The notes below the pieces were generated by a model. It did no database searches, had not been told where the DNA came from, and worked only from the letters and a program-made list of their open reading frames with translations. Of a DNA stretch of 64,000 nt, positions 1 to 64,000 are shown one piece after another. The position numbers and the translations under genes were made by a program. Origin of the DNA: Pseudoclavibacter triregionum (GTDB lineage: Bacteria; Actinomycetota; Actinomycetes; Actinomycetales; Microbacteriaceae); NCBI GenBank assembly GCA_910822395.1, contig OU365335.1:1736001-1800000 (forward strand), written 5' to 3'. Each line of letters begins with the position of its first letter. The stretch's first letter is position 1.

Positions 1-331
1 CGAAGTCGCGGGCCTGCATGCCGATGTAGAGGATGACGTCCTGGTCGGTGAGGCGAGAGGTCTCGGCGACCTTCGTCGCCCAGTCGAAGCCGTTCGAGGG
101 GTTCTCGAAGGTGTCGACGACGACGACGTAGAGCGTGACGCCGGTCTCCTGCTCGAGCACCTTGATGGCCTGGCGGACGTCGCCGACCTTGGTCGAGGAG
201 ATGTCGCCCGTGCGGTCGGTCACGACGTCGGTGACGGAGAAGGGCGAGTCGGCGATCGCCGCGCTCGGGGCGAGGGCCACGCCGAGCAGGGCCGCGAGGC
301 CGACGGCGATGGCGGTGAGGACCCTGCGCAC
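1..331 (-). CDS. TPM-domain secreted/membrane protein, C-terminal part cut by window edge
   Basis: Read on the minus strand from a GTG at 331 that follows an AAGGAG ribosome site by 5 nt; 110 codons are visible before the sequence ends. Residues 1-28 look like a signal peptide: RR at positions 2-3, a hydrophobic run, then Ala-rich residues before ADSPF. The rest resembles the N-terminal half of the TPM (YgcG/Psb32-like) fold, with the pattern LYVVVVDTFENPSNGFDWA. In the family this domain sits outside the membrane and is often followed by membrane helices or a low-complexity tail; its biochemical role is poorly defined. A TAGCGT at 373-368 (minus) could be the -10 box. The gene is divergent from the DivIVA-repeat gene. 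Confidence 0.8.
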   Translation of the reverse strand, partial: MRRVLTAIAVGLAALLGVALAPSAAIADSPFSVTDVVTDRTGDISSTKVGDVRQAIKVLEQETGVTLYVVVVDTFENPSNGFDWATKVAETSRLTDQDVILYIGMQARDF

Positions 332-541
332 GGGAGCTCCTTCAGCTTCGGTGGACGCGTGAAGCACACGCTAGCCACGGCTTCCCGGGGATTCCCCGAG
401 CGCGGCTGGCGGGCGCCCGCAGCCGTCCGGCAGGCGAATCCCGGGCGAACTCGCGGTGACGACTCGCCGCCTCCCGCGCGCCGGACGGGGCGCGGGCTAG
501 GGTTGGTGCCGGCAGCCACAAAGACCGAAGGGAGGAGCCCC

Positions 542-832
542 ATGCGCAGCGATGACGTCATGAACGAGCGGTTCCGCGCCACGAAGTTCGATGTCGGCTA
601 CGACCAGGCGGAGGTCGATCGCTTCCTCGACCGCGTCCACGAGTCGCTCCGGAAGCTCGAGGAGGGGAGCCCGATCCACGAGGCCCCCGTCTCGGCGCAG
701 GCCGTCGAGGAGGTCCGCTTCACGCAGACCCGCTTCCGCGAGGGCTACGACCCGCGCGACGTCGACGCCTTTCTCGACCGGCTCCAGTCGGCGTTCCAGG
801 AGCACGAGCGCCGCTCGACCGAGGGCCGCTAG
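542..832 (+). CDS. DivIVA-repeat domain protein, 96 aa
   Basis: The ATG at 542 has a GGAGGAG ribosome site 4-5 nt upstream, which fixes the start; a TAGGGT at 498-503 is a plausible -10 box. The protein is almost entirely two copies of the short DivIVA N-terminal motif: TKFDVGYDQAEVDRFLDRV at about residues 14-32 and TRFREGYDPRDVDAFLDRL at about 61-79, joined by a 25-residue linker. Full DivIVA/Wag31 proteins have one copy followed by a long coiled coil that directs polar growth and septation. This one lacks the coiled coil, so it belongs to the small DivIVA-repeat family whose role is unknown. A 6-bp hairpin (832-847) overlaps the stop codon. Confidence 0.85.
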   Translation: MRSDDVMNERFRATKFDVGYDQAEVDRFLDRVHESLRKLEEGSPIHEAPVSAQAVEEVRFTQTRFREGYDPRDVDAFLDRLQSAFQEHERRSTEGR

Positions 833-949
833 CCCGCATCGGCGGGCGCGGGGGACGGCCCGTCCTCCCGGCGTCCGGCCCGTTTCGCTGATCCCATCTG
901 GGTCACGAGCGCGGCCCGGCCTCGACGCGGGCCGAAGGTTCCTCATGCG

Positions 950-1552
950 ATGGACGCTCCCCCCCCGCGAATGGAGCGTCGTGACCGATCGCACCGCCGG
1001 CCCGGCCGGCTCTCCGACGAGCCCGAGTGGATGACGTCCGTCTCCGCCGGCAGCGCCTCGCCGAGCGCGCTCGACCCCGTGCTCGCCTCCTCCGACCTGC
1101 TCGACGGACCGCCCACGACCGAGCTGCCCGTCGCCGCCCCGAGCGCCGAGGCCGAGCCCGAGCTCGCCGCCGCTTCCGTCGAGGCCGCGCCGAGCTCCGC
1201 CTCGATCTCGGGGATCGCCTGCTCGGCCGCGATCGAGGACGACGAGGGCGACCCGCGCCCGGCCGACCTCGCGAGCCGCCGCGAGCTTCGCGAGTCCCGC
1301 GGCCGCCGCCTGCTCTGGATCGCCCTCGGCGCCGCCGCCGCGATCGCCGCGCTCGGCGGGGGAGCGGCGCTCCTCATGGGCCAGCACGGCAGCGACCAGG
1401 CGGCCGTCCCGGCCGTCGCCCCGAGCGCGACGACGGCCCAGCGCCTGGCCCCGGCCCCCGCGCCGACGCAGGCGCCCGCGACGACCGCCGCCGCCCCCGC
1501 TCTGGCCGCGACGCAGGCTCCGGCCGTCGCGCCAACCCAGACCCCGCCCTAG
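950..1552 (+). CDS. Hypothetical single-pass membrane protein, Ala/Pro-rich
   Basis: I do not recognise a family. The 200-residue frame has an acidic, Ser/Ala-rich N-terminal part, a basic stretch around residues 108-119, one clear membrane segment at about 121-144 (LLWIALGAAAAIAALGGGAA), and a low-complexity Ala-Pro-Thr-Gln tail to the end. The charge pattern suggests an N-terminus in the cytoplasm and a tail outside. None of the in-frame ATG codons at 950, 971 and 1031 has a good ribosome site, so the start is uncertain. The gene runs into a strong bidirectional hairpin at 1586-1621. Codon use follows the local bias, which supports coding despite low complexity. Confidence 0.6.
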   Translation: MDAPPPRMERRDRSHRRPGRLSDEPEWMTSVSAGSASPSALDPVLASSDLLDGPPTTELPVAAPSAEAEPELAAASVEAAPSSASISGIACSAAIEDDEGDPRPADLASRRELRESRGRRLLWIALGAAAAIAALGGGAALLMGQHGSDQAAVPAVAPSATTAQRLAPAPAPTQAPATTAAAPALAATQAPAVAPTQTPP

Positions 1553-1585
1553 CGGCAGCGCCGCGCCCGACCTGATGGCGGGAAC

Positions 1586-1621
1586 GTCGAAGGCCCTCCC
1601 CGAGCGGGGAGGGCCTTCGAC
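1586..1621. terminator. Bidirectional hairpin terminator
   Basis: A perfect 16-bp GC-rich stem with a 4-nt GAGC loop lies between the end of the upstream plus-strand gene and the 3' end of the minus-strand tRNA. No T-run follows, as is common in high-GC actinobacteria. Confidence 0.75.
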
Positions 1622-1635
1622 ATGCCATGCGGTCG

Positions 1636-1708
1636 TGCCCCCGACAGGAGTCGAACCTGCGACCTACGGTACCGGAAACCGGCGCTCTATCCACTGAGCT
1701 ACGGAGGC
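1636..1708 (-). tRNA. tRNA-Arg (anticodon CCG)
   Basis: The minus strand folds into a standard 73-nt tRNA: acceptor GCCTCCG/CGGGGGC with one T-G wobble, D-arm GCTC/GAGC, anticodon arm CCGGT-TTCCGGT-ACCGT with anticodon CCG reading CGG, and T-arm GCAGG-TTCGACT-CCTGT. The discriminator is A and CCA is not encoded. The outermost anticodon-stem pair (27-43) is a C-T mismatch; all other stems pair. A TAGGCT at 1726-1721 (minus) is a suitable -10 box. The 3' end faces the hairpin at 1586-1621. Confidence 0.95.
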
Positions 1709-1813
1709 GAACGAGGACCGAGCCTAGCAGGCGAGGCCGCGCGAAAGGCGCACCGACGGGGAGGCATCCGCGACCTCGTTCGCGGTCGCCGCGCCGTGCC
1801 ACACTTGTCCACC

Positions 1814-2608
1814 GTGCAGCGCCATGTCACCTCGACCATCGAATTCACGCTCGGCAGCCCGGCGGACGTCGTCTACTCCGTCGCCGCCCACCAGCTCGCG
1901 ACGCTCGCGAGCGAGGAGCTCACGATCCTCGCCGACGGCGAGCCGATCGAGGTCGTCGAGGCGATCGACCGCGCCGAGTGCCGCCTGCACCGCATCTCCA
2001 CGGACGCCTCGCGCGTCACGCTCGAGTACCGGGCCACGATCGACGGCTTCGCCGCCCCGAACGTCCCGGCCGAGCTCGACCGCATCCACTACCTGCGGCC
2101 CTCCCGGTACGCCGAGTCGGACATCCTCGGCCCCACGAGCCGCGCGCTCTTCCGCGGCCTCAAGGACTTCGAGCTCCTCGACGCCGTCGTCGACTGGGTC
2201 TCCTCGAACCTCCGCTACGTGCGCGGCTCGAGCCTGCCGACGGACGGCGCCCGCGACACCTTCCTCAAGCGCCAGGGCGTGTGCCGCGACTACGCGCACC
2301 TCGTCATCGCGCTGCTGCGCGCGCACGACGTGCCCGCGCGCCTCGTCTCCGTCTACGCCCCGGGCCTCGAGCCGATGGACTTCCACGCCGTCGCCGAGGC
2401 GCTCATCGACGGGCAGTGGTGGGTCGTCGACGCGACGCGCCTCGCCCCGCGCCACCTCATGCAGCGCATCGCGACGGGCCGCGACGCCTCCGACACGGCG
2501 TTCCTCTCCTACACGCTCTCCAACCTCAAGCTCACGAAGCTGCTCGTCATGGCGACGGCGGACGAGTTCACGCCCGAGGACCCCTCGGCGCGCGTGCAGC
2601 TGCGGTAG
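1814..2608 (+). CDS. Transglutaminase-like domain protein
   Basis: A 264-residue protein with an N-terminal beta-rich region (about 1-110) and a C-terminal transglutaminase-like (cysteine protease fold) domain. The catalytic triad is visible: Cys157 in QGVCRDYAHL, His191 in MDFHAVAEAL and Asp206 in WWVVDATRL. In the family this domain acts as a peptidase, amidase or transglutaminase; the substrate cannot be told from sequence. No signal peptide is seen, so it is probably cytoplasmic. The GTG at 1814 is chosen because a CACACT hexamer lies 9 nt upstream, which suggests a leaderless message; there is no ribosome site. An IS110 element has landed just downstream of the stop codon. Confidence 0.8.
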   Translation: MQRHVTSTIEFTLGSPADVVYSVAAHQLATLASEELTILADGEPIEVVEAIDRAECRLHRISTDASRVTLEYRATIDGFAAPNVPAELDRIHYLRPSRYAESDILGPTSRALFRGLKDFELLDAVVDWVSSNLRYVRGSSLPTDGARDTFLKRQGVCRDYAHLVIALLRAHDVPARLVSVYAPGLEPMDFHAVAEALIDGQWWVVDATRLAPRHLMQRIATGRDASDTAFLSYTLSNLKLTKLLVMATADEFTPEDPSARVQLR

Positions 2609-2689
2609 CGGGCATCCGCGACCCCGTTACTTTCTTCGTGACCCGCTCGGCGGCCATGCTGGGCGGTGACGGCCTGCCGGGCCCGGCAT

Positions 2690-2850
2690 GATTGCTGCCC
2701 CCTGTCCTCGATGATCCGGGGGGTGTTGTCACCGGGCCTGGTTGGCGGTGTGTGATCGCTGATAGGGGCTGGACCCGAGCATGCTCGAGGCCGTTCGTAA
2801 CGTGGATGCCGAGACGCGCCGCCGCGGACGCCGTCACGAGTGAAGCGGAG
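2690..2850 (+). ncRNA. Candidate IS110 bridge RNA
   Basis: The leader upstream of the transposase can fold into a nested structure. 2697-2706 (GCCCCCTGTC) pairs with 2761-2769 (GATAGGGGC) with one bulged C. 2709-2712 (CGAT) pairs with 2755-2758 (ATCG). A large asymmetric internal loop (2713-2729 against 2751-2754) follows, closed by 2730-2734 (CACCG) with 2746-2750 (CGGTG) around an 11-nt loop. This is followed by a palindrome at 2776-2787 and a small hairpin at 2792-2802. IS110-group elements encode a guide (bridge) RNA with such internal loops in exactly this place. The 8-mer ATAGGGGC (2762-2769) also occurs at the right end (4083-4090), as expected for a donor guide. Ends and function are inferred. 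Confidence 0.4.
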
Positions 2851-2856
2851 GACGAA

Positions 2857-4074
2857 GTGGTCACCAGCATCGACAGATACGACGAGGTCGACGTGTTCGT
2901 TGGGCTCGACGTCGGCAAGGGCGAGCATCACGCGGTCGCGCTCGACCGGGAAGCCAAGCGACTATTCGACCGAGCACTCCCGAACGACGAGCGCCAATTG
3001 CGGGCGGTGATCGACCAGCTCGCCTCGCATGGCGTGGTGCTGCTGGTCGTAGATCAACCCGCGACGATCGGTGCACTCCCGGTCGCGGTCGCGCAAGCCG
3101 CAGGTGCTCTCGTTGGTTACCTGCCGGGGTTGGCGATGCGGCGCATCGCGGATCTGCATCCCGGTGAGGCGAAGACCGACGCGAGAGACGCGGCGATCAT
3201 CGCCGAAACGGCCCGCACCATGCCGCACACGCTCCGGTCGATCCAGGTCGCCGACGAGAAGGTCGCGGAGCTGAGCATGCTCTGCGGGTTCGACGACGAC
3301 CTCGCCGGTCAGATCGTCCAGGTCTCCAACCGGATCAGGGGTCTGCTCACCCAAATCCACCCGGCGCTGGAACGCGTGCTCGGGCCGCGGCTGGATCACC
3401 CCGCGATCCTGGACCTGCTGCAGCGCTACCCGTCGCCGGCGGCGATGAAGACTGCGGGTGAGAAGCGGCTAGGGAACCGGCTGCTGAAGAACGCGCCCCG
3501 CAAAGGTCGTGTCTGGGCGGCAGAGATCATGACCGCGCTTGACGAGCAGACCGTCGTGGTGACCGGCACCGACGTCGCCGCGCTGGTGCTCCCCAGGCTC
3601 GCAGAGCAGCTCCAGGCGTTGCGACGGCAGCGTGATGAGATCGCCATCGAGGTCGAGAAGATCGTCGACGCTCACCCTCTTCAACCGGTCCTGACGAGCA
3701 TGCCCGGAGTCGGCGTCAGGACCGCAGCCCGGCTCCTCACCGAAGTCACCACCAAGACCTTCGCCACTGCCGGGCACCTCGCCGCCTACGCCGGCCTCGC
3801 ACCCGTGACCCGACGATCCGGCACCTCGATCCGCGGCGAGCATCCCTCCCGGCGCGGGAACAAGATCCTGAAACGGACCATGTTCCTCTCCGCGTTCGCC
3901 GCACTCCGAGACCCCGAATCACGCGCCTACTACGACCGCAAGATCGCCCAAGGCAAACGCCACAACCAGGCCCTCATCGCCCTAGCTCGACGCCGCTCCG
4001 ACGTCCTCTACGCCATGCTCCGCGACGGCACCCTCTACCAACCGCGACCAGCCCAACCCGCCCTCGCCGCTTGA
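2857..4074 (+). CDS. IS110-family transposase (DEDD recombinase)
   Basis: A 405-residue protein, normal length for the family. The N-terminal RuvC-like (DEDD_Tnp_IS110) domain shows acidic residues at D18 (VGLDVGK), D66 (VVDQPATIG), D108 and D111 (KTDARDAAII); the second is Asp rather than the usual Glu. The C-terminal Transposase_20 domain carries a helix-hairpin-helix (LTSMPGVGVRTAA) and the RRSGTS motif around Ser321, the likely nucleophile. IS110 enzymes cut and join DNA at sites chosen by a bridge RNA. The GTG at 2857 is chosen for the GCGGAG site 6-7 nt upstream; the reading frame is open further upstream but would overlap the structured leader. The stop codon lies within a TTGACA at the right end. 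Confidence 0.92.
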   Translation: MVTSIDRYDEVDVFVGLDVGKGEHHAVALDREAKRLFDRALPNDERQLRAVIDQLASHGVVLLVVDQPATIGALPVAVAQAAGALVGYLPGLAMRRIADLHPGEAKTDARDAAIIAETARTMPHTLRSIQVADEKVAELSMLCGFDDDLAGQIVQVSNRIRGLLTQIHPALERVLGPRLDHPAILDLLQRYPSPAAMKTAGEKRLGNRLLKNAPRKGRVWAAEIMTALDEQTVVVTGTDVAALVLPRLAEQLQALRRQRDEIAIEVEKIVDAHPLQPVLTSMPGVGVRTAARLLTEVTTKTFATAGHLAAYAGLAPVTRRSGTSIRGEHPSRRGNKILKRTMFLSAFAALRDPESRAYYDRKIAQGKRHNQALIALARRRSDVLYAMLRDGTLYQPRPAQPALAA

Positions 4075-4076
4075 CA
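4071..4076 (+). promoter_or_regulatory. Outward TTGACA (-35) at the IS110 right end
   Basis: A perfect -35 hexamer overlaps the transposase stop codon and points out of the element. In several IS110-family elements a -35 at the right end joins a -10 at the left end when the element circularises, giving a junction promoter. CATGAT at 2687-2692 is a possible partner, with spacing that depends on the true ends. It is 34 bp from the argS -10 box, too far to serve argS. Confidence 0.4.
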
Positions 4077-4110
4077 GAGGACATAGGGGCACCCCCCCCG
4101 CGCCGCCGCG

Positions 4111-4116
4111 TAGAAT
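4111..4116 (+). promoter_or_regulatory. argS -10 box (TAGAAT), leaderless start
   Basis: TAGAAT ends 10 nt before the argS ATG and there is no ribosome site between, so the message probably begins at or next to the start codon. The sequence upstream of this box, where a -35 would lie, is only 20 bp from the IS110 right end. Confidence 0.55.
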
Positions 4117-4125
4117 CGGACGCCT

Positions 4126-5790
4126 ATGAGCGCCTCCGATCTCCCCGCCGTCATCGCCGCAGCCGTCCGCACCGCCCTCGACTCGACCGAGGAGGGCCGC
4201 GCCCTCGAGGTGAGCCCCGAGGACGTCGTCCTCGAGCGGCCGAAGAATCGCGAGCACGGCGACTGGGCGACGAACATCGCGATGCGCCTCGGCAAGAAGG
4301 CCGGCCGCGTGCCGCGCGAGCTCGCGCAGGAGATCGCCGACGCCGTCGCGCAGGACCCGACCGTCGCGAAGGCCGAGGTCGCGGGCCCCGGCTTCATCAA
4401 CCTCACGCTCGACACCGCCGCCGCCGGCCAGCTCGCCGCCGACATCGTCGCCTCGGGGGAGGCCTACGGCCGCACGCACGGCAAGGACGGCGTCCGCGTC
4501 AACCTCGAGTTCGTCTCCGCGAACCCGACCGGTCCCATCCACATGGGCGGCGTGCGCTGGGCCGCCGTCGGCGACTCGCTCGCCCGCATCCTCCAGGCCA
4601 CCGGCGCCGAGGTGACGCGCGAGTACTACTTCAACGACCACGGCGCCCAGATCGACCGCTTCGCGCGCTCGCTCCTCGCCGCCCACCTCGGCGAGCCGAC
4701 CCCGGAGGACGGCTACGGCGGGGCGTACGTCCACGACATCGCGAAGGACGTCGTCGCGAACTACGACGGCGACCTCGCCGCGCTCGACCGCGATGCCCAG
4801 CAGGAGGTGTTCCGCTCGATCGGCGTGCAGCTCATGTTCGACGAGATCAAGCGGAAGCTCCACGACTTCGGCGTCGACTTCGACGTGTTCTTCCACGAGG
4901 ACTCCGTGCACGAGTCCGGCGCCGTCGGCCGCGCCGTCGAGCGCCTCCGCGCCCTCGGCAACGTCTTCGAGGAGGACGGCGCGATCTGGCTGCGCTCGAC
5001 CGCCTTCGGCGACGACAAGGACCGCGTCATCGTCCGCTCGAACGGCCAGCCGACCTACTTCGCCGGCGACATCGGCTACTACCTCGACAAGCGCGAGCGC
5101 GGCTTCGACGAGTGCCTCATCATGCTCGGCGCCGACCACCACGGCTACATCGGCCGCATGATGGCGATGGTCGAGGCCTTCGGCGACAAGCCCGGCGAGA
5201 ACCTGCAGCTGCTCATCGGCCAGATGGTGAACCTCGTCAAGGACGGCCAGCCGGTGAAGATGTCGAAGCGCGCCGGCAACATCGTCACGATGGACGACCT
5301 CGTCGACGCCGTCGGCGTGGACGCCGGCCGCTACGCGCTCGTGCGCTCCTCGGCGAATACGACCCTCGAGATCGACCTCGACCTGCTCTCGAAGCGCTCG
5401 AACGACAACCCCGTCTTCTACGTGCAGTACGCCCACGCGCGCACCTGCAACGTGCGCCGGAACGCCGAGGAGGCGGGCGTGACGGGGGAGGGCTTCGACC
5501 CCTCGACCCTCGACCACGAGACCGAGGCGGCCCTCCTCGGGGCGCTCCGCGAGTTCCCGAACCTCGTCGAGTTCGCCGCGATCCAGCGCGAGCCGCACCG
5601 CGTCGCCCGCTACCTCGAGGAGCTCGCGGGCCTGTACCACCGCTGGTACGACAATCGCCGCGTCGTGCCGCGCGGCGACGAGGAGCTCTCGGCCGCGCAC
5701 CACTCGCGCCGCGTGCTCAACGACGCCGCGAGCCAGGTGCTCCGCAACGGCCTCTTCCTCCTCGGCGTGAGCGCGCCCGAGCGGATGTAG
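4126..5790 (+). CDS. argS: Arginyl-tRNA synthetase
   Basis: A 554-residue class I aminoacyl-tRNA synthetase that charges tRNA-Arg with arginine in the cytoplasm. The N-terminal ArgRS-specific domain (about 1-110) is followed by the catalytic domain with the HIGH-type motif [10 protein letters not shown] (around residues 136-145), the KMSKS-type loop KMSKRAGN starting at K378, and a C-terminal anticodon-binding DALR domain with the [12 protein letters not shown] signature. Length is normal. The start has no ribosome site but sits 10 nt after TAGAAT. It leads a group with the LmeA-like gene (8 nt downstream) and lies shortly upstream of lysA, the argS-lysA order common in actinobacteria. The IS110 insertion ends close to its promoter. 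Confidence 0.97.
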
Positions 5791-5797
5791 CGCGCGG

Positions 5798-6577
5798 ATG
5801 GCCACCGCCCCGCTCCCGGCGTCCCGGGCCCCCGGCCCGCGGCGGCGCCGGCGCGGCCTCATCGCGCTCGTCGTCGCCGGATCCGCGCTCCTGCTCGGCA
5901 TCCTCGGCGTCGTCGCGGACGTCATCGCCCGGAACATGGCGGAGGCGGAGTTCGCCCACCAGCTCGAGCAGTCGCTGCCGACGGGCGCGAGCGGGCACTT
6001 CCAGGTCGACATCCACGGCTTCTCCTTCCTCTGGCAGGCCCTCCAGCAGCGCTACGAGCGCGTCGAGGTGCGCTCCGACGACCTCTCGGCGGCGGGCATC
6101 CCGCTCGTGCTCGAGGCCGAGGCCAAGGACGTCGCGACCGGCGCGGCGCCGGTCGCGGGCTCGCTCGACGGCTCGCTGCGCCTGAGCCCCGAGGCCGCGA
6201 ACTCCCTCGTGACGATCCCCGGCGCGACGAGCCAGATGACCTTCGGCGACGGCACGGTGGCGTTCACGAGCGAGGTGAGCGTGCTCGGCTTCCCGATGGG
6301 CGTCGACGCCGAGGGCACGGTCGGCCTCGACGGGCACGAGGTCGCCGTCGACCTCACGACGCTCCGCTTCCAGATGGGCGGGATGGACGCGGACCCGCAC
6401 GACATCTGGCCGGAGTTCGGCAGCTCGCGCATCCCGATCTGCGTCGAGCAGTGGCTGCCGCAGGGCGTGCGGCTCAGCGACCTCCAGGTCGCCCCGGACG
6501 GCGTGACGGCGCGCTTCGAGGCCGAGCAGCTCAAGCTCGACGAGGCCTCGCTCGCGCAGCACGGCTCCTGCCCGTAG
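5798..6577 (+). CDS. LmeA-family (DUF2993) phospholipid-binding protein
   Basis: A 259-residue protein with a basic N-terminus (RRRRR around 16-20), one hydrophobic segment (about 21-46, likely an uncleaved signal anchor) and an extracytoplasmic domain of the DUF2993/LmeA type. The region around residues 61-80 (LPTGASGHFQVDIHGFSFLW) and the following alternating strands match the family. In mycobacteria LmeA is a periplasmic phospholipid-binding protein that supports lipoglycan maturation; that function here is only inferred. It begins 8 nt after argS and is probably co-transcribed with it. A C-terminal Cys pair (ICVEQW and HGSCP) may form a disulfide. Confidence 0.8.
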   Translation: MATAPLPASRAPGPRRRRRGLIALVVAGSALLLGILGVVADVIARNMAEAEFAHQLEQSLPTGASGHFQVDIHGFSFLWQALQQRYERVEVRSDDLSAAGIPLVLEAEAKDVATGAAPVAGSLDGSLRLSPEAANSLVTIPGATSQMTFGDGTVAFTSEVSVLGFPMGVDAEGTVGLDGHEVAVDLTTLRFQMGGMDADPHDIWPEFGSSRIPICVEQWLPQGVRLSDLQVAPDGVTARFEAEQLKLDEASLAQHGSCP

Positions 6578-6638
6578 CGGGTCGCGTGACCAGGGCGAAC
6601 GCGGGCCCCGCGGCGCGATCCGGCCGTGCCCGGCCCGT

Positions 6639-6644
6639 TACCCT
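6639..6644 (+). promoter_or_regulatory. lysA -10 box (TACCCT), leaderless start
   Basis: TACCCT ends 7 nt before the GTG start of lysA and there is no ribosome site, which fits transcription beginning at the start codon. Confidence 0.5.
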
Positions 6645-6650
6645 GGTGCG

Positions 6651-8156
6651 GTGACCCTCCCCGCACGCAACCCCCTCGCGCCCGATGGGCTCGAGCCTCC
6701 GGCCGATCCGAACGCGCTCGCGCCCCACGTCTGGTCGCGCACCGCGACGCGCGACGAGGAGGGTCAGCTCGTGCTCGGCGGCCTCTCCGCGGGCGCGCTC
6801 CGGGAGCGCTTCGGCACGCCCCTCACGGTGCTCGACGAGGCCGACGCGCGGGGCCGGATGGCCGAGGCCCGCGCCGCCTTCGAGGAGGCGTTCTCCGCGA
6901 TCGGCTCGAGCTGCGCCCTCTACTACGCGGGCAAGGCCTTCCTCGCGACGACGGTCGTGCGCTGGGTCTTCGAGGAGGGCCTCCGCCTCGACGTCGCCTC
7001 CGGCGGCGAGCTCGCGGTCGCGCTCGCGGGCGGCATGCCCGGCGAGCGCATCGGCTTCCACGGCAACAACAAGTCGGTCGCCGAGATCGAGCGCGCGATC
7101 GAGGCCGGCGTCGGCACGATCATCCTCGACTCGGAGGAGGAGCGCGGCCGCGTCGCCCGTGCCGCCGCCGAGCGGGGCGTGCGCCAGCGGGTGCGGATCC
7201 GCGTGAACTCCGGCATCCACGCGACGACCCACTCCTTCCTCGCGACGGCGCACGAGGATCAGAAGTTCGGCATCCCGCTCGAGCGCGCCGAGGCGTACGC
7301 CGCCGCCGTGCGCGCCGAGCCGAGCCTCGAGCTCGTCGGCCTCCACTCGCACATCGGCTCGCAGATCTTCGACACCTCCGGCTTCCGCGCCGCGGCCGAG
7401 CGACTCCTCGAGGTGCACGCCCGCATCGGCGAGCAGGGCGGCCAGCTGCCCGAGCTCAACCTCGGCGGCGGCTTCGGCATCGCCTATGTCGAGCGCGAGC
7501 GCCCCGTCGACCTCGCCGAGATGGCCCGCCGCCTCGCGGAGGACGTCGCCGCCGCCTGCGAGCGGCTCGGGATCCCCGTGCCCGCGCTCGCCTTCGAGCC
7601 CGGCCGCGCCCTCATCGGCCCCGCCGGCACGACGCTCTACGAGGTCGGCACGGTGAAGCCCGTCGAGGTCGCCGTCGACGACGCGCCCGAGGGCGCCCCG
7701 CGCTCGGCCGTCCGCCGCTACGTCTCGGTCGACGGCGGCATGAGCGACAACGCCCGACCGGCCCTCTACGACGCCGAGTACACGGTGCGCCTCGCCTCCC
7801 GCGCCTCCGACGCCGAGCCCGCGCTCGTGCGCGTCGCGGGCAAGCACTGCGAGTCGGGGGATCTCGTCGTCCTCGCCGACTACCTGCCCGAGGACGTCCG
7901 CCCCGGCGACCTCCTCGCCGTGCCCGCGACGGGCGCGTACTGCTGGTCGCTCTCGAGCAACTACAACCTCCTGCCGCGCCCCGCGATCGTCGCCGTGCGC
8001 GACGGGGAGGCGAGGCTCGTCATCCGCCGCGAGACGATCGAGGACCTCCTCGCCCGCGACGCCGGCATCGATGAGGCCGATGAGGCCGCTTCCGCCGCCG
8101 CCGCTCCCGTCTCCGCCCCCGACCCCGACCGCACTCGAGAGGACTCGACGCGATGA
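6651..8156 (+). CDS. lysA: Diaminopimelate decarboxylase
   Basis: A 501-residue fold-III PLP enzyme that decarboxylates meso-diaminopimelate to L-lysine, the last step of lysine synthesis. The PLP lysine is K95 (YYAGKAFLAT); the barrel motifs GLHSHIGSQI and LNLGGGFGIAY follow, and the C-terminal beta domain holds HCESGD, whose Cys takes part in the active site across the dimer, and the YCWSLSSNYN motif near the end. A short Ala/Pro-rich tail extends past the usual end. The GTG start is set by the TACCCT box 7 nt upstream. Its last 4 nt overlap the hom start (ATGA), so lysA and hom are translationally coupled, linking the two branches of aspartate-family synthesis. Confidence 0.97.
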   Translation: MTLPARNPLAPDGLEPPADPNALAPHVWSRTATRDEEGQLVLGGLSAGALRERFGTPLTVLDEADARGRMAEARAAFEEAFSAIGSSCALYYAGKAFLATTVVRWVFEEGLRLDVASGGELAVALAGGMPGERIGFHGNNKSVAEIERAIEAGVGTIILDSEEERGRVARAAAERGVRQRVRIRVNSGIHATTHSFLATAHEDQKFGIPLERAEAYAAAVRAEPSLELVGLHSHIGSQIFDTSGFRAAAERLLEVHARIGEQGGQLPELNLGGGFGIAYVERERPVDLAEMARRLAEDVAAACERLGIPVPALAFEPGRALIGPAGTTLYEVGTVKPVEVAVDDAPEGAPRSAVRRYVSVDGGMSDNARPALYDAEYTVRLASRASDAEPALVRVAGKHCESGDLVVLADYLPEDVRPGDLLAVPATGAYCWSLSSNYNLLPRPAIVAVRDGEARLVIRRETIEDLLARDAGIDEADEAASAAAAPVSAPDPDRTREDSTR

Positions 8157-9502
8157 ACGACTACCGCACCGTCCGGGTGGCGCTGCTCGGCGCCGGCTCC
8201 GTCGGCTCCCAGGTGGCCCGGCTCCTGCTCGAGCAGGGCGAGGAGCTCGCCGCGCGCACCGGCGCCCGCCTCGAGCTCACCGGCATCGCCGTCCGGAACC
8301 TCGACGGCAAGCGCGACGCGGAGCTGTCGAAGGAGCTCTTCACGACCGACGCCGAGACGCTCGTGCTCGGCGCCGACATCGTCGTCGAGCTCATGGGCGG
8401 CCTCGAGCCCGCCCGCGGCCTCATCACGAAGGCGCTCGAGTCCGGCGCCGACGTCATCACCGCGAACAAGGCGCTCATCGCGACCCACGGCCCCGAGCTC
8501 TTCGCGCTCTCGCAGCGCGTCGGCGCGCAGCTCCTCTACGAGGCGGCGGTCGCGGGCGCCATCCCGATCATCCGCCCGCTGCGCGACTCGCTCGCGGGCG
8601 ACCGGATCGACCGCGTCCTCGGCATCGTGAACGGCACGACGAACTTCATCCTCGACCGGATGCACGAGCGCGGCGACTCCCTCGAGGAGGCACTCCGCAT
8701 CGCGACCGAGCTCGGCTACGCCGAGGCCGACCCGACCGCCGACATCGGCGGCTACGACGCGCAGCAGAAGGCCGCGATCCTCGCCTCGATCGCCTTCCAC
8801 ACGAACGTGCCCGTGGGCGCCGTCTACCGCGAGGGCATCGAGGAGATCACGAGCGCCCAGATCGAGGCCGCCGAGCGCGCCGGCTACGTCGTGAAGCTCC
8901 TCGCGATCTGCGAGCGCGTGAGCGGCCACGAGGGCGGGGAGGCCGTCTCGGCCCGCGTCTACCCGGCGCTCGTGCCCGCCGCGCACCCGCTCGCGGCCGT
9001 CCACGGCGGCAACAACGCCGTCTTCGTCGAGGCCGCCGCGGCCGGCAGCCTCATGTTCTACGGCGCGGGCGCCGGCGGCGTCGAGACCGCCTCCGCCGTG
9101 CTCGGCGACCTCGTCTCGGCCGCCCGCCGCCACGTGCTCGGCGGCCCCGGCCTCGGCGAGTCGATGCATGCCGACGTCGAGGTGCTCGACATCGGCGAGA
9201 TCCGGACGCGCTACATGATCTCGATCAACGTCGCCGACGAGTCGGGCGTGCTCGCGACCATCGCGGGCATCTTCAGCGAGCACGGCGTCTCGCTCGCGAC
9301 CCTCGAGCAGTCGGTGCCCGATGCGAAGCCGGACGCCTCGGCGGGGGAGCAGGCCGCGGCACGGACGGCCTCGCACGCTACCCTGGTGATCGGCACGCAC
9401 CTCGCCGCCGAGCGTGATCTCGCGGCCGTCGTCGAGGCGCTGCGGCGCAGTGAGGCGGTCTGGGAGGTCACCGGAGTGCTCCGCGTCGAGGGCGCGAGCT
9501 AG
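8153..9502 (+). CDS. hom: Homoserine dehydrogenase
   Basis: A 449-residue enzyme that reduces aspartate semialdehyde to homoserine with NAD(P)H, the branch point to threonine and methionine. The N-terminal Rossmann motif LLGAGSVGSQVARLL is followed by the catalytic domain with NKALIA, GIVNGTTNFILDRM and ADPTADIGGYDAQQKAAILA. The C-terminal ACT domain (about 355-449, starting near MISINVADESGVLATIAG) is where threonine feedback normally acts, so threonine inhibition is likely. An extra Ala-rich loop (about 395-412) lies inside the ACT region. It starts within the lysA stop codon and stands 120 nt upstream of thrC, with which it is probably co-transcribed. Confidence 0.96.
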   Translation: MNDYRTVRVALLGAGSVGSQVARLLLEQGEELAARTGARLELTGIAVRNLDGKRDAELSKELFTTDAETLVLGADIVVELMGGLEPARGLITKALESGADVITANKALIATHGPELFALSQRVGAQLLYEAAVAGAIPIIRPLRDSLAGDRIDRVLGIVNGTTNFILDRMHERGDSLEEALRIATELGYAEADPTADIGGYDAQQKAAILASIAFHTNVPVGAVYREGIEEITSAQIEAAERAGYVVKLLAICERVSGHEGGEAVSARVYPALVPAAHPLAAVHGGNNAVFVEAAAAGSLMFYGAGAGGVETASAVLGDLVSAARRHVLGGPGLGESMHADVEVLDIGEIRTRYMISINVADESGVLATIAGIFSEHGVSLATLEQSVPDAKPDASAGEQAAARTASHATLVIGTHLAAERDLAAVVEALRRSEAVWEVTGVLRVEGAS

Positions 9503-9622
9503 GCCGGCGCCGGGCCCCGCCCGGACCCGCGGACGCCCGCCGTCCGCACCGCACGCAGCAGACCGCGCGATCCGCGCACCGCACCCGGCGTCCGCCGGGC
9601 GAGCAGAGAAGAGAGGCTTCCC

Positions 9623-10702
9623 ATGGCGAAGCAGTGGCAGGGCGTCATCCGCGAGTACGCGGAGCACCTCGACGTCACCGAGGCGACCCCGATCATCACG
9701 CTCGGCGAGGGCGGCACCCCGCTCATCCCCGCGCCCGCCCTCTCGCGCCGCACCGGCGCCGACGTCTGGGTGAAGTTCGAGGGCATGAACCCGACCGGCT
9801 CCTTCAAGGACCGCGGCATGACGATGGCCGTCTCGAAGGCCGTCGAGCACGGCGCGAAGGTCGTCGTATGCGCCTCGACCGGCAACACCTCCGCCTCGGC
9901 CGCCGCCTACGCGACGCACGCCGGCATCGCCTCGGCAGTCCTCGTGCCCGAGGGCAAGATCGCGATGGGCAAGCTCTCGCAGGCCATCGCGCACGGCGCG
10001 AACCTCCTCCAGGTGCAGGGCAACTTCGACGACTGCCTCGACATCGCGCGCGAGCTCGCCGCGAGCTACCCCGTGCACCTCGTGAACTCGGTGAACAACG
10101 ACCGCATCGAGGGCCAGAAGACGGCGCCGTTCGAGATCATCGACGTGCTCGGAGACGCGCCCGACTTCCACTTCATCCCGGTCGGCAACGCCGGCAACTA
10201 CACCGCCTACACGCGCGGCTACCGCGAGTACGCGGCCGCCGGCAAGGCGACGCGCATGCCCCGCATGTTCGGCTTCCAGGCCGCCGGCTCCGCCCCGATC
10301 GTGCGCGGCGAGGTCGTGAAGCAGCCCGAGACGATCGCCTCGGCCATCCGCATCGGCAACCCCGCCTCGTGGGGCCTCGCCCTCGAGGCGCGCGACGAGA
10401 CGAACGGCCACTTCGGGATGATCGAGGACGCGAAGATCCTCGAGGCCCAGCGCATCCTCTCCTCCGAGGTCGGCGTCTTCGTCGAGCCCGCCTCCGCGAT
10501 CTCCGTCGCGGGCCTGCTCGAGCGCGCCGAGGCCGGCCAGCTGCCGCAGGGCGCGAAGGTCGTCCTCACGGTGACCGGCCACGGCCTCAAGGACCCGCAG
10601 TGGGCGCTCCGCGGCGCCGACGGCGAGGAGCTCACGCCCACGGTCGTCCCGGTCGACACGAGCGCCGTCGCCGACGCCCTCGGCATCCAGCCGACGGCAT
10701 GA
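9623..10702 (+). CDS. thrC: Threonine synthase
   Basis: A 359-residue fold-II PLP enzyme converting O-phosphohomoserine to threonine. The PLP lysine is K62 in NPTGSFKDRGM; the phosphate loop is STGNTSASAA and the PLP-ring contact lies in the GNAGNYTAYTRGY region. The length fits the short actinobacterial/plant-like ThrC class without the long N-terminal extension. The ATG at 9623 follows an AGAGAGG ribosome site. The 120-nt gap after hom shows no clear terminator, so read-through from hom is expected. The stop overlaps the thrB start by 4 nt (ATGA). Confidence 0.96.
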   Translation: MAKQWQGVIREYAEHLDVTEATPIITLGEGGTPLIPAPALSRRTGADVWVKFEGMNPTGSFKDRGMTMAVSKAVEHGAKVVVCASTGNTSASAAAYATHAGIASAVLVPEGKIAMGKLSQAIAHGANLLQVQGNFDDCLDIARELAASYPVHLVNSVNNDRIEGQKTAPFEIIDVLGDAPDFHFIPVGNAGNYTAYTRGYREYAAAGKATRMPRMFGFQAAGSAPIVRGEVVKQPETIASAIRIGNPASWGLALEARDETNGHFGMIEDAKILEAQRILSSEVGVFVEPASAISVAGLLERAEAGQLPQGAKVVLTVTGHGLKDPQWALRGADGEELTPTVVPVDTSAVADALGIQPTA

Positions 10703-11664
10703 GCGGGGGAGACCGGCTCACCGTCGCCCGCGGCCGCCGCCTCCGCGTCGTCGTCCCCGCGACGAGCGCGAACCTGGGCCCCGGCTTCGACACGCTCGGC
10801 ATCGCGCTCGCCCGCTACGACGAGCTCGAGCTCGAGACCTGCGAGCCCGGCGTCCTCGAGATCGTCGTCGAGGGCGTCGGCGAGGGCGAGGTGCCGCTCG
10901 ACGAGTCGCACCTCGTCGTGAAGGCGCTCGACGCCTCGCTCGCCGAGCTCGGCGCCAGACGCGAGGGCCTCCGCCTGCGCGCCCGCAACCGCATCCCGCA
11001 CGGCCGCGGCATGGGCTCCTCGGGCGCCGCGATCGTCGCCGGCGTGCTGCTCGCCGCCGGGCTCGTGCGCCCGCACCGCCCCGTGGCCCGCGAGGAGCTC
11101 CTCCGCCTCGCGACGATGCTCGAGGGCCACCCGGACAACGTCGCGCCGTGCCTGCTCGGCGGGCTCACGATCGCGTGGATGAACGGCGAGGAGCCGCGCG
11201 CGAAGGAGCTCCAGGTGCACCGCGGCATCTCGCCGCTCGTGCTCGTGCCCTCGGAGACGATGTCGACGAAGGTCGCCCGCTCGCTCCAGCCCGAGCAGGT
11301 GCCGCACGAGGACGCGATCTTCAACGTCTCCCGCTCGGCGCTCCTCGTCGCCTCGATGACGCAGAGCCCCGAGTTCCTCCTCGAGGCCACCGAGGACCGC
11401 CTTCACCAGAGCTACCGCGCCGCGGCGATGCCGCACACCTCGGAGCTCGTCGGAATCCTCCGCGAGGCGGGCTTCCCAGCGGTCGTCTCGGGCGCCGGGC
11501 CCTCGGTGCTCGTGCTCTGCCCGGGCCCGAGCGAGCGCCTCGCCGCGCTCGAGGTCGCGAAGCGCCATACGGCCACGAGCTGGGAGCCGCACCTCCTGGC
11601 CATCGATGTGCTCGGTGCTACAGTGGAGGAGATCTCGGAGAAGACGGCGTCGCCGTCGGCGTAG
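10699..11664 (+). CDS. thrB: Homoserine kinase
   Basis: A 321-residue GHMP kinase that phosphorylates homoserine with ATP. The N-terminal VVVPATSANLGPGFDTLGIA motif and the glycine-rich ATP loop IPHGRGMGSSGAAIVAG are both present, followed by GHPDNVAP and the C-terminal SGAGPSVLVL motif. It starts at an ATG overlapping the thrC stop. Together hom, thrC and thrB give the full path from aspartate semialdehyde to threonine. The gene ends 154 nt before rho; that gap shows no strong terminator hairpin. Confidence 0.96.
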   Translation: MSGGDRLTVARGRRLRVVVPATSANLGPGFDTLGIALARYDELELETCEPGVLEIVVEGVGEGEVPLDESHLVVKALDASLAELGARREGLRLRARNRIPHGRGMGSSGAAIVAGVLLAAGLVRPHRPVAREELLRLATMLEGHPDNVAPCLLGGLTIAWMNGEEPRAKELQVHRGISPLVLVPSETMSTKVARSLQPEQVPHEDAIFNVSRSALLVASMTQSPEFLLEATEDRLHQSYRAAAMPHTSELVGILREAGFPAVVSGAGPSVLVLCPGPSERLAALEVAKRHTATSWEPHLLAIDVLGATVEEISEKTASPSA

Positions 11665-11818
11665 CTGCCGCCCGAGGTCGCATCAGATCACCCGGCGCTC
11701 GCCGGTTCATCCGCTGGTCGCCCGTCGCCGCATCTCGCGAGGGCTTCGACCGCCGGACTTCAGCTCCGCGAGCGTCCAATCGGCCCGATTCCCCGGGCCA
11801 GGACAAGGACCGCTTCAC

Positions 11819-13963
11819 ATGAACGACATGAACGGCGCCGATCGCGCCGACACGACCGCGCCCGAGCTCGCCTCGATGCGCGTCGCCGACCTTCAGGCGC
11901 TCGCCGCCGAGCTCGGCATCCGCGGCGCCGCCCGCCTCCGCAAGGGCGAGCTCGTCGCGGCCATCGAGGCCGCCCGCGCCGAGGCGCAGGACGCGCCGGC
12001 CGACGCCGCCGCGCAGGACGAGGCCCCCGCCGAGAAGGCCCCGGCCGAGCAGGCCGAGGTCGCCGCCGCCGAGCACCCCGCCGACGAGCAGCCCGCGGAC
12101 GAGCAGGCTCCCGAGGCCGCCGCCGAGCAGGCCGCGGAGGCGAGCGCCTCGCAGGAGGAGGAGCTCCGCTTCTCGCGCCAGCCCGTCCAGGGCGAAGCCC
12201 GCCAGCGCCGCGCGCGCGGCCGCCGCGTCACCGCCGACCCCGCCGCCGGGCCGGCCGAGCAGCCCGCCGAGGCGCTCGAGCTCGAGCTCCCGGCCCCGGC
12301 CGAGGCCCCCGAGGTCGAGGCCTCGCAGGCCGGCGCGGACGAGCCGTCCCTGCCCATGAGCCTCGACGACCTCGTCCTCCCCGCCCCGCGCGGCGAGGAC
12401 GACGCCGAGGGCGACGACAAGGGCGCCGAGTCCGAGGGCCGTCGCGGCCGCAAGCGCAGCCGCGGCCGCGGACGCCGCAACCGCGGCGACCGCGCCGAGG
12501 GCGAGCAGGACCCGCAGGACGACGCCCAGGACCAGTCCGACGACTCGGACGACGCCGACGAGGAGCAGGGCGGCTCGCGCCGCTCGCGCCGCGGACGCGG
12601 CCGCGGCCAGAACGGCCAGAACGGCCAGGGCCAGCAGCAGAACGGCAACGGCGGCCAGCAGGGCGCCCAGCAGGACGACGACGAGGACGACGACGAGTCC
12701 GACGAGGGCCGCCGCGGCCGCGGACGCTACCGCGACCGCAAGCGCCGCCAGAGCGACGACGTCGACCCCGAGATCGCCCCGGACGACGTGCTCCTCCCCA
12801 TCGCGGGCATCCTCGACGTGCTCGAGAACTACGCCTTCGTGCGCACCTCGGGCTACCTCCCCGGCCAGAACGACGTCTACGTCTCGCTCGGCCAGGTGAA
12901 GAAGTACGGCCTCCGCAAGGGCGACGCGATCGTCGGCGCCATCCGCCAGCCCCGCGAGGGCGAGCAGCACCACGGCCGCCAGAAGTACAACGCGATCGTG
13001 AAGTTCGACACGATCAACGGCCAGACGCCCGAGGAGAGCGCCGGCCGCCCTGAGTTCGACGAGCTCACGCCGCTCTACCCGCGCGAGCGCCTCCAGCTCG
13101 AGACGCCCGGCGGCCACGTCGCCCAGCGCCTCATCGACCTCTTCGCCCCGGTCGGCAAGGGCTCGCGCGGCCTCATCGTCGCGCCCCCGAAGTCGGGCAA
13201 GTCGGTCGTGCTCGAGCGCATCGCGAACGCGGTCGCCGAGAACTCGCCCGAGACGCACCTCATGCTCGTCCTCGTCGACGAGCGCCCCGAGGAGCTCACG
13301 CGCATGCAGCGCACGATCCGCGGCGAGGTCGTCGCGGCGACCTTCGACCTCCCGGCCGAGGACCAGACCACGATCGCGGAGCTCGCCATCGAGCGCGCGA
13401 AGCGCCTCGTCGAGCTCGACCTCGACGTCGTCGTCCTCCTCGACTCGGTGACGCAGCTCTGCCGCGCCTACAACCTCACCGCCCCCGCCTCCGGCCGCAT
13501 CCTCGCGGGCGGCGTCGACGCCTCGGCGCTCTACCCGCCGAAGCGCTTCTTCGGCGCGGCGCGCAACGTCGAGAACGGCGGCTCGCTCACGATCCTCGCG
13601 ACCGCCATGGTCGAGACCGGATCGCGCACCGACGAGGTCATCCTCGAGGAGTTCGCGGGCACCGAGAACCTCGAGATCCGCCTCTCGAAGGAGATCGCCG
13701 ACCGCCGCATCTTCCCGGCGCTCGACATGAACGGCTCCTCGACGCTCATGGAGGAGACGCTCCTCAGCCCCGAGGAGGTCGAGGCGACCTGGTCGGTGCG
13801 CCGCGCGCTCGCCGGCAGCGACCCCCGCGCCATCCTCGAGTCGGTGCTCCACCGCCTCGGCGAGACCGCCACGAACGCCGAGTTCGTCGAGTCGGTGCGC
13901 TCGCGCCCGATCGAGGCGGACGCCGGCTTCCAGGCCGCGACGACCTCGCGCACGGCCCGATGA
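11819..13963 (+). CDS. rho: Transcription termination factor Rho
   Basis: A 714-residue hexameric RNA helicase, much longer than the 419-residue E. coli protein. The start is the ATG at 11819, with AAGGA 9 nt upstream. A SAP-like Rho-N domain (about 20-60) is followed by a roughly 260-residue insert rich in Ala/Glu, then in Arg-Gly and Gln-Asn-Gly ([17 protein letters not shown] and similar), then the RNA-binding cold-shock-like domain (about 320-395) and the RecA-type ATPase with Walker [10 protein letters not shown] at about 455-463. Such disordered inserts are usual in actinobacterial Rho and raise RNA affinity on GC-rich transcripts. The 154-nt leader could hold autoregulatory Rho sites. 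The stop overlaps prfA by 4 nt. Confidence 0.97.
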
Positions 13964-15051
13964 GCGACATGTTCGACTCGCTCGGCGCGCTCCGCGAGGA
14001 GCACGCCGACCTGCAGGAGCAGCTCGCCGACCCGGAGCTCCACGCGAACCCCGCGCGGGCCAAGAAGGTCAACCGCCGCTACTCCGAGCTCAACGCGATC
14101 ATCGCCGCGGACGACGCCCGCCGCGGGCTCGAGGACGACCTCGAGGCCGCGCGCGAGCTCGGGAAGGACGACGAGTCCCTCGCCGAGGAGATCCCCGGCA
14201 TGGAGGAGGAGCTCAAGGCGGCCCGCGAGAAGCTGCGCCGCCTGCTCATCCCGCGCGACCCGGACGACGGCCGGGACGTCATCATGGAGATCAAGGGCGG
14301 CGAGGGCGGCGAGGAGTCGGCGCTCTTCGCGGCCGACCTCCTCCGCATGTATTCGCACTACGCCGAGCAGCGCGGCTGGAAGGTCGAGATGCTCGACTCC
14401 ACCGAGTCGGACCTCGGCGGCTACAAGGACGTCCAGGTCGCGATCAAGAGCTCCTCGACCGACCCGGCCGAGGGCGTGTGGGCCTCGCTGAAGTACGAGG
14501 GCGGCGTGCACCGCGTCCAGCGCGTGCCGGCGACCGAGTCGCAGGGCCGCATCCACACCTCGACGACCGGCGTGCTCGTCTTTCCCGAGGTCGACGAGCC
14601 CGAGGAGATCGAGATCGCGCAGAACGACCTCAAGATCGACGTCTACCGCTCGTCGGGCCCCGGCGGCCAGTCGGTGAACACGACCGACTCGGCCGTGCGC
14701 ATCACGCACCTCCCGACCGGCATCGTCGTCTCGATGCAGAACGAGAAGTCGCAGATCCAGAACCGCGCCGCGGCGATGCGCGTCCTCATGGCGCGCCTCC
14801 TCGCCCACCAGCAGGAGCAGCTCGACGCGGCCGCCTCGGACGCGCGCAAGTCGCAGATCCGCTCGATGGACCGCTCGGAGCGCATCCGGACGTACAACTT
14901 CCCCGAGAACCGGATCGCCGACCACCGCACCGGCTACAAGGCGTACAACCTCGACCAGGTCATGAACGGCGCCCTCGGGCCCGTCATCGAGTCGGCCATC
15001 AAGGCCGACGAGGAGGCCCGCCTCAAGGCGCTCGGCGGCTCGGAGGACTAG
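13960..15051 (+). CDS. prfA: Peptide chain release factor 1
   Basis: A 363-residue class I release factor reading UAA and UAG. The PxT motif appears as PAT in [15 protein letters not shown], and the catalytic GGQ is at 235-237 ([16 protein letters not shown]). Both match RF1, not RF2. It begins in the last codon of rho and is followed by a bidirectional terminator. In most actinobacteria prmC, the methyltransferase for this GGQ glutamine, follows directly; here four minus-strand genes lie between them. Confidence 0.97.
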
Positions 15052-15062
15052 CTCCCGGTCAT

Positions 15063-15106
15063 ACGACGAAGGCCCCGAATCCCTGCGGATCCGGGGCCTT
15101 CGTCGT
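15063..15106. terminator. Bidirectional hairpin terminator after prfA
   Basis: A 15-bp perfect stem (ACGACGAAGGCCCCG and its complement), then one mismatch and 4 more pairs around a CTGC loop. It sits between convergent prfA and the minus-strand hydrolase gene and can serve both. Confidence 0.8.
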
Positions 15107-15120
15107 TCGCAGGCGGCAAG

Positions 15121-16212
15121 CTACGCGGCGAAGGCCGCCGCGAGGTGATCGAGCGTGCGCGGCCAGCTGTCGGCGCGCGCGGCCGCGTTGCCCTCGACCG
15201 TGCCGCCGAGGCCGTCGAGCGAGGAGTAGCCCGGCGCGGAGGCGTCGACCGGGACGCCGCTCGCGAAGTGGCCGGCATCCGGGTACGAGAGGAGCGTGAC
15301 CTCGGGCCCGCCTGCGGCGCGCTCCTCGATCTGGCGCGACATCTCGCACGACGGCCACATCTCGTCGGCCTCGCCGCAGACGAGGAGGAGGTCGCCCGTG
15401 ATCTTCTCGACCGGGATGACGGCGTCCGGGTGCCCGCCGACGGCCGCGAGGCCCGCCTCGTAGAAGGTCGCGAGCGGCCCGTTCGGCACCTGCTCCGGGT
15501 AGGGGAGGAACGGCACCTCGGCGCCGCCGCGCGACCAGGTCGAGCCGAGGGACCCCATGCGCCACGGCTCCTGGAGGTCCATGCCCTGCCAGACGACGCT
15601 CGAGGGGACGTTCGCGACGACGGCCTTGAGCTCGGGGTGCGCGGCGCCGACGAGGAGGGCCGCCTCGCCGCCCTTCGAGGTGCCCAGCACGGCCATCCGG
15701 CCCGGGTCGACGCCGGGCTGCGCGGCGAGCCAGGCGAGCGCCTCGTCGAAGCGCTCGAGGGGGAGCGCCTCCATGGCCTTCGGCTGCCCCTCGGCGCCGA
15801 AGTAGGCGAGCGTGAGGGCGTGGTAGCCGGCCGCTGCGAGGGCTCGCGACTGCTCGTCGACCCCTGACGCCATGCCGCCCTCGGAGCCGCCGAGGACGAG
15901 CACGGCGGGCGCGCTCACGGCGCCCGAAGCGGGGAGCGCGCCGGGCGCGGGCGGGTAGTAGTTGGCGGGCGCGCCGGAGATCTCGACGCGCGTGCCGTCG
16001 GGGCCGGGCTCGGAGACCTCGATCTTCGGGGCCCAGGGCTTGAGGAGGCAGAGGGCGAGCGCTCCGATGGCGAGGACGGCGACGAGGCCGAGGAAGCTGA
16101 AGCCGAGGATGCGGCCCCAGCGGCGGCGCTTGCGCGGGTTCGAGTCGGGCGCCGACCCGGCGGCCGAGGCGCGGGGCGTGAGGTCGTCGGGAGCGGCGGA
16201 CGGACGGGTCAT
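15121..16212 (-). CDS. Alpha/beta hydrolase, BAAT C-terminal / dienelactone hydrolase type, membrane-anchored
   Basis: A 363-residue protein with a cytoplasmic basic region, one membrane segment (about 34-58) and an extracytoplasmic alpha/beta hydrolase domain. The nucleophile is Ser179 in LGTSKGGEAA, with Asp283 (GEADEMWPS) and His315 (PDAGHFASG) completing the triad. The closest family is the acyl-CoA:amino acid N-acyltransferase C-terminal domain (BAAT_C), which in bacteria covers uncharacterised esterases or thioesterases. The start at 16212 is preferred over a GTG four codons upstream because GGAGG lies 5 nt before it and overlaps the longer reading. It is the last gene of the minus-strand block. 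Confidence 0.8.
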   Translation of the reverse strand: MTRPSAAPDDLTPRASAAGSAPDSNPRKRRRWGRILGFSFLGLVAVLAIGALALCLLKPWAPKIEVSEPGPDGTRVEISGAPANYYPPAPGALPASGAVSAPAVLVLGGSEGGMASGVDEQSRALAAAGYHALTLAYFGAEGQPKAMEALPLERFDEALAWLAAQPGVDPGRMAVLGTSKGGEAALLVGAAHPELKAVVANVPSSVVWQGMDLQEPWRMGSLGSTWSRGGAEVPFLPYPEQVPNGPLATFYEAGLAAVGGHPDAVIPVEKITGDLLLVCGEADEMWPSCEMSRQIEERAAGGPEVTLLSYPDAGHFASGVPVDASAPGYSSLDGLGGTVEGNAAARADSWPRTLDHLAAAFAA

Positions 16213-16254
16213 GGATTCCTCCACGTCGAGCGGTTCCTTCGTTCGCCCAGCAAG

Positions 16255-16761
16255 CTAGGGTCGGCGCGCCCGGCCGGGCATCGACCGATCGGCGGAGCGG
16301 GGGCGGACCTTCGGCGGACCGCGTCGTGCATCCGCCGTCGCGCGCTGCGGCGGATGGCTGTCCTGCAGGCCCGCGGCGAGCTTCATGTCGAGCCGCATCG
16401 CCCGCGGGCCGGAGCCGTCGCGGGGGAGGCTGCCGACGATGGTCGCGCGCTCCTCGGGGATCCAGAACGCGAAGGCGCCCGTCGAGCCGAGGTGGCCGAG
16501 GAGCGTGCGCGGCGGGCACCGGGGCCATCCCACGCGGGCGTGCATGATGCCGGCCGAGTACCGGATCGGGCCCATCTGCAGCTGGAGCGGCCGGGCGGGG
16601 CCGACCTCGTCGATCGTCTCCCGGCGCACGAGGCGGCCCTCGAAGAGGCCGGCGAGGAGCCGGTCGAGGTCCTCGGCGTGCTCGGCGACGCGGATGACCG
16701 AGGGCGCGAGGCCCTTCGCGAGCGCCCGCTCGGCGATCCCCGCGATCCGCTGCGCGCGCAT
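16255..16761 (-). pseudogene. C-terminal remnant of a beta-lactamase-family serine hydrolase
   Basis: A 168-codon frame whose first two thirds look like the end of a class C beta-lactamase/penicillin-binding hydrolase: a DLDRLLAGLFEGRLV helix, then LLGHLGSTGAFAFWIPEER, which matches the usual GHxGxxGAF strand near the active site. The SxxK and YxN motifs, which should lie about 200 residues upstream, are absent, and there is room for only 86 nt before cysE, so the N-terminal half has been lost. The final 35 or so residues are Arg/Pro-rich and do not fit the family. An ATG preceded by a GGAGGGG run could still allow translation. Confidence 0.6.
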
Positions 16762-16847
16762 GAGATGTGCCCCCTCCGTCGGTCCTCGATCCGATCGTCG
16801 GCGAGCGTGGTGGCCTGGGGTGCACGCCTCGAGCCGGCCTGGTCGGA

Positions 16848-17453
16848 CTAGATCTCGAAGAGCCCCTCGGCCTGCGCCGCCTGAGTGCGCGCGGGCCGCG
16901 CCTTCGCGGGGATGCCCGTGAGCACGGAGCCCGGAGGGGCCGACTTCGTGACGACCGCGTTCGCGCCGATGCTCGAGCCGTCGCCGATCTCGATCGGGCC
17001 GAGGAGCTTCGCGCCCGCGCCGATGAGCACGCCGTTGCCGACGGTCGGGTGGCGCTTCACGCGCTGCGTCGAGACGCCGCCGAGCGTGACGCCGTGGTAG
17101 ATGACGACGTCGTCGCCGACCTCCGCCGTCTCGCCGATGACGACGCCCATGCCGTGGTCGATGAACACGCGGCGGCCGATCGTCGCGCCCGGGTGGATCT
17201 CGACGCCGGTGAGGAATCGCGTGAACTGCGAGACCATGCGGGCGAGCAGCCGCGTGCCGGGCCGCTGCCAGAGGCGGTGCGCGAGCCGGTGCGACCAGAG
17301 CGCGTGGAGGCCGGAGTAGTTGATCGCCACCTCGAGCGAGGAGCGCGCCGCGGGGTCGCCGCGGCGGGCGGCCGCGAGATCCTCGCGGATGCGGCGGAAG
17401 GCCGCGTCCCCGGGGAGGGAGACGCGGCCGCCGGACGTCGTGTTGCGGGGCAC
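16848..17453 (-). CDS. cysE: Serine O-acetyltransferase
   Basis: A 201-residue enzyme that acetylates serine with acetyl-CoA to give O-acetylserine, the acceptor for sulfide. A helical N-terminal part (about 15-75) precedes the left-handed beta helix of hexapeptide repeats, with catalytic [15 protein letters not shown] and IYHGVTLGG, typical of the short (EpsC-like) class. The GTG start at 17453 lies 8 nt after a minus-strand TAGGCT, giving a likely leaderless message of its own. The next gene upstream is cysK, only 28 nt away, so some co-transcription is also possible. The pair supplies cysteine and, through it, mycothiol. Confidence 0.95.
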
Positions 17454-17460
17454 TCGATCG

Positions 17461-17466
17461 AGCCTA
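17461..17466 (-). promoter_or_regulatory. cysE -10 box (TAGGCT), leaderless start
   Basis: On the minus strand TAGGCT ends 8 nt before the cysE GTG, with no ribosome site between. It falls in the short cysK-cysE gap. Confidence 0.45.
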
Positions 17467-17481
17467 TGCCGTAGGGATCGG

Positions 17482-18435
17482 CTAGGCGTCGCGGAACTCG
17501 TCGAAGAGCGGGGTCGAGAGGTAGCGCTCGCCCGTGTCGGGGATGATGACGACGATCCGCTTGCCCGCCATCTCGGGGCGCTTCGCGAGCTCGATCGCGG
17601 CCCAGACGTTCGCGCCGGCGGAGATGCCGGCGAGGATGCCCTCCTTCGCGGCGAGCGCGCGCGAGGTCGCGAGGGCGTCGGCGAGCTCGACGTCGACGAC
17701 CTCGTCGAGGACGTCGCGGTCGAGGACGTCCGGCACGAAGTTCGCGCCGAGGCCCTGGATCTTGTGCGGGCCGGCCTTGCCCTCGGTGAGGAGCGGCGAG
17801 TCCTTCGGCTCGACGGCGACGATGCGCGTCTGCGGGCTGCGCTCGCGGAGCACCTGGCCGACGCCCGTGACGGTGCCGCCGGTGCCGACGCCCGCGACGA
17901 AGGCGCCGATCTCCCCGTCGACGTCGCCCCAGATCTCCTCGGCCGTCGTCTCGCGGTGGATGGCGGCGTTCGCGGCGTTCTCGAACTGGCTCGCGAGCAC
18001 GGCGCCCGGCGTCTGCTCGACGAGCTCGCGGGCCTTCGCGACGGCGCCCTTCATGCCCTCCGCGCCCGGCGTGAGGACGAGCTCGGCGCCGTAGGCGCGC
18101 AGGAGCATGCGGCGCTCGACCGACATGGTCTCGGGCATCGCGATGACGACGCGGTAGCCGCGGGCGGCGCCGAGCATGGCGAGCCCGATGCCGGTGTTGC
18201 CGGAGGTGCCCTCGACGATCGTGCCGCCGGGCTTCAGCGAGCCGTCCTGCTCCGCGGCGCGGATGATGCCGAGCGCGAGGCGGTCCTTCACGGAGCCGGC
18301 CGGGTTCGCGGACTCGAGCTTGCCGACGAGCTCGACGCCCTCGGCCAGGCCGGCCTCGGCGGCGATGCGGCCGAGGCGGACGAGGGGAGTGCGGCCGATG
18401 GCGCCGGTGAGGTCGTCGTGGATGTTCGCGGTCAT
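17482..18435 (-). CDS. cysK: Cysteine synthase A (O-acetylserine sulfhydrylase)
   Basis: A 317-residue fold-II PLP enzyme making cysteine from O-acetylserine and sulfide. PLP lysine K50 is in [11 protein letters not shown]; the substrate loop [11 protein letters not shown], the glycine loop [10 protein letters not shown] and the C-terminal [13 protein letters not shown] are all present. The start at 18435 (ATG) has AAGGA 8 nt upstream; an earlier in-frame start would put the direct repeat at 18448-18471 inside the gene. With cysE just downstream it forms a cysteine-synthesis unit inserted, on the opposite strand, between prfA and prmC. It is divergent from prmC. Confidence 0.96.
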
Positions 18436-18447
18436 GGGGGAGTCCTT

Positions 18448-18471
18448 GCTGTCGAGGTGGTGCTGTCGAGG
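18448..18471. repeat. 10-bp direct repeat in the cysK leader
   Basis: GCTGTCGAGG occurs at 18448-18457 and 18462-18471, a 14-bp period, 13 to 36 bp upstream of the cysK start. It could be a regulator site or a chance duplication; no known operator is recognised. Confidence 0.4.
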
Positions 18472-18605
18472 CGGTTCGCGGTCGGCGCGGTCGGCGTCGT
18501 AGGGGCCATCGTGGCACCCGAGGATGGCAACGCGATCCATGCGCCGTCATATTCCGTCGCGCCGGCGGGCTCGGCTGCGCGGGCGCGTGCTGGAAGGATG
18601 GGCGC

Positions 18606-19589
18606 GTGACCGAATCCGCCGACTCTGCTGCCGCCGACGCCGCGCCGGCCGACGCCGCGCCCGCCGCCCTGGCCGCGCTCCGCCGCCGCGCCGCACGCCG
18701 GCTCGAGCTCGCCGGCTTCGACGCGCCGCGGGGCGAGGCCGACGCCCTCCTCGCGGCCGTCCTCGGGCGCAGCCGCGGCGAGCTCGAGGTCGACGCGCTC
18801 ATGGGCCGCGGGCTCGACCCCGCGCAGGCGGCCGCCGTCGAGCGCGCCCTCGCCCGCCGCGCCCGCCGCGAGCCGCTCCAGCACCTCGTCGGGCGCGCGC
18901 CGTTCTGGGACGTCGAGCTCGCCGTCGGGCCGGGCGCCTTCGTGCCGCGCCCGGAGACGGAGCTCCTCGTCGAGCTCGCGGCGGCCGAGCTCCGCGCGCG
19001 GATCGCCGCGGGCGACGACCATCCGCTCGCCGCCGATCTCGGCTCGGGCACGGGCGCCGTCGCGATCGGCCTCGCCCGCGCCGTGCCGCAGGCGCGCGTC
19101 ATCGCGCTCGAGGGGTCGGCCGCGGCATGGCCGTGGCTCATCCGCAACGTGCGCGAGCACACGGGGCCCGAACACGGCGCGGGCGTCGTCGAGCCCCGCT
19201 TCGGCCGCATCGGCGAGGCGCCCCTCGCGCGGCTCGGGGAGGGCGAGCGCCTCTCGATCCTCGTCTCGAACCCTCCCTACATCCCCGCCCGCAACGCCCC
19301 GCGGGAGCCCGAGGCCCGCGACGCCGACCCCGCCACGGCGCTCTACGGCGGCGAAGACGGGCTCGACGTCATCCGCCTCATCGAGCGGATCGGCCGCGCC
19401 GAGCTCGTCCCGGGCGCCGCGCTCCTCCTCGAGCACGACGATCACCAGGGGCCCGAGGTGCGGGCGCTCCTCGAGGCCGCCGGATGGCTCGAGGCCGAGA
19501 CCCGACGCGACCTCGCGGGCCGCGACCGCGTCACCCTGGCCCGCCTGCCCGGCGGCCTGCCGACCGAAGGCTCCCGTCCCGCTCGGTAG
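18606..19589 (+). CDS. prmC: Release factor glutamine methyltransferase
   Basis: A 327-residue SAM-dependent methyltransferase that N5-methylates the GGQ glutamine of release factors. The N-terminal helical substrate-binding domain (about 20-95) is followed by the Rossmann domain with the SAM loop ADLGSGTGAVAIGLA and the catalytic NPPY starting at Asn222 (VSNPPYIPARNA). The first 20 residues are Ala/Asp-rich and may be extra. The GTG at 18606 has GGAAGGA 7 nt upstream. It opens a plus-strand run prmC-tsaC-wecA leading to the atp operon and is separated from its partner prfA by the minus-strand block. Confidence 0.93.
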   Translation: MTESADSAAADAAPADAAPAALAALRRRAARRLELAGFDAPRGEADALLAAVLGRSRGELEVDALMGRGLDPAQAAAVERALARRARREPLQHLVGRAPFWDVELAVGPGAFVPRPETELLVELAAAELRARIAAGDDHPLAADLGSGTGAVAIGLARAVPQARVIALEGSAAAWPWLIRNVREHTGPEHGAGVVEPRFGRIGEAPLARLGEGERLSILVSNPPYIPARNAPREPEARDADPATALYGGEDGLDVIRLIERIGRAELVPGAALLLEHDDHQGPEVRALLEAAGWLEAETRRDLAGRDRVTLARLPGGLPTEGSRPAR

Positions 19590-19592
19590 ACT
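19587..19592 (+). promoter_or_regulatory. tsaC -10 box (TAGACT)
   Basis: TAGACT overlaps the prmC stop codon and ends 10 nt before the tsaC ATG, with no ribosome site between, which suggests a leaderless internal promoter. Confidence 0.45.
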
Positions 19593-19601
19593 GTCCGGGT
19601 C

Positions 19602-20273
19602 ATGGCACGCATCTACGACTGCGCCGATCGAGGCGAGCTCCTCGAGGGCCTCCGCACCGCGCGAGGCGCCCTCGCCCGCGGCGGCGTCATCGTCATGCCG
19701 ACCGACACCGTCTACGGCATCGCCGCCGACGCCTTCTCGCGCGACGCCGTGCAGAAGCTCCTCGATGCGAAGGGCCGCACGCGCCAGTCGCCGCCGCCCG
19801 TGCTCGTCGCCGACCTCCAGACCTTCGAGGCCCTCGCCGAGACCGTGCCTGCGCCCGTGCGCGACGCGATGCTCGCCTTCTCGCCGGGCCCGCTCACCGT
19901 CATCCTCCCCGCGCGCGCGAGCCTGAACTGGGACCTCGGCGAGACGCGCGGCACCGTCGCGCTCCGCATCCCGAAGCAGGAGCTCGCCCTCGAGCTGCTC
20001 CGCGAGACCGGCCCCCTCGCCGTCTCGAGCGCGAACCGCCACGGCGAGCCCGCCGCGACGACCGCGGCCGAGGCCGACGCCGCGCTCGGCGACCGCGTCG
20101 AGCTCGTCCTCGACGGCGGCCCCGGCGGGGGAGAGGCCTCGACGATCGTCGATGCGACGGGCCTCGCCGAGACCCCGCCGCGCCCGGCCCGCATCGTCCG
20201 CCAGGGCGCCCTCGAGCGGGAGCGACTCGCCGCCGTCCTCGGCGAGTGGCTCGCCCCCGCCGAGGACGCCTGA
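19602..20273 (+). CDS. tsaC: L-threonylcarbamoyladenylate synthase (TsaC/YwlC type)
   Basis: A 223-residue YrdC-fold protein that makes threonylcarbamoyl-AMP from threonine, bicarbonate and ATP for the t6A modification of ANN-decoding tRNAs. Family motifs include VIVMPTDTVYGIAADAF near residue 29, KGRTRQSPPPVLV, the GPLTVILPA strand, VALRIPKQ and SSANRHGEPAATT. It lacks the extra C-terminal Sua5 domain. The gene ends one base into wecA (TGATG), so translation is coupled. Confidence 0.93.
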   Translation: MARIYDCADRGELLEGLRTARGALARGGVIVMPTDTVYGIAADAFSRDAVQKLLDAKGRTRQSPPPVLVADLQTFEALAETVPAPVRDAMLAFSPGPLTVILPARASLNWDLGETRGTVALRIPKQELALELLRETGPLAVSSANRHGEPAATTAAEADAALGDRVELVLDGGPGGGEASTIVDATGLAETPPRPARIVRQGALERERLAAVLGEWLAPAEDA

Positions 20274-21619
20274 TGCGCAACTACGCGCTCATCGTCGCCG
20301 TCACGGCGGTCGTCACGTACCTGCTGTGCCGGCTCGTGTACCGGCTCGCGATGGCGCGCGGATGGCATCCGCCCGTGCGCGACCGCGACGTCCACACGGC
20401 CCCGAAGCCGCGCCTCGGCGGCGTCGCGATGTACGTCGGCTTCCTCGTCGCGATGCTCGTCGCCTCGCAGATCGAGCAGTTCCACCTCGTCTTCGCCCAG
20501 CCCGCGCGCGTGTGGGCGATCGTCGGCGCCGTCACGCTCATCTGCGTGCTCGGCGTGCTCGACGACCTCATCGACCTCGACTGGATGACGAAGCTCGCGG
20601 GCCAGATGATGGCCGCGCTCCTGCTCGCCTGGCAGGGGGTCTCGATCACCTCGCTGCCGATCGGCGGCCTCACGGTCGGCTCGCCCCTCATGTCGCTCAT
20701 CATCACGGTGCTCGCGGTCGTGCTCGTCATGAACGCCGTGAACTTCATCGACGGCCTCGACGGCCTCGTCGCGGGCATCGCGATCATCGCGAACGGCGTC
20801 TTCCTCCTCTACAGCTACTTCCTCTCCGCGTACGCGGGCCAGACGGGCCGCTTCACGATGGCGGCGCTCATCTCGGCGGTCGTCGTCGGCATGTGCCTCG
20901 GCTTCCTCCCCATCAACTGGAATCCGGCCAAGATGTTCATGGGAGACGGCGGCGCGCTCCAGGTGGGCCTGCTCATGGCCACCTCGGCCGTCGCGGTGAC
21001 CGGCGAGGTCGACCCGATGACGATCCGCTCGGAGCAGTTCCTCCCGGCGTTCCTCCCGATCGTCATCCCCTTCGCCGTCCTCGTCGTGCCGCTGCTCGAC
21101 TTCACGCTCGCGGTCGTGCGGCGCATGAGCGCGGGGAAGTCGCCGTTCAGCGCCGATCGGAAGCACCTCCACCACCGGCTCCTCGACATGGGGCACACGC
21201 AGCTGCGGGCCGTCCTCATCTTCTACTCGTGGACGGTCGTCATCGCCGTCGGCGCCCTCCTCGGCTTCATCGTCGAGCCGAGCTGGATCGCCTTCGCGTT
21301 CATCGCCGTCGGCTTCGTCGCCTGCACGGCCGCGACGATCGCGCCCATGAGCCGGCGCAAGGCCCGCGAGCTCGCGGCGCAGAAGTCGCCCTCGATCGAC
21401 GACGACGTGCACGACCCGCTCGACGCGCTCGGTGAGCGCCGGGCGGACGACATCCGCCACGCGCTCCCGCGGCGCATGGCGATGAAGATCATGGAGGCCG
21501 AGGGCGCGACGCCCGCGGCCGCGACCGAGAGCGCCGCCCCCGCCGCGGCCTCCGCCGCCGCTGCCCGGCCTGCGAAGCCCGCCAAGCCCGCCAAGCCCGC
21601 CCAGGAGGACGACCGATGA
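20273..21619 (+). CDS. wecA: Decaprenyl-phosphate GlcNAc-1-phosphate transferase (WecA/MraY superfamily)
   Basis: A 448-residue polytopic membrane enzyme with about 11 hydrophobic segments that transfers GlcNAc-1-phosphate from UDP-GlcNAc to the polyprenyl-phosphate carrier, starting cell-wall linker or polysaccharide synthesis. Diagnostic motifs: GVLDDLIDLDWMTKL (metal-binding DDxxD), NAVNFIDGLDGLVAG, FMGDGGALQVG and the cytoplasmic DRKHLHHRLLDMGH loop. The family function is clear; the exact sugar is inferred from the actinobacterial Rv1302 position next to the atp operon. A long hydrophilic Ala/Pro/Lys tail (about 380-448) is added. It overlaps tsaC by 1 nt and the next gene by 4 nt. Confidence 0.92.
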   Translation: MRNYALIVAVTAVVTYLLCRLVYRLAMARGWHPPVRDRDVHTAPKPRLGGVAMYVGFLVAMLVASQIEQFHLVFAQPARVWAIVGAVTLICVLGVLDDLIDLDWMTKLAGQMMAALLLAWQGVSITSLPIGGLTVGSPLMSLIITVLAVVLVMNAVNFIDGLDGLVAGIAIIANGVFLLYSYFLSAYAGQTGRFTMAALISAVVVGMCLGFLPINWNPAKMFMGDGGALQVGLLMATSAVAVTGEVDPMTIRSEQFLPAFLPIVIPFAVLVVPLLDFTLAVVRRMSAGKSPFSADRKHLHHRLLDMGHTQLRAVLIFYSWTVVIAVGALLGFIVEPSWIAFAFIAVGFVACTAATIAPMSRRKARELAAQKSPSIDDDVHDPLDALGERRADDIRHALPRRMAMKIMEAEGATPAAATESAAPAAASAAAARPAKPAKPAKPAQEDDR

Positions 21620-22107
21620 CGCAGCCCGACGACGCCCGCACCCCCGCGGAGGCCGCGGCCGCGCAGGCCCCGGCCGCGCAGGCCCCGGCCGCCCGCCCCG
21701 AGCCGAGCTCCGTGCCGGTGTTCCGGAAGGTCCTCCTCTGGTCGGCCTGGGTCGCCCTCGCCGTCGCCGTCGTCGGCGCGATCGTCGGGTATCTCCTCAT
21801 CGGGACGAACGGCATCTGGAGCGCCCTCGTCGCCGCGGCCATCGCCTTCGGCTTCGCCGGCGTCACCGTGCTCGTGCTCATCCTCGCCGCGCGCCTCGAC
21901 GTCATGTGGTTCTTCGGACTCGTGCTCGGCTCGTGGCTCGTGAAGCTCGTCGTGTTCCTGCTCGTGCTCATGGCCGTGAAGGAGCAGCCCTGGATCCACC
22001 CGGTCGTGCTCTGGGCGTGCCTGGTGGCCGCGGTCATCGGCCAGCTCGCCGTCGACGTCGTCTGCGTGCTCCGCGCGCGGATGCCGTACGTGAGCGACGC
22101 CCGCTAG
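21616..22107 (+). CDS. AtpI-like small membrane protein upstream of the ATP synthase genes
   Basis: A 163-residue protein with an Ala/Pro/Gln-rich cytoplasmic start (1-35) and four membrane segments at about 40-63, 69-91, 96-120 and 124-147. Sequence alone is weak, but the position directly before atpB and the four-helix layout match AtpI, which helps assemble the c-ring or supplies Mg2+ in other bacteria. It starts within the wecA stop codon (ATGA) and is thus coupled to wecA, while the main atp promoter appears to lie after it. Alternative: an unrelated small membrane protein of this conserved neighbourhood. Confidence 0.7.
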   Translation: MTQPDDARTPAEAAAAQAPAAQAPAARPEPSSVPVFRKVLLWSAWVALAVAVVGAIVGYLLIGTNGIWSALVAAAIAFGFAGVTVLVLILAARLDVMWFFGLVLGSWLVKLVVFLLVLMAVKEQPWIHPVVLWACLVAAVIGQLAVDVVCVLRARMPYVSDAR

Positions 22108-22301
22108 CTCGGGCCTCCCGTCCGGGGCCGGTCGGCCGCGAGCCCGCCGGCAGGCGGTCGCCCCGGCTCGGTCCCGCGATTCGCTCGAGCATGCGAAACG
22201 CCAGATCAGGCGCGCGAACCGCGACAGCGCGGGGGAGCGGCCGGGATGGCGGCGCGGTGACGAGCCGATCACGGGACGGTCACCGGAGCTGGGAAATCCT
22301 T

Positions 22302-22309
22302 GATAGACT
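22302..22309 (+). promoter_or_regulatory. Likely atp operon promoter, extended -10 (TGA-TAGACT)
   Basis: TAGACT at 22304-22309 is preceded by TG at 22301-22302 in a locally AT-rich stretch, the only one in the 299-nt gap between the AtpI-like gene and atpB. Transcription would begin near 22316, leaving a leader of about 90 nt with AGGAG at 22396-22400. No convincing -35 is seen, as expected for an extended -10. Confidence 0.55.
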
Positions 22310-22406
22310 TGCCCGGGTGAGCGCGGCCGCCGCAAGCGAGCGCCTCCCCGGTCCCATCCCCGCCTCGCACGCGACGTGAGTTCGTGCCCCGAGACAGGAG
22401 ACAGCG

Positions 22407-23237
22407 CTGCTCGCTTCAGCCCTGACCCAGACCACCGCGGCGTCCGAGGACGGCACGTTCACGCCGCCCAGCCTCGAGCACGAGTTCGACCTCCCGCGCC
22501 TGTTCGCGACCCTCTTCGGCGTCGACGCCGGCCCGTTCGAGATGAACCGCATCATCCTCGTCCGCGTCCTCGCGATCCTCGTCATGATGCTCCTGTTCTG
22601 GCTCGCGCTGCGGAAGCCGAAGCTCGTCCCGGGCAAGGGCCAGTCGATCGCCGAGCTCGCGCTCGGCTTCGTGAAGGACAACGTCGTCGACGGCGTCCTC
22701 GGCGAGCGCCTCGGCCGCAAGTACCTCCCGCTCCTCGCGGCCATGTTCTTCGGCATCTTCGCCATGAACATCACGGGCATCATCCCCGGCCTCAACATCG
22801 CCGGCACCTCGCTCATCGGCATGCCGATCGTGCTCGCGGCCGTCTCGTACATCGCCTTCATCTACGCGGGCATCCGCGAGGCCGGCGGCCTCACGTTCCT
22901 CAAGAACGCGCTCTTCCCGCCGGGCGTCCCGCCGCTCATGTACCTGCTGCTCACGCCGATCGAGTTCATCAACATCTTCGTGGTGCGCCCGGTCTCGCTC
23001 GCCCTGCGACTCTTCCTCAACATGATGGTCGGGCACCTCCTGCTCGTCCTCTGCTTCGGCGCGACGCACTTCCTCGTCTTCACGCTCGGCGGCGCGAACG
23101 CGCTCTTCGGCGTGCCCACGCTCCTCGGCGGCTTCGTCATGACGCTCGTCGAGCTCCTCGCGGCGGTCCTCCAGGCCTTCGTCTTCACGCTCCTCACCGC
23201 GGTCTTCATCCAGCAGGCCGCCTCCAAGGAGCACTAG
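22407..23237 (+). CDS. atpB: ATP synthase Fo subunit a (apparent CTG start)
   Basis: The integral proton-channel subunit of the Fo motor. Helical segments, the conserved Arg region RPVSLALRLFLNMMVGH and the final VFTLLTAVFIQQAA match family end motifs. The first ATG in frame (22542) would give 231 residues and begin at NRIILVRVL, cutting off the periplasmic N-terminal segment that precedes this point in actinobacterial AtpB. The frame is open back to 22380 and contains no ATG, GTG or TTG before 22542. A CTG at 22407, 6 nt after AGGAG, would give 276 residues starting LLASALTQTTAASEDGTF and including FTPPSLEHEFDLPRLF, which looks like the missing segment. The end is certain; the start is inferred. 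Confidence 0.9.
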   Translation: MLASALTQTTAASEDGTFTPPSLEHEFDLPRLFATLFGVDAGPFEMNRIILVRVLAILVMMLLFWLALRKPKLVPGKGQSIAELALGFVKDNVVDGVLGERLGRKYLPLLAAMFFGIFAMNITGIIPGLNIAGTSLIGMPIVLAAVSYIAFIYAGIREAGGLTFLKNALFPPGVPPLMYLLLTPIEFINIFVVRPVSLALRLFLNMMVGHLLLVLCFGATHFLVFTLGGANALFGVPTLLGGFVMTLVELLAAVLQAFVFTLLTAVFIQQAASKEH

Positions 23238-23585
<348 letters not shown>

Positions 23586-23597
23586 GGCGGTCGACGC

Positions 23598-24149
23598 ATG
23601 ATCAGCATCGCTGAGGGCGCGGAGCCCGGCGGAGGATTCTCCGTCCTGGTCCCCGCCGTCTATGACATCGTCTGGTCGCTGGTCGTCTTCCTCGTCATCG
23701 CGCTGTTCTTCTGGAAGTTCGTCATCCCGACCTTCACGAAGACCCTCGCCGAGCGCGAGGAGAAGATCGAGGGCGGCATCAAGCGTGCCGAGCTCGCCCA
23801 GGCCGAGGCCGACCGCTCCAAGGCCGACCAGGAGCGCCTCCTCATGGAGGCCCGCCAGGAGGCGAACGAGATCCGCGAGGCCGCCCGCGCCGAGGGCGAC
23901 CAGATCAAGGCCGAGAAGAAGGCCGAGACGCAGGCGGAGCTCGACCGCATGATCGCCGCCGCGAAGGCGCAGATCGAGGCCGAGCGCCAGTCCGCGCTCG
24001 TCTCGCTCCGCTCCGAGGTGGGCCAGCTCGCCGTGTCGCTCGCCTCGGGCGTCGTCGGCGAGGACCTCGCCAAGGACGGCCGCCAGCACGCCGTCGTCGA
24101 CCGCTTCCTCGCCGACCTCGAGTCGGCGCCGGCCGAGACGACCCGCTGA
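23598..24149 (+). CDS. atpF: ATP synthase Fo subunit b
   Basis: A 183-residue peripheral-stalk subunit. One membrane helix (about 22-42, [20 protein letters not shown]) is followed by a long charged coiled coil (about 50-150, rich in Ala/Glu/Lys/Arg) that reaches to F1. Length is typical. It starts 12 nt after atpE and its stop overlaps the atpH start by one base. Confidence 0.96.
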
Positions 24150-24937
24150 TGGGCAGCGCGACGAAGCAGGCGCTCGCCGAGCTCTCGAACGAGCTCGGCG
24201 GGCGGCAGGGCGCGTCCGTCGACGCGGCCCGCGAGCTCCTCGACATGGTCGAGCAGCTCGGCGCCGCGCCGGCGCTCCGCACGGCGCTCGCCGACACCGA
24301 CGCGAGCGCGGAGCGCAAGCGCGCGCTCGTCGACCGCGTCTTCGCCGGCTTCGGCGCCGACGCCCGCGACCTCCTCGCCTCGGCGGCCTCGCGCCGCTGG
24401 TCGGGGGAGCAGGACCTCCTCGAGGGCCTGCAGGAGCTCGGCCTCCGCGCGCTGGCCCAGTTCTCCGGCCAGTCCGAGCGGATCGCCACGGAGCTGCTCT
24501 CGGTCTCCGAGGCGGTCTCCTCGCACGGCGAGCTCGAGCTCGCGCTGAGCTCGAAGCTCCAGTCTGGCGACGCCAAGCGGCAGCTCATCGGGCGCCTCTT
24601 CGACGGCAAGGTCTCCGAGCCGACGATGATCGCCCTCCGCCACCTCCTCGCGAACCCGATGGGGCGCCGCGTGCGCCGCCTCCTCGCCCGCGCGGCGGAC
24701 CTCGTCACCGACCAGGCCAAGCGCCAGGTCGCCACGGTGACGACGGCCGCCCCGCTCGACGAGGGCCAGCTCGGCCGCCTCCAGGCGGGCCTGAGCCGGA
24801 AGTTCGGCCGCGAGCTCCAGCTCGCGACGCTCGTCGACCCGGCCGTCATCGGCGGCATCCGCGTCGAGTTCGCGGGCCAGGTCATCGACGACACCGTCGC
24901 GAGCCGCCTCCACGGCCTCCGACGCGCGCTCGCCTAG
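24149..24937 (+). CDS. atpH: ATP synthase F1 subunit delta
   Basis: A 262-residue stalk subunit linking b to the alpha3beta3 head, of the longer actinobacterial type without the b-delta fusion seen in mycobacteria. The N-terminal six-helix domain (about 1-110) and the C-terminal family motif [20 protein letters not shown] near residue 231 are present. It overlaps atpF by one base and ends 50 nt before atpA. Confidence 0.95.
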
Positions 24938-24987
24938 GCGCGACCCACATTTCTCCGGGGCGTCCCCCCGAACGACAAGGGAAGAAC

Positions 24988-26628
<1,641 letters not shown>

Positions 26629-26655
26629 GCGCCCCGGGCAGGACACAGGAGAATC

Positions 26656-27582
26656 ATGGGAGCACAGCTTCGGGTCTACCGGCAGAAGATCAAGTCTGCC
26701 CAGACGATGAAGAAGGTCACCCGGGCCATGGAGCTCATCGCGACCTCGCGCATCGCGAAGGCGCGGGCCCGCATGGCCGAGTCGAACCCGTACGCGAAGG
26801 CCGTCACCCAGGCCGTCTCGGCGGTCGCGACGCACTCGGACGTCGACCACATCCTCGTCACCGAGCCCGAGCAGGTCCGCCGGGCCGCGGTCGTCCTCTT
26901 CACGAGCGACCGCGGCCTCAACGGCGCCTTCTCGTCGAACATCCTCCGCGAGGGGGAGGAGCTCGCGAAGCTCCTCGTCGAGCAGGGCAAGGAGGTCGTC
27001 TACTACCTGGTGGGCCGCAAGTCGGTCGGGTACTTCAAGTTCCGCGACCGCGAGAGCCTCCGCCAGTGGACCGGCGACACCGACGCCCCGAAGTTCGCCA
27101 CCGCGAAGGAGATCGGCGACGAGCTCGTCGAGCGCTTCACGATGGACTTCGAGGACGGCGGCGTGGAGGAGATCCACATCGTCTACAACGAGTTCAAGAG
27201 CATGGTGTCGCAGGCGCCCCGCGTCGTGCGCCTCCTCCCGCTCGAGGTCGTGGACGAGGATCCCGAGGGCAACCTCATCTCCAAGGCCCCGGACCCGGAC
27301 GCTCACGAGCCCGAGCTCTTCCCGCTCTACTCCTTCGAGCCGAACTCGCAGGACGTCCTCTCGGCGCTCCTGCCGGCGTACATCGAGTCCCGACTCTTCA
27401 ACGCGATGCTGCACTCGGCCGCCTCCGAGCTCGCCGCCCGCCAGCGCGCGATGAAGTCGGCCTCGGACAACGCCGACAAGCTCATGAAGGACTACACCCG
27501 ACTGGCGAACAACGCGCGCCAGGCCGAGATCACGCAGCAGATCTCCGAGATCGTGGGCGGCGCGGACGCCCTCGCCTCCTAA
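26656..27582 (+). CDS. atpG: ATP synthase F1 subunit gamma
   Basis: A 308-residue central-shaft subunit. The N-terminal coiled-coil helix starts right after the first ten residues ([20 protein letters not shown]) and the C-terminal helix carries the family signature around [21 protein letters not shown] 10-15-residue charged loop near 205-225 is the insertion common in actinobacterial gamma subunits. The ATG has CAGGAG upstream. Confidence 0.97.
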
Positions 27583-27616
27583 GCACCCCACCGTTCGCGC
27601 ACGAACACCGAACTAA

Positions 27617-29092
<1,476 letters not shown>

Positions 29093-29094
29093 CC

Positions 29095-29367
29095 ATGGCC
29101 GCTGCGAACACGCTCACCGTGAGCGTCGTCTCCGCGACGAGCCAGGTGTGGGAGGGCGAGGCCAAGTCGGTCGTCGCCCGCACCACCGAGGGCGAGATCG
29201 GCATCCTGCCGGGTCACGAGCCGGTGCTCGCGATCCTGGCGGCCGGCGAGGTGCGCATCACCTCGCCGGAGGGCGAGGTCTCGACCGCGCTCGCCGACGA
29301 CGGCTTCCTCTCGGTCTCCGAGGACAAGGTCATGGTCGTCGCCCGCGAGGCCTCCCTCCAGGCGTGA
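29095..29367 (+). CDS. atpC: ATP synthase F1 subunit epsilon
   Basis: A 90-residue subunit consisting only of the N-terminal beta sandwich (LTVSVVSATSQVWEGEAKSV through GEIGILPGHEPVLAIL). The C-terminal helical hairpin that inhibits ATPase activity in E. coli is absent, as is usual in many actinobacteria. It starts 2 nt after atpD and its stop overlaps the yaaA GTG. Confidence 0.95.
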   Translation: MAAANTLTVSVVSATSQVWEGEAKSVVARTTEGEIGILPGHEPVLAILAAGEVRITSPEGEVSTALADDGFLSVSEDKVMVVAREASLQA

Positions 29368-30236
29368 CCCGAGCCCTGCTCGCGCTGCTGCCGCCATCCG
29401 AGACGAAGCGAGATTCGTCTCCGGATGGCGGCAGCGCCGCGTTTCCGGGAGGCTCCGGTTCGGACGCCGGCGCCTCGCCTTCCCCTGGCGCCTCGTCGCG
29501 CCCGCTCGCCGAGTCGGTCGGGCATCCGCTGCAGGCCGCCGCGCGCGCCGAGGCGATCGCGGAGCTCGCGCGTCTCGCCGCCGACCCAGCGGCCCATGCC
29601 GCCGCGCTGAAGCTCTCCGCCGCCCAGGCCGAGCGCGAGCTCGCGCGGAACGCGAGCCTCGAGACGCAGGCGCGGATGCCCGCGATCGAGCGCTACACGG
29701 GCGTGCTCTACGACCACCTCGACCCGGGCTCGCTCGACGAGCGGTCGCGGGCGTGGCTCGCGCGATCCGTGCGGATCCAGTCGGCGCTGCTCGGGATCGT
29801 GGGAGCCGAGGACGGGATCCCGGCCTACCGCTGCTCCTCCTCGACGCGGCTCGGCAGGCGCTCGATGACGGCGCGCTGGGCGGGCTCCGGCGCGGCCGCG
29901 CTCGCCGAGCACGAGGGACCGATCCTCGACCTCCGCTCGAAGACCTACGCCGCGCTCGCGCCGCTGCCCGACCGCGACGACGCGATCGTCGCCGAGGTCG
30001 CGACACGCATGCCGGACGGGGAGCTCAAGGCGCTCAACCACTTCAACAAGCGCGGCAAGGGCGAGCTCGTGCGCGCGCTCGCGCAGGCCCCGGATGCCGT
30101 CCGGGACGCGCTCGACGCGGCCCGCGGCGCGGAGTCGCTCGCGGCAGCACTCCGGCTCGTCGGCGCCGAGGCCGAGGCGGCGGGGGAGCGGGAGCTCCTC
30201 CTCATCGTGGACGACCCGCGCGGCGGGGCGCGCTGA
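29364..30236 (+). CDS. yaaA: YaaA (DUF328) family protein, peroxide-stress related
   Basis: A 290-residue protein that opens with the family motif LLPPSETKR and contains GVLYDHLD, the substrate region RIQSALLGIVGAEDGIPAYR, DLRSKTYAAL and the C-terminal HFNKRGKGELVRAL. In E. coli YaaA lowers free iron during peroxide stress; the molecular activity is not known. The GTG at 29364 overlaps the atpC stop (GTGA). Between residues about 16 and 46 a Ser/Gly/Ala-rich insert replaces the usual short loop; its DNA includes the large hairpin at 29387-29435. Confidence 0.88.
   Translation: MTRALLALLPPSETKRDSSPDGGSAAFPGGSGSDAGASPSPGASSRPLAESVGHPLQAAARAEAIAELARLAADPAAHAAALKLSAAQAERELARNASLETQARMPAIERYTGVLYDHLDPGSLDERSRAWLARSVRIQSALLGIVGAEDGIPAYRCSSSTRLGRRSMTARWAGSGAAALAEHEGPILDLRSKTYAALAPLPDRDDAIVAEVATRMPDGELKALNHFNKRGKGELVRALAQAPDAVRDALDAARGAESLAAALRLVGAEAEAAGERELLLIVDDPRGGAR
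29387..29435 (+). terminator. 21-bp hairpin at the end of the atp operon, inside yaaA
   Basis: 29387-29407 pairs with 29414-29435 over 21 bp with a single bulged C and a 6-nt GCGAGA loop, the largest hairpin in the coding part of the window. It starts 20 nt after the atpC stop codon. It could end or attenuate the atp transcript and shield its 3' end while remaining readable as yaaA codons. Confidence 0.5.
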
Positions 30237-30359
30237 TCTCACCGCGCAGGGACGGCCTCGCTCTGCACCCCTCGGCTGATGCCCGCCTGCGATCCGGGTG
30301 AGAGAATGCCTGATGCGCTCGGGCCCGAGCGCCCCGCCCCGCCCCTCCAAGGAGCTCCC

Positions 30360-31040
30360 ATGGACCACTTCCTCGCGCCCATGAGCAGCGGCAGCAACGG
30401 CTCCGCCATGGTCGGCTTCACCATCGTCATGCTCTTCATGGAGCTCCTCGTCTTCGCGGTCGTCTACGTGCTCGCGTGCCTCGGCTACCACTTCCTCTTC
30501 AAGAAGTGCGGCGTGCCGACCTGGAAGGCGTGGGTGCCCTTCGTCCAGGGCTGGACCCTCTCGCAGCTCGGCGGCTACCACGGCGCGTTCTCGCTCATCC
30601 CGTACGCGGGCTGGATCATGCCGGGCATCGCGATCAACAAGGCGTTCCGCAAGGACGACGCGGGCTCGCACATCGGCATGATCCTGCTCGGCTCGATCTG
30701 GTTCTGGATCCTCGGCGCGGGCCAGGGCCGCTACGAGCCGCAGCTCATGGGCACCGACCTCCAGTACGTGCCGCTCGCGGGCGCGCAGGTCCCGACCGGT
30801 GGCTACGGGATGCAGGGCTCCGGGCAGGCCTCGTACGGGCAGTCGGGCTACGGCCAGCAGGCGACCTACGGCGAGGTGGCGCCGTACGGGCAGCAGCCGG
30901 GCCAGTACGGGCAGCAGGCCGACTACGGCCAGTACGGTCAGCAAGGCCAGTACGGCCAGCAGGCGCAGTACGGAGACCAGGTCCAGTACGGCCAGCAGGG
31001 CGGCGCCACGGCGTACGCGCCGTACGGCGAGGGCCGATAG
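30360..31040 (+). CDS. DUF5684 membrane protein with YGQ-repeat tail
   Basis: A 226-residue protein. The first 120 residues hold three hydrophobic segments around the conserved [18 protein letters not shown] and GIAINKAF pattern that resembles DUF5684, a membrane domain of unknown role found in actinobacteria and firmicutes. From about residue 140 the protein becomes a Gln/Gly/Tyr-rich repeat (YGQQ, QYGQ units), likely a disordered cytoplasmic or surface tail. The ATG at 30360 has AAGGAG 6 nt upstream, so an in-frame start at 30279 is not needed. It is followed by a close paralog. Confidence 0.75.
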
Positions 31041-31048
31041 CGCGCGGG

Positions 31049-31078
31049 ACGCCCGGCGCCCTCGCGGCTTCCGGGCGT
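31049..31078 (+). terminator. Hairpin after the first DUF5684 gene
   Basis: An 8-bp stem ACGCCCGG/CCGGGCGT with a 14-nt loop begins 9 nt after the stop codon. A TACACT -10 for the next gene lies at 31159-31164. Confidence 0.45.
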
Positions 31079-31259
31079 TCTCCCCGCCGATCCCGGATCG
31101 TGCCCGAGTCGGACACCCATACGTCGCCCAGGCGATGCTCAGCGTTTCCTCGGGTTCCTACACTGTTCGCGTCGAGCGGCTTCGCGCCTCCGCGCCCGCT
31201 CGTCGCCGGAGCGCCGACGGCGTCCCGGCCAACCGCCACCATCTGACAAGGATCCCCGC

Positions 31260-31826
31260 ATGAGCTCCTACAGCAGCAGCAACGAGGGCGCCCTCATCTT
31301 CACCACCTTCTTCGTGACGCTCATCGTCACGTACGTGCTCAACTCGCTCGCCTACCTCGGCATCTTCAAGAAGGCCGGCGTCCCGGCCTGGAAAGCGTGG
31401 GTCCCGGTCTACAACAACTGGGTCTTCACGCAGCTCGGCGGCTACCACGGCGCGATCTCGCTCGTCGCGTTCTTCGTGTCGAACCTCATCCTCATCTTGC
31501 CGGGCATCAACATCAACAAGGCCTTCGGCAAGGAGGGCGCCGGCTGGATGATCTTCATGATCCTCCTCATGCCGATCTGGATGTTCGTCATCGGCTTCGG
31601 CTCGGGCGAGTACCGCCCGGAGCGCATGGGCACCGGCCTCGAGCACGTCCGCGCCGCGGGCGCGAACGTCCCGGCGGCCGCCGGCGCCGGCTACGGCCAG
31701 CAGGCGTACGGCCAGGCCTACGGCTCGCAGGTCCAGCAGTACGGCCAGCAGCAGGCCGCTCCTGCCCAGGGCCAGTACCAGCAGGCGTACGGCGGCCAGC
31801 AGACCGCCTCGTACGGCCAGAACTAG
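31260..31826 (+). CDS. DUF5684 membrane protein, second tandem copy
   Basis: A 188-residue paralog of the preceding gene. The membrane part has the same layout, with FKKAGVPAWKAWVPVYNNW and GININKAFG, and the tail (about 142-188) is again rich in Tyr/Gly/Gln/Ala. The fit to DUF5684 is better here. The ATG has AAGGA upstream and its own promoter candidate TACACT at 31159-31164 gives a leader of about 90 nt. The two copies probably arose by duplication and may form a hetero-complex; no function is known. Confidence 0.78.
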   Translation: MSSYSSSNEGALIFTTFFVTLIVTYVLNSLAYLGIFKKAGVPAWKAWVPVYNNWVFTQLGGYHGAISLVAFFVSNLILILPGININKAFGKEGAGWMIFMILLMPIWMFVIGFGSGEYRPERMGTGLEHVRAAGANVPAAAGAGYGQQAYGQAYGSQVQQYGQQQAAPAQGQYQQAYGGQQTASYGQN

Positions 31827-31840
31827 CGCGATCACGTCGC

Positions 31841-31873
31841 AGGGGCCCGTCCGGCATCGCCGGGCGGGCCCTT
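31841..31873 (+). terminator. Hairpin terminator after the second DUF5684 gene
   Basis: A 12-bp GC stem with one internal T-G wobble, extended by weak outer pairs and closed by an ATC loop, starts 15 nt after the stop codon. Confidence 0.65.
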
Positions 31874-32011
31874 CGCGTCGCCGCGGGCTTCCACGGGCAA
31901 CGTCGGCCCGCCCGCGGATCCCGGCGAGTCGGATCGCCGCGTCGGGCCTGTGGAGGAGCGGGGGTCCCCAGGAGGCGTGCACCGCGGCGGCACGCGAGGG
32001 CCGGTCATCCC

Positions 32012-32017
32012 TACCGT
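32012..32017 (+). promoter_or_regulatory. -10 box (TACCGT) of the DUF4192 gene
   Basis: TACCGT ends 8 nt before the ATG at 32025; no ribosome site is present, so the message is probably leaderless. Confidence 0.4.
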
Positions 32018-32024
32018 GCTCGCC

Positions 32025-33221
32025 ATGACGACGACACGACGCCTCGCCTCGCCCCGCGACATCCTCCGGACCGTCCCGCAGCTCATGGACCAGGACCCGG
32101 CCGAGTCGCTCATCCTCCTCCCGCTCGATCGCGGCCGCGGCGGCGCGATCCTGCGCTTCGACCTGCCGCCGGCCGAGCTCGACCCGGTCGCCGCGGAGGC
32201 CTTCGCCTCGGCCGTCGTCGGCTACGCCTGCCGGGTCGAGGAGGGCGGCGAGGTCATCCTCGTCGTGTGGACCGAGCGGACGTACCGCGGACCGGGCACG
32301 CCGCCGTGGGGACTCCTCGAGGAGGCGCTCTACGCGGCCCTCTCGCGGGCGGGCATCCGCGTGCTCGTCTCGCTCTGCCGTGCCGGCGACGGCTGGGGCG
32401 AGTTCGGCTGCGACGACGACCGCTGCCCGGGATTCGGGCCGAGGCCGCTCGAGGAGGTGCGGCCCGAGGGGCCGGTGCGCGCGGTGAGCGCCACCTCGCC
32501 GCGGGGGATCGTCGAGCTGCTGCTCGGCGCCGGCTCGCCGCAGCGCCGCAGCGCCGTAGAGGAGCGGCTCGACCGGCTCCGGCGCGACGAGACCCTGCCG
32601 GGACGCGCCGCGCGGGCCTGGGAGCGCCGGCTCGCCTCCCGGGCGCCCTCGAGCCGCCCGCTCGCGGTCGAGACGGCGGCCCTCGCCCTCGCGCTCCTCG
32701 AGGAGGATCGGGCGCGGCGCACCTGGCTCGCCGACCTCGTGCTCGGCCCAGAGCGCGAGCTGGACCTCGAGGACGTCTGGCTCGAGCTCCTCGCTGACGC
32801 GCAGGGGCCCTCCGCCTCCGGTGCGCTGCACGAGGCGGCGAGCGTCCTCGGCGAGGGCGATCGGGCCGCCGGCGTCGACCGGGCTCGGCTCGAGGCGGCG
32901 GCCGCCGCGGCGCGCGACCTCGTCGGGCTCGCGCCGGATCGCCTGCGCCCGCACGCGCTCGCGGCCCTCGCCATCCTCGAGTGGGCGCGCGGCCGCTCAT
33001 CGATGGCCGCGGAGTGCGTCGCCCGCGCGCAGACTCTCGAGCCCGCGCTCGACGCGATCGAGCCGCTCGCCGCGTCGGTGGGCTGGATGGCCGAGCGGGG
33101 CATCGTGCCGCCGTGGTTCGGCTGCGGGCTCGGCGCCGTCGCGGGCGGCGGCGAGGCCGGCGGTGCCGTGGAGGAGGAGCCCGCGAGCCGCGTGGCCGGC
33201 GAATCCGACGTCGCGGCCTGA
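32025..33221 (+). CDS. DUF4192 domain protein
   Basis: A 398-residue protein matching DUF4192, an actinobacterial family of unknown function. The N-terminal half shows the family opening SPRDILRTVPQLM and DPAESLILLPL, followed by a beta-rich region with VVWTERTY. The C-terminal half is helical with a typical ending in which LAILEWARGRSSMAAECVAR resembles a TPR-like pair. A CDDDRCPGFG motif (about 126-135) holds two Cys. The longer upstream reading is rejected since the TACCGT box sits before the ATG. The next gene starts 2 nt after its stop, so the ATPase is co-translated with it. Confidence 0.8.
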   Translation: MTTTRRLASPRDILRTVPQLMDQDPAESLILLPLDRGRGGAILRFDLPPAELDPVAAEAFASAVVGYACRVEEGGEVILVVWTERTYRGPGTPPWGLLEEALYAALSRAGIRVLVSLCRAGDGWGEFGCDDDRCPGFGPRPLEEVRPEGPVRAVSATSPRGIVELLLGAGSPQRRSAVEERLDRLRRDETLPGRAARAWERRLASRAPSSRPLAVETAALALALLEEDRARRTWLADLVLGPERELDLEDVWLELLADAQGPSASGALHEAASVLGEGDRAAGVDRARLEAAAAAARDLVGLAPDRLRPHALAALAILEWARGRSSMAAECVARAQTLEPALDAIEPLAASVGWMAERGIVPPWFGCGLGAVAGGGEAGGAVEEEPASRVAGESDVAA

Positions 33222-33223
33222 TC

Positions 33224-36025
33224 GTGGGCCCGCTCGCAGCGGTGGCCGCCCCGCGCTCGGCGCGCGGGGCGGCGCCGGAGGCCGCGTCGGCACGCCTCGT
33301 GCCGCCGGCGCTCGACGCGGAGGAGGAGCCCATCCGCCTCCCGGGCCCGGTCGAGGCGATCGCGCCGCGGCCGCTTCCCGTGCTCCTCATCGTCGCGCCC
33401 GTGCTCGCCTCGCTCGTGCTCGCGGCCTCGACCGGCATGCGGCTCGCGCTGGCCTTCGCGGTGCTCGGGCCGGTGGTCGGGATCGCCTCGTGGCTCGAGG
33501 GCCGCCGTGCCGCGCGCGCTCGGCGGCGGGCGTCCGAGCGGCGTCGACGTGGCGAGCTGGCCCGGGCGGAGGCGGAGCTCGAGGCGCGCGCCGAGCGCCT
33601 TCTCATGACGCGGCGACGGCTCGCGCCGCTGCTCGTCGATCTCGCCGAGCGGCCCTCCATGCGCCACCGGGCGTCGGAGGCCCCGACGACGCCCCCGGGC
33701 GCCGCCCTGCGGTGGACGCTCGGCGCCGCCGCCCTCCCGACGGGGATCGCCGTCGAGGGCGGGCGCGACCCGTCCGATGAGGCGGCGGCCTCGCTGGCAC
33801 GGCGCGCGCGGCGCCTCGACGGCAGCCCCGTCGTGCTCGTGGCCGAGCGGATCGCCCTCCGCGGGCCGGCGAGCCTGCGCGAGCCCGTGCTCCGCGCCAT
33901 GGCGGTGCACGCCGCGGCCCACGGCGCCGCGACCTCGCTCGACGGCCGCGTCCGCGAGCTCGACCCGGACGATCCGGAGGCCCCAGCCGCGCTGCCCGAG
34001 CTGCGCCTCGACCCGGATGACCGCGACCGCGCCGTCCTCATCCTCGGCGAGCTCGAGCTCGAGCTCGCGCCGGAGCGCGCCTCGGCGGCGGAGGCGCGCG
34101 AGCTCCTCGCGCTCCTGTCTGCGACGCCGCGCGCCGCGACCGCGGAGGACCCGCTCGCGCCCGGCCTCCTCCCACTGCCCGCGGCGACGCAGACCGGCCC
34201 CGGTGCTCCGCATCTGGACGATCCCGGCTCGGGTGCCGTCGCCGATGGCGACATCGCGGCCGCGGTCGGCCTCCCCGCGACCTTCGCTCGCTGCGCCGAG
34301 GGGCCGGTCGAGATCGACCTCGTCCGCGACGGCCCGCACGCCATCGTGGGCGGCACGACCGGCAGCGGCAAGAGCGAGCTCCTCCTCGCCTGGGCGGCGT
34401 GCCTCGCGGCGACCTTCCCGCCGGATCGGCTCGCGCTCCTCGGCATCGACTTCAAGGGCGGCGCCACCTTCGACGCGCTCGCCGCCCTCCCGCACTGCGC
34501 CGGGGTCGTCACCGACCTCGACGAGGAGGGCGCCGTCGAGCGCGCCGTCGCGAGCCTCCGCGCGGAGCTCCGGCGCCGCGAGGGCGTGCTCCGCACCGCC
34601 CGCGTGCGCTCGCTCGAGGAGCTCGAGGGCCGCGACGGCGCGCCGCCGCGCCTCGTCATCCTCGTCGACGAGCTCCAGGCGCTCCTCGAGCCGAATCCCG
34701 AGCTCCACGCCGCCTTCGCCGACCTCGCGGCCCGGGGCCGCAGCCTCGGCATCCACCTCGTGCTCTGCGCCCAGCGCCCCTCGGCCGCCATGCGCGACGC
34801 GCTCATGGCGAACTGCTCGATCCGCATCTGCCTCCGCGTGACCTCCGCCGCGGAATCGCAGGCCGTCATCGGAGGACCGCAGGCCTCCGCGATCCTCCCG
34901 GAGCACCGGGGCCGCGCGTGGATCGAGCTCGGCGACGGACCGACCGAGCTGCAGGCGCTCCGCCTCGAGCCGGGCGCGCTCGCTGCCCTCGCCGAGCGCT
35001 GGCGGGCCTCCGCCCCGACGCGCGGCGTCGTCGCGCCGCCGCTGCCCGAGACGCTGCGGCGTGAGGACGATCCCGCCCTCGCCGCGCCCGGCGCCATCGG
35101 CCTCGTCGACGACCCGGAGGGCCAGCGGCGCGCGGCGGCCGTCGTCGAGCCGGGGGAGCGGCTCCTCGTCGTCGGAGGGCCCGGCTCGGGCAAGTCCGGC
35201 GCCCTCGCCGCGATCTCGGCCTCACGGCCCGAGGCACGGCGGATCGTCCTCGGCCGCGCGCCCGGGACGGCCTGGCTCCGCCTCGCCGAGGCCGAGCGGG
35301 CGGCGGCGGCCGGCGAGCGCGCCATCGTCCTCGCCGACGATCTCGATGCGCTCGGGCTCGCGCTCGACGACGCCAGACGGGCGGAGCTCGCCGAGCGGCT
35401 CGCCGCCCTCACGCGCGCGGGCGGCCGGGTGGAGCTGCACGCCTCGCTGCAGCGGCTCGGGCCGCCTTGGTCGGCGCTCTCCGCGCACGCGAGCGCGACG
35501 CTCCTGCTCGGCACCTCGTCCCGGCAGGAGCACCTCCTCGCCGGCGGCGAGCGCGGCAGCTGGCGCCGCGCGACGCCGCCCGGGCGCGGCGAGCTGCGAG
35601 GGCGGCAGGTCCAGCTCCTCCTCGCGGAGCCGCTCGCCTGGATGCCCGAGCCCGCGACGCCCGTGGCCGAGCTGGAGGGACCCGTCGCGGTCGTGAGCCG
35701 CCGGCACGGCATCCGCGCGCGGCTCGAGGCGTCCGGGTGGTCCGTCGCCGAGCTTCCCGACGCCGCCCCGGCGCCGTCGACAGCGACGCCGACCGGGCCC
35801 CGGGTCGCCGTTCTCGGCGAGCTCGAGGCCTGGAGCCGGATGCCGCTCGCCGTCGCCGCTGCCCGACGCGGACGGATGCTCCTCGACGGCCTCTCGCCCG
35901 GCGAGCATCGCGCGCTCCTGCGCGGCGATCCGACGCCGCCGCCCGTCGACGATCCGGCGCGCCAGCTCGTCCTGCGCGAGCCGGACGGCACGATGCGCCT
36001 CGCGACCCTGGAGGCCGCGCGGTGA
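33224..36025 (+). CDS. FtsK/SpoIIIE (EccC-like) membrane ATPase
   Basis: A 933-residue protein. Two membrane segments lie at about 53-92, followed by a charged cytoplasmic region and an FtsK/SpoIIIE ATPase domain with Walker [13 protein letters not shown] near 376 and Walker [13 protein letters not shown] near 478, then the family motif [11 protein letters not shown] second, degenerate ATPase-like domain begins with [14 protein letters not shown] near 649. Two membrane helices plus serial FtsK-like domains is the EccC/EssC plan of type VII secretion motors, but no WXG100, EccB or EccD gene is seen nearby. The GTG start 2 nt after the DUF4192 stop is taken because upstream codons overlap that gene. 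Role unknown. Confidence 0.8.
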
Positions 36026-36078
36026 GGCCGACGCCGAGCGAGCTGACCCCGCGATCGGCCCGGAGCCGCGGGCGGGGA

Positions 36079-37101
36079 CTAGCCCTGCGGCGCCGGCATC
36101 TGCGTCGGCACGTCGCGGCCGATGCGGATCGCGCCGACCTGCGCGCCGCGGCCGAGCACCTCGAGGTCGAGGCGCGGCACGATGCGCTGCACCTCGGCCA
36201 CCGGCACGACGCCGGCCGTGACGAGCAGCTGCAGGCCGACGAGCGTCGCCGCGCGGGCGTTGCCGTCGAGCATCTTCAGCGCGACGGTCGTGCCGTCGGG
36301 CGCGGCCATCGTGAGCACGCCCTCGGCACCCGTCTTCGCGAGCACGCCGAGCTCCTCGATGACGACGGTGTTCGGGCGGCCCGGGCCGTCGACCGCCCAG
36401 CCGTGGGCGAGGCAGGCCGAGGCGACGCGGGCGGCGTTGCGGAAGAGCGCGAAGGGCGAGGAGGCGTTCGCCGTGCGGATGCGGGCGATGCCGCGCGCGA
36501 GGCCCGTGAGCGAGATCGCGTGCACGGGCGCGCCGCAGCCGTCGACGCCGCTCGCCGCCGGGCGCTCGGTCGTGAGGCGCTCGATGACCTCGCGCACCGC
36601 GACCTGCAGCGGGTGCTCCGGCGCGAGGTACGAGTCGATCGGCCACCCCTGCGCGACGCAGGCCGCGAGCATGGCGGCGTGCTTGCCCGAGCAGTTCATG
36701 CAGACCGCCTGCTGCTGCTCGCCCGCGCGCACGAGCCCGTCGCGGGAGGCGCGGTCGAGCGGCCAGTCGGCTGGGCAGCCGAGCGCGCGGTCGTCGAGGC
36801 CGACCTTCGCGAGGATGTCCCGGACGAGCGCGACGTGGCGGGGCGTGCCGCCGTGGCTCGCGCTCGCGATCGCGACCTGCTCTTCGGTGAGCTCCGCGCC
36901 CGCGCCGAGCGAGGCGATCGTCTGAAACGGCTTCAGCGTCGAGCGCGGGAAGATCGGCGTCTGCACATCGCCGAGGCCGAGCAGCAGCTCGCCCTCCGGC
37001 GTGACGACGGCGGCCGAGCCGACGTGGCGCGACTCGATGAAGCCCGAGCGCTCCACGACGGCGAGCTCGACGGCGGATCCGGCGGAGAAGGTTTCGATCA
37101 C
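36079..37101 (-). CDS. Asparaginase II family protein (PF06089 type)
   Basis: A 340-residue protein of the Asparaginase_II (thermolabile L-asparaginase, Rhizobium etli-type) family. Visible signatures are [12 protein letters not shown] with the active-site Ser, [23 protein letters not shown] and the [16 protein letters not shown] loop. Predicted to hydrolyse asparagine to aspartate and ammonia in the cytoplasm. The GTG at 37101 lies 7 nt after a minus-strand TACCCT, giving a leaderless message. It is convergent with the ATPase gene and downstream of gabT on the same strand, with a 123-nt gap. Confidence 0.88.
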
Positions 37102-37107
37102 CCGACG

Positions 37108-37113
37108 AGGGTA
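37108..37113 (-). promoter_or_regulatory. -10 box (TACCCT) of the asparaginase gene
   Basis: On the minus strand TACCCT ends 7 nt before the GTG at 37101 with no ribosome site, the same arrangement as at lysA. Confidence 0.45.
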
Positions 37114-37224
37114 CCGAGTGCGCGGCGCGCCGCGGCCCCGCGCCCCGCAGACGGCGACGGGCGCCGCCCGCCCGGAGACCGGGGGAGCGGCGCCCGTCGG
37201 AGCGCTGCCGGAGGAGGCGACGGC

Positions 37225-38562
37225 CTAGAGGCTGTCGAGGCCCTCCTTGATGACGCCGAGCGCGTCCTCGAGCTGCTCGTCCGTGAGAGCGAGGCTCGGG
37301 AGGAAGCGGATGACGTTCTCGTACGTGCCGCACGAGAGGAGGATGACGCCGTGCTCGAAGGCGTGCTTCACGATCTTCGAGACCGCGTCCTTGTTCGGGA
37401 CCTTCGTCGTGTCGGCCGTGCCGTCCTCGACGAACTCGACCGCGAACATCGCGCCCTTGCCGCGGACCTCGCCGATGATGCCGCGCTGGGCCTTCTCGGC
37501 GTCCCAGAACTTCCGGAGGCCCTGCTCGATGCGGACCGCCTCGTCGAGGAGGTTCTCCTCGGCGATCGCGTCGATGACCGCGTTGCCGGCCGCGAGCGCG
37601 ACCGGGTTGCCGCCGTAGGTGCCGCCGAGGCGGCCCGGGAGCGGCGCGTCCATGATCTCCGCGCGGCCCACGACGCCCGAGAGCGGCATGCCGTCGGCGA
37701 TGCCCTTCGCGAAGGTGATGAGGTCGGGCTCGATGCCGAAGTGCTCCGAGGCGAAGTACTTGCCGGTGCGGGCGACGCCCGACTGCACCTCGTCGGCGAT
37801 GAAGACGACGCCGTTCTCGCGGCACCAGTCCTGGAGCGCCTTGAGGTAGCCGTCGGCCGGGACGATGAAGCCGCCCTCGCCCTGGATCGGCTCGGCGACG
37901 AGGCACGCGAGGTCGGCGGCGCCGACGCGCTTCTCGAGGAACGAGATCGTGGCCTTCGCGGCCTCCTCGCCCGAGAGGCCGTCGTGGTACGGGTACGAGT
38001 TCGGCGCGTGGTGCACGGAGCCGGCGAGCGGGCCCATGCCCGTCGCGTACACGGCCTTGTGGTTCATCGACATCGTGAGGTTCGTGCGGCCGTGGAAGGC
38101 GTGGTCGAGCACGGCGACGTTCGTGCGGCCCGTGTAGGCGCGGGCGATCTTCACGGCATTCTCGACGGCCTCGGCGCCGGAGTTCATGAAGAAGGCCTTC
38201 TTCGGGAAGTCCCCCGGCGTGACCTTCGCGAGCTTCTCGGCGAGGGCGACGTAGCCCTCGTACGGGGCGATGCCCATGGCCGTGTGGAGGTAGCGGTCGG
38301 CCTGGGCCTTGACGGCCTCGCTCACCTTGGGGTGGCAGTGGCCGAGCGTCGTGACGCCGATGCCGGTCGAGAGGTCGATGAGCTGGTTGCCGTCGACATC
38401 GCGGAGGATCGCGCCCTGCGCCTCGTCGGCGAACACGGGGTAGCCGGGCGTCATGCCCTTCGGGACGGCCGCCTCGCGGCGAGCGGTGAGCTCCTGCGAC
38501 TTGGGGCCGGGGATCGCGGTGACGACCTTGCGGATGGGTTCGAAAGCGGCGTTGTCGGTCAT
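37225..38562 (-). CDS. gabT: 4-Aminobutyrate aminotransferase
   Basis: A 445-residue class III PLP aminotransferase converting GABA and 2-oxoglutarate to succinic semialdehyde and glutamate. The PLP lysine is K286 (TFAKGIADG), the cofactor Asp is D257 in [14 protein letters not shown], and [15 protein letters not shown] forms the phosphate loop. The ATG at 38562 is fixed by a minus-strand TACCAT 7 nt upstream; an upstream in-frame start would include that box. It is alone on its transcript, divergent from dxr. Other omega-amino acids could also be substrates. Confidence 0.93.
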
Positions 38563-38568
38563 GACGCG

Positions 38569-38574
38569 ATGGTA
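38569..38574 (-). promoter_or_regulatory. gabT -10 box (TACCAT), leaderless start
   Basis: The hexamer ends 7 nt before the ATG on the minus strand, with no ribosome site, and decides the start. Confidence 0.5.
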
Positions 38575-38733
38575 TCCCCGCCGACCCGGGATCCCATCAG
38601 CCCGGCGCACAACATCCCCCGCGTCCGCTCAGCGGGCGCACAGCGCGCACCGGGCCCCCGCGGCCCCGCCCCGGCGCAGCCGGAGGGCCGTACCGGTCGG
38701 GTGGCGGCCGGACGCGTGCGGAATCATGTCCCC

Positions 38734-39927
38734 ATGACGACCTCAGCGCCCCGCCGCGTCCTCCTCCTCGGATCCACCGGCTCGATCGGCGCCCAGGCGA
38801 TCGACGTCATCCGCGCCCGCCCGGGCGAGTTCGAGGTCGTCGGCCTTGCCGCCGGCCGCAATCGCGAGGCCGTCGCCGCGCAGGCCGCCGAGCTCGGCGT
38901 GCCCGAGGATCGCCTCGCGTTCGGCGCGGCAGAGGCCGAGCAGCTCGTGCGCGACGTCGAGTGCGATGTCGTCCTCAACGGCATCACCGGCTCCGTGGGC
39001 CTCGGCCCGACCCTCGCCGCGCTCGAGGCCGGCCGCACGCTCGCCCTCGCGAACAAGGAGTCGCTCATCGTCGGCGCCGAGCTCGTGCGCGCGCTGCGCC
39101 GCCCGGGCCAGATCGTCCCCGTCGACTCCGAGCACTCGGCCCTCGCGCAGTGCCTGCCCCGCGACGCCTCGAGCCCGGAGGCCGCGCGGCGCCCCGAGGG
39201 GGAGCGCTCCGAGGTCGCGCGCCTCGTGCTCACGGCATCCGGCGGCCCGTTCCGCGGGCGCTCGCGGGAGGAGCTCGCCGCCGTCACGCCCGAGCAGGCC
39301 CTCGCGCACCCCACCTGGAACATGGGCCGCGTCGTCACGACGAACTCCGCCACCCTCGTGAACAAGGGGCTCGAGGTCATCGAGGCGCACGTGCTCTTCG
39401 ACATTCCGCTCGAGCGCATCGACGTCGTCGTGCACCCGCAGTCGATGGTCCACTCGATGGTCGAGTTCGTCGACGGCTCGACGATCGCGCAGGTCTCGAA
39501 CCCCGATATGCGCCTCCCGATCGCGCTCGGCCTCGACTGGCCCCGCCGCATCCCCGGCGCCGTCGCGCCCGTCGACTGGACGCGCGCCCACGACTGGCGC
39601 TTCGAGCCGCTCGACGAGACGGTGTTCCCGGCCGTCCGCCTCTCGAAGCAGGCCGCGCAGGCCGGCTCGAGCTTCCCGGCGGTGTTCAACGCCGCGAACG
39701 AGGAGGCCGTCGACGCCTTCCACGAGGGCCGCATCGGCTTCCTCGACATCGTCGACGCCGTCGCGCGGATCGTCGAAGAGCACGCCCCCGAGCCCGGCCC
39801 GGTCACCCGCGAGTCGCTTGCCGAGGCGGAGGCCTGGGCTCGCCGCACCGCCCGCGAGCGCCTCGGGCTGCCGCCGCGCGACGTCGGCGCCGAGCCCGCC
39901 GCCGACGCCGCGGGCGCCCCCGCCTAG
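38734..39927 (+). CDS. dxr: 1-Deoxy-D-xylulose 5-phosphate reductoisomerase
   Basis: A 397-residue NADPH enzyme of the MEP isoprenoid pathway, turning DXP into 2-C-methylerythritol 4-phosphate. The NADPH loop is [40 protein letters not shown] (metal and substrate ligands), SGGPFRG, the flexible-loop [20 protein letters not shown] region and [12 protein letters not shown] are all present. The family is the target of fosmidomycin. The ATG at 38734 has no ribosome site and the -10 box is unclear. It heads the dxr-rip1-ispG cluster known from mycobacteria. Confidence 0.97.
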
Positions 39928-39934
39928 GCGGACG

Positions 39935-39971
39935 CCCCCGCGGAGGCTGGCCCCCCCGCGTAGGCTGGCCC
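39935..39971 (+). repeat. 18-bp tandem duplication that forms the rip1 promoter
   Basis: Two 19-nt segments with period 18 (39935-39953 and 39953-39971) are identical except for one base: the first reads GCGGAGGCTGG and the second GCGTAGGCTGG. The T in the second copy creates TAGGCT (39961-39966), the -10 box 9 nt before the rip1 GTG. Confidence 0.55.
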
Positions 39972-39974
39972 ATC

Positions 39975-41333
39975 GTGGAATCCGTCCTCCTCTTCATCGT
40001 CGGCGTCGTCGTCGCGCTCCTCGGCATCGCGATCTCGATCGCGCTCCACGAGATCGGCCACCTCGTGCCCGCGAAGCGCTTCGGCGTGCGCGTGAGCCAG
40101 TACATGATCGGCTTCGGCCCGACGATCTGGTCGCGGAAGAAGGGCGAGACCGAGTACGGCCTCAAGCTCCTCCCGCTCGGCGGCTACGTCGCGCTCTCCG
40201 GCATGTACCCGCCGAAGCACCGCGGCGAGGCGCCCCGCGACGGCGGCACGGGCTTCATCTCGGGGATGATCGAGGACGCCCGGAACGCGAACGCCGAGAC
40301 GATCCACCCGGGGGAGGAGCACCGCGCCTTCTCGCTCCTGCCCGCCTGGAAGCGGATCATCGTCATGCTCGGCGGGCCGGTCATGAACCTTCTCATCGCC
40401 GTCGTCTGCTTCCTCATCGTCGGCTCGGGCTTCGGCATCTACCAGCCGACGACGACCCTCGCCTCGGTGAGCCAGTGCGTCGTCTCCGCGCAGGAGGCCG
40501 CGCAGCTCGCCCCCGGCGAGGAGCCGCAGTGCACGACGGTGGCGCCCGGCGCCGCGGCGGGCCTGCAGCCCGGCGACGAGATCGTGTCGATGAACGGCCA
40601 GCCGATCTCGAGCTGGGACGAGGCGAAGGCCGTCATCCGCGTGAGCGCGAACACGCCCATCGAGACGGTCATCCGCCGCGGCGGCGTCGAGCAGACCGTG
40701 ACGATCACGCCGCAGCCGAACATCGTCTACGTCATCGACTCGTTCTCGGGCGAGCGCGTGAGGGGCGAGGACGGCCAGTACCTCACCGAGGAGGTCGGCT
40801 TCGTCGGCGTCTCGCCGACGAGCGCCCGCCAGCACATGCCGCCGAGCTTCGCCTTCGAGTTCGCGGGCTACAACATCCGGAAGGTCGGGGAGATGATCCT
40901 CAGCCTCCCGCAGCGCGTCGTCGACATGTGGAACGCCGGCTTCGGGGGCGCCGAGCGCGATCCGAACGGCCCGCAGTCGGTCGTCGGCGTCGGCCGCGTC
41001 ATCGGCGAGGTCTCCGCGCAGACCTCGATCCCGCTCGTGGACCGCATCGCCACGGTCATCCAGATCGTCGGATCGCTCAACATCGCGCTCGGGATCATGA
41101 ACCTCATCCCGCTCCCGCCGCTCGACGGCGGGCACATCGCGGCCGCGATCATCGACTCGATCCGCCGCGGCCTCGCGCGCCTGCTCGGCAAGCCCGACCC
41201 GGGCCCGTTCGACACCGCGAAGCTCCTGCCCGTCACGATGACCGTCGCCGCGCTCCTGTTCGCGATGAGCATGCTCTTCATCTACGTCGACATCGTGAAC
41301 CCGGTCTCGATCTTCGGCAGCACGAGCCCGTAG
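39975..41333 (+). CDS. rip1: Site-2-type intramembrane zinc metalloprotease
   Basis: A 452-residue membrane protease of the RseP/Rip1 family. The zinc site HEIGH is at residues 25-29 in the first membrane helix; a PDZ domain follows (about 180-270, with [20 protein letters not shown]), and the second active-site motif [13 protein letters not shown] lies near the C-terminus between two further helices. Such proteases cleave anti-sigma factors and other membrane substrates after a first cut outside. The GTG start is fixed by the leaderless TAGGCT box. Its place between dxr and ispG equals that of M. tuberculosis rip1. Confidence 0.94.
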
Positions 41334-41414
41334 CCCTCGCCGTCCCAGTCTGCGCGAACGAGCGCGTCGTGACGCGGGTTGGCGGGCGGGCAGGGCGCTC
41401 GCGGGGCGCGCGCC

Positions 41415-41420
41415 TAAGAT
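41415..41420 (+). promoter_or_regulatory. ispG -10 box (TAAGAT), leaderless start
   Basis: TAAGAT ends 8 nt before the GTG at 41428. An in-frame ATG at 41419 overlaps the last two bases of this box, so it cannot be within the message if this promoter is used. Confidence 0.55.
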
Positions 41421-41427
41421 GGCGGGC

Positions 41428-42579
41428 GTGCCAGCTGTGAACCTCGGAATGCCCGCCGTCCCCGAAACCCTCGCCCCGCGCCGCACGTCGCGGAAGATCA
41501 GGGTCGGACGCGTCGAGGTCGGCGGCGACGCCCCCGTGAGCGTCCAGTCGATGACGACGACGCCGACGACCGACATCAACGCGACCCTCCAGCAGATCGC
41601 CGAGCTCACCGCTTCCGGCTGCGACATCGTCCGCGTCGCCGTGCCGAGCCGCGACGACGCCGAGGCGCTGCCGATCATCGCGAAGAAGAGCCAGATCCCG
41701 GTCATCGCCGACATCCACTTCCAGCCGGCGTACGTCTTCGCCGCGATCGACGCGGGCTGCGCGGCCGTGCGCGTGAACCCCGGCAACATCCGCAAGTTCG
41801 ACGACAAGGTCGGCGAGATCGCCAAGGCCGCGAAGGACGCCGGCGTCTCGCTCCGCATCGGCGTGAACGCGGGATCGCTCGAGCCGAGCCTCCTCCAGAA
41901 GTACGGCAGGCCCACCGCCGAGGCCCTCGTCGAGTCGGCCGTGTGGGAGGCGAGCCTCTTCGAGGAGCACGACTTCCACGACTTCAAGATCTCGGTGAAG
42001 CACAACGACCCGATCGTCATGGTGAAGGCGTACCGGATGCTCGCCGAGCGCGGCGACTGGCCGCTGCACCTCGGCGTCACCGAGGCCGGCCCCGCCTTCC
42101 AGGGCACGATCAAGTCGGCCACGGCCTTCGGCATCCTCCTCGCGGAGGGCATCGGCGACACCATCCGCGTCTCGCTCTCGGCGCCGCCGGCCGAGGAGGT
42201 CAAGGTCGGCCTCCAGATCCTGCAGTCGCTCAACCTCCGCGAGCGCCGCCTCGAGATCGTCTCCTGCCCCTCGTGCGGCCGCGCTCAGGTCGACGTCTAC
42301 ACGCTCGCCGAGTCGGTGAACGAGGGCCTCAAGCACCTCACGGTGCCGATCCGCGTCGCCGTCATGGGCTGCGTCGTGAACGGCCCGGGCGAGGCCCGCG
42401 AGGCCGACCTCGGCGTCGCCTCCGGCAACGGCAAGGGCCAGATCTTCGTGAAGGGCGAGGTCATCAAGACCGTGCCCGAGGCGGAGATCGTCCAGACCCT
42501 CATCGAGGAGGCGAACCGGATCGCCGCGGAGATGCCCTCCTCCGAGACCGGCACGCCCACGGTCGTGACGGCCGGCTAG
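41428..42579 (+). CDS. ispG: 4-Hydroxy-3-methylbut-2-enyl diphosphate synthase (IspG/GcpE)
   Basis: A 383-residue iron-sulfur enzyme making HMBPP in the MEP pathway. The N-terminal TIM-barrel opens with [12 protein letters not shown] and [14 protein letters not shown]; the C-terminal reductase-like domain holds the three cluster cysteines in [11 protein letters not shown] and [11 protein letters not shown], with the Glu ligand in the latter. I start at the GTG because of the leaderless promoter; this gives [15 protein letters not shown], the usual actinobacterial N-terminus. With dxr it covers two of the seven MEP steps. It ends before a likely terminator at 42617-42660. Confidence 0.96.
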
Positions 42580-42616
42580 CGCCCGGCACCCCCGGACACG
42601 CGCACCCGCGCGCCAC

Positions 42617-42660
42617 GACGGCCGCCCGTCGGCTCCCCGCGAACCCGGGCGGGCGCCGTC
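42617..42660 (+). terminator. Hairpin terminator after ispG; gap to moxR
   Basis: GACGGC and GCCCG pair with CGGGC and GCCGTC around one bulged C, 38 nt after the ispG stop. The rest of the 308-nt gap to moxR holds a possible -10 TAGCGT (42763-42768), which would give a leader of about 110 nt; nothing else is recognised there. Confidence 0.55.
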
Positions 42661-42887
42661 ATGAGGGGAGCCGTGACCGAGCCCGGTCATCCGCCCTTCG
42701 TCATCCCGCGGGATGGCCCCGGCTCGTCTCCCGCTCCGACGCGCCTCGCAGGCGCCCGGCGCTAGCGTGCTCTCGGCGGATCGCGTCACCGCGGCCGCCG
42801 GAGCGCCCCGCGCTCCAGCACGACTCCGCGCCCGGCCCCGACCGGACGCCCGGGGCCCCGCCCCGCGACTCGAGAAAGCGAGCCCCG

Positions 42888-43904
42888 ATGACCGCTCCCG
42901 GCATGGCCGCGCCCGCCCAGCAGCGCCTCACCCGCGACGACCTCGAGGACGCCCGCCGCATCCTCGGCGCCGTCGCCGCCGCCTACAACCGCAAGGTCGT
43001 CGGCCAGGCGCAGCTGCGCGAGACGCTCCTCGTCGGGCTCATGACCGGCGGCCACATCCTCCTCGAGTCCGTGCCGGGCCTCGCGAAGACGACCGCCGCC
43101 CAGACCCTCGCGGACGCCGTGAGCGGCACCTTCCGCCGCATCCAGTGCACGCCCGACCTCCTGCCCTCCGACATCGTCGGCACGCAGATCTACGACGCGC
43201 AGAAGGGCGAGTTCACCACTCAGCTCGGCCCCGTCCACGCGAACTTCGTCCTCCTCGACGAGATCAACCGCTCGAGCGCGAAGACCCAGTCGGCGATGCT
43301 CGAGGCGATGCAGGAGCGCCAGACGACGATCGGCGGCGTCGAGTACCGCCTGCCCGACCCCTTCCTCGTGATGGCGACGCAGAACCCCATCGAGCAGGAG
43401 GGGACCTACGTGCTCCCCGAGGCGCAGCTCGACCGCTTCATGCTCAAGGACGTCCTCGACTACCCGACGCCCGCCGAGGAGGCCGAGGTGCTGCGCCGCA
43501 TCGAGCTCGGCGTCTTCGACGAGGGCCACGAGGAGCACGCCGTCGGCCTCCAGGACGTCCTGCGCCTGCAGGCCCTCACGAAGCGCGTCTACCTCGACCC
43601 GGCCATCACCGAGTACCTCGTCGGCATCGCGTACGTGACCCGCCACGCGGGGGAGTACCTCCCGCCCGAGCTGGCCCGCCTCGTCGAGGTCGGCGCCTCG
43701 CCGCGCGCGTCGATCACCTTCGCCCGCGCGAGCCGCGCCGTCGCGCTCCTCCAGGGCCGCGACCACGTCATCCCCGAGGACGTCCGCCGCCTCGCGCACC
43801 GGGTGCTGCGCCACCGCATCATCCTCGGCTTCGAGGCCGACGCCGAGGGCGTCACGCCCGAGCAGATCATCGACGCGATCTTCGCCGCCGTGCGGACCCC
43901 GTAG
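42888..43904 (+). CDS. moxR: MoxR-type AAA+ ATPase
   Basis: A 338-residue AAA+ ATPase of the MoxR family (AAA_3 plus lid domain). Walker A is modified to VPGLAKT (62-68), as in the family; Walker B is FVLLDEINRSSAKTQSAML, with sensor MATQNPIEQEGTYVLPEAQL and the arginine-finger region LDRFMLK. MoxR proteins act as chaperones with VWA-domain partners, often inserting metals or maturing complexes. It leads a six-gene unit of closely spaced or overlapping genes: DUF58, a small membrane protein, two VWA proteins and a TPR protein. The ATG has AGAAAG upstream. Confidence 0.93.
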   Translation: MTAPGMAAPAQQRLTRDDLEDARRILGAVAAAYNRKVVGQAQLRETLLVGLMTGGHILLESVPGLAKTTAAQTLADAVSGTFRRIQCTPDLLPSDIVGTQIYDAQKGEFTTQLGPVHANFVLLDEINRSSAKTQSAMLEAMQERQTTIGGVEYRLPDPFLVMATQNPIEQEGTYVLPEAQLDRFMLKDVLDYPTPAEEAEVLRRIELGVFDEGHEEHAVGLQDVLRLQALTKRVYLDPAITEYLVGIAYVTRHAGEYLPPELARLVEVGASPRASITFARASRAVALLQGRDHVIPEDVRRLAHRVLRHRIILGFEADAEGVTPEQIIDAIFAAVRTP

Positions 43905-43910
43905 TCGCCC

Positions 43911-44801
43911 ATGGCGAGCGCCCTCCTCACGCGCGTGAAGTCGAAGATGCACCTCACGACCCGACGCCGCGTGCTCCACCTCCTCGACGGCCAGTACCGC
44001 TCCCTGCTGCGCGGCCGCTCGATGGACTTCGACGACCTCCGCGGCTACCAGCCCGGCGACGAGGTGAAGGACATCGACTGGAAGGCGAGCGCGCGATCCC
44101 ACGAGACCCTCGTGCGCCGCTACCACGCCGAGCGCCGCCAGCGGGTGCTCTTCGTCGTCGACCGCGGCCGCAACATGGCGGCGCTCGCGGGCTCCGGCGA
44201 GCAGAAGCGCTCCATCGCGGCGCTCGCGGTGGGCGTGCTCGGCTATCTCGCCCTCCGCCACGGCGACGAGGTCGCGCTCGCCACGGGCGACGAGTCGGGG
44301 ATCGCCTGGCTGCCGTATCGCACGAGCGAGCTCCAGCTCGAGCGCATGCTCCACGAGGCCCACGACCGCGCGACCCTCGACGGCTCCCGCAGCGACCTCC
44401 TCGCCCTGCTCGAGCGCGTGCGGGCCACGGCGTCCGGCCGCCGCTTCGTCGTGGTCGTCGCGGACGAGATCGCCTGGACGGAGCGCCTCGCGACCCTCGC
44501 GCGGAGGCTCGCGGCGCAGCACGACCTCGTGTGGCTCGAGATCCCCGACGCCGACCCGATCGCGGGCGCGCGCCCGGACGAGCCGACCTACGACGTCGCC
44601 GGCACCTGGCGCCTGCCCTCCTTCCTCCGCGAGGACCGCCAGCTCGAGGCGGAGTACGACTACGCCGAGCGCCGCCGCCGCGTCGACATGGAGGAGGCCT
44701 TCGAGGCCGCGGGGATCTCCTTCGCGCGGCTCGAGTCCGAGGACGAGGTCATCCCCGAGCTGCTCCGGCTCATGAAGGCGAGGGCCCGTGCCCGCCGCTA
44801 G
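43911..44801 (+). CDS. DUF58 domain protein
   Basis: A 296-residue soluble protein with the DUF58 signature: LRGRSMDFDDLRGYQPGDEV followed by DIDWKASAR, then a VWA-like fold with FVVDRGRNMA at the metal-site position. DUF58 proteins always go with MoxR and VWA partners. The start is 6 nt after moxR and the end overlaps the next gene by 14 nt. Function is unknown beyond membership in the MoxR complex. Confidence 0.9.
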   Translation: MASALLTRVKSKMHLTTRRRVLHLLDGQYRSLLRGRSMDFDDLRGYQPGDEVKDIDWKASARSHETLVRRYHAERRQRVLFVVDRGRNMAALAGSGEQKRSIAALAVGVLGYLALRHGDEVALATGDESGIAWLPYRTSELQLERMLHEAHDRATLDGSRSDLLALLERVRATASGRRFVVVVADEIAWTERLATLARRLAAQHDLVWLEIPDADPIAGARPDEPTYDVAGTWRLPSFLREDRQLEAEYDYAERRRRVDMEEAFEAAGISFARLESEDEVIPELLRLMKARARARR

Positions 44802-45357
44802 CCTCGCCGCGCTGACCGCCGCTCTGCCCGCCGTCCCTGGCGCCCTCGCGGCCGCCTTCGCCCCGCTCGCCTCGACCCAGCCCCCGGGCGAGCCGGAGGG
44901 CACGATCATGCCCGTCGTCGCCTACTGGCCCATCTGGGGCCTCCTCGGCGGCTTCCTCCTCCTCGCCGTCCTCGGCTGGTACCTCTTCGCGATCCTCGCG
45001 ACGCGGAAGCGCCGCACCCCGCCGCCGCTCGAGATCGCGAAGCCCCTGCCCGACCTCGCCGAGGTGCGCGTGCGCCACCTGCGCCGCATCGACGAGATCG
45101 AGGGCCGCTACCGGGCCGGCCAGCTCAGCTCCCGGCGCGCCCACGCCGCCCTCAGCGTCGTCGTGCGCGACTACGTCGCCGAGGCGACGGGCGTCCGCGC
45201 CGACCGCATGACGCTCTCCGACCTGCGCCGGACGCCGTTCCGCGGCACCGCCCACACCGTCGGCCAGTACTATCCGATCGTCTTCGGCGCCCGCGAGTAC
45301 CGCGGCGTCGAGCAGGGCGCGGCCGCCGCGAGGAGCGTGATCACGAGATGGCTCTAG
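44788..45357 (+). CDS. Small membrane protein of the MoxR-VWA operon (DUF4381-like)
   Basis: A 189-residue protein with a hydrophobic N-terminus (about 1-28, possible signal), one clear membrane segment at about 46-70 (YWPIWGLLGGFLLLAVLGWY) and a cytoplasmic helical tail with LPDLAEVRVRHLRRIDEIEG and SSRRAHAALSVVVRDYVAEA. Position and layout recall DUF4381, the small protein found between DUF58 and VWA genes in Bat operons, but the match is loose. The GTG at 44788 overlaps the previous gene by 14 nt, and the end overlaps the following gene by 10 nt. Confidence 0.7.
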   Translation: MPAASLAALTAALPAVPGALAAAFAPLASTQPPGEPEGTIMPVVAYWPIWGLLGGFLLLAVLGWYLFAILATRKRRTPPPLEIAKPLPDLAEVRVRHLRRIDEIEGRYRAGQLSSRRAHAALSVVVRDYVAEATGVRADRMTLSDLRRTPFRGTAHTVGQYYPIVFGAREYRGVEQGAAAARSVITRWL

Positions 45358-46325
45358 GGATGTGGTGGATGCCGCTCCTCCTCGCGGCCCTCGCCCTCGG
45401 CGTCGCGGTCGCGGCGTGGATGCTCGTGCGCCACCGCCGCCGGGACGGCGCCGTGCCGATCGCGAACTCCGAGCGCCTCACGCACCTGCCCGGATACCGC
45501 CGCGCGCTCGGCCGCTCGGGGCTGCGCCTCGGCGCCGCCGCCGTCGTGCTCGCCATCCTGCTCGGCGTCACCTCGATCGCCGCCGCGCGGTGGATCTACC
45601 AGCGCGTCGAGACGCCCGAGAAGTTCAACCGCGACATCGTGCTCTGCCTCGACGTCTCCGGCTCCATGGTCGACTACGACGTGAAGGTGCTCGAGCGCTA
45701 CGACGAGATGCTCTCGAGCTTCGAGGGCGAGCGCATCTCGCTCGTGCTCTGGGACGCGACCGCCGTGCCGGTCTTCCCGCTCACCGACGACTACGGCTTC
45801 GTGCGCGAGCAGCTCGACGCCGTCATGCAGAGCATGAAGACCGCGGGCGCGGACGGCGGCGAGTACTCCGCAGGCACCCGCAACGGCGCCGGCGCCTCGC
45901 TCGTCGGCGACGGCCTCGCCTCCTGCGCCCTCATGTTCGGGCCGGCCGCCGACGACGGGCGATCCCGCTCGATCATCTTCGCCACCGACAACGCCGTGAA
46001 CGGCGACGCCCTCGTCTCGCTGCCGGAGGCCGTGAAGATCGCGGCCGACCGCCGCATCGTCGTCTACGGCCTCGACGCGAACGAGCACGACAACGCGTTC
46101 TCCGACGAGTACCGCACGAACGTCGAGGCGAACGGCGGCAGCTACTTCAAGCTCGCGGATCCGGGCTCCGTGCAGTCGATCGTCGACGCGATCACGAGCG
46201 AGCAGACCTCGGTCATCCACGGCGCCCCGATCGTGCTCATCACCGACCGGCCCGCGGGCTGGCTCATCGCGATGCTCGTCGCGCTCGCCGGCTACCTCTG
46301 GCTCGCGTGGAGGTCGAAGCTGTGA
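45348..46325 (+). CDS. VWA domain membrane protein (BatA-like)
   Basis: A 325-residue protein with two N-terminal membrane segments (about 5-26 and 59-81), an extracytoplasmic von Willebrand A domain with an intact metal site DVSGSM (D102) and the later Thr and Asp positions, and a C-terminal membrane helix (about 303-321). This is the BatA plan. A second ATG at 45360 is an alternative start. It overlaps its neighbours at both ends, which indicates translational coupling in the MoxR operon. Such proteins are thought to be the clients or platforms of the MoxR ATPase. Confidence 0.88.
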   Translation: MALGMWWMPLLLAALALGVAVAAWMLVRHRRRDGAVPIANSERLTHLPGYRRALGRSGLRLGAAAVVLAILLGVTSIAAARWIYQRVETPEKFNRDIVLCLDVSGSMVDYDVKVLERYDEMLSSFEGERISLVLWDATAVPVFPLTDDYGFVREQLDAVMQSMKTAGADGGEYSAGTRNGAGASLVGDGLASCALMFGPAADDGRSRSIIFATDNAVNGDALVSLPEAVKIAADRRIVVYGLDANEHDNAFSDEYRTNVEANGGSYFKLADPGSVQSIVDAITSEQTSVIHGAPIVLITDRPAGWLIAMLVALAGYLWLAWRSKL

Positions 46326-47323
46326 CCTGGAACCCGATCTTCCCCGCGTGGCTCGTCGTCCTCATCACGCTCGCGCTCGGCGGCTACGCCGTGTGGTGCC
46401 TCGTGCGCTCGAAGGGCCGCTCCCGCCGCCTCGGCTGGCTGCTGCGGGCGCTCGCAGCGCTCATGGTCGGCATCGCGTGCCTGCGCCCGGGCCTCGGCTC
46501 TCAGGAGGCGCCGGTCGTCGAGAGCGCCGTCGACGTCGTCTTCGTCGTCGACACGACCGCGAGCATGATCGCCGAGGACTGGAACGGCGAGCAGCCGCGC
46601 ATGGACGGCGTGAAGCAGGACATCATGTCCCTCGCGGCCGCCCACCCCGGCGCGCGCTTCGCGGTGGTCGAGTTCGCCTCGCAGGCCGTCCAGACCCTGC
46701 CCTTCACCTCGGACACCTCGGCGCTCCAGGCCGTTGTCGACGTGCTGCAGCCCGAGGTGACGCGCTACTCGAAGGGGTCCTCGATCGGGATCGCCGCGCA
46801 GATGGTGCACGATGTGCTCGCGCGCGCCCAGCAGGCGGACCCGTCGCGCGCCAGAGTCGTCTACTACCTCGGTGACGGCGAGCAGACCTCGCAGACGCAG
46901 CCCGAGAGCTTCGCCGAGTCGGCCTCCCTCGTCACCGCCGGCGCAGTGCTCGGCTACGGGACGGCCGAGGGCGGGCGGATGCGCGAGACGACGAGCTCCT
47001 TCTCGACCGCGGCGCCGACGTACATCCAGGACCGCTCCACCGGCCAGGACGCGCGCTCGAAGATCGACGAGACGGCGCTGCAGACGATCGCCACGCAGCT
47101 CGGCGTCGGCTACCAGCACCGCACCGCGGCGACGCCCGTGTCGCCCGCCGCCGTCGAGGCGACGACGATGCAGGCGAGCACGACGAACGACGTCGAGCGC
47201 GCCTTCGACCTCTACTGGATGTTCGCGATCGCCGCGTTCCTCCTCCTGCTCGCGGACGTCTGGCGGATGTCGCGCGCGCTCGCGGAGCTGCGCGAGGCGA
47301 GGGGAGCGCTGCCCGATGACTGA
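46322..47323 (+). CDS. VWA domain membrane protein (BatB-like), altered metal site
   Basis: A 333-residue protein with the same plan as the preceding one: two N-terminal membrane segments (about 8-27 and 40-58), a VWA domain and a C-terminal helix (about 300-320). The metal-site motif is DTTASM at D77, so the first Ser of the DxSxS motif is Thr. It may still bind a metal weakly. The GTG start overlaps the stop of the first VWA gene (GTGA) and the end overlaps the TPR gene by 8 nt. Confidence 0.87.
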   Translation: MTWNPIFPAWLVVLITLALGGYAVWCLVRSKGRSRRLGWLLRALAALMVGIACLRPGLGSQEAPVVESAVDVVFVVDTTASMIAEDWNGEQPRMDGVKQDIMSLAAAHPGARFAVVEFASQAVQTLPFTSDTSALQAVVDVLQPEVTRYSKGSSIGIAAQMVHDVLARAQQADPSRARVVYYLGDGEQTSQTQPESFAESASLVTAGAVLGYGTAEGGRMRETTSSFSTAAPTYIQDRSTGQDARSKIDETALQTIATQLGVGYQHRTAATPVSPAAVEATTMQASTTNDVERAFDLYWMFAIAAFLLLLADVWRMSRALAELREARGALPDD

Positions 47324-48191
47324 CCTGCAGGCCCGCGAGGGCGAGGGCGTGCGCCCGAACGGCGCCCGGGCCGCCGGCATCGACGCGACCGGCGCCGCGA
47401 TCGACCCCGAGCTCGCCGAGCTCGAGGCGCCCGAGGTGGTCGAGCCCGAGCTCGCGCCGCCCACCCCCGAGGAGCTCGAGCGCGCCGAGCGCATCGCACG
47501 CCGCCGCCTGCGCCGCCGGCTCATGCTCTGGGCGCTGCCCTTCGCGATCATCGCCGTGCTCGTCGCCGCGAAGCTCCTCACGATGACGTTCCTCGGCGCC
47601 CAGGCCGTCCGCCAGGACGAGGCGGGCGACTACGAGGGCGCCCTCAACACCTCGCAGCTGCTCAAGACCGTGAACGTCATCGAGCCGTGGAAGGCGCCGT
47701 ACGACGTCGGCACGAGCTACCTCCGACTCGGACTGAACGACGAGGCGCGCGCCGAGCTCGAGGCGGCGCTGCCGCTCGCCTCGCCCGAGGACCAGTGCCC
47801 GATCCGCGCGAACCTCGCGATCGCGATCGAGCGCCAGGGCGACGCGCTGCTCGAGGCCGGCGACGAGGCGGGCGCGCGGGAGCTGTGGACGCAGGCGAAG
47901 GCGATCCTCGAGGAGGCCGACCCGAGCTGCCCGAGCTCGAACTCGGGGCAGTCCATGGGGGAGAGCCACGAGCGAATCCGCCAGAAGCTCGACCCGCAGG
48001 GCTCCTCCGGCGGCGACGGCCAGGACGGCCAGGGCCAGGGCCAGTCGCAGGAGCAGCAGCAGGCCCAGCAGCAGCAGGAGCAGCAGGAGCAGACGCTCGA
48101 GCAGCAGATGCAGGAGAACCAGCAGCAGCGCCAGGACGAGCTCGAGCAGGAGCAGAGCTCCGGATCGTCCGGCAGCGACAGGCCCTGGTAG
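47316..48191 (+). CDS. TPR membrane protein with Gln-rich tail (BatC/BatE-like)
   Basis: A 291-residue protein with an acidic cytoplasmic N-terminus (1-60), one membrane segment (about 68-89), a TPR-like helical region (about 95-200, with [20 protein letters not shown]) and a C-terminal tail of Gln/Glu runs (about 235-285). In Bat operons a TPR protein with a low-complexity tail closes the unit, as here. The ATG at 47316 overlaps the previous gene by 8 nt. No terminator hairpin is evident before proS, whose own -10 box lies 49 nt downstream. Confidence 0.82.
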
Positions 48192-48239
48192 GCGCTCGTC
48201 GCGGCGGATGCCCGGTCCGACGGCATCCCGCCCCGCCGG

Positions 48240-48245
48240 TACGAT
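48240..48245 (+). promoter_or_regulatory. proS -10 box (TACGAT), leaderless start
   Basis: TACGAT ends 8 nt before the ATG at 48253. An in-frame ATG at 48244 overlaps this hexamer and is therefore disfavoured. Confidence 0.5.
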
Positions 48246-48252
48246 GAGCGGC

Positions 48253-50052
48253 ATGATCGAGCGCCTCTCCAGCTTCTTCGTCCGCACGCTCCGCGAGGAC
48301 CCGGTCGACGCGGAGGTCGCGAGCCACCGGCTGCTCGTCCGCGCCGGCTACATCCGCCGCCAGGCGCCGGGCGTGTTCGCGTGGCTGCCGCTCGGCCTGC
48401 GCGTGCGCCGCCGCGTCGAGGCGATCGTGCGCGAGGAGATGCGCCGCGCGGGCTCGCAGGAGGTCTTCTTCCCGGCGCTCCTGCCCGCCGACCTCTACCG
48501 CGAGACGAACCGCCTCGAGGACTTCGGCGACGGCATCTTCCGCCTCGAGGACCGCAAGGGCGCCGAGTACGTGCTCGCCCCGACGCACGAGGAGGCGTTC
48601 ACGCTCGCGGTGAAGGACCTCTACTCCTCCTATAAGGACCTCCCGCTCTCGATCTACCAGATCCAGGACAAGTACCGCGACGAGGCGCGTCCGCGCGCGG
48701 GCCTGCTCCGCGGTCGCGAGTTCTCGATGAAGGACGCCTACTCCTTCGACGTCGACGACGCCGGCCTCGAGCGCTCATACCAGGCGCAGCGCGACGCCTA
48801 CGAGCGCATCTTCACGCGCCTCGGCCTCGACTACGTCATCGCGGCCGCGGACGCCGGCGCCATGGGCGGCTCGAAGTCGGAGGAGTTCCTCCACCCGACG
48901 CCCGTCGGCGAGGACACCTTCTTCGTCGCGCCCTCCGGTCTCGCCGGCAACGTCGAGGCGTACGTCTCGACCCCGCCCTCCCCGGTCGAGCCGACCGCCA
49001 CGCCCGCGACGGCCTTCCCCTCGCCCGCGACGCCCACGATCGCGACCCTGGTCGACCACCTCAACCGCGAGATCCCGCACCCGGACGGCCGCGAGTGGAC
49101 CGCCGCCGACACGCTGAAGAACGTCGTCGTCGCGCTCACGCACCCTGACGGCACGCGCGAGCTCGTCGCCGTCGGCGTCCCCGGCGACCGCGAGGCCGAC
49201 CCGAAGCGCCTCGAGACCGCGCTCCAGCCCGCCGAGGTCGAGCCGGCCACCGAGGAGGACTTCGCGAAGCACCCCGGCCTCGTGAAGGGCTACATCGGCC
49301 CGTGGTCGGCGCAGGGCCAGGTGCTCGGCGAGAAGGCCTCGAGCGGCATCCGCTTCCTCCTCGACGCCTCGATCGGCGAGGGGACGGCCTGGGTCACTGG
49401 CGCGAACGTCCACGAGCAGCACGCCCACTCGGTCGTCGTCGGCCGCGACTTCACCCCGGACGGCCGCATCGAGGCCGCCGAGGTGCGCGCCGGCGACCCC
49501 GCCCCGGACGGCTCGGGCCCCATCCGCACCGAGCGCGGCACCGAGATCGGCCACGTCTTCCAGCTCGGCCGCAAGTACGCCGAGGCGCTCGGCCTCAAGG
49601 TGCTCGACGAGAACGGCAAGCTCGTCACCGTCACGATGGGCTCGTACGGCATCGGCGTCACGCGCGACCTCGCGCTCGTCGCCGAGCAGCGCCACGACGA
49701 GAAGGGCCTCATGTGGCCCGAGTCGATCGCGCCCTTCGACGCCTACGTCATCGCGACCGGCAAGGGCCCGGAGGCGCTCGAGGCGGCCGAGAAGATCGCC
49801 GCCGAGCTCGACGAGGCCGGCCTCGAGGTGCTCCTCGACGACCGCCCGAAGGTCTCGCCCGGCGTGAAGTTCGGCGACGCCGAGCTCATCGGCATCCCGT
49901 GGATCGTCATCGCGGGCCGCGGCGTCGCCGACGGCGAGGTCGAGCTCTGGCAGCGAGCGACGGGGGACCGGGAGGCCGTGAAGATCGCCGACGCCGCCGC
50001 CGAGCTGCGCCGCCGCCGCGAGGCGGCGATGGCCGTGGACGCGAAGGCCTGA
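48253..50052 (+). CDS. proS: Prolyl-tRNA synthetase (bacterial type)
   Basis: A 599-residue class II synthetase charging tRNA-Pro. Motif 1 lies around [20 protein letters not shown], motif 2 around [20 protein letters not shown] and motif 3 near [20 protein letters not shown]. Between motifs 2 and 3 the YbaK-like editing insert (about 230-400) is present, which clears Ala-tRNA-Pro. The C-terminal anticodon domain follows (about 490-580). In M. tuberculosis proS also lies between the rip1-ispG cluster and nusA. A strong terminator separates it from nusA. Confidence 0.96.
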
Positions 50053-50095
50053 CGCCCGCTTCCAGACACCGCGCAGACGACATCCGCAGACCCTT

Positions 50096-50131
50096 CCGCA
50101 GGGCGCCTCGTACCCGCGAGGCGCCCTGCGG
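50096..50131 (+). terminator. Hairpin terminator after proS
   Basis: A perfect 15-bp stem (CCGCAGGGCGCCTCG and its complement) with a 6-nt loop, 43 nt after the proS stop and immediately before the nusA promoter. Confidence 0.8.
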
Positions 50132-50138
50132 CCTGCGC

Positions 50139-50144
50139 TAGACT
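50139..50144 (+). promoter_or_regulatory. nusA operon -10 box (TAGACT)
   Basis: TAGACT lies 33 nt before the nusA start, leaving a short leader that contains GAGGAG about 9 nt before the ATG. Unlike most genes here, nusA has a conventional leader. Confidence 0.5.
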
Positions 50145-50176
50145 CGCCGCTTCAGCTGAATAGAGGAGCCCGCACC

Positions 50177-51181
50177 ATGAAGATCGACCTCGCCGTCCTC
50201 CGCATGCTCGAGCGCGAGCGCGAGATCCCGTTCGAGGAGCTCGCGACCATCATCGAGCAGGCCATCCTCACCGCGTACCAGAAGCACGCGACCCAGGAGC
50301 TCGGCGAGACGCCGCCCCCGGAGGGCTCGCGCGTGCGCCTCGACCGCAAGACCGGCCAGGTCGACGTGCTCGTCCCCGAGCTCGACGAGGACGGCAACGT
50401 CATCGGCGAGGCCGTCGAGGAGCCGGACGACTTCGGCCGCATCGCGGCCTTCGCCGCGAAGCAGGTCATCACGCAGCGCATGCGCGACCTCGGCGACGAC
50501 AAGATCCTCGGCGAGTTCCGGGGCCGCGAGGGCGACATCATCGCGGGCGTCATCCAGCAGGGCACGAACCCGCGGATGATCCAGGTCGATCTCGGCGAGG
50601 TCGAGGGCGTCCTCCCGCCCGAGGAGCAGGTGCCGGGCGAGGACTACTCGCACGGCCGCCGCCTCCGCGTCTACGTGACGAAGGTCGAGCGCGGCACGCG
50701 CGGCCCGCAGATCACCGTCTCGCGCACGCACCCGGGCCTCGTCCGCCGCCTCTTCGCCCTCGAGGTGCCGGAGATCGACTCCGGCGTCGTCGAGATCGTC
50801 TCGCTCGCCCGCGAGGCCGGCCACCGCACGAAGATCGCCGTCCGCGCCACGCAGGAGGGCATCAACGCGAAGGGCGCCTGCATCGGCGAGCTCGGCGCGC
50901 GCGTCCGCGCCGTCACGAACGAGCTCGGCGCCGAGAAGATCGACATCGTCGACTACTCGGAGGACCTCGCGACCTTCGTCGCGAACGCCCTGAGCCCCGC
51001 GAAGGTCTCGTCGTCGTTCGTCATCGACCGCGCGACGAAGGCCGTCCGCGCCCTCGTGCCCGACTTCCAGCTCTCGCTCGCCATCGGCAAGGAGGGCCAG
51101 AACGCCCGCCTCGCGGCGAAGCTCACGGGCGCGCGCATCGACATCCAGCCCGACTCGATCCTCGAGGACGACGAGGCCTGA
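50177..51181 (+). CDS. nusA: Transcription termination/antitermination factor NusA
   Basis: A 334-residue RNA polymerase-binding factor. The N-terminal polymerase-binding domain (about 1-125), S1 domain (about 130-200, [19 protein letters not shown]) and two KH domains (about 205-325, with [19 protein letters not shown] and [20 protein letters not shown]) are complete; the acidic repeats of E. coli are lacking, as in other actinobacteria. It starts the nusA-ylxR-infB operon that couples transcription and translation initiation. Length is normal. Confidence 0.97.
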
Positions 51182-51240
51182 TCCGCCCCGTCGCGGCGCG
51201 CGCGGCCGCCTGGACGGCGCGCGGGCGGGCGAGGAGTACT

Positions 51241-51540
51241 ATGGAATCTGTACGAATGTGCGTCGGATGCCGCACGCGTGCGCCCCGGTCCTCGCTCATC
51301 CGCGTGACGGCCGGTCCGGAGAGGCTCCTCGTCGATCGATCTGCGAGGCTCCCCGGTCGCGGCGCATGGCTGCATCCGGACCCCGGCTGCGTGGAGACCG
51401 CGCTCGCCAGGAGGGCCCTCGACCGGGCGCTCCGGGCGGCCGGCCGCTCGAGCGACGACGTCGCCGAGCTCGCCGCCCAGCTGGCCGCGCAGACGGCCAA
51501 CGACCAACAGAAGGCTGATCGGAACATGGACAACTCATGA
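51241..51540 (+). CDS. ylxR: YlxR (DUF448) RNA-binding protein
   Basis: A 99-residue protein with the DUF448 motif RMCVGCRTRAPRSSLIRV and GRGAWLHPDPGC, whose cysteines recall a small zinc or nucleic-acid site. In other bacteria YlxR binds RNase P RNA or regulates genes, and always lies between nusA and infB. The ATG at 51241 has GAGGAG 4 nt upstream, which is tight; an internal ATG at 51256 is an alternative that keeps the motif. Confidence 0.9.
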   Translation: MESVRMCVGCRTRAPRSSLIRVTAGPERLLVDRSARLPGRGAWLHPDPGCVETALARRALDRALRAAGRSSDDVAELAAQLAAQTANDQQKADRNMDNS

Positions 51541-51616
51541 GTGACTCGCGATGAGGCACGACATCCGACGTTAATGGTCCGCTCCCGGTTCCGGGACGGG
51601 CCCGGACAGGAGCAAA

Positions 51617-54412
51617 GTGGCAAAACCACGCGTACACGAGATCGCCAGCGAGATGGGCGTCGACTCGAAGACCGCCCTCAAGACGCTGCAGGACATGGGC
51701 GAGTTCGTGAAGAGTGCGTCCTCGAGCGTCGAGCCCCCCGTGGCCCGTCGCCTGCGCGACGCGCTGAAGCAGCAGCAGGCTGAGAGCGGCCAGGGCGGAT
51801 CGGCCGAGGCCAAGCCCGCCGCCGGCGCGCCCAAGCCGGGCGCGAAGCCCGGCTCGACCCCGAAGCCCGGCGCCGCCGCGCCCAAGCCCGGCGCGAAGCC
51901 GGCCGCCGCCCGCCCGAGCGCCGCGGCCCCGAAGCCCGGCGCGAAGCCCGTTATGGCCCCCGCCGACAAGCCCGCCGCCGCGACGCCGACCCCGGCCCAG
52001 GCCGCCCCCTCGGCGACCCCGGCCGCCAAGGCTCCGGCGACGCCGGCGCCCGCGACGCCCGCCTCGGCGACCCCCGGCTCGGCCGCGCCGAAGCCCGGCG
52101 CCGCGGCCCCGAAGCCCGGCGACGGCCCGGCCATCCCGCGTCCGCGCGGCCCGCGCCCCGGCCCTCGCCCCGGCAACAACCCCTTCGCCTCGCAGCAGGG
52201 CATGGGACGCCCGCGTCCCGGCAACAACCCGTTCGCGCCCCAGCAGGGCATGCGTCCGGGCGGCCCGCGCCCGCAGGCTCCCGGCGGCGCCCGCCCCGGC
52301 CCCGCGGCTCCGCGCCCCGGCCAGCCGCGCGTGCTCCCCGGCGCGCGTCCCCAGGGTCCCGGTCGTCCGGGCGGTCCCGGCCGTCCCGGCGGCGGTGGCG
52401 GCGCTCCCGGCGCGGGCGGCTTCGCCCGTCCCGGCAGCGGCGGACGCCCCGGCGGCCCCGCCCGCGGCGGCCGCGGCTCGACGGCCGGCGCGTTCGGTCG
52501 CGGCGGCGGCAAGTCGAAGGCCCGGAAGTCGAAGCGGACGAAGCGCGCCGAGTTCGAGATGCGGGAGGCGCCGTCGATCGGCGGCGTGAAGGTCCCGCGC
52601 GGCGACGGCGAGACGCTCATCCGCCTGCGCCGCGGCGCCTCGATCTCGGACTTCGCCGAGAAGATCGACGCGAGCCCCGGCGACCTCGTCACGGTGCTCT
52701 TCCACCTCGGCGAGATGGCCACGGCGACCGAGTCGCTCGACGAGGCCACCTTCGAGGTGCTCGGCGCCGAGCTCGGCTACCGCATCCAGATCGTCTCGCC
52801 CGAGGACGAGGACAAGGAGCTCCTCGAGAGCTTCCAGATCGACCTCGACCAGGAGCTCGAGGACGAGGACGACGACGTGCTGGTCGCGCGCCCGCCGGTC
52901 GTCACCGTCATGGGCCACGTCGACCACGGAAAGACGCGACTGCTCGACGCCATCCGGAACGCGAACGTCGTGGAGGGCGAGGCCGGCGGCATCACCCAGC
53001 ACATCGGCGCGTACCAGGTGCACACCGAGCACGAGGGCGTCGACCGCGCGATCACCTTCATCGACACCCCGGGTCACGAGGCCTTCACGGCCATGCGAGC
53101 CCGAGGCGCGAACGTCACCGACATCGCGATCCTCGTGGTCGCGGCGGACGACGGCATCATGCCCCAGACGATCGAGGCGCTGAACCACGCCCAGGCGGCC
53201 GAGGTGCCGATCGTCGTGGCCGTGAACAAGATCGACAAGCCGGAGGCGAACCCGCAGAAGGTGCGCGCGCAGCTCACCGAGTACGGGCTCGTGGCCGAGG
53301 AGTACGGCGGCGACACGATGTTCGTCGACGTCTCGGCGCGCGAGGGGCTCAACATCGACGGGCTCATCGAGGCCGTCCTCCTCACCGCCGACGCAGGCCT
53401 CGACCTCCGCGCGAACCCGGACAAGGACGCGCGAGGCATCGCCATCGAGGCGAAGCTCGACAAGGGCCGCGGCTCCGTCGCGACCGTGCTCGTGCAGTCG
53501 GGAACGCTCCGCGTGGGCGACCCGATCGTCGCGGGCACCGCGTACGGCCGCGTCCGCGCCATGCTCGACGAGAACGGCAACAGCGTGGAGGAGGCGGGCC
53601 CGTCCCGTCCCGTCCAGGTGCAGGGCCTCTCGTCCGTGCCGAAGGCCGGCGACTCGTTCCTCGTCACCGACGAGGATCGCACCGCCCGCCAGATCGCCGA
53701 GAAGCGCGAGGCCGTCGAGCGCAACGCGCTGCTCGCCAAGGCCCGCAAGCGCATCTCGCTCGAGGACTTCACGCGAGCCCTCGAGGAGGGCAAGGTCGAG
53801 TCGCTCAACCTCATCATCAAGGGCGACGTCTCGGGTGCCGTCGAGGCGCTCGAGGAGTCGCTCCTCAAGATCGAGGTCGACGAGTCGGTCCAGCTGCGGA
53901 TCATCCACCGGGGCGTCGGCGCGGTCACGGAGTCGGACGTCAACCTCGCGACGGTCGACAACGCGATCATCATCGGCTTCAACGTGCGTCCCGACTCGAA
54001 GGCCCGCGACCGCGCGGCTCGCGAGGGCGTGGACATCCGGTTCTACTCGGTCATCTACAACGCGCTCGAGGACATCGAGAACTCGCTCAAGGGCATGCTC
54101 AAGCCCGAGTACGAGGAGGTCCAGTCGGGCGTCGCGGAGATCCTCGAGGTGTTCCGCTCGTCGAAGTTCGGCAACATCGCGGGCTGCATCGTGCGCTCCG
54201 GCACGATCACGCGCAACGCGAAGGCGCGCATCATCCGCGACGGCGTCGTCCTCGCGGACGGGCTCGCCATCGAGTCGCTGCGCCGCTTCAAGGACGACGT
54301 CACCGAGGTCCGCACGGACTTCGAGTGCGGCATCGGCCTCGGCAAGTTCAACGACATCCAGATCGGCGACGAGATCGAGACCACCGAGATGGTCGAGAAG
54401 CCGCGCGTCTAG
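51617..54412 (+). CDS. infB: Translation initiation factor IF-2
   Basis: A 931-residue GTPase that brings initiator tRNA to the 30S subunit. A small N-terminal IF2_N domain (about 1-50, [20 protein letters not shown]) is followed by a Pro/Ala/Gly/Lys-rich disordered stretch of about 250 residues, a second IF2_N region (about 315-390), then the G domain with G1 GHVDHGKT at 433-440, DTPGHEAF and NKIDKPEA, and domains II-IV. Residues 60-310 are low-complexity, rich in PKPGAKP and RPGG units. The GTG at 51617 has AGGAG 4 nt upstream. Confidence 0.97.
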
Positions 54413-54430
54413 CGCATCGCATCACCGTCG

Positions 54431-54466
54431 GCGAGGGCGGGTCCGCATCTGCGGCCCCGCCCTCGC
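54431..54466 (+). terminator. Hairpin terminator after infB
   Basis: An 11-bp perfect stem (GCGAGGGCGGG with its complement), one mismatch and 4 further pairs around an ATCT loop, 19 nt after the infB stop. It may reduce rbfA read-through. Confidence 0.75.
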
Positions 54467-54526
54467 TGGCATCATGGCCCTGACGCCGCCGACGCGGCGC
54501 CGAGGGCCCCGGCAGAAGGAGACATC

Positions 54527-55006
54527 ATGGTCGACCACGCGCGCGCCGTCCGGCTCGCGGACCGCATCAAGGTCATCGTCGCGAAGGCGCTCGAGCGGGG
54601 CGTCAAGGACCCTCGGCTCGGCTTCGTCACCATCACGGACGTCCGGGTGACGGGCGACCTCCAGCACGCGAGCGTGTTCTACACGGTCTACGGCTCGGAG
54701 GAGGAGCGCCGCGACACCGCGGCCGCCCTGAAGTCGGCGACGGGCATGCTCCGCACCGAGGTGGGCCGCAACATCACCTCGCGGCTCACGCCGACGCTCG
54801 AGTTCATCCCGGACGCCATCCCGGAGAACGCCGAGTCGATCGAGGCGCTCCTGCGCGAGGCGCGCGAGCGCGACGCCGCGATCGAGGAGCAGAAGAAGTC
54901 GGCCCGCTACGCCGGCGACGAGGACCCGTACGTGAAGCCGCGGGAGCGAGCGGAGGACGACGACGCGGGCGCCGAGGAGGCGGGCGACGCCGCGCCTCGC
55001 GCCTAG
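54527..55006 (+). CDS. rbfA: Ribosome-binding factor A
   Basis: A 159-residue KH-fold protein needed for 16S rRNA maturation and 30S assembly. The family core covers residues about 5-112, with ADRIKVIVAKALERGVKDPR, FVTITDVRVTGDLQHASVFY and RLTPTLEFIPD. The C-terminal 40 residues are acidic and disordered. The ATG has AAGGAG 6 nt upstream. The usual truB partner is 2.1 kb away, past two minus-strand genes. Confidence 0.95.
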   Translation: MVDHARAVRLADRIKVIVAKALERGVKDPRLGFVTITDVRVTGDLQHASVFYTVYGSEEERRDTAAALKSATGMLRTEVGRNITSRLTPTLEFIPDAIPENAESIEALLREARERDAAIEEQKKSARYAGDEDPYVKPRERAEDDDAGAEEAGDAAPRA

Positions 55007-55036
55007 CGGCCTCCCGCGACGATCCTCCCGCGACGC

Positions 55037-56035
55037 TCACGGTCCGCCGGGACGGCCCTCTCCAGGGAGGGCGATTCCGCCGTCCCCCTCGTCGACGGCG
55101 AGGCCGTCGGCGAGGAGCGAGTCGAGCGCCTTCGCATAGCGCTCGTCCTCGCCGTGGCGGCCCTCGAGCTCGGCGCGCGGCACGGCGCCGTGCGCGCGGA
55201 GCTCGGCGAGGAGCCTCCCGCGCATCTCGCGGAGGCTGCCGGCGAAGCGCGGCTGGGCGCGGCGCGGGGGAGCGGCGCCCTCCTCGAGCGGCGGGCGGCC
55301 GGCGGCGAGCCAGGCGCAGGCGTCGGCGATCGGGCAGGCCTCGCAGCGGGGCGAGCGGGCCGTGCAGGCGACCGCGCCGAGCTCCATGGCGCCCTGCGCG
55401 AAGGCGACGGCCTCGGCCCGGACGGCGCCGTCGAGGGCGCGGGACCAGGCGACCGCGTCACGGCGGGGGCTCGGGGCCGAGGCATCCGCCCGCCCCTCGA
55501 TCGCGCGCGCGAGCACGCGCCGCACGTTCGTGTCGACGACCGCGGCGGGGATGCCGAAGGCGAAGGCCGCGACCGCCCCCGCGGTGTAGGGACCGATGCC
55601 CGGCAGCGCGAGCAGCGCCTCGACGCTCGCGGGCACCTCGCCGCCGTGCCGCTCGACGATCGCCTCGGCGCAGGCCCGCAGCCGCAGCGCGCGGCGCGGG
55701 TAGCCGAGGCGCTCCCAGGCGCGGATGGCGTCGGCATCGCTCGCAGCGGCGAAGGTGGCGGCGTCGGGCCAGCGCTCGAGGAATGCCTCCCAGCGGGGCG
55801 CGACGCGCGCGACCTGGGTCTGCTGGCTCATGACCTCCGAGACGAGCACGCCCCAGGGCGTTGTCCCCGGCCGGCGCCAGGGGAGGTCGCGCGCCTCCTC
55901 GGCGAACCAGGCGCCGACGCGGCGGACGAGCTCGAGGCGGCGCTCCCGCTCGGCGGGCGGCTCGACCTCGGCACCTGCGTCGAAGACGGCGCCGTCGTCG
56001 GTGCCGGCGCCCGCGCCGGGCGCGGCCTCGCTCAC
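55037..56035 (-). CDS. mutY: A/G-specific adenine DNA glycosylase
   Basis: A 332-residue HhH-GPD DNA glycosylase that removes adenine opposite 8-oxoguanine. The catalytic Glu67 lies in SEVMSQQTQVARV, the helix-hairpin-helix in LLALPGIGPYTAGAVAAFAF, the catalytic Asp168 in VVDTNVRRV, and the 4Fe-4S cluster is held by C224, C231, C234 and C240 (C-x6-C-x2-C-x5-C). The C-terminal NUDIX-like domain that reads 8-oxoG in E. coli is missing; instead there is a short winged-helix-like end, as in many actinobacterial MutY. The GTG start overlaps the panE stop (GTGA), so both are translated together. It is convergent with rbfA. Confidence 0.94.
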   Translation of the reverse strand: MSEAAPGAGAGTDDGAVFDAGAEVEPPAERERRLELVRRVGAWFAEEARDLPWRRPGTTPWGVLVSEVMSQQTQVARVAPRWEAFLERWPDAATFAAASDADAIRAWERLGYPRRALRLRACAEAIVERHGGEVPASVEALLALPGIGPYTAGAVAAFAFGIPAAVVDTNVRRVLARAIEGRADASAPSPRRDAVAWSRALDGAVRAEAVAFAQGAMELGAVACTARSPRCEACPIADACAWLAAGRPPLEEGAAPPRRAQPRFAGSLREMRGRLLAELRAHGAVPRAELEGRHGEDERYAKALDSLLADGLAVDEGDGGIALPGEGRPGGP

Positions 56036-57042
56036 GCGCCCTCGGGGAGGGCGATCCGGGCGGCGAGCTCGTCGTGCGAGAGGTGCGCGCCGCCGCGCTC
56101 GATCTCGTCGACGATCGCCTCGAGCGCGCGCGTGACGGGGGAGGAGAGGCCGTGCGACTCGGCGACCGCGGCCGCGCGGCCGCCGAGCTCGGCGTTCTCG
56201 GTCGGGACGCCGCGGCGCAGGCTCTGGAGGGTCGAGCCGGGGTTCGGCACCTCGCCGAAGTAGGGGCCGAACTTCGCGACCTCCGTCGCCGCCGCCTCGA
56301 GCGGGCCGCTCGCGAGCGCGGAACGCAGCGCCGGCCAGAGCATCGGCAGCGGGGCGAGCTCGACGCCCTCCGCGGCCGCCGCGCGCACGCCCTCGCGCAT
56401 CGACGCGGCCATGATGCGGACCAGGCGCGGGTCGGCGAGGCCGTCCTGCACGCTCGTGCCGAGGATCGCGGGCAGCGCGTTGAGGTGGTTCGCGATGAGC
56501 TTCGACCACTGGGCGCCCGCGAAGTTCGCGATCGCGCGCGTCGGCATCGCCTCGTCGAGGACGGCCGCGACCCCGCGGGCGAGGGCCGAGGGCTCCTCCG
56601 AGCCGAGCCCCACGACCGTCTCGCCGGGGCCGGTGAGCTCGATGCGGCCCTCCCCGTGGTTCGTCGCCGCGAACATCGAGAGGCCGCCGAGGATGCGGGC
56701 GCGCGGGCCGAGCGCCTCGCGCGCGAGCTCCGGGCCGGAGACGCCGTTCTGGAGGACGAGCACGGGCGTCCCGAGGCACGACTCGCGGCTCGCCCGGAGC
56801 GCGGCGCCGACGTCGTGGAGCTTCGTCGCGCAGAGCACGAGCTCGACCTCGGCGGGCAGGCGCTCGCCCGCCTCGACGCGCGCGACGTGCTCGCCGGCGC
56901 GGCCGGTGAGGCGGAGCCCGTCGCGGCGGATCGCCTCGAGCGTGCGGCCCCGCGCGGCGACCGCGAGCTCGTGGCCCGCGCGGTCGAGCGTCGCGGCGAA
57001 GACGCCCCCGACGGCCCCGGCTCCGATGACGCCGATCCTCAT
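56032..57042 (-). CDS. panE: 2-Dehydropantoate 2-reductase family protein
   Basis: A 336-residue ketopantoate reductase-like enzyme. The N-terminal NADPH motif IGVIGAGAVGGVFAATL and catalytic Lys region (QWSKLIANHLNALPAILG) fit the ApbA/PanE fold, with the C-terminal helical domain (about 180-330). PanE reduces ketopantoate in pantothenate synthesis, but the family includes paralogs with other substrates, so the role is likely rather than proven. The ATG has GGGAG 4 nt upstream. It is divergent from truB and coupled to mutY. Confidence 0.85.
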   Translation of the reverse strand: MRIGVIGAGAVGGVFAATLDRAGHELAVAARGRTLEAIRRDGLRLTGRAGEHVARVEAGERLPAEVELVLCATKLHDVGAALRASRESCLGTPVLVLQNGVSGPELAREALGPRARILGGLSMFAATNHGEGRIELTGPGETVVGLGSEEPSALARGVAAVLDEAMPTRAIANFAGAQWSKLIANHLNALPAILGTSVQDGLADPRLVRIMAASMREGVRAAAAEGVELAPLPMLWPALRSALASGPLEAAATEVAKFGPYFGEVPNPGSTLQSLRRGVPTENAELGGRAAAVAESHGLSSPVTRALEAIVDEIERGGAHLSHDELAARIALPEGA

Positions 57043-57100
57043 GCTGCTCCCTCGATCGCGAACCCCGCCGACCGCCTGGGACGGGCCTCGGGGACCGGCC

Positions 57101-57106
57101 TAGGAT
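57101..57106 (+). promoter_or_regulatory. truB -10 box (TAGGAT)
   Basis: TAGGAT ends 11 nt before the ATG at 57117. The upstream in-frame ATG at 57105 overlaps the box and is disfavoured; no ribosome site serves either. Confidence 0.45.
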
Positions 57107-57116
57107 GGCTGGCGAC

Positions 57117-58103
57117 ATGCCTCAGGATCCTAGCCGCGCCCCGCACGGCATCGCCCTCGTCGACAAGCCCGCCGGACGCACGAGCCACGACGTCGTCGCC
57201 TGGGCCCGGAAGAGCCTCGGCACCCGCAAGGTCGGGCACGCCGGCACCCTCGATCCGATGGCGACGGGCCTGCTCGTGCTCGGCGTCGGCCACGCGACGC
57301 GCCTGCTCACCTTCCTCGTCGGCGAGGACAAGGAGTACCTCGCGACGATCCGCCTCGGCCAGACGACGACGACCGAGGACGCCGAGGGCGAGCTCCTTGA
57401 GACGGCCGAGCCGGCCCTCGTCGACGCCCTCGACGAGACGCGCGTCGCCTCGGCCATGGCGTCCCTCACCGGCGAGCTCGACCAGGTGCCCTCGGCCGTG
57501 AGCGCGATCAAGGTCGACGGCGTCCGCGCCTACAAGCGGGTGCGCGACGGCGAGCAGGTGGAGCTCGCGGCGCGGAGGGTGACGATCCGCGAGTTCGAGC
57601 GGCTCGGGATGCGGCGGGAGACGCTCGGCGGCGCGGGCGACGACGGCTTCGCGCAGGTGCTCGACGTGGACGTCCGCGTCGTGTGCACCTCCGGCACGTA
57701 CATCCGGGCGCTCGCCCGCGACCTCGGCGAGGCGCTCGGAGTCGGCGCGCACCTCACGGCGCTGCGCCGCACCCGGGTCGGCGCCTTCCGCGTCGAGGAA
57801 GCTGCGACGACTGACGATCCGCTCCCCCGCGAGGCGCTCATGCCGAGCGCGGAGGTCGCGGGACGCCGCTTCGGCGTGCTCGACCTCACGGAGCAGGAGG
57901 CCATCGACCTCGGCCACGGCAAGCGCATCGACGTGCCGGCCGGCGCGCCCGAAGGGGAGAGCCCCCTCGCGGGCATCGCCCCGGACGGCCGCCTCGTCGG
58001 GCTCGTCGGCGTCTCCGGGAGCACGGCGAAGTCGATCCTGAACTTCCCGGCGGAGGAGCCGGCCGCGGAGCCGGCCGAGCGCGTCGAGGAGGCGGGCGCA
58101 TGA
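57117..58103 (+). CDS. truB: tRNA pseudouridine55 synthase
   Basis: A 328-residue enzyme forming pseudouridine 55 in the T-loop of tRNAs. The catalytic Asp lies in VGHAGTLDPMATGLLVLGVG; other family strands are GIALVDKPAGRTSHDVVAW, the KEYLATIRLGQTTTTEDAEG segment, SAIKVDGVRAYKRVRDG and CTSGTYIRALARDLGEALG. The C-terminal actinobacterial TruB extension is present (about 225-310). The 57117 start gives MPQDPSRAPHG, the usual short N-terminus. Its stop overlaps the next gene by 4 nt. Confidence 0.95.
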   Translation: MPQDPSRAPHGIALVDKPAGRTSHDVVAWARKSLGTRKVGHAGTLDPMATGLLVLGVGHATRLLTFLVGEDKEYLATIRLGQTTTTEDAEGELLETAEPALVDALDETRVASAMASLTGELDQVPSAVSAIKVDGVRAYKRVRDGEQVELAARRVTIREFERLGMRRETLGGAGDDGFAQVLDVDVRVVCTSGTYIRALARDLGEALGVGAHLTALRRTRVGAFRVEEAATTDDPLPREALMPSAEVAGRRFGVLDLTEQEAIDLGHGKRIDVPAGAPEGESPLAGIAPDGRLVGLVGVSGSTAKSILNFPAEEPAAEPAERVEEAGA

Positions 58104-58480
58104 TCGAGTGGCTCTCGTGGGCGGAGGCCGCGATCTGCGCGCTCGCCGGCGTCGTCTGCCTCGTCGCGGCGGGAATGGGGCGGAAGCCCGACGACCTCAC
58201 CGTCGGCGTCTCGGCCGTGGGCTGGCTCGGGCTCGTCGTCGACGTCGTCCTGTGCCTCGCGGGGCCCGCGATGGGCAACCCCTGCCTCGGCGACGGCCTC
58301 GAGCTCTGGCTCTACCTGCTCACGGCGATCATCATCCCGCCGGCCGCGGTCTTCTGGGGGCTCATCGAGCGCTCGCGCTGGAGCACGGCCATCCTCGGCG
58401 TCGCGATGCTCGCCGTCGCGGTCATGATCGTGCGGATGCAGCAGATCTGGGTGGGGGCGGGGCCGCTCCTCGTCGGCTAG
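58100..58480 (+). CDS. Small four-helix membrane protein, unknown function
   Basis: A 126-residue protein with four hydrophobic segments at about 5-24, 36-54, 66-86 and 91-110, and few charged residues. No family is recognised. It begins inside the truB stop codon (ATGA), so it is translated with truB. The layout is like small conserved membrane proteins scattered through Micrococcales operons; a transport or scaffold role cannot be told. Confidence 0.65.
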   Translation: MIEWLSWAEAAICALAGVVCLVAAGMGRKPDDLTVGVSAVGWLGLVVDVVLCLAGPAMGNPCLGDGLELWLYLLTAIIIPPAAVFWGLIERSRWSTAILGVAMLAVAVMIVRMQQIWVGAGPLLVG

Positions 58481-58556
58481 CGGGCAGGACGGCGGCGGCG
58501 CGGCCGCCCTGACCGCCCGCGCCTGCGTGAGTGGCGTCCCCGGCCGACCCGAGTGG

Positions 58557-58562
58557 GATACT
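58557..58562 (+). promoter_or_regulatory. -10 box (GATACT) of the 58571 gene
   Basis: GATACT, preceded by TGG as a possible extended -10, ends 9 nt before the ATG at 58571. A GTG at 58553 would lie upstream of the transcription start and is disfavoured. Confidence 0.4.
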
Positions 58563-58570
58563 GGACGCCT

Positions 58571-59101
58571 ATGGCCGCGATCGACACCCTCGCCGATCGG
58601 CTCGCCTCGCGGCGCGCCGAGGGCTCCGGCGACCTCGACGGCGGCTCGGCCGAGGCGCCCGCGGCCGGACGCGCGCCCCGCATCACGGGCGTCGGCCGCG
58701 TGCTCGTCTTCGCCTACGGCATCCTCGCCCTCGCCGCGACCGGGCGCAGCATCGTCCAGATCGCCGGCAGCTTCTCGCAGGCACCTGTCGCCTATTCGCT
58801 CTCGGCCCTCGCCGCCGTCGTCTACCTGATCGCGACCGCCGCGCTCGTCGCGGGCGGCCCCCGCGCGCGACGCATCGCCTGGGCCGCGATCGCCCTCGAG
58901 TTCGGCGGCGTCGTCGCCGTCGGCATGCTCTCGGGCCTCAACCGGCAGCTCTTCCCGGCGGACGCCGTGTGGTCGCACTTCGGCAAGGGCTACGGCTACG
59001 TGCCGGCCGTGCTGCCGCTGCTCGGGATGGCGTGGCTCGAGTCCACGCGACCCGGCCGCGAGCCCGCCGCGGGGGCCGCATCCGAGGGAGGCGCCCGATG
59101 A
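58571..59101 (+). CDS. Membrane protein upstream of ribF, unknown function
   Basis: A 176-residue protein with a hydrophilic N-terminus (1-40), four hydrophobic segments (about 46-67, 77-97, 102-123, 138-155) and an Ala/Gly-rich end. It is not assigned to a named family; proteins of this plan occur next to ribF in related actinobacteria. The start follows the GATACT box. Its stop overlaps the ribF ATG by 4 nt, so it is coupled to ribF. Confidence 0.65.
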   Translation: MAAIDTLADRLASRRAEGSGDLDGGSAEAPAAGRAPRITGVGRVLVFAYGILALAATGRSIVQIAGSFSQAPVAYSLSALAAVVYLIATAALVAGGPRARRIAWAAIALEFGGVVAVGMLSGLNRQLFPADAVWSHFGKGYGYVPAVLPLLGMAWLESTRPGREPAAGAASEGGAR

Positions 59102-60093
59102 AGGTCATCCGCTCGCTCGAGGAGCTCCCCGCCGGCCTCGGCGCCACGGCCGTGACGATCGGCAAGTTCGACGGCCTCCACTGCGGCCACCGCCGCGTCA
59201 TCGGCCTCCTCCGCGAGGCGGCGGCCGAGCGGGGCCTCGCGCCGGTCGCGGTCACCTTCGACCGCCATCCCGCCGCGCTCTTCGCCCCCGAGAAGGCTCC
59301 CTGCCCGATCGTCTCCCTCGAGCAGAAGCTCGCCCTCCTCGCGGGCCAGGGCCTCGCGGGCGTGCTCGTGCTCCCGTTCACGCGCGAGACCGCCTCGATC
59401 GAGGCGATCGACTTCATCGAGCGCATCCTCGTCGAGGGCCTCGGCATGCGGCTCATCGTCGTCGGACGCGACTTCCGCTTCGGCGCAAAGGGCGCGGGCG
59501 ACTCCGCGCTGCTGCTCGAGCACGCGGATCGCCTCGGCTACGAGGTCGTCCTCTGCGACGACGAGCCCGGCCCGACCCCCGACGAGGCGATGGTGCGCCG
59601 CGCCTCCTCGACGTGGGTGCGCGAGCTGCTCGAGGCGGGCGACGTCGCCGGCGCCGCGCGCGTGCTCGGCCGCCCGCACACGCTCTCCGGCGAGGTCGTC
59701 CACGGCGCGAAGCGGGGCCGCGAGCTCGGCTTCCCGACCGCGAACCTCACGCCCGCACTCGACGGCTTCATCCCCGCCGACGGCGTGTACGCCGGATGGC
59801 TCGACGACGGCGAGCGCAGCTGGCCCGCCGCCATCTCCGTCGGCGACAACCCCACCTTCGAGGGCGTCCCGCAGAAGCAGGTCGAGGCGCACGTCATCGA
59901 CGCGACGCTCGACCTCTACGGCAAGGTCGTCGAGGTGTCGTTCATCGAGCGCATCCGCGGGATGGTGCGCTTCGAGGGGCTCGAGCCCCTCATCGCCCGC
60001 ATGGGGCAGGACGTCGAGGAGGCGCGCGAGATCCTCGCCCGCCCCGAGTCCGCCCCGCCCGCGCGCCGCGGCGTTGTCGAGGACGCCTCCTAG
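59098..60093 (+). CDS. ribF: Bifunctional riboflavin kinase / FAD synthetase
   Basis: A 331-residue enzyme that makes FMN from riboflavin and then FAD. The N-terminal nucleotidyltransferase domain carries GKFDGLHCGHRRVI and the RRASSTWVRELL motif; the C-terminal kinase domain holds VHGAKRGRELGFPTANL and the flavin loop around DNPTFEG. Both domains are complete. The start at 59098 overlaps the membrane-protein stop; GGGAGG lies just upstream. The usual downstream rpsO is absent; instead a long inverted repeat and a convergent gene follow. Confidence 0.96.
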   Translation: MKVIRSLEELPAGLGATAVTIGKFDGLHCGHRRVIGLLREAAAERGLAPVAVTFDRHPAALFAPEKAPCPIVSLEQKLALLAGQGLAGVLVLPFTRETASIEAIDFIERILVEGLGMRLIVVGRDFRFGAKGAGDSALLLEHADRLGYEVVLCDDEPGPTPDEAMVRRASSTWVRELLEAGDVAGAARVLGRPHTLSGEVVHGAKRGRELGFPTANLTPALDGFIPADGVYAGWLDDGERSWPAAISVGDNPTFEGVPQKQVEAHVIDATLDLYGKVVEVSFIERIRGMVRFEGLEPLIARMGQDVEEAREILARPESAPPARRGVVEDAS

Positions 60094-60134
60094 CCTGCGG
60101 GCGTCTTCGCCGTCCGCCGGGCTTCCGTCACGGC

Positions 60135-60200
60135 ATCCGCTACCGAATCGGGTGTCCGCTACCGCCACTCGGGTGGCGGATGCCCGTTTCGGTAGCGGAT
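60135..60200. terminator. Long imperfect inverted repeat between convergent ribF and TIGR03083 gene
   Basis: 60135-60147 (ATCCGCTACCGAA) pairs with 60188-60200; after a T-T mismatch pairing continues through CGGG and TGTCCGC-like segments, with an inner CCGCCAC hairpin. The motif ATCCGCTACCG and close variants appear four times in both orientations, giving it a REP-like look. It probably ends both genes. Confidence 0.6.
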
Positions 60201-60284
60201 ACGGGGAGAGGGCGTGCGGAGGCAGGTCGCGCACGGCGGTGCAGCGCGCAGGGCAATGCAGCGCGCAACGGGCCGCAGCGAGCC

Positions 60285-60974
60285 CTAGGCGGTCGGCGCG
60301 CCGGTGCCGAGGCCGGAGCCGTCCGTGCCGGCGAGGTCGAGCTCGCGACGGCCGAAGGCGTGGAGGACGAGCTCAGCCGCGCGCGCCTCGAGGCGGGGGC
60401 CGGAGCCGAGCTGCCAGCGCGCGTCGACGGCGCTGAGCGTGCGGCGGCGCGAGAGGGCGCGGGCGGGGCCGGGGGCGCGCAGGCGCGCGAGCATGACGGC
60501 CGCGGTCGAGCGGGGGGAGAGGCGGAGCTCCTCGCCGAGCGCCTCGCTCATGTCGTAGGCGTGCACGACGGCCTCGGTGAGCTCGGTGATCGAGACGCGA
60601 TTGCGGGCGCGCACCTTGCCCTCGGCGATCGAGCGGAGCGCGCGCGGCAGCTCCTCGACCGGACGCGAGCCCTCGCGCACGCCGAGGTCGGCGATCGCGG
60701 CGGAGGGGTCGACGTGGCGTCCGAGGTACGCGCCGGCGGTGCTCTTCACGAGCTGCCAGGACGAGCCGCCGAGGCGCCACACGAGGTGGCCGGCGACATC
60801 GCGGACGCGCCACCCCTCGCAGAGGCTCGGCGCGTTCCACTGGGCCTCGTCGAGGCCCTCGAGCATCGCGGCCGTGCGATCGAGCGTCGTAGCGATGTGG
60901 GCGCTCCAGTCCCCGGCCACCCGGCCCGACGGCGTGAAGTACGGCCGGGGCGAGGCAGGCAGGGGGGAGGACAC
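60285..60974 (-). CDS. TIGR03083 family protein (mycothiol-dependent maleylpyruvate isomerase-like)
   Basis: A 229-residue protein with a DinB-like helical bundle. The N-terminal part has the family pattern WSAHIATTLDRTAAMLEGLD, SLCEGWRVRDVAGHLVWR (metal-binding His) and later AVVHAYDMSEALG with the second His. The C-terminal 90 residues form the extra domain of the family. Such enzymes use mycothiol, the actinobacterial thiol, as cofactor, but most members have unknown substrates. The GTG at 60974 is placed by a minus-strand CATACT 8 nt upstream. Confidence 0.8.
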   Translation of the reverse strand: MSSPLPASPRPYFTPSGRVAGDWSAHIATTLDRTAAMLEGLDEAQWNAPSLCEGWRVRDVAGHLVWRLGGSSWQLVKSTAGAYLGRHVDPSAAIADLGVREGSRPVEELPRALRSIAEGKVRARNRVSITELTEAVVHAYDMSEALGEELRLSPRSTAAVMLARLRAPGPARALSRRRTLSAVDARWQLGSGPRLEARAAELVLHAFGRRELDLAGTDGSGLGTGAPTA

Positions 60975-60981
60975 GCCAAGA

Positions 60982-60987
60982 AGTATG
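60982..60987 (-). promoter_or_regulatory. -10 box (CATACT) of the TIGR03083 gene
   Basis: The hexamer ends 8 nt before the GTG on the minus strand with no ribosome site, as at other leaderless genes here. Confidence 0.35.
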
Positions 60988-61111
60988 GCATCACCGGGCG
61001 CTCCGATTCCTGATCGCGAGAGCGGGTCGGATGACCTCCGGAAGTGGGTGGTTTCGAGACGCTCGCTGCTCGCTCCGCAACCACCTGCAGTGCCACCGGC
61101 GCGCTGAGACG

Positions 61112-61160
61112 CATCCGCTGGTCGATCGCCCGCCAGCTGGCGGATCTTCGCCAGCGGATG
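61112..61160. repeat. Inverted repeat next to the tandem array
   Basis: CATCCGCTGG (61112-61121) is repeated inverted at 61151-61160, with GATC pairs inside and a perfect 14-nt palindrome CCGCCAGCTGGCGG at 61130-61143 in the centre. It lies in the 540-nt non-coding gap 60975-61514 directly before the tandem array. Confidence 0.55.
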
Positions 61161-61167
61161 AGCGGAT

Positions 61168-61321
61168 GGCCAGCGGTCGCGAGCGACCGGCCAGCAGCGG
61201 AGCGATCGGCCAGCAGCAGAGCGACCGGCCAGCAGCAGAGCGACCGGCCAGCAGCGGAGCGACCGGCCAGCAGCAGAGCGACCGGCCAGCGGCCGAGCGA
61301 AAGGCCAGCGGCCGAGCGACC
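61168..61321. repeat. 19-bp tandem repeat array, seven copies plus a degenerate one
   Basis: Seven head-to-tail 19-bp units fill 61189-61321, starting at 61189, 61208, 61227, 61246, 61265, 61284 and 61303. The consensus is GGCCAGCAGCAGAGCGACC; copies 2, 3 and 5 are identical, copies 1 and 4 differ by one or two bases and copies 6 and 7 share a GGCC variant. A degenerate 21-bp unit precedes them at 61168. As 19 is not a multiple of 3 the array is unlikely to be coding. Confidence 0.9.
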
Positions 61322-61358
61322 ACCTTCGGCGTCCTCCGGCGCGCGGGGGCGGGTCGCG

Positions 61359-61364
61359 TACACT
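61359..61364 (+). promoter_or_regulatory. Likely -10 box (TACACT) of the SNF2 helicase gene
   Basis: TACACT lies 38 bp after the tandem array and 150 nt before the gene, giving a leader of about 145 nt with GAGGAGGGG at its end. The array is thus just upstream of the promoter. Confidence 0.45.
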
Positions 61365-61514
61365 GGTGGGGCGCGAGCGGATCGGCACGTTCTCCAGCCC
61401 CGCCCGCCATCGCAGCCCCGCGGGGGCGCGGCCATCCGGCCGCCTTTCGCCGCGCCGGGCCGCGCGCCCCGGTCGCACTCGCGCCGGGCGCCCGCATCGT
61501 CGAAGAGGAGGGGC

Positions 61515-63659
61515 ATGCCGCAGAAGGCCCGCGCCCGCTCGGGCGGATCCTCCGCCCGCAACCGCAAGCCGGTCGACAACACCGGCGTCATCCCGCAGCT
61601 CGCGCGCGGGGCCCGCGAGGTCGAGGCCGCCGCCCAGCGCGGCCGCCTCTCGCCCTCGAACCGCACGAAGTTCCAGGTCATCGCCCTCCTCATGCGGGAG
61701 GAGCGCACCCGCGCGAAGGAGTCGCCCGAGCTCAGCGACCACGAGCGCGCCGACGCGCTCAAGCGCCTCGACGGCCTTGCCGCGATCCTCGCGAAGGTCG
61801 CCGCGCGCGACACCTCGCTCATCCAGCTCCTCGCGCCCGAGACGCCCATCACCGAGCAGGGCCGGGCCCTCCGCAAGCAGATGCTCTTCGCCGGCGGCGT
61901 CGAGCTCGTCGTCGACGACGAGCCGCCCGCCCCTGCGCCCGCCGAGCAGCTCGTCCCGCCGGAGATCGCGAGCCGCCAGGTGCTGCCCGTGAGCGTCCGC
62001 GCCCGCGTGCGCTCGAACCCCTTCCTCGAGCCGCGCCTCGATCGCCTCGAACCGGTCATCCCGCGCTACTCGCGTCTGCAGGACTGGGAGCTCCTCGGCC
62101 CCCTGCTGCGCGCCTTCGAGACCGGCGCCGGCGGCGGCGCGGCCTCGATGGACCTCCCCGAGCCCCCGAAGCGCGACCGCATCACGCCGAACGGCCTCGA
62201 GCTCATGCCGCACCAGGCCCGCCTGCTCGCGGGCGTCCGCGCCGGCCACCGCACCTTCCTCCTCGCCGACGAGCCCGGCCTCGGCAAGACGGCGCAGTCG
62301 GTGCTCGCCGCCTCGATCGCCGACGCGTACCCGCTCCTCGTCGTCGTCCCGAACGTCGTGAAGACGAACTGGGCCCGCGAGGTCGCCCGCTGGACGCCGA
62401 ACCGCCGCGCCACCGTCATCTCCGGCGACGGCAAGGACATCGACGCCTTCGCCGACGTGTTCATCGTGAACTACGAGATCCTCGACCGGCACCTCGGCTG
62501 GCTCTCGAAGCTCGGCCTGCGCGGGATGATCGTCGACGAGGCGCACTTCATCAAGAACCTCCACTCGCAGCGCTCGCGCCTCGTCATGCAGCTCGCCCAC
62601 GGCGTCCGCAACCGCATCCCCGGCGCCGACCCGCTGCTCATGGCGCTCACGGGCACCCCGCTCATCAACGACGTCGAGGACTTCAAGGCCATCTGGCAGT
62701 TCCTCGGCTGGCTCGACGGCGACCGCCCCTCGCGGGAGCTCCTCGACCGCCTCGACGCGACCGGCCTCGTGCCGAGCGACCAGGGCTTCCTCGCGGCCGC
62801 TCGCCAGGCCGTCATCGACATGGGCATCGTGCGCCGCCGCAAGATCGACGTCGCCGCCGACCTGCCCTCGAAGCGCGTCGTCGACCTCCCCGTCGAGCTC
62901 GACTCGGACGAGTCGCGGTCCATCCGCGCCGCCGAGCAGGCGCTCGTGACGCGCCTCCTCGCCCGCTACGACCGGATGATCGAGGCCTCGGGCCAGCCCG
63001 CCGGCACGATCGACCTCGAGCGCCTGCGCATGATCGCCCGCCAGGAGGTCGAGGAGTCGAAGGCCACGGCCTCCAGCGAGAGCATCTTCACGATGCTCCA
63101 CCGCCTCGGCATCGCGAAGGCCGAGCTCGCCGCCGAGTACGCGGCGCAGCTCGCCCGCTCGGCCGGCAAGGTCGTCTACTTCGCGAAGCACGTCGAGGCC
63201 ATGGACCGGGCCGAGGCGACCTTCGCGGCGAACGAGATCCGCGCCGTGTCGATCCGCGGCGACCAGACGCCCTCCGCGCGCCAGGCAGCCATCGACGCGT
63301 TCCAGAAGGACCCGTCGGTGCAGGTCGTCGTCTGCTCGCTCATGGCGGCGGGCGTCGGACTCAACCTCCAGGTCGCCTCCGACGTCGTCCTCGCGGAGCT
63401 CAGCTGGACCGCCGCCGAGCAGACGCAGGCGATCGACCGCGTCCACCGGATCGGCCAGGAGGAGCCCGTCACCGCCTGGCGCATCGTCGCCGCGCAGACG
63501 ATCGACTCGCGTATCGCCGAGCTCATCGACGCGAAGCAGGGCCTCGCCGCCCGCGCGCTCGACGGGCTCGAGCACGAGGAGGGCTCGCAGGACTCGGTCC
63601 AGGTCGACGCCCTCGTCGGCATGCTCCGCGACGGACTCCTCGCCCGCCGCGCCGGCTAG
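61515..63659 (+). CDS. SNF2-family DEAD/DEAH helicase-like ATPase
   Basis: A 714-residue protein. The N-terminal 210 residues are basic at first and then helical, of no family I recognise. The SNF2 ATPase core follows: motif I DEPGLGKT at 252-259, DEAH at 341-344 (IVDEAHFIKNL), motif III MALTGTPLIND, and the helicase C-terminal lobe with VVYFAKHVEAMDR, SLMAAGVGLNLQVAS and the closing TQAIDRVHRIGQ. SNF2 proteins move along duplex DNA or strip proteins from it; bacterial ones include RapA and standalone defence or repair enzymes. The ATG has an AGGAGG site, 4 nt away. It is followed by a strong terminator. Confidence 0.88.
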   Translation: MPQKARARSGGSSARNRKPVDNTGVIPQLARGAREVEAAAQRGRLSPSNRTKFQVIALLMREERTRAKESPELSDHERADALKRLDGLAAILAKVAARDTSLIQLLAPETPITEQGRALRKQMLFAGGVELVVDDEPPAPAPAEQLVPPEIASRQVLPVSVRARVRSNPFLEPRLDRLEPVIPRYSRLQDWELLGPLLRAFETGAGGGAASMDLPEPPKRDRITPNGLELMPHQARLLAGVRAGHRTFLLADEPGLGKTAQSVLAASIADAYPLLVVVPNVVKTNWAREVARWTPNRRATVISGDGKDIDAFADVFIVNYEILDRHLGWLSKLGLRGMIVDEAHFIKNLHSQRSRLVMQLAHGVRNRIPGADPLLMALTGTPLINDVEDFKAIWQFLGWLDGDRPSRELLDRLDATGLVPSDQGFLAAARQAVIDMGIVRRRKIDVAADLPSKRVVDLPVELDSDESRSIRAAEQALVTRLLARYDRMIEASGQPAGTIDLERLRMIARQEVEESKATASSESIFTMLHRLGIAKAELAAEYAAQLARSAGKVVYFAKHVEAMDRAEATFAANEIRAVSIRGDQTPSARQAAIDAFQKDPSVQVVVCSLMAAGVGLNLQVASDVVLAELSWTAAEQTQAIDRVHRIGQEEPVTAWRIVAAQTIDSRIAELIDAKQGLAARALDGLEHEEGSQDSVQVDALVGMLRDGLLARRAG

Positions 63660-63733
63660 GCGGCTCCATTCTCGGCGGGCCTCGCCCGAACCGATTCGGC
63701 CCCGCCCGCAGCGCGCCACCCCGAGCGCCACCC

Positions 63734-63768
63734 CGAGCGCCCCCTCCGCAGACCGGACGGGGCGCTCG
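63734..63768 (+). terminator. Hairpin terminator after the SNF2 gene
   Basis: A 10-bp stem CGAGCGCCCC/GGGGCGCTCG, one mismatch, then TCCG/CGGA around a CAGAC loop. A 12-bp direct repeat (GCCACCCCGAGC) lies just before it. A TAGGCT -10 for the next gene is at 63809-63814. Confidence 0.7.
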
Positions 63769-63877
63769 CTCGTGCGCCCGCCCAGCGGCGGCCCGCACCT
63801 CGACGGGCTAGGCTCGGACGCCGACGCTCCCCGTCCGGACAAGGCGCGCGATCCGCGCCGAGCAGCAGGAGGCACCG

Positions 63878-64000
63878 ATGCCCGATCTCCAGAACCCGCT
63901 CATCGACCCCGAGGGGAAGTACCGCGTGGAGCGCGACTCCCTCGGCGAGATGAATATCCCCGCCGGCGCGTACTGGGGCGTGAACACCGCGCGCGCCGTC
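63878..64000 (+). CDS. Aspartate ammonia-lyase / class II fumarase family, N-terminal part
   Basis: The first 41 codons of a gene cut by the window end. The ATG at 63878 has CAGGAGG 6 nt upstream. The sequence YRVERDSLGEMNIPAGAYWG followed by VNTARAV matches the opening of the aspartase/fumarase superfamily. The YWGVNTARAV form fits aspartate ammonia-lyase better than FumC, where WGAQTQRS is usual, but 41 residues do not settle it. Confidence 0.75.
   Translation, partial: MPDLQNPLIDPEGKYRVERDSLGEMNIPAGAYWGVNTARAV

What the first reader, a model, noticed from the sequence alone, without database searches (positions are those of the whole stretch)
2690..2856. Undescribed candidate bridge RNA in the IS110 leader
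The leader folds into a nested stem-internal loop-stem structure (2697-2706/2761-2769, 2709-2712/2755-2758, 2730-2734/2746-2750) whose large asymmetric internal loop (2713-2729 against 2751-2754) resembles a target-binding loop. ATAGGGGC recurs at the element's right end (4083-4090), as a donor guide would. IS110 bridge RNAs are an established class; this one I infer from position and fold.
Basis: partly seen in the sequence, partly recalled or inferred. Interest (0 to 1): 0.75.

Follow-up and report, generated by a model that had tools for sequence, protein, structure and literature searches.

The report
Bridge RNA gene targeting C-tracts
The stretch in front of this jumping gene most likely encodes the guide RNA that tells it where to insert, here into runs of cytosine; the kind of system is known, but its guides and boundaries can be read off from relatives.

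Summary
The fold, the target loop and the left boundary were wrong. The element is 2626-4091 and sits in a C tract (CCCC | GTTAC...ATAGGGGCA | CCCCCCCC). A different structure has 18 pairs with changes on both sides: two stem-loops with internal loops, as in IS621. Guides: LTG CCCCC (2698-2702), RTG GGGGGG (2718-2723), LDG ATAGGGGC (2762-2769), RDG GTAACG (2797-2802). All four change in step with DNA in relatives, with exceptions. Of seven elements with a clearly different RTG, five match their own right flank in 6, 6, 6, 6 and 5 of 6 bases; two (L166, L110) match 4 and 1. Uninterrupted targets of two other elements show one shared C at the exchange point, not the CT of IS621. New member of a known kind; unusual in its homopolymer target and its mutually complementary guides. 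No transcript or recombination was shown.

The parts
2626..4091 (+). whole IS110-group element (LE 2626-2856, recombinase, RE 4075-4091), flanked by CCCC (2622-2625) and CCCCCCCC (4092-4099)
   Evidence: ends shared by relatives with different flanks; C runs counted; single full copy in the genome
2640..2830 (+). bridge RNA gene, extent approximate (start inferred from the -10 position, end from the closing stem at 2823)
   Evidence: consensus structure with covariation; covariance model R1 match 2668-2825, but the window is in its training set
2643..2666 (+). 5' hairpin (2643-2652/2657-2666)
   Evidence: single-sequence fold; 34 of 42 leaders have a helix of 6 bp or more, against 1362 of 2100 shuffles, mean z -2.66: modest support
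2676..2742 (+). target-binding stem-loop: stems 2676-2686/2732-2742, 2689-2692/2728-2731, apical 2704-2706/2713-2715
   Evidence: changes on both sides in 5 of 10 outer-stem pairs over 42 sequences
2698..2702 (+). left target guide LTG, CCCCC
   Evidence: matches the left flank; eight natural variants match their own left flanks in 46 of 56 positions, reached by 40 of 40320 permutations
2718..2723 (+). right target guide RTG, GGGGGG
   Evidence: complementary to the right flank CCCCCC; variants in other elements match their own right flanks
2744..2823 (+). donor-binding stem-loop: stem 2744-2753/2814-2823 with 2756-2759/2808-2812, inner hairpin 2772-2774/2790-2792
   Evidence: changes on both sides in 7 of 10 pairs of the long stem
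2762..2769 (+). left donor guide LDG, ATAGGGGC
   Evidence: identical to RE 4083-4090; 8 of 8 identical in 108 of 155 loci
2797..2802 (+). right donor guide RDG, GTAACG, complementary to CGTTAC at 2625-2630
   Evidence: two other forms fit a changed LE start in relatives (GTAATG/CATTAC, CATAACG/CGTTATG)
2626..2633 (+). LE start: right donor GTTAC and presumed promoter -10 TACTTT (2628-2633)
2857..4074 (+). IS110 recombinase, 405 aa, GTG start, no internal stop
   Evidence: PF01548 E 3.9e-48 and PF02371 E 1.8e-21; open frame; phmmer to IS621 (8wt6) E 1.4e-15
4071..4076 (+). TTGACA, presumed -35 that would pair with the LE -10 across the circle junction; overlaps the stop codon of the recombinase
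   Evidence: where the right end was located by an exact LDG copy alone, TTGAC lies within 24 nt upstream in 55 of 56 loci, background 228 of 12300
4083..4090 (+). left donor LD, ATAGGGGC, at the right end

Best explanation
2640-2830 encodes the bridge RNA of a single-copy, apparently intact IS110-group element (2626-4091). In the excised circle RE and LE would be joined as ATAGGGGCA-C-GTTAC. That junction brings TTGACA next to a -10 (TACTTT), which would transcribe the RNA, and is the donor read by LDG and RDG. The target loop reads a run of C: LTG CCCCC matches the top strand left of the exchange point, and RTG GGGGGG pairs with the top strand to the right. Exchange occurs at a C common to donor and target, giving CCCC|GTTAC on the left and GGGGCA|CCCCCC on the right. 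Shown here by sequence: boundaries, structure, guide-DNA matches and their co-variation, a one-base overlap in two other elements. Inferred: transcription, binding by the recombinase, recombination and present activity of this copy.
For: Structure: 43 pairs on 42 leaders, 96.1% of cells paired, 18 pairs with changes on both sides (shuffled mean 9.7), covariation score 0.262 (shuffled 0.171, slid versions at most 0.082). Target guides: 135 of 149 loci with both features match RTG to right flank in at least 5 of 6 bases; seven distinct variants with 4 or fewer G score 34 of 42, reached by 2 of 5040 permutations; LTG of eight variants 46 of 56, reached by 40 of 40320. Donor guides: LDG-LD 8 of 8 in 108 of 155 loci; 20 distinct LDG types 116 of 160, reached by 34 of 20000 permutations; RDG in two other forms fits a changed LE in 13 loci. 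A covariance model with the target guides left unpaired finds the RNA in 52 of 297 genomes of the order and 39 of 394 of the class, own genome included in both and some genomes shared; 111 of 131 model hits precede an IS110 recombinase on the same strand. Ten of 19 examined loci of relatives have the two neighbouring genes side by side without the element.
Against: No transcript, binding or recombination data. Only one copy in this genome, so its target preference rests on relatives. Of the seven RTG variants L110 matches 1 of 6 and L166 4 of 6, and L166 matches only 3 of 7 on the left. Eight GGGGGG loci match the right flank in 3 or fewer bases: L003, L075 and L082 have CGTTA there, L067 is cut by the contig end after CCC, and L103, L153, L174 and L224 also fail. 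Of 31 model hits with an aligned RDG other than GTAACG, 16 do not fit fully or cannot be judged, among them six divergent loci (L155, L169, L170, L174, L178, L185) and three GTAATG loci (L177, L179, L183). 20 of 131 model hits have no recombinase found behind them. Loci are related and a few were fetched twice, so counts are not independent.
Confidence: 0.93

Rival explanations
1. One reading: a bridge RNA starting near 2690 with the helix 2697-2706/2761-2769 and a target loop 2713-2729 against 2751-2754.
For: The complementarities exist in the window.
Against: On 42 leaders 75.5% of cells pair against 75.6% in shuffles, one pair with a change on both sides against 1.6 expected; its long helix is not in the minimum-energy fold; it pairs two guides that relatives show to read different DNAs. 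Slid versions pair less (28-46%), so the window's own complementarity is real but not conserved.
Confidence: 0.02
2. The leader is only a structured 5' UTR that regulates the recombinase mRNA, without guide function.
For: It lies directly upstream of the start codon; that such a leader could be co-transcribed is an assumption.
Against: Four separate stretches follow changes in flanking or end DNA, which a UTR would not explain.
Confidence: 0.04
3. Insertion at C tracts is a property of the protein or of DNA structure, and the G-tract in the RNA matches by chance or composition.
For: Most loci share both GGGGGG and C tracts (128 of 149 have GGGGGG), so those alone prove little.
Against: Elements whose RTG is TGAGCG, ATTTTG, GATTTG or AAAAAG sit at CGCTCA, CAAAAT, CAAATC and CTTTTT, with recombinases of the same family.
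Confidence: 0.03
4. A dead element: the RNA gene is intact but this copy no longer moves (compatible with the best explanation).
For: One full copy only in 2.36 Mb.
Against: Reading frame open, both ends and all four guides intact and mutually consistent.
Confidence: 0.3

Closest known systems
IS621 bridge RNA (IS110 group; Durrant et al. 2024 PMC11208160, Hiraizumi et al. 2024 PMC11208158)
   Same: RNA of about 180 nt in the left end; 5' hairpin, then a target loop, then a donor loop; guide order LTG-RTG-LDG-RDG; promoter rebuilt at the circle junction (sequence only here); PF01548 + PF02371 recombinase
   Different: target is a C run rather than a REP-type site; shared exchange base is C rather than the CT dinucleotide; LTG and RTG are complementary to each other
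ISEc21 seekRNA (IS110 type; Siddiquee et al. 2024 PMC11187229)
   Same: upstream noncoding RNA with separate matches to both target strands; natural redirection in a relative (ISMch6) is reported there
   Different: other target and sequence; no poly-C targeting in the two sections read (12, 13)
ISArsp5 (name from a plasmid annotation)
   Same: 70.4% identical DNA over 93% of the query, Arthrobacter plasmid
   Different: the features under the match list a transposase only; that record was not opened

Membership tests
IS110-group element with bridge RNA | RuvC-like DEDD domain PF01548 plus PF02371 domain with conserved serine | tested here: met
   both domains above cut-off; RRSG[STA]SIR motif in 60 of 81 sequences by a strict pattern, 21 not matched. 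The second acidic residue was not tested: my pattern matched none of 81
IS110-group element with bridge RNA | long non-coding LE, short RE, RNA in LE | tested here: met
   LE 231 nt, RE 17 nt by the ends; model match in LE
IS110-group element with bridge RNA | two stem-loops with internal loops, conserved by covariation | tested here: met
IS110-group element with bridge RNA | target loop complementary to both strands of the insertion site | tested here: met
   exceptions L110, L166 and eight GGGGGG loci
IS110-group element with bridge RNA | donor loop complementary to RE and LE | tested here: met
   with the exceptions given under evidence against
IS110-group element with bridge RNA | promoter formed at the RE-LE junction | tested here: inconclusive
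   motif and spacing only; activity not tested
IS110-group element with bridge RNA | RNA made and bound by the recombinase, RNA-dependent recombination | not testable with these tools
   needs experiment
IS621-type subgroup | CT core dinucleotide at both ends | tested here: not met
   only one base, C, is shared: L078 against uninterrupted repeats, L159 against one uninterrupted but diverged relative. Not filed in this subgroup
IS1111 group | RNA in the RE and sub-terminal inverted repeats | tested here: not met
   RE has 17 nt, RNA lies in LE; the inverted-repeat part was not tested

The most novel reading that the evidence does not exclude
A lineage of bridge recombinases, spread over actinobacteria and Burkholderia relatives, whose home target is a homopolymer. 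The target guides are complementary to each other, so the free RNA carries a closed target stem that must be opened before use. The guide is itself a G tract whose length varies (5 to 13 G in relatives), which could tune or switch targeting by slippage, and sublineages have escaped by replacing the guide pair.
Probability: 0.25. Interest if true: 0.5.

Novelty: new member of a known kind. Interest (0 to 1): 0.37.

Why it matters
It gives a guide map for a bridge RNA clade that no Rfam 15 family matches, and a natural series of retargeted guides in one structural family, which points without experiment to the bases that choose the target. A recombinase that prefers C runs could insert widely in high-GC genomes. 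Guides that pair with each other also make a clean test of whether the target loop must be open before DNA is found.

Tried and rejected
The idea that mutual complementarity of LTG and RTG is required: rejected as a rule, because L109, L159, L162, L199 and L091 share only 2 or 3 complementary bases in a row, against 5 in the window and L078; it follows from a repeated target. Core length from reading frame at the L004 site: dropped, because C tracts change length. Empty site for the window itself: relatives have the two neighbour genes adjacent, but the spacer is too diverged to count C. Empty sites for one G034 and one G265 copy: none found (5 genomes and 1 genome). Flank of L007: the two long matches in other genomes (G736, G769) end 214 bases short of the junction, not usable. 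The 5' hairpin test by helix length was weak. A pattern for the second acidic residue of the recombinase matched nothing, so nothing is concluded. My first count of TTGAC (139 of 140) was biased, because right ends had been located with a TTGAC-like pattern; one search repeats it without that pattern. My first LTG test (38 of 42, 2 of 720) used six elements picked by hand; one search adds L110 and L166. Literature: poly-C or homopolymer targeting by IS110 was not seen in the listings; these cover open PubMed Central papers only, show the top 15-20 entries of 69, 98 and 232 papers, and were not opened beyond the three papers cited.

Full report
What is in the window. The recombinase 2857-4074 (405 aa, GTG start) carries PF01548 and PF02371 and is a sequence relative of IS621 and ISCro4 in the PDB. 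The element is present once in a 2.36 Mb genome, apart from a 53-base partial match. The best matches among the 80 loci kept are in Microbacterium, followed by Leucobacter, Pseudoclavibacter, Cryobacterium and others, with further ones in Arthrobacter, Burkholderia, Paraburkholderia, Duganella and Pandoraea.

Boundaries. Lining up relatives with unrelated flanks gives a left end GTTAC[T/C]TT preceded by C and a right end TTGAC-N-ATAGGGGCA followed by C. In the window these are 2626 and 4091, with 4 C on the left and 8 on the right. The window holds only three tracts of seven or more C. Of 180 loci with a left flank, 167 end in C and 144 in CCC; of 155 with a right flank of at least 6 nt, 126 begin with CCCCC. 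Ten copies in one genome (G265) each have at least CCC on the left and six C on the right, at different places. At the L004 site the left flank aligns to its last base in L247-L253, 7 of 7 examined, none with the element there; a BLAST match to the right flank was reported in 1 of 7 (L252, not collinear). Judged by eye, L247 reads straight on: GCCGCCGCCCGCGCC where L004 has the element inside a C tract.

Structure. From 80 genome loci plus the window I set aside six (L055, L059, L062, L063, L079, L081) with broken, masked, partial or doubtful leaders, then any with N or under 160 nt, and kept 42 at or below 93% identity, aligned as A1. RNAalifold gives 43 pairs. Counting them: 96.1% of cells paired (shuffled 91.2), 18 pairs with changes on both sides (shuffled 9.7), covariation score 0.262 (shuffled 0.171, none of 500 as high; slid versions 0.039-0.082). 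The structure was derived from these same sequences, which favours it over the slid versions. The strongest helices are the target stem 2676-2686/2732-2742 and the donor stem 2744-2753/2814-2823. No Rfam family matches the leader.

Target guides. A covariance model (R1, 39 of the 42 sequences, L043, L056 and L057 left out for insertions or deviating loops, target guides modelled as unpaired) was run on 297 genomes of the order (52 with a match) and 394 of the class (39 with a match); both include the window's genome and they share some others. I fetched a part of the places. Of 131 model hits in what I searched, 111 are followed by an IS110 recombinase within 600 nt on the same strand; five of the other 20 have under 200 nt of sequence left. 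Of 209 loci examined, 149 gave both an RTG and a right flank: 107 match 6 of 6, 28 match 5, 6 match 4, 8 match 3 or fewer. Most (128) are GGGGGG and prove little alone. The informative ones, with 4 or fewer G, are L078 (TGAGCG at CGCTCA, 6/6), L159 (ATTTTG at CAAAAT, 6/6), L162 (GATTTG at CAAATC, 6/6), L199 (AAAAAG at CTTTTT, 6/6), L109 (AAAAGG at CCCTTT, 5/6), L166 (CGGGAG, 4/6) and L110 (CAGGCG, 1/6, a miss). Permuting these seven gives a score as high in 2 of 5040 cases. On the left side these seven and L091 match their own flanks in 46 of 56 positions, allowing a shift of one base, L110 with 5 of 7 and L166 with 3 of 7 (40 of 40320 permutations).

Donor guides. LDG equals LD in 8 of 8 bases in 108 of 155 loci, with changes in step (ATAGGGGC, ATAGGGAC, ATAGAGGC, ATAGAAGC, ATAGAGAC); other loci, among them those whose LDG has an extra base, match 3-7. 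The right ends were located with an ATAGGGGCA-like pattern, so LD variety is limited; the permutation control has the same limit. RDG: GTAACG with CGTTAC is the rule. Of 131 model hits, 45 have another or no aligned RDG (14 of these none or a fragment). Among the 31 with one, GTAATG goes with CATTAC in six (L106, L172, L191, L204, L234, L235) and CATAACG with CGTTATG in seven (L205, L207, L208, L210, L216, L220, L222); L212 and L236 have GTTATC, one base off; the remaining 16 do not fit fully or cannot be judged.

Exchange point. L078 and L079 lie in a genomic repeat whose uninterrupted copies read ACGCTCGCTCACC; the insertion in L078 gives ACGCTC|GTTAC and GGGGCA|CGCTCACC, so exactly one C is shared. 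L159 lies in what looks like an IS3-type gene (recognised by eye), whose uninterrupted but diverged relative (L272) reads CTCCCAAAATG; the insertion gives AACCC|GTTAC and GGGGCA|CAAAATG, again one C. The donor would then be ATAGGGGC-AC-GTTAC. IS621 uses CT, whose first base is described as less conserved (passages of PMC11208158). By this reading the window's original tract was 11 C (inferred).

Promoter. Where the right end was located by an exact copy of the LDG alone, TTGAC lies within 24 nt upstream in 55 of 56 loci (background 228 of 12300 random stretches). In 136 of 140 loci it stands 17-18 bases from the TANNNT position of the left end once the circle is closed around one C (located with a TTGAC-like pattern). 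This agrees with the circle-junction promoter described for IS621 (section 5 of PMC11208160) and ISEc21 (section 12 of PMC11187229). Here it overlaps the stop codon of the recombinase.

Comparison. Guide order, loop order, position in the left end and recombinase domains are those described for IS110-group bridge RNAs (PMC11208160 sections 5, 6, 7, 12; passages of the same paper). Co-variation of guides with targets across the family was reported there, and natural redirection in ISMch6 in PMC11187229 (section 12). What I did not see in print (listings) is a clade with a homopolymer target. In such a clade LTG and RTG are complementary to each other and pair in the single-sequence fold. Retargeted members mostly lose this (2-3 complementary bases in L091, L109, L159, L162, L199; 5 kept in L078), so it is a consequence of the target, not a requirement.

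Verdict.

Noticed in passing
L003, L075, L082 right flanks: Three elements with GGGGGG guides are followed by CGTTA(C/T) instead of C6, that is by a sequence fitting the right donor guide rather than the right target guide; perhaps insertion beside, or recombination with, another left end. No second bridge RNA on the same strand was found in these loci.
   Followed up: partly
L037, L007, L042, L056 target loops: The G tract of the right target guide varies in length from 5 to 13 G, as if by slippage.
   Followed up: no
window 4071-4076: The TTGACA of the presumed circle promoter overlaps the stop codon of the recombinase; TTGAC is kept in relatives.
   Followed up: partly
window 2692-4074: An ORF caller extends the recombinase to 460 aa from a TTG at 2692, across the RNA gene; I take 2857 as the start from the leader alignment.
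   Followed up: partly
window 1622-2608: The 328-aa ORF upstream overlaps a tRNA gene (1636-1708, minus strand), so its true start probably lies further downstream.
   Followed up: no
L078, L079: In Arthrobacter sp. MA-N2 three copies (two in L079, one with masked bases in its leader) lie in a genomic repeat containing ACGCTCGCTCACC, with guides to match.
   Followed up: yes
window, recombinase: The second residue of the DEDD motif looks like D (VVDQP) rather than E in this protein; judged by eye only.
   Followed up: no
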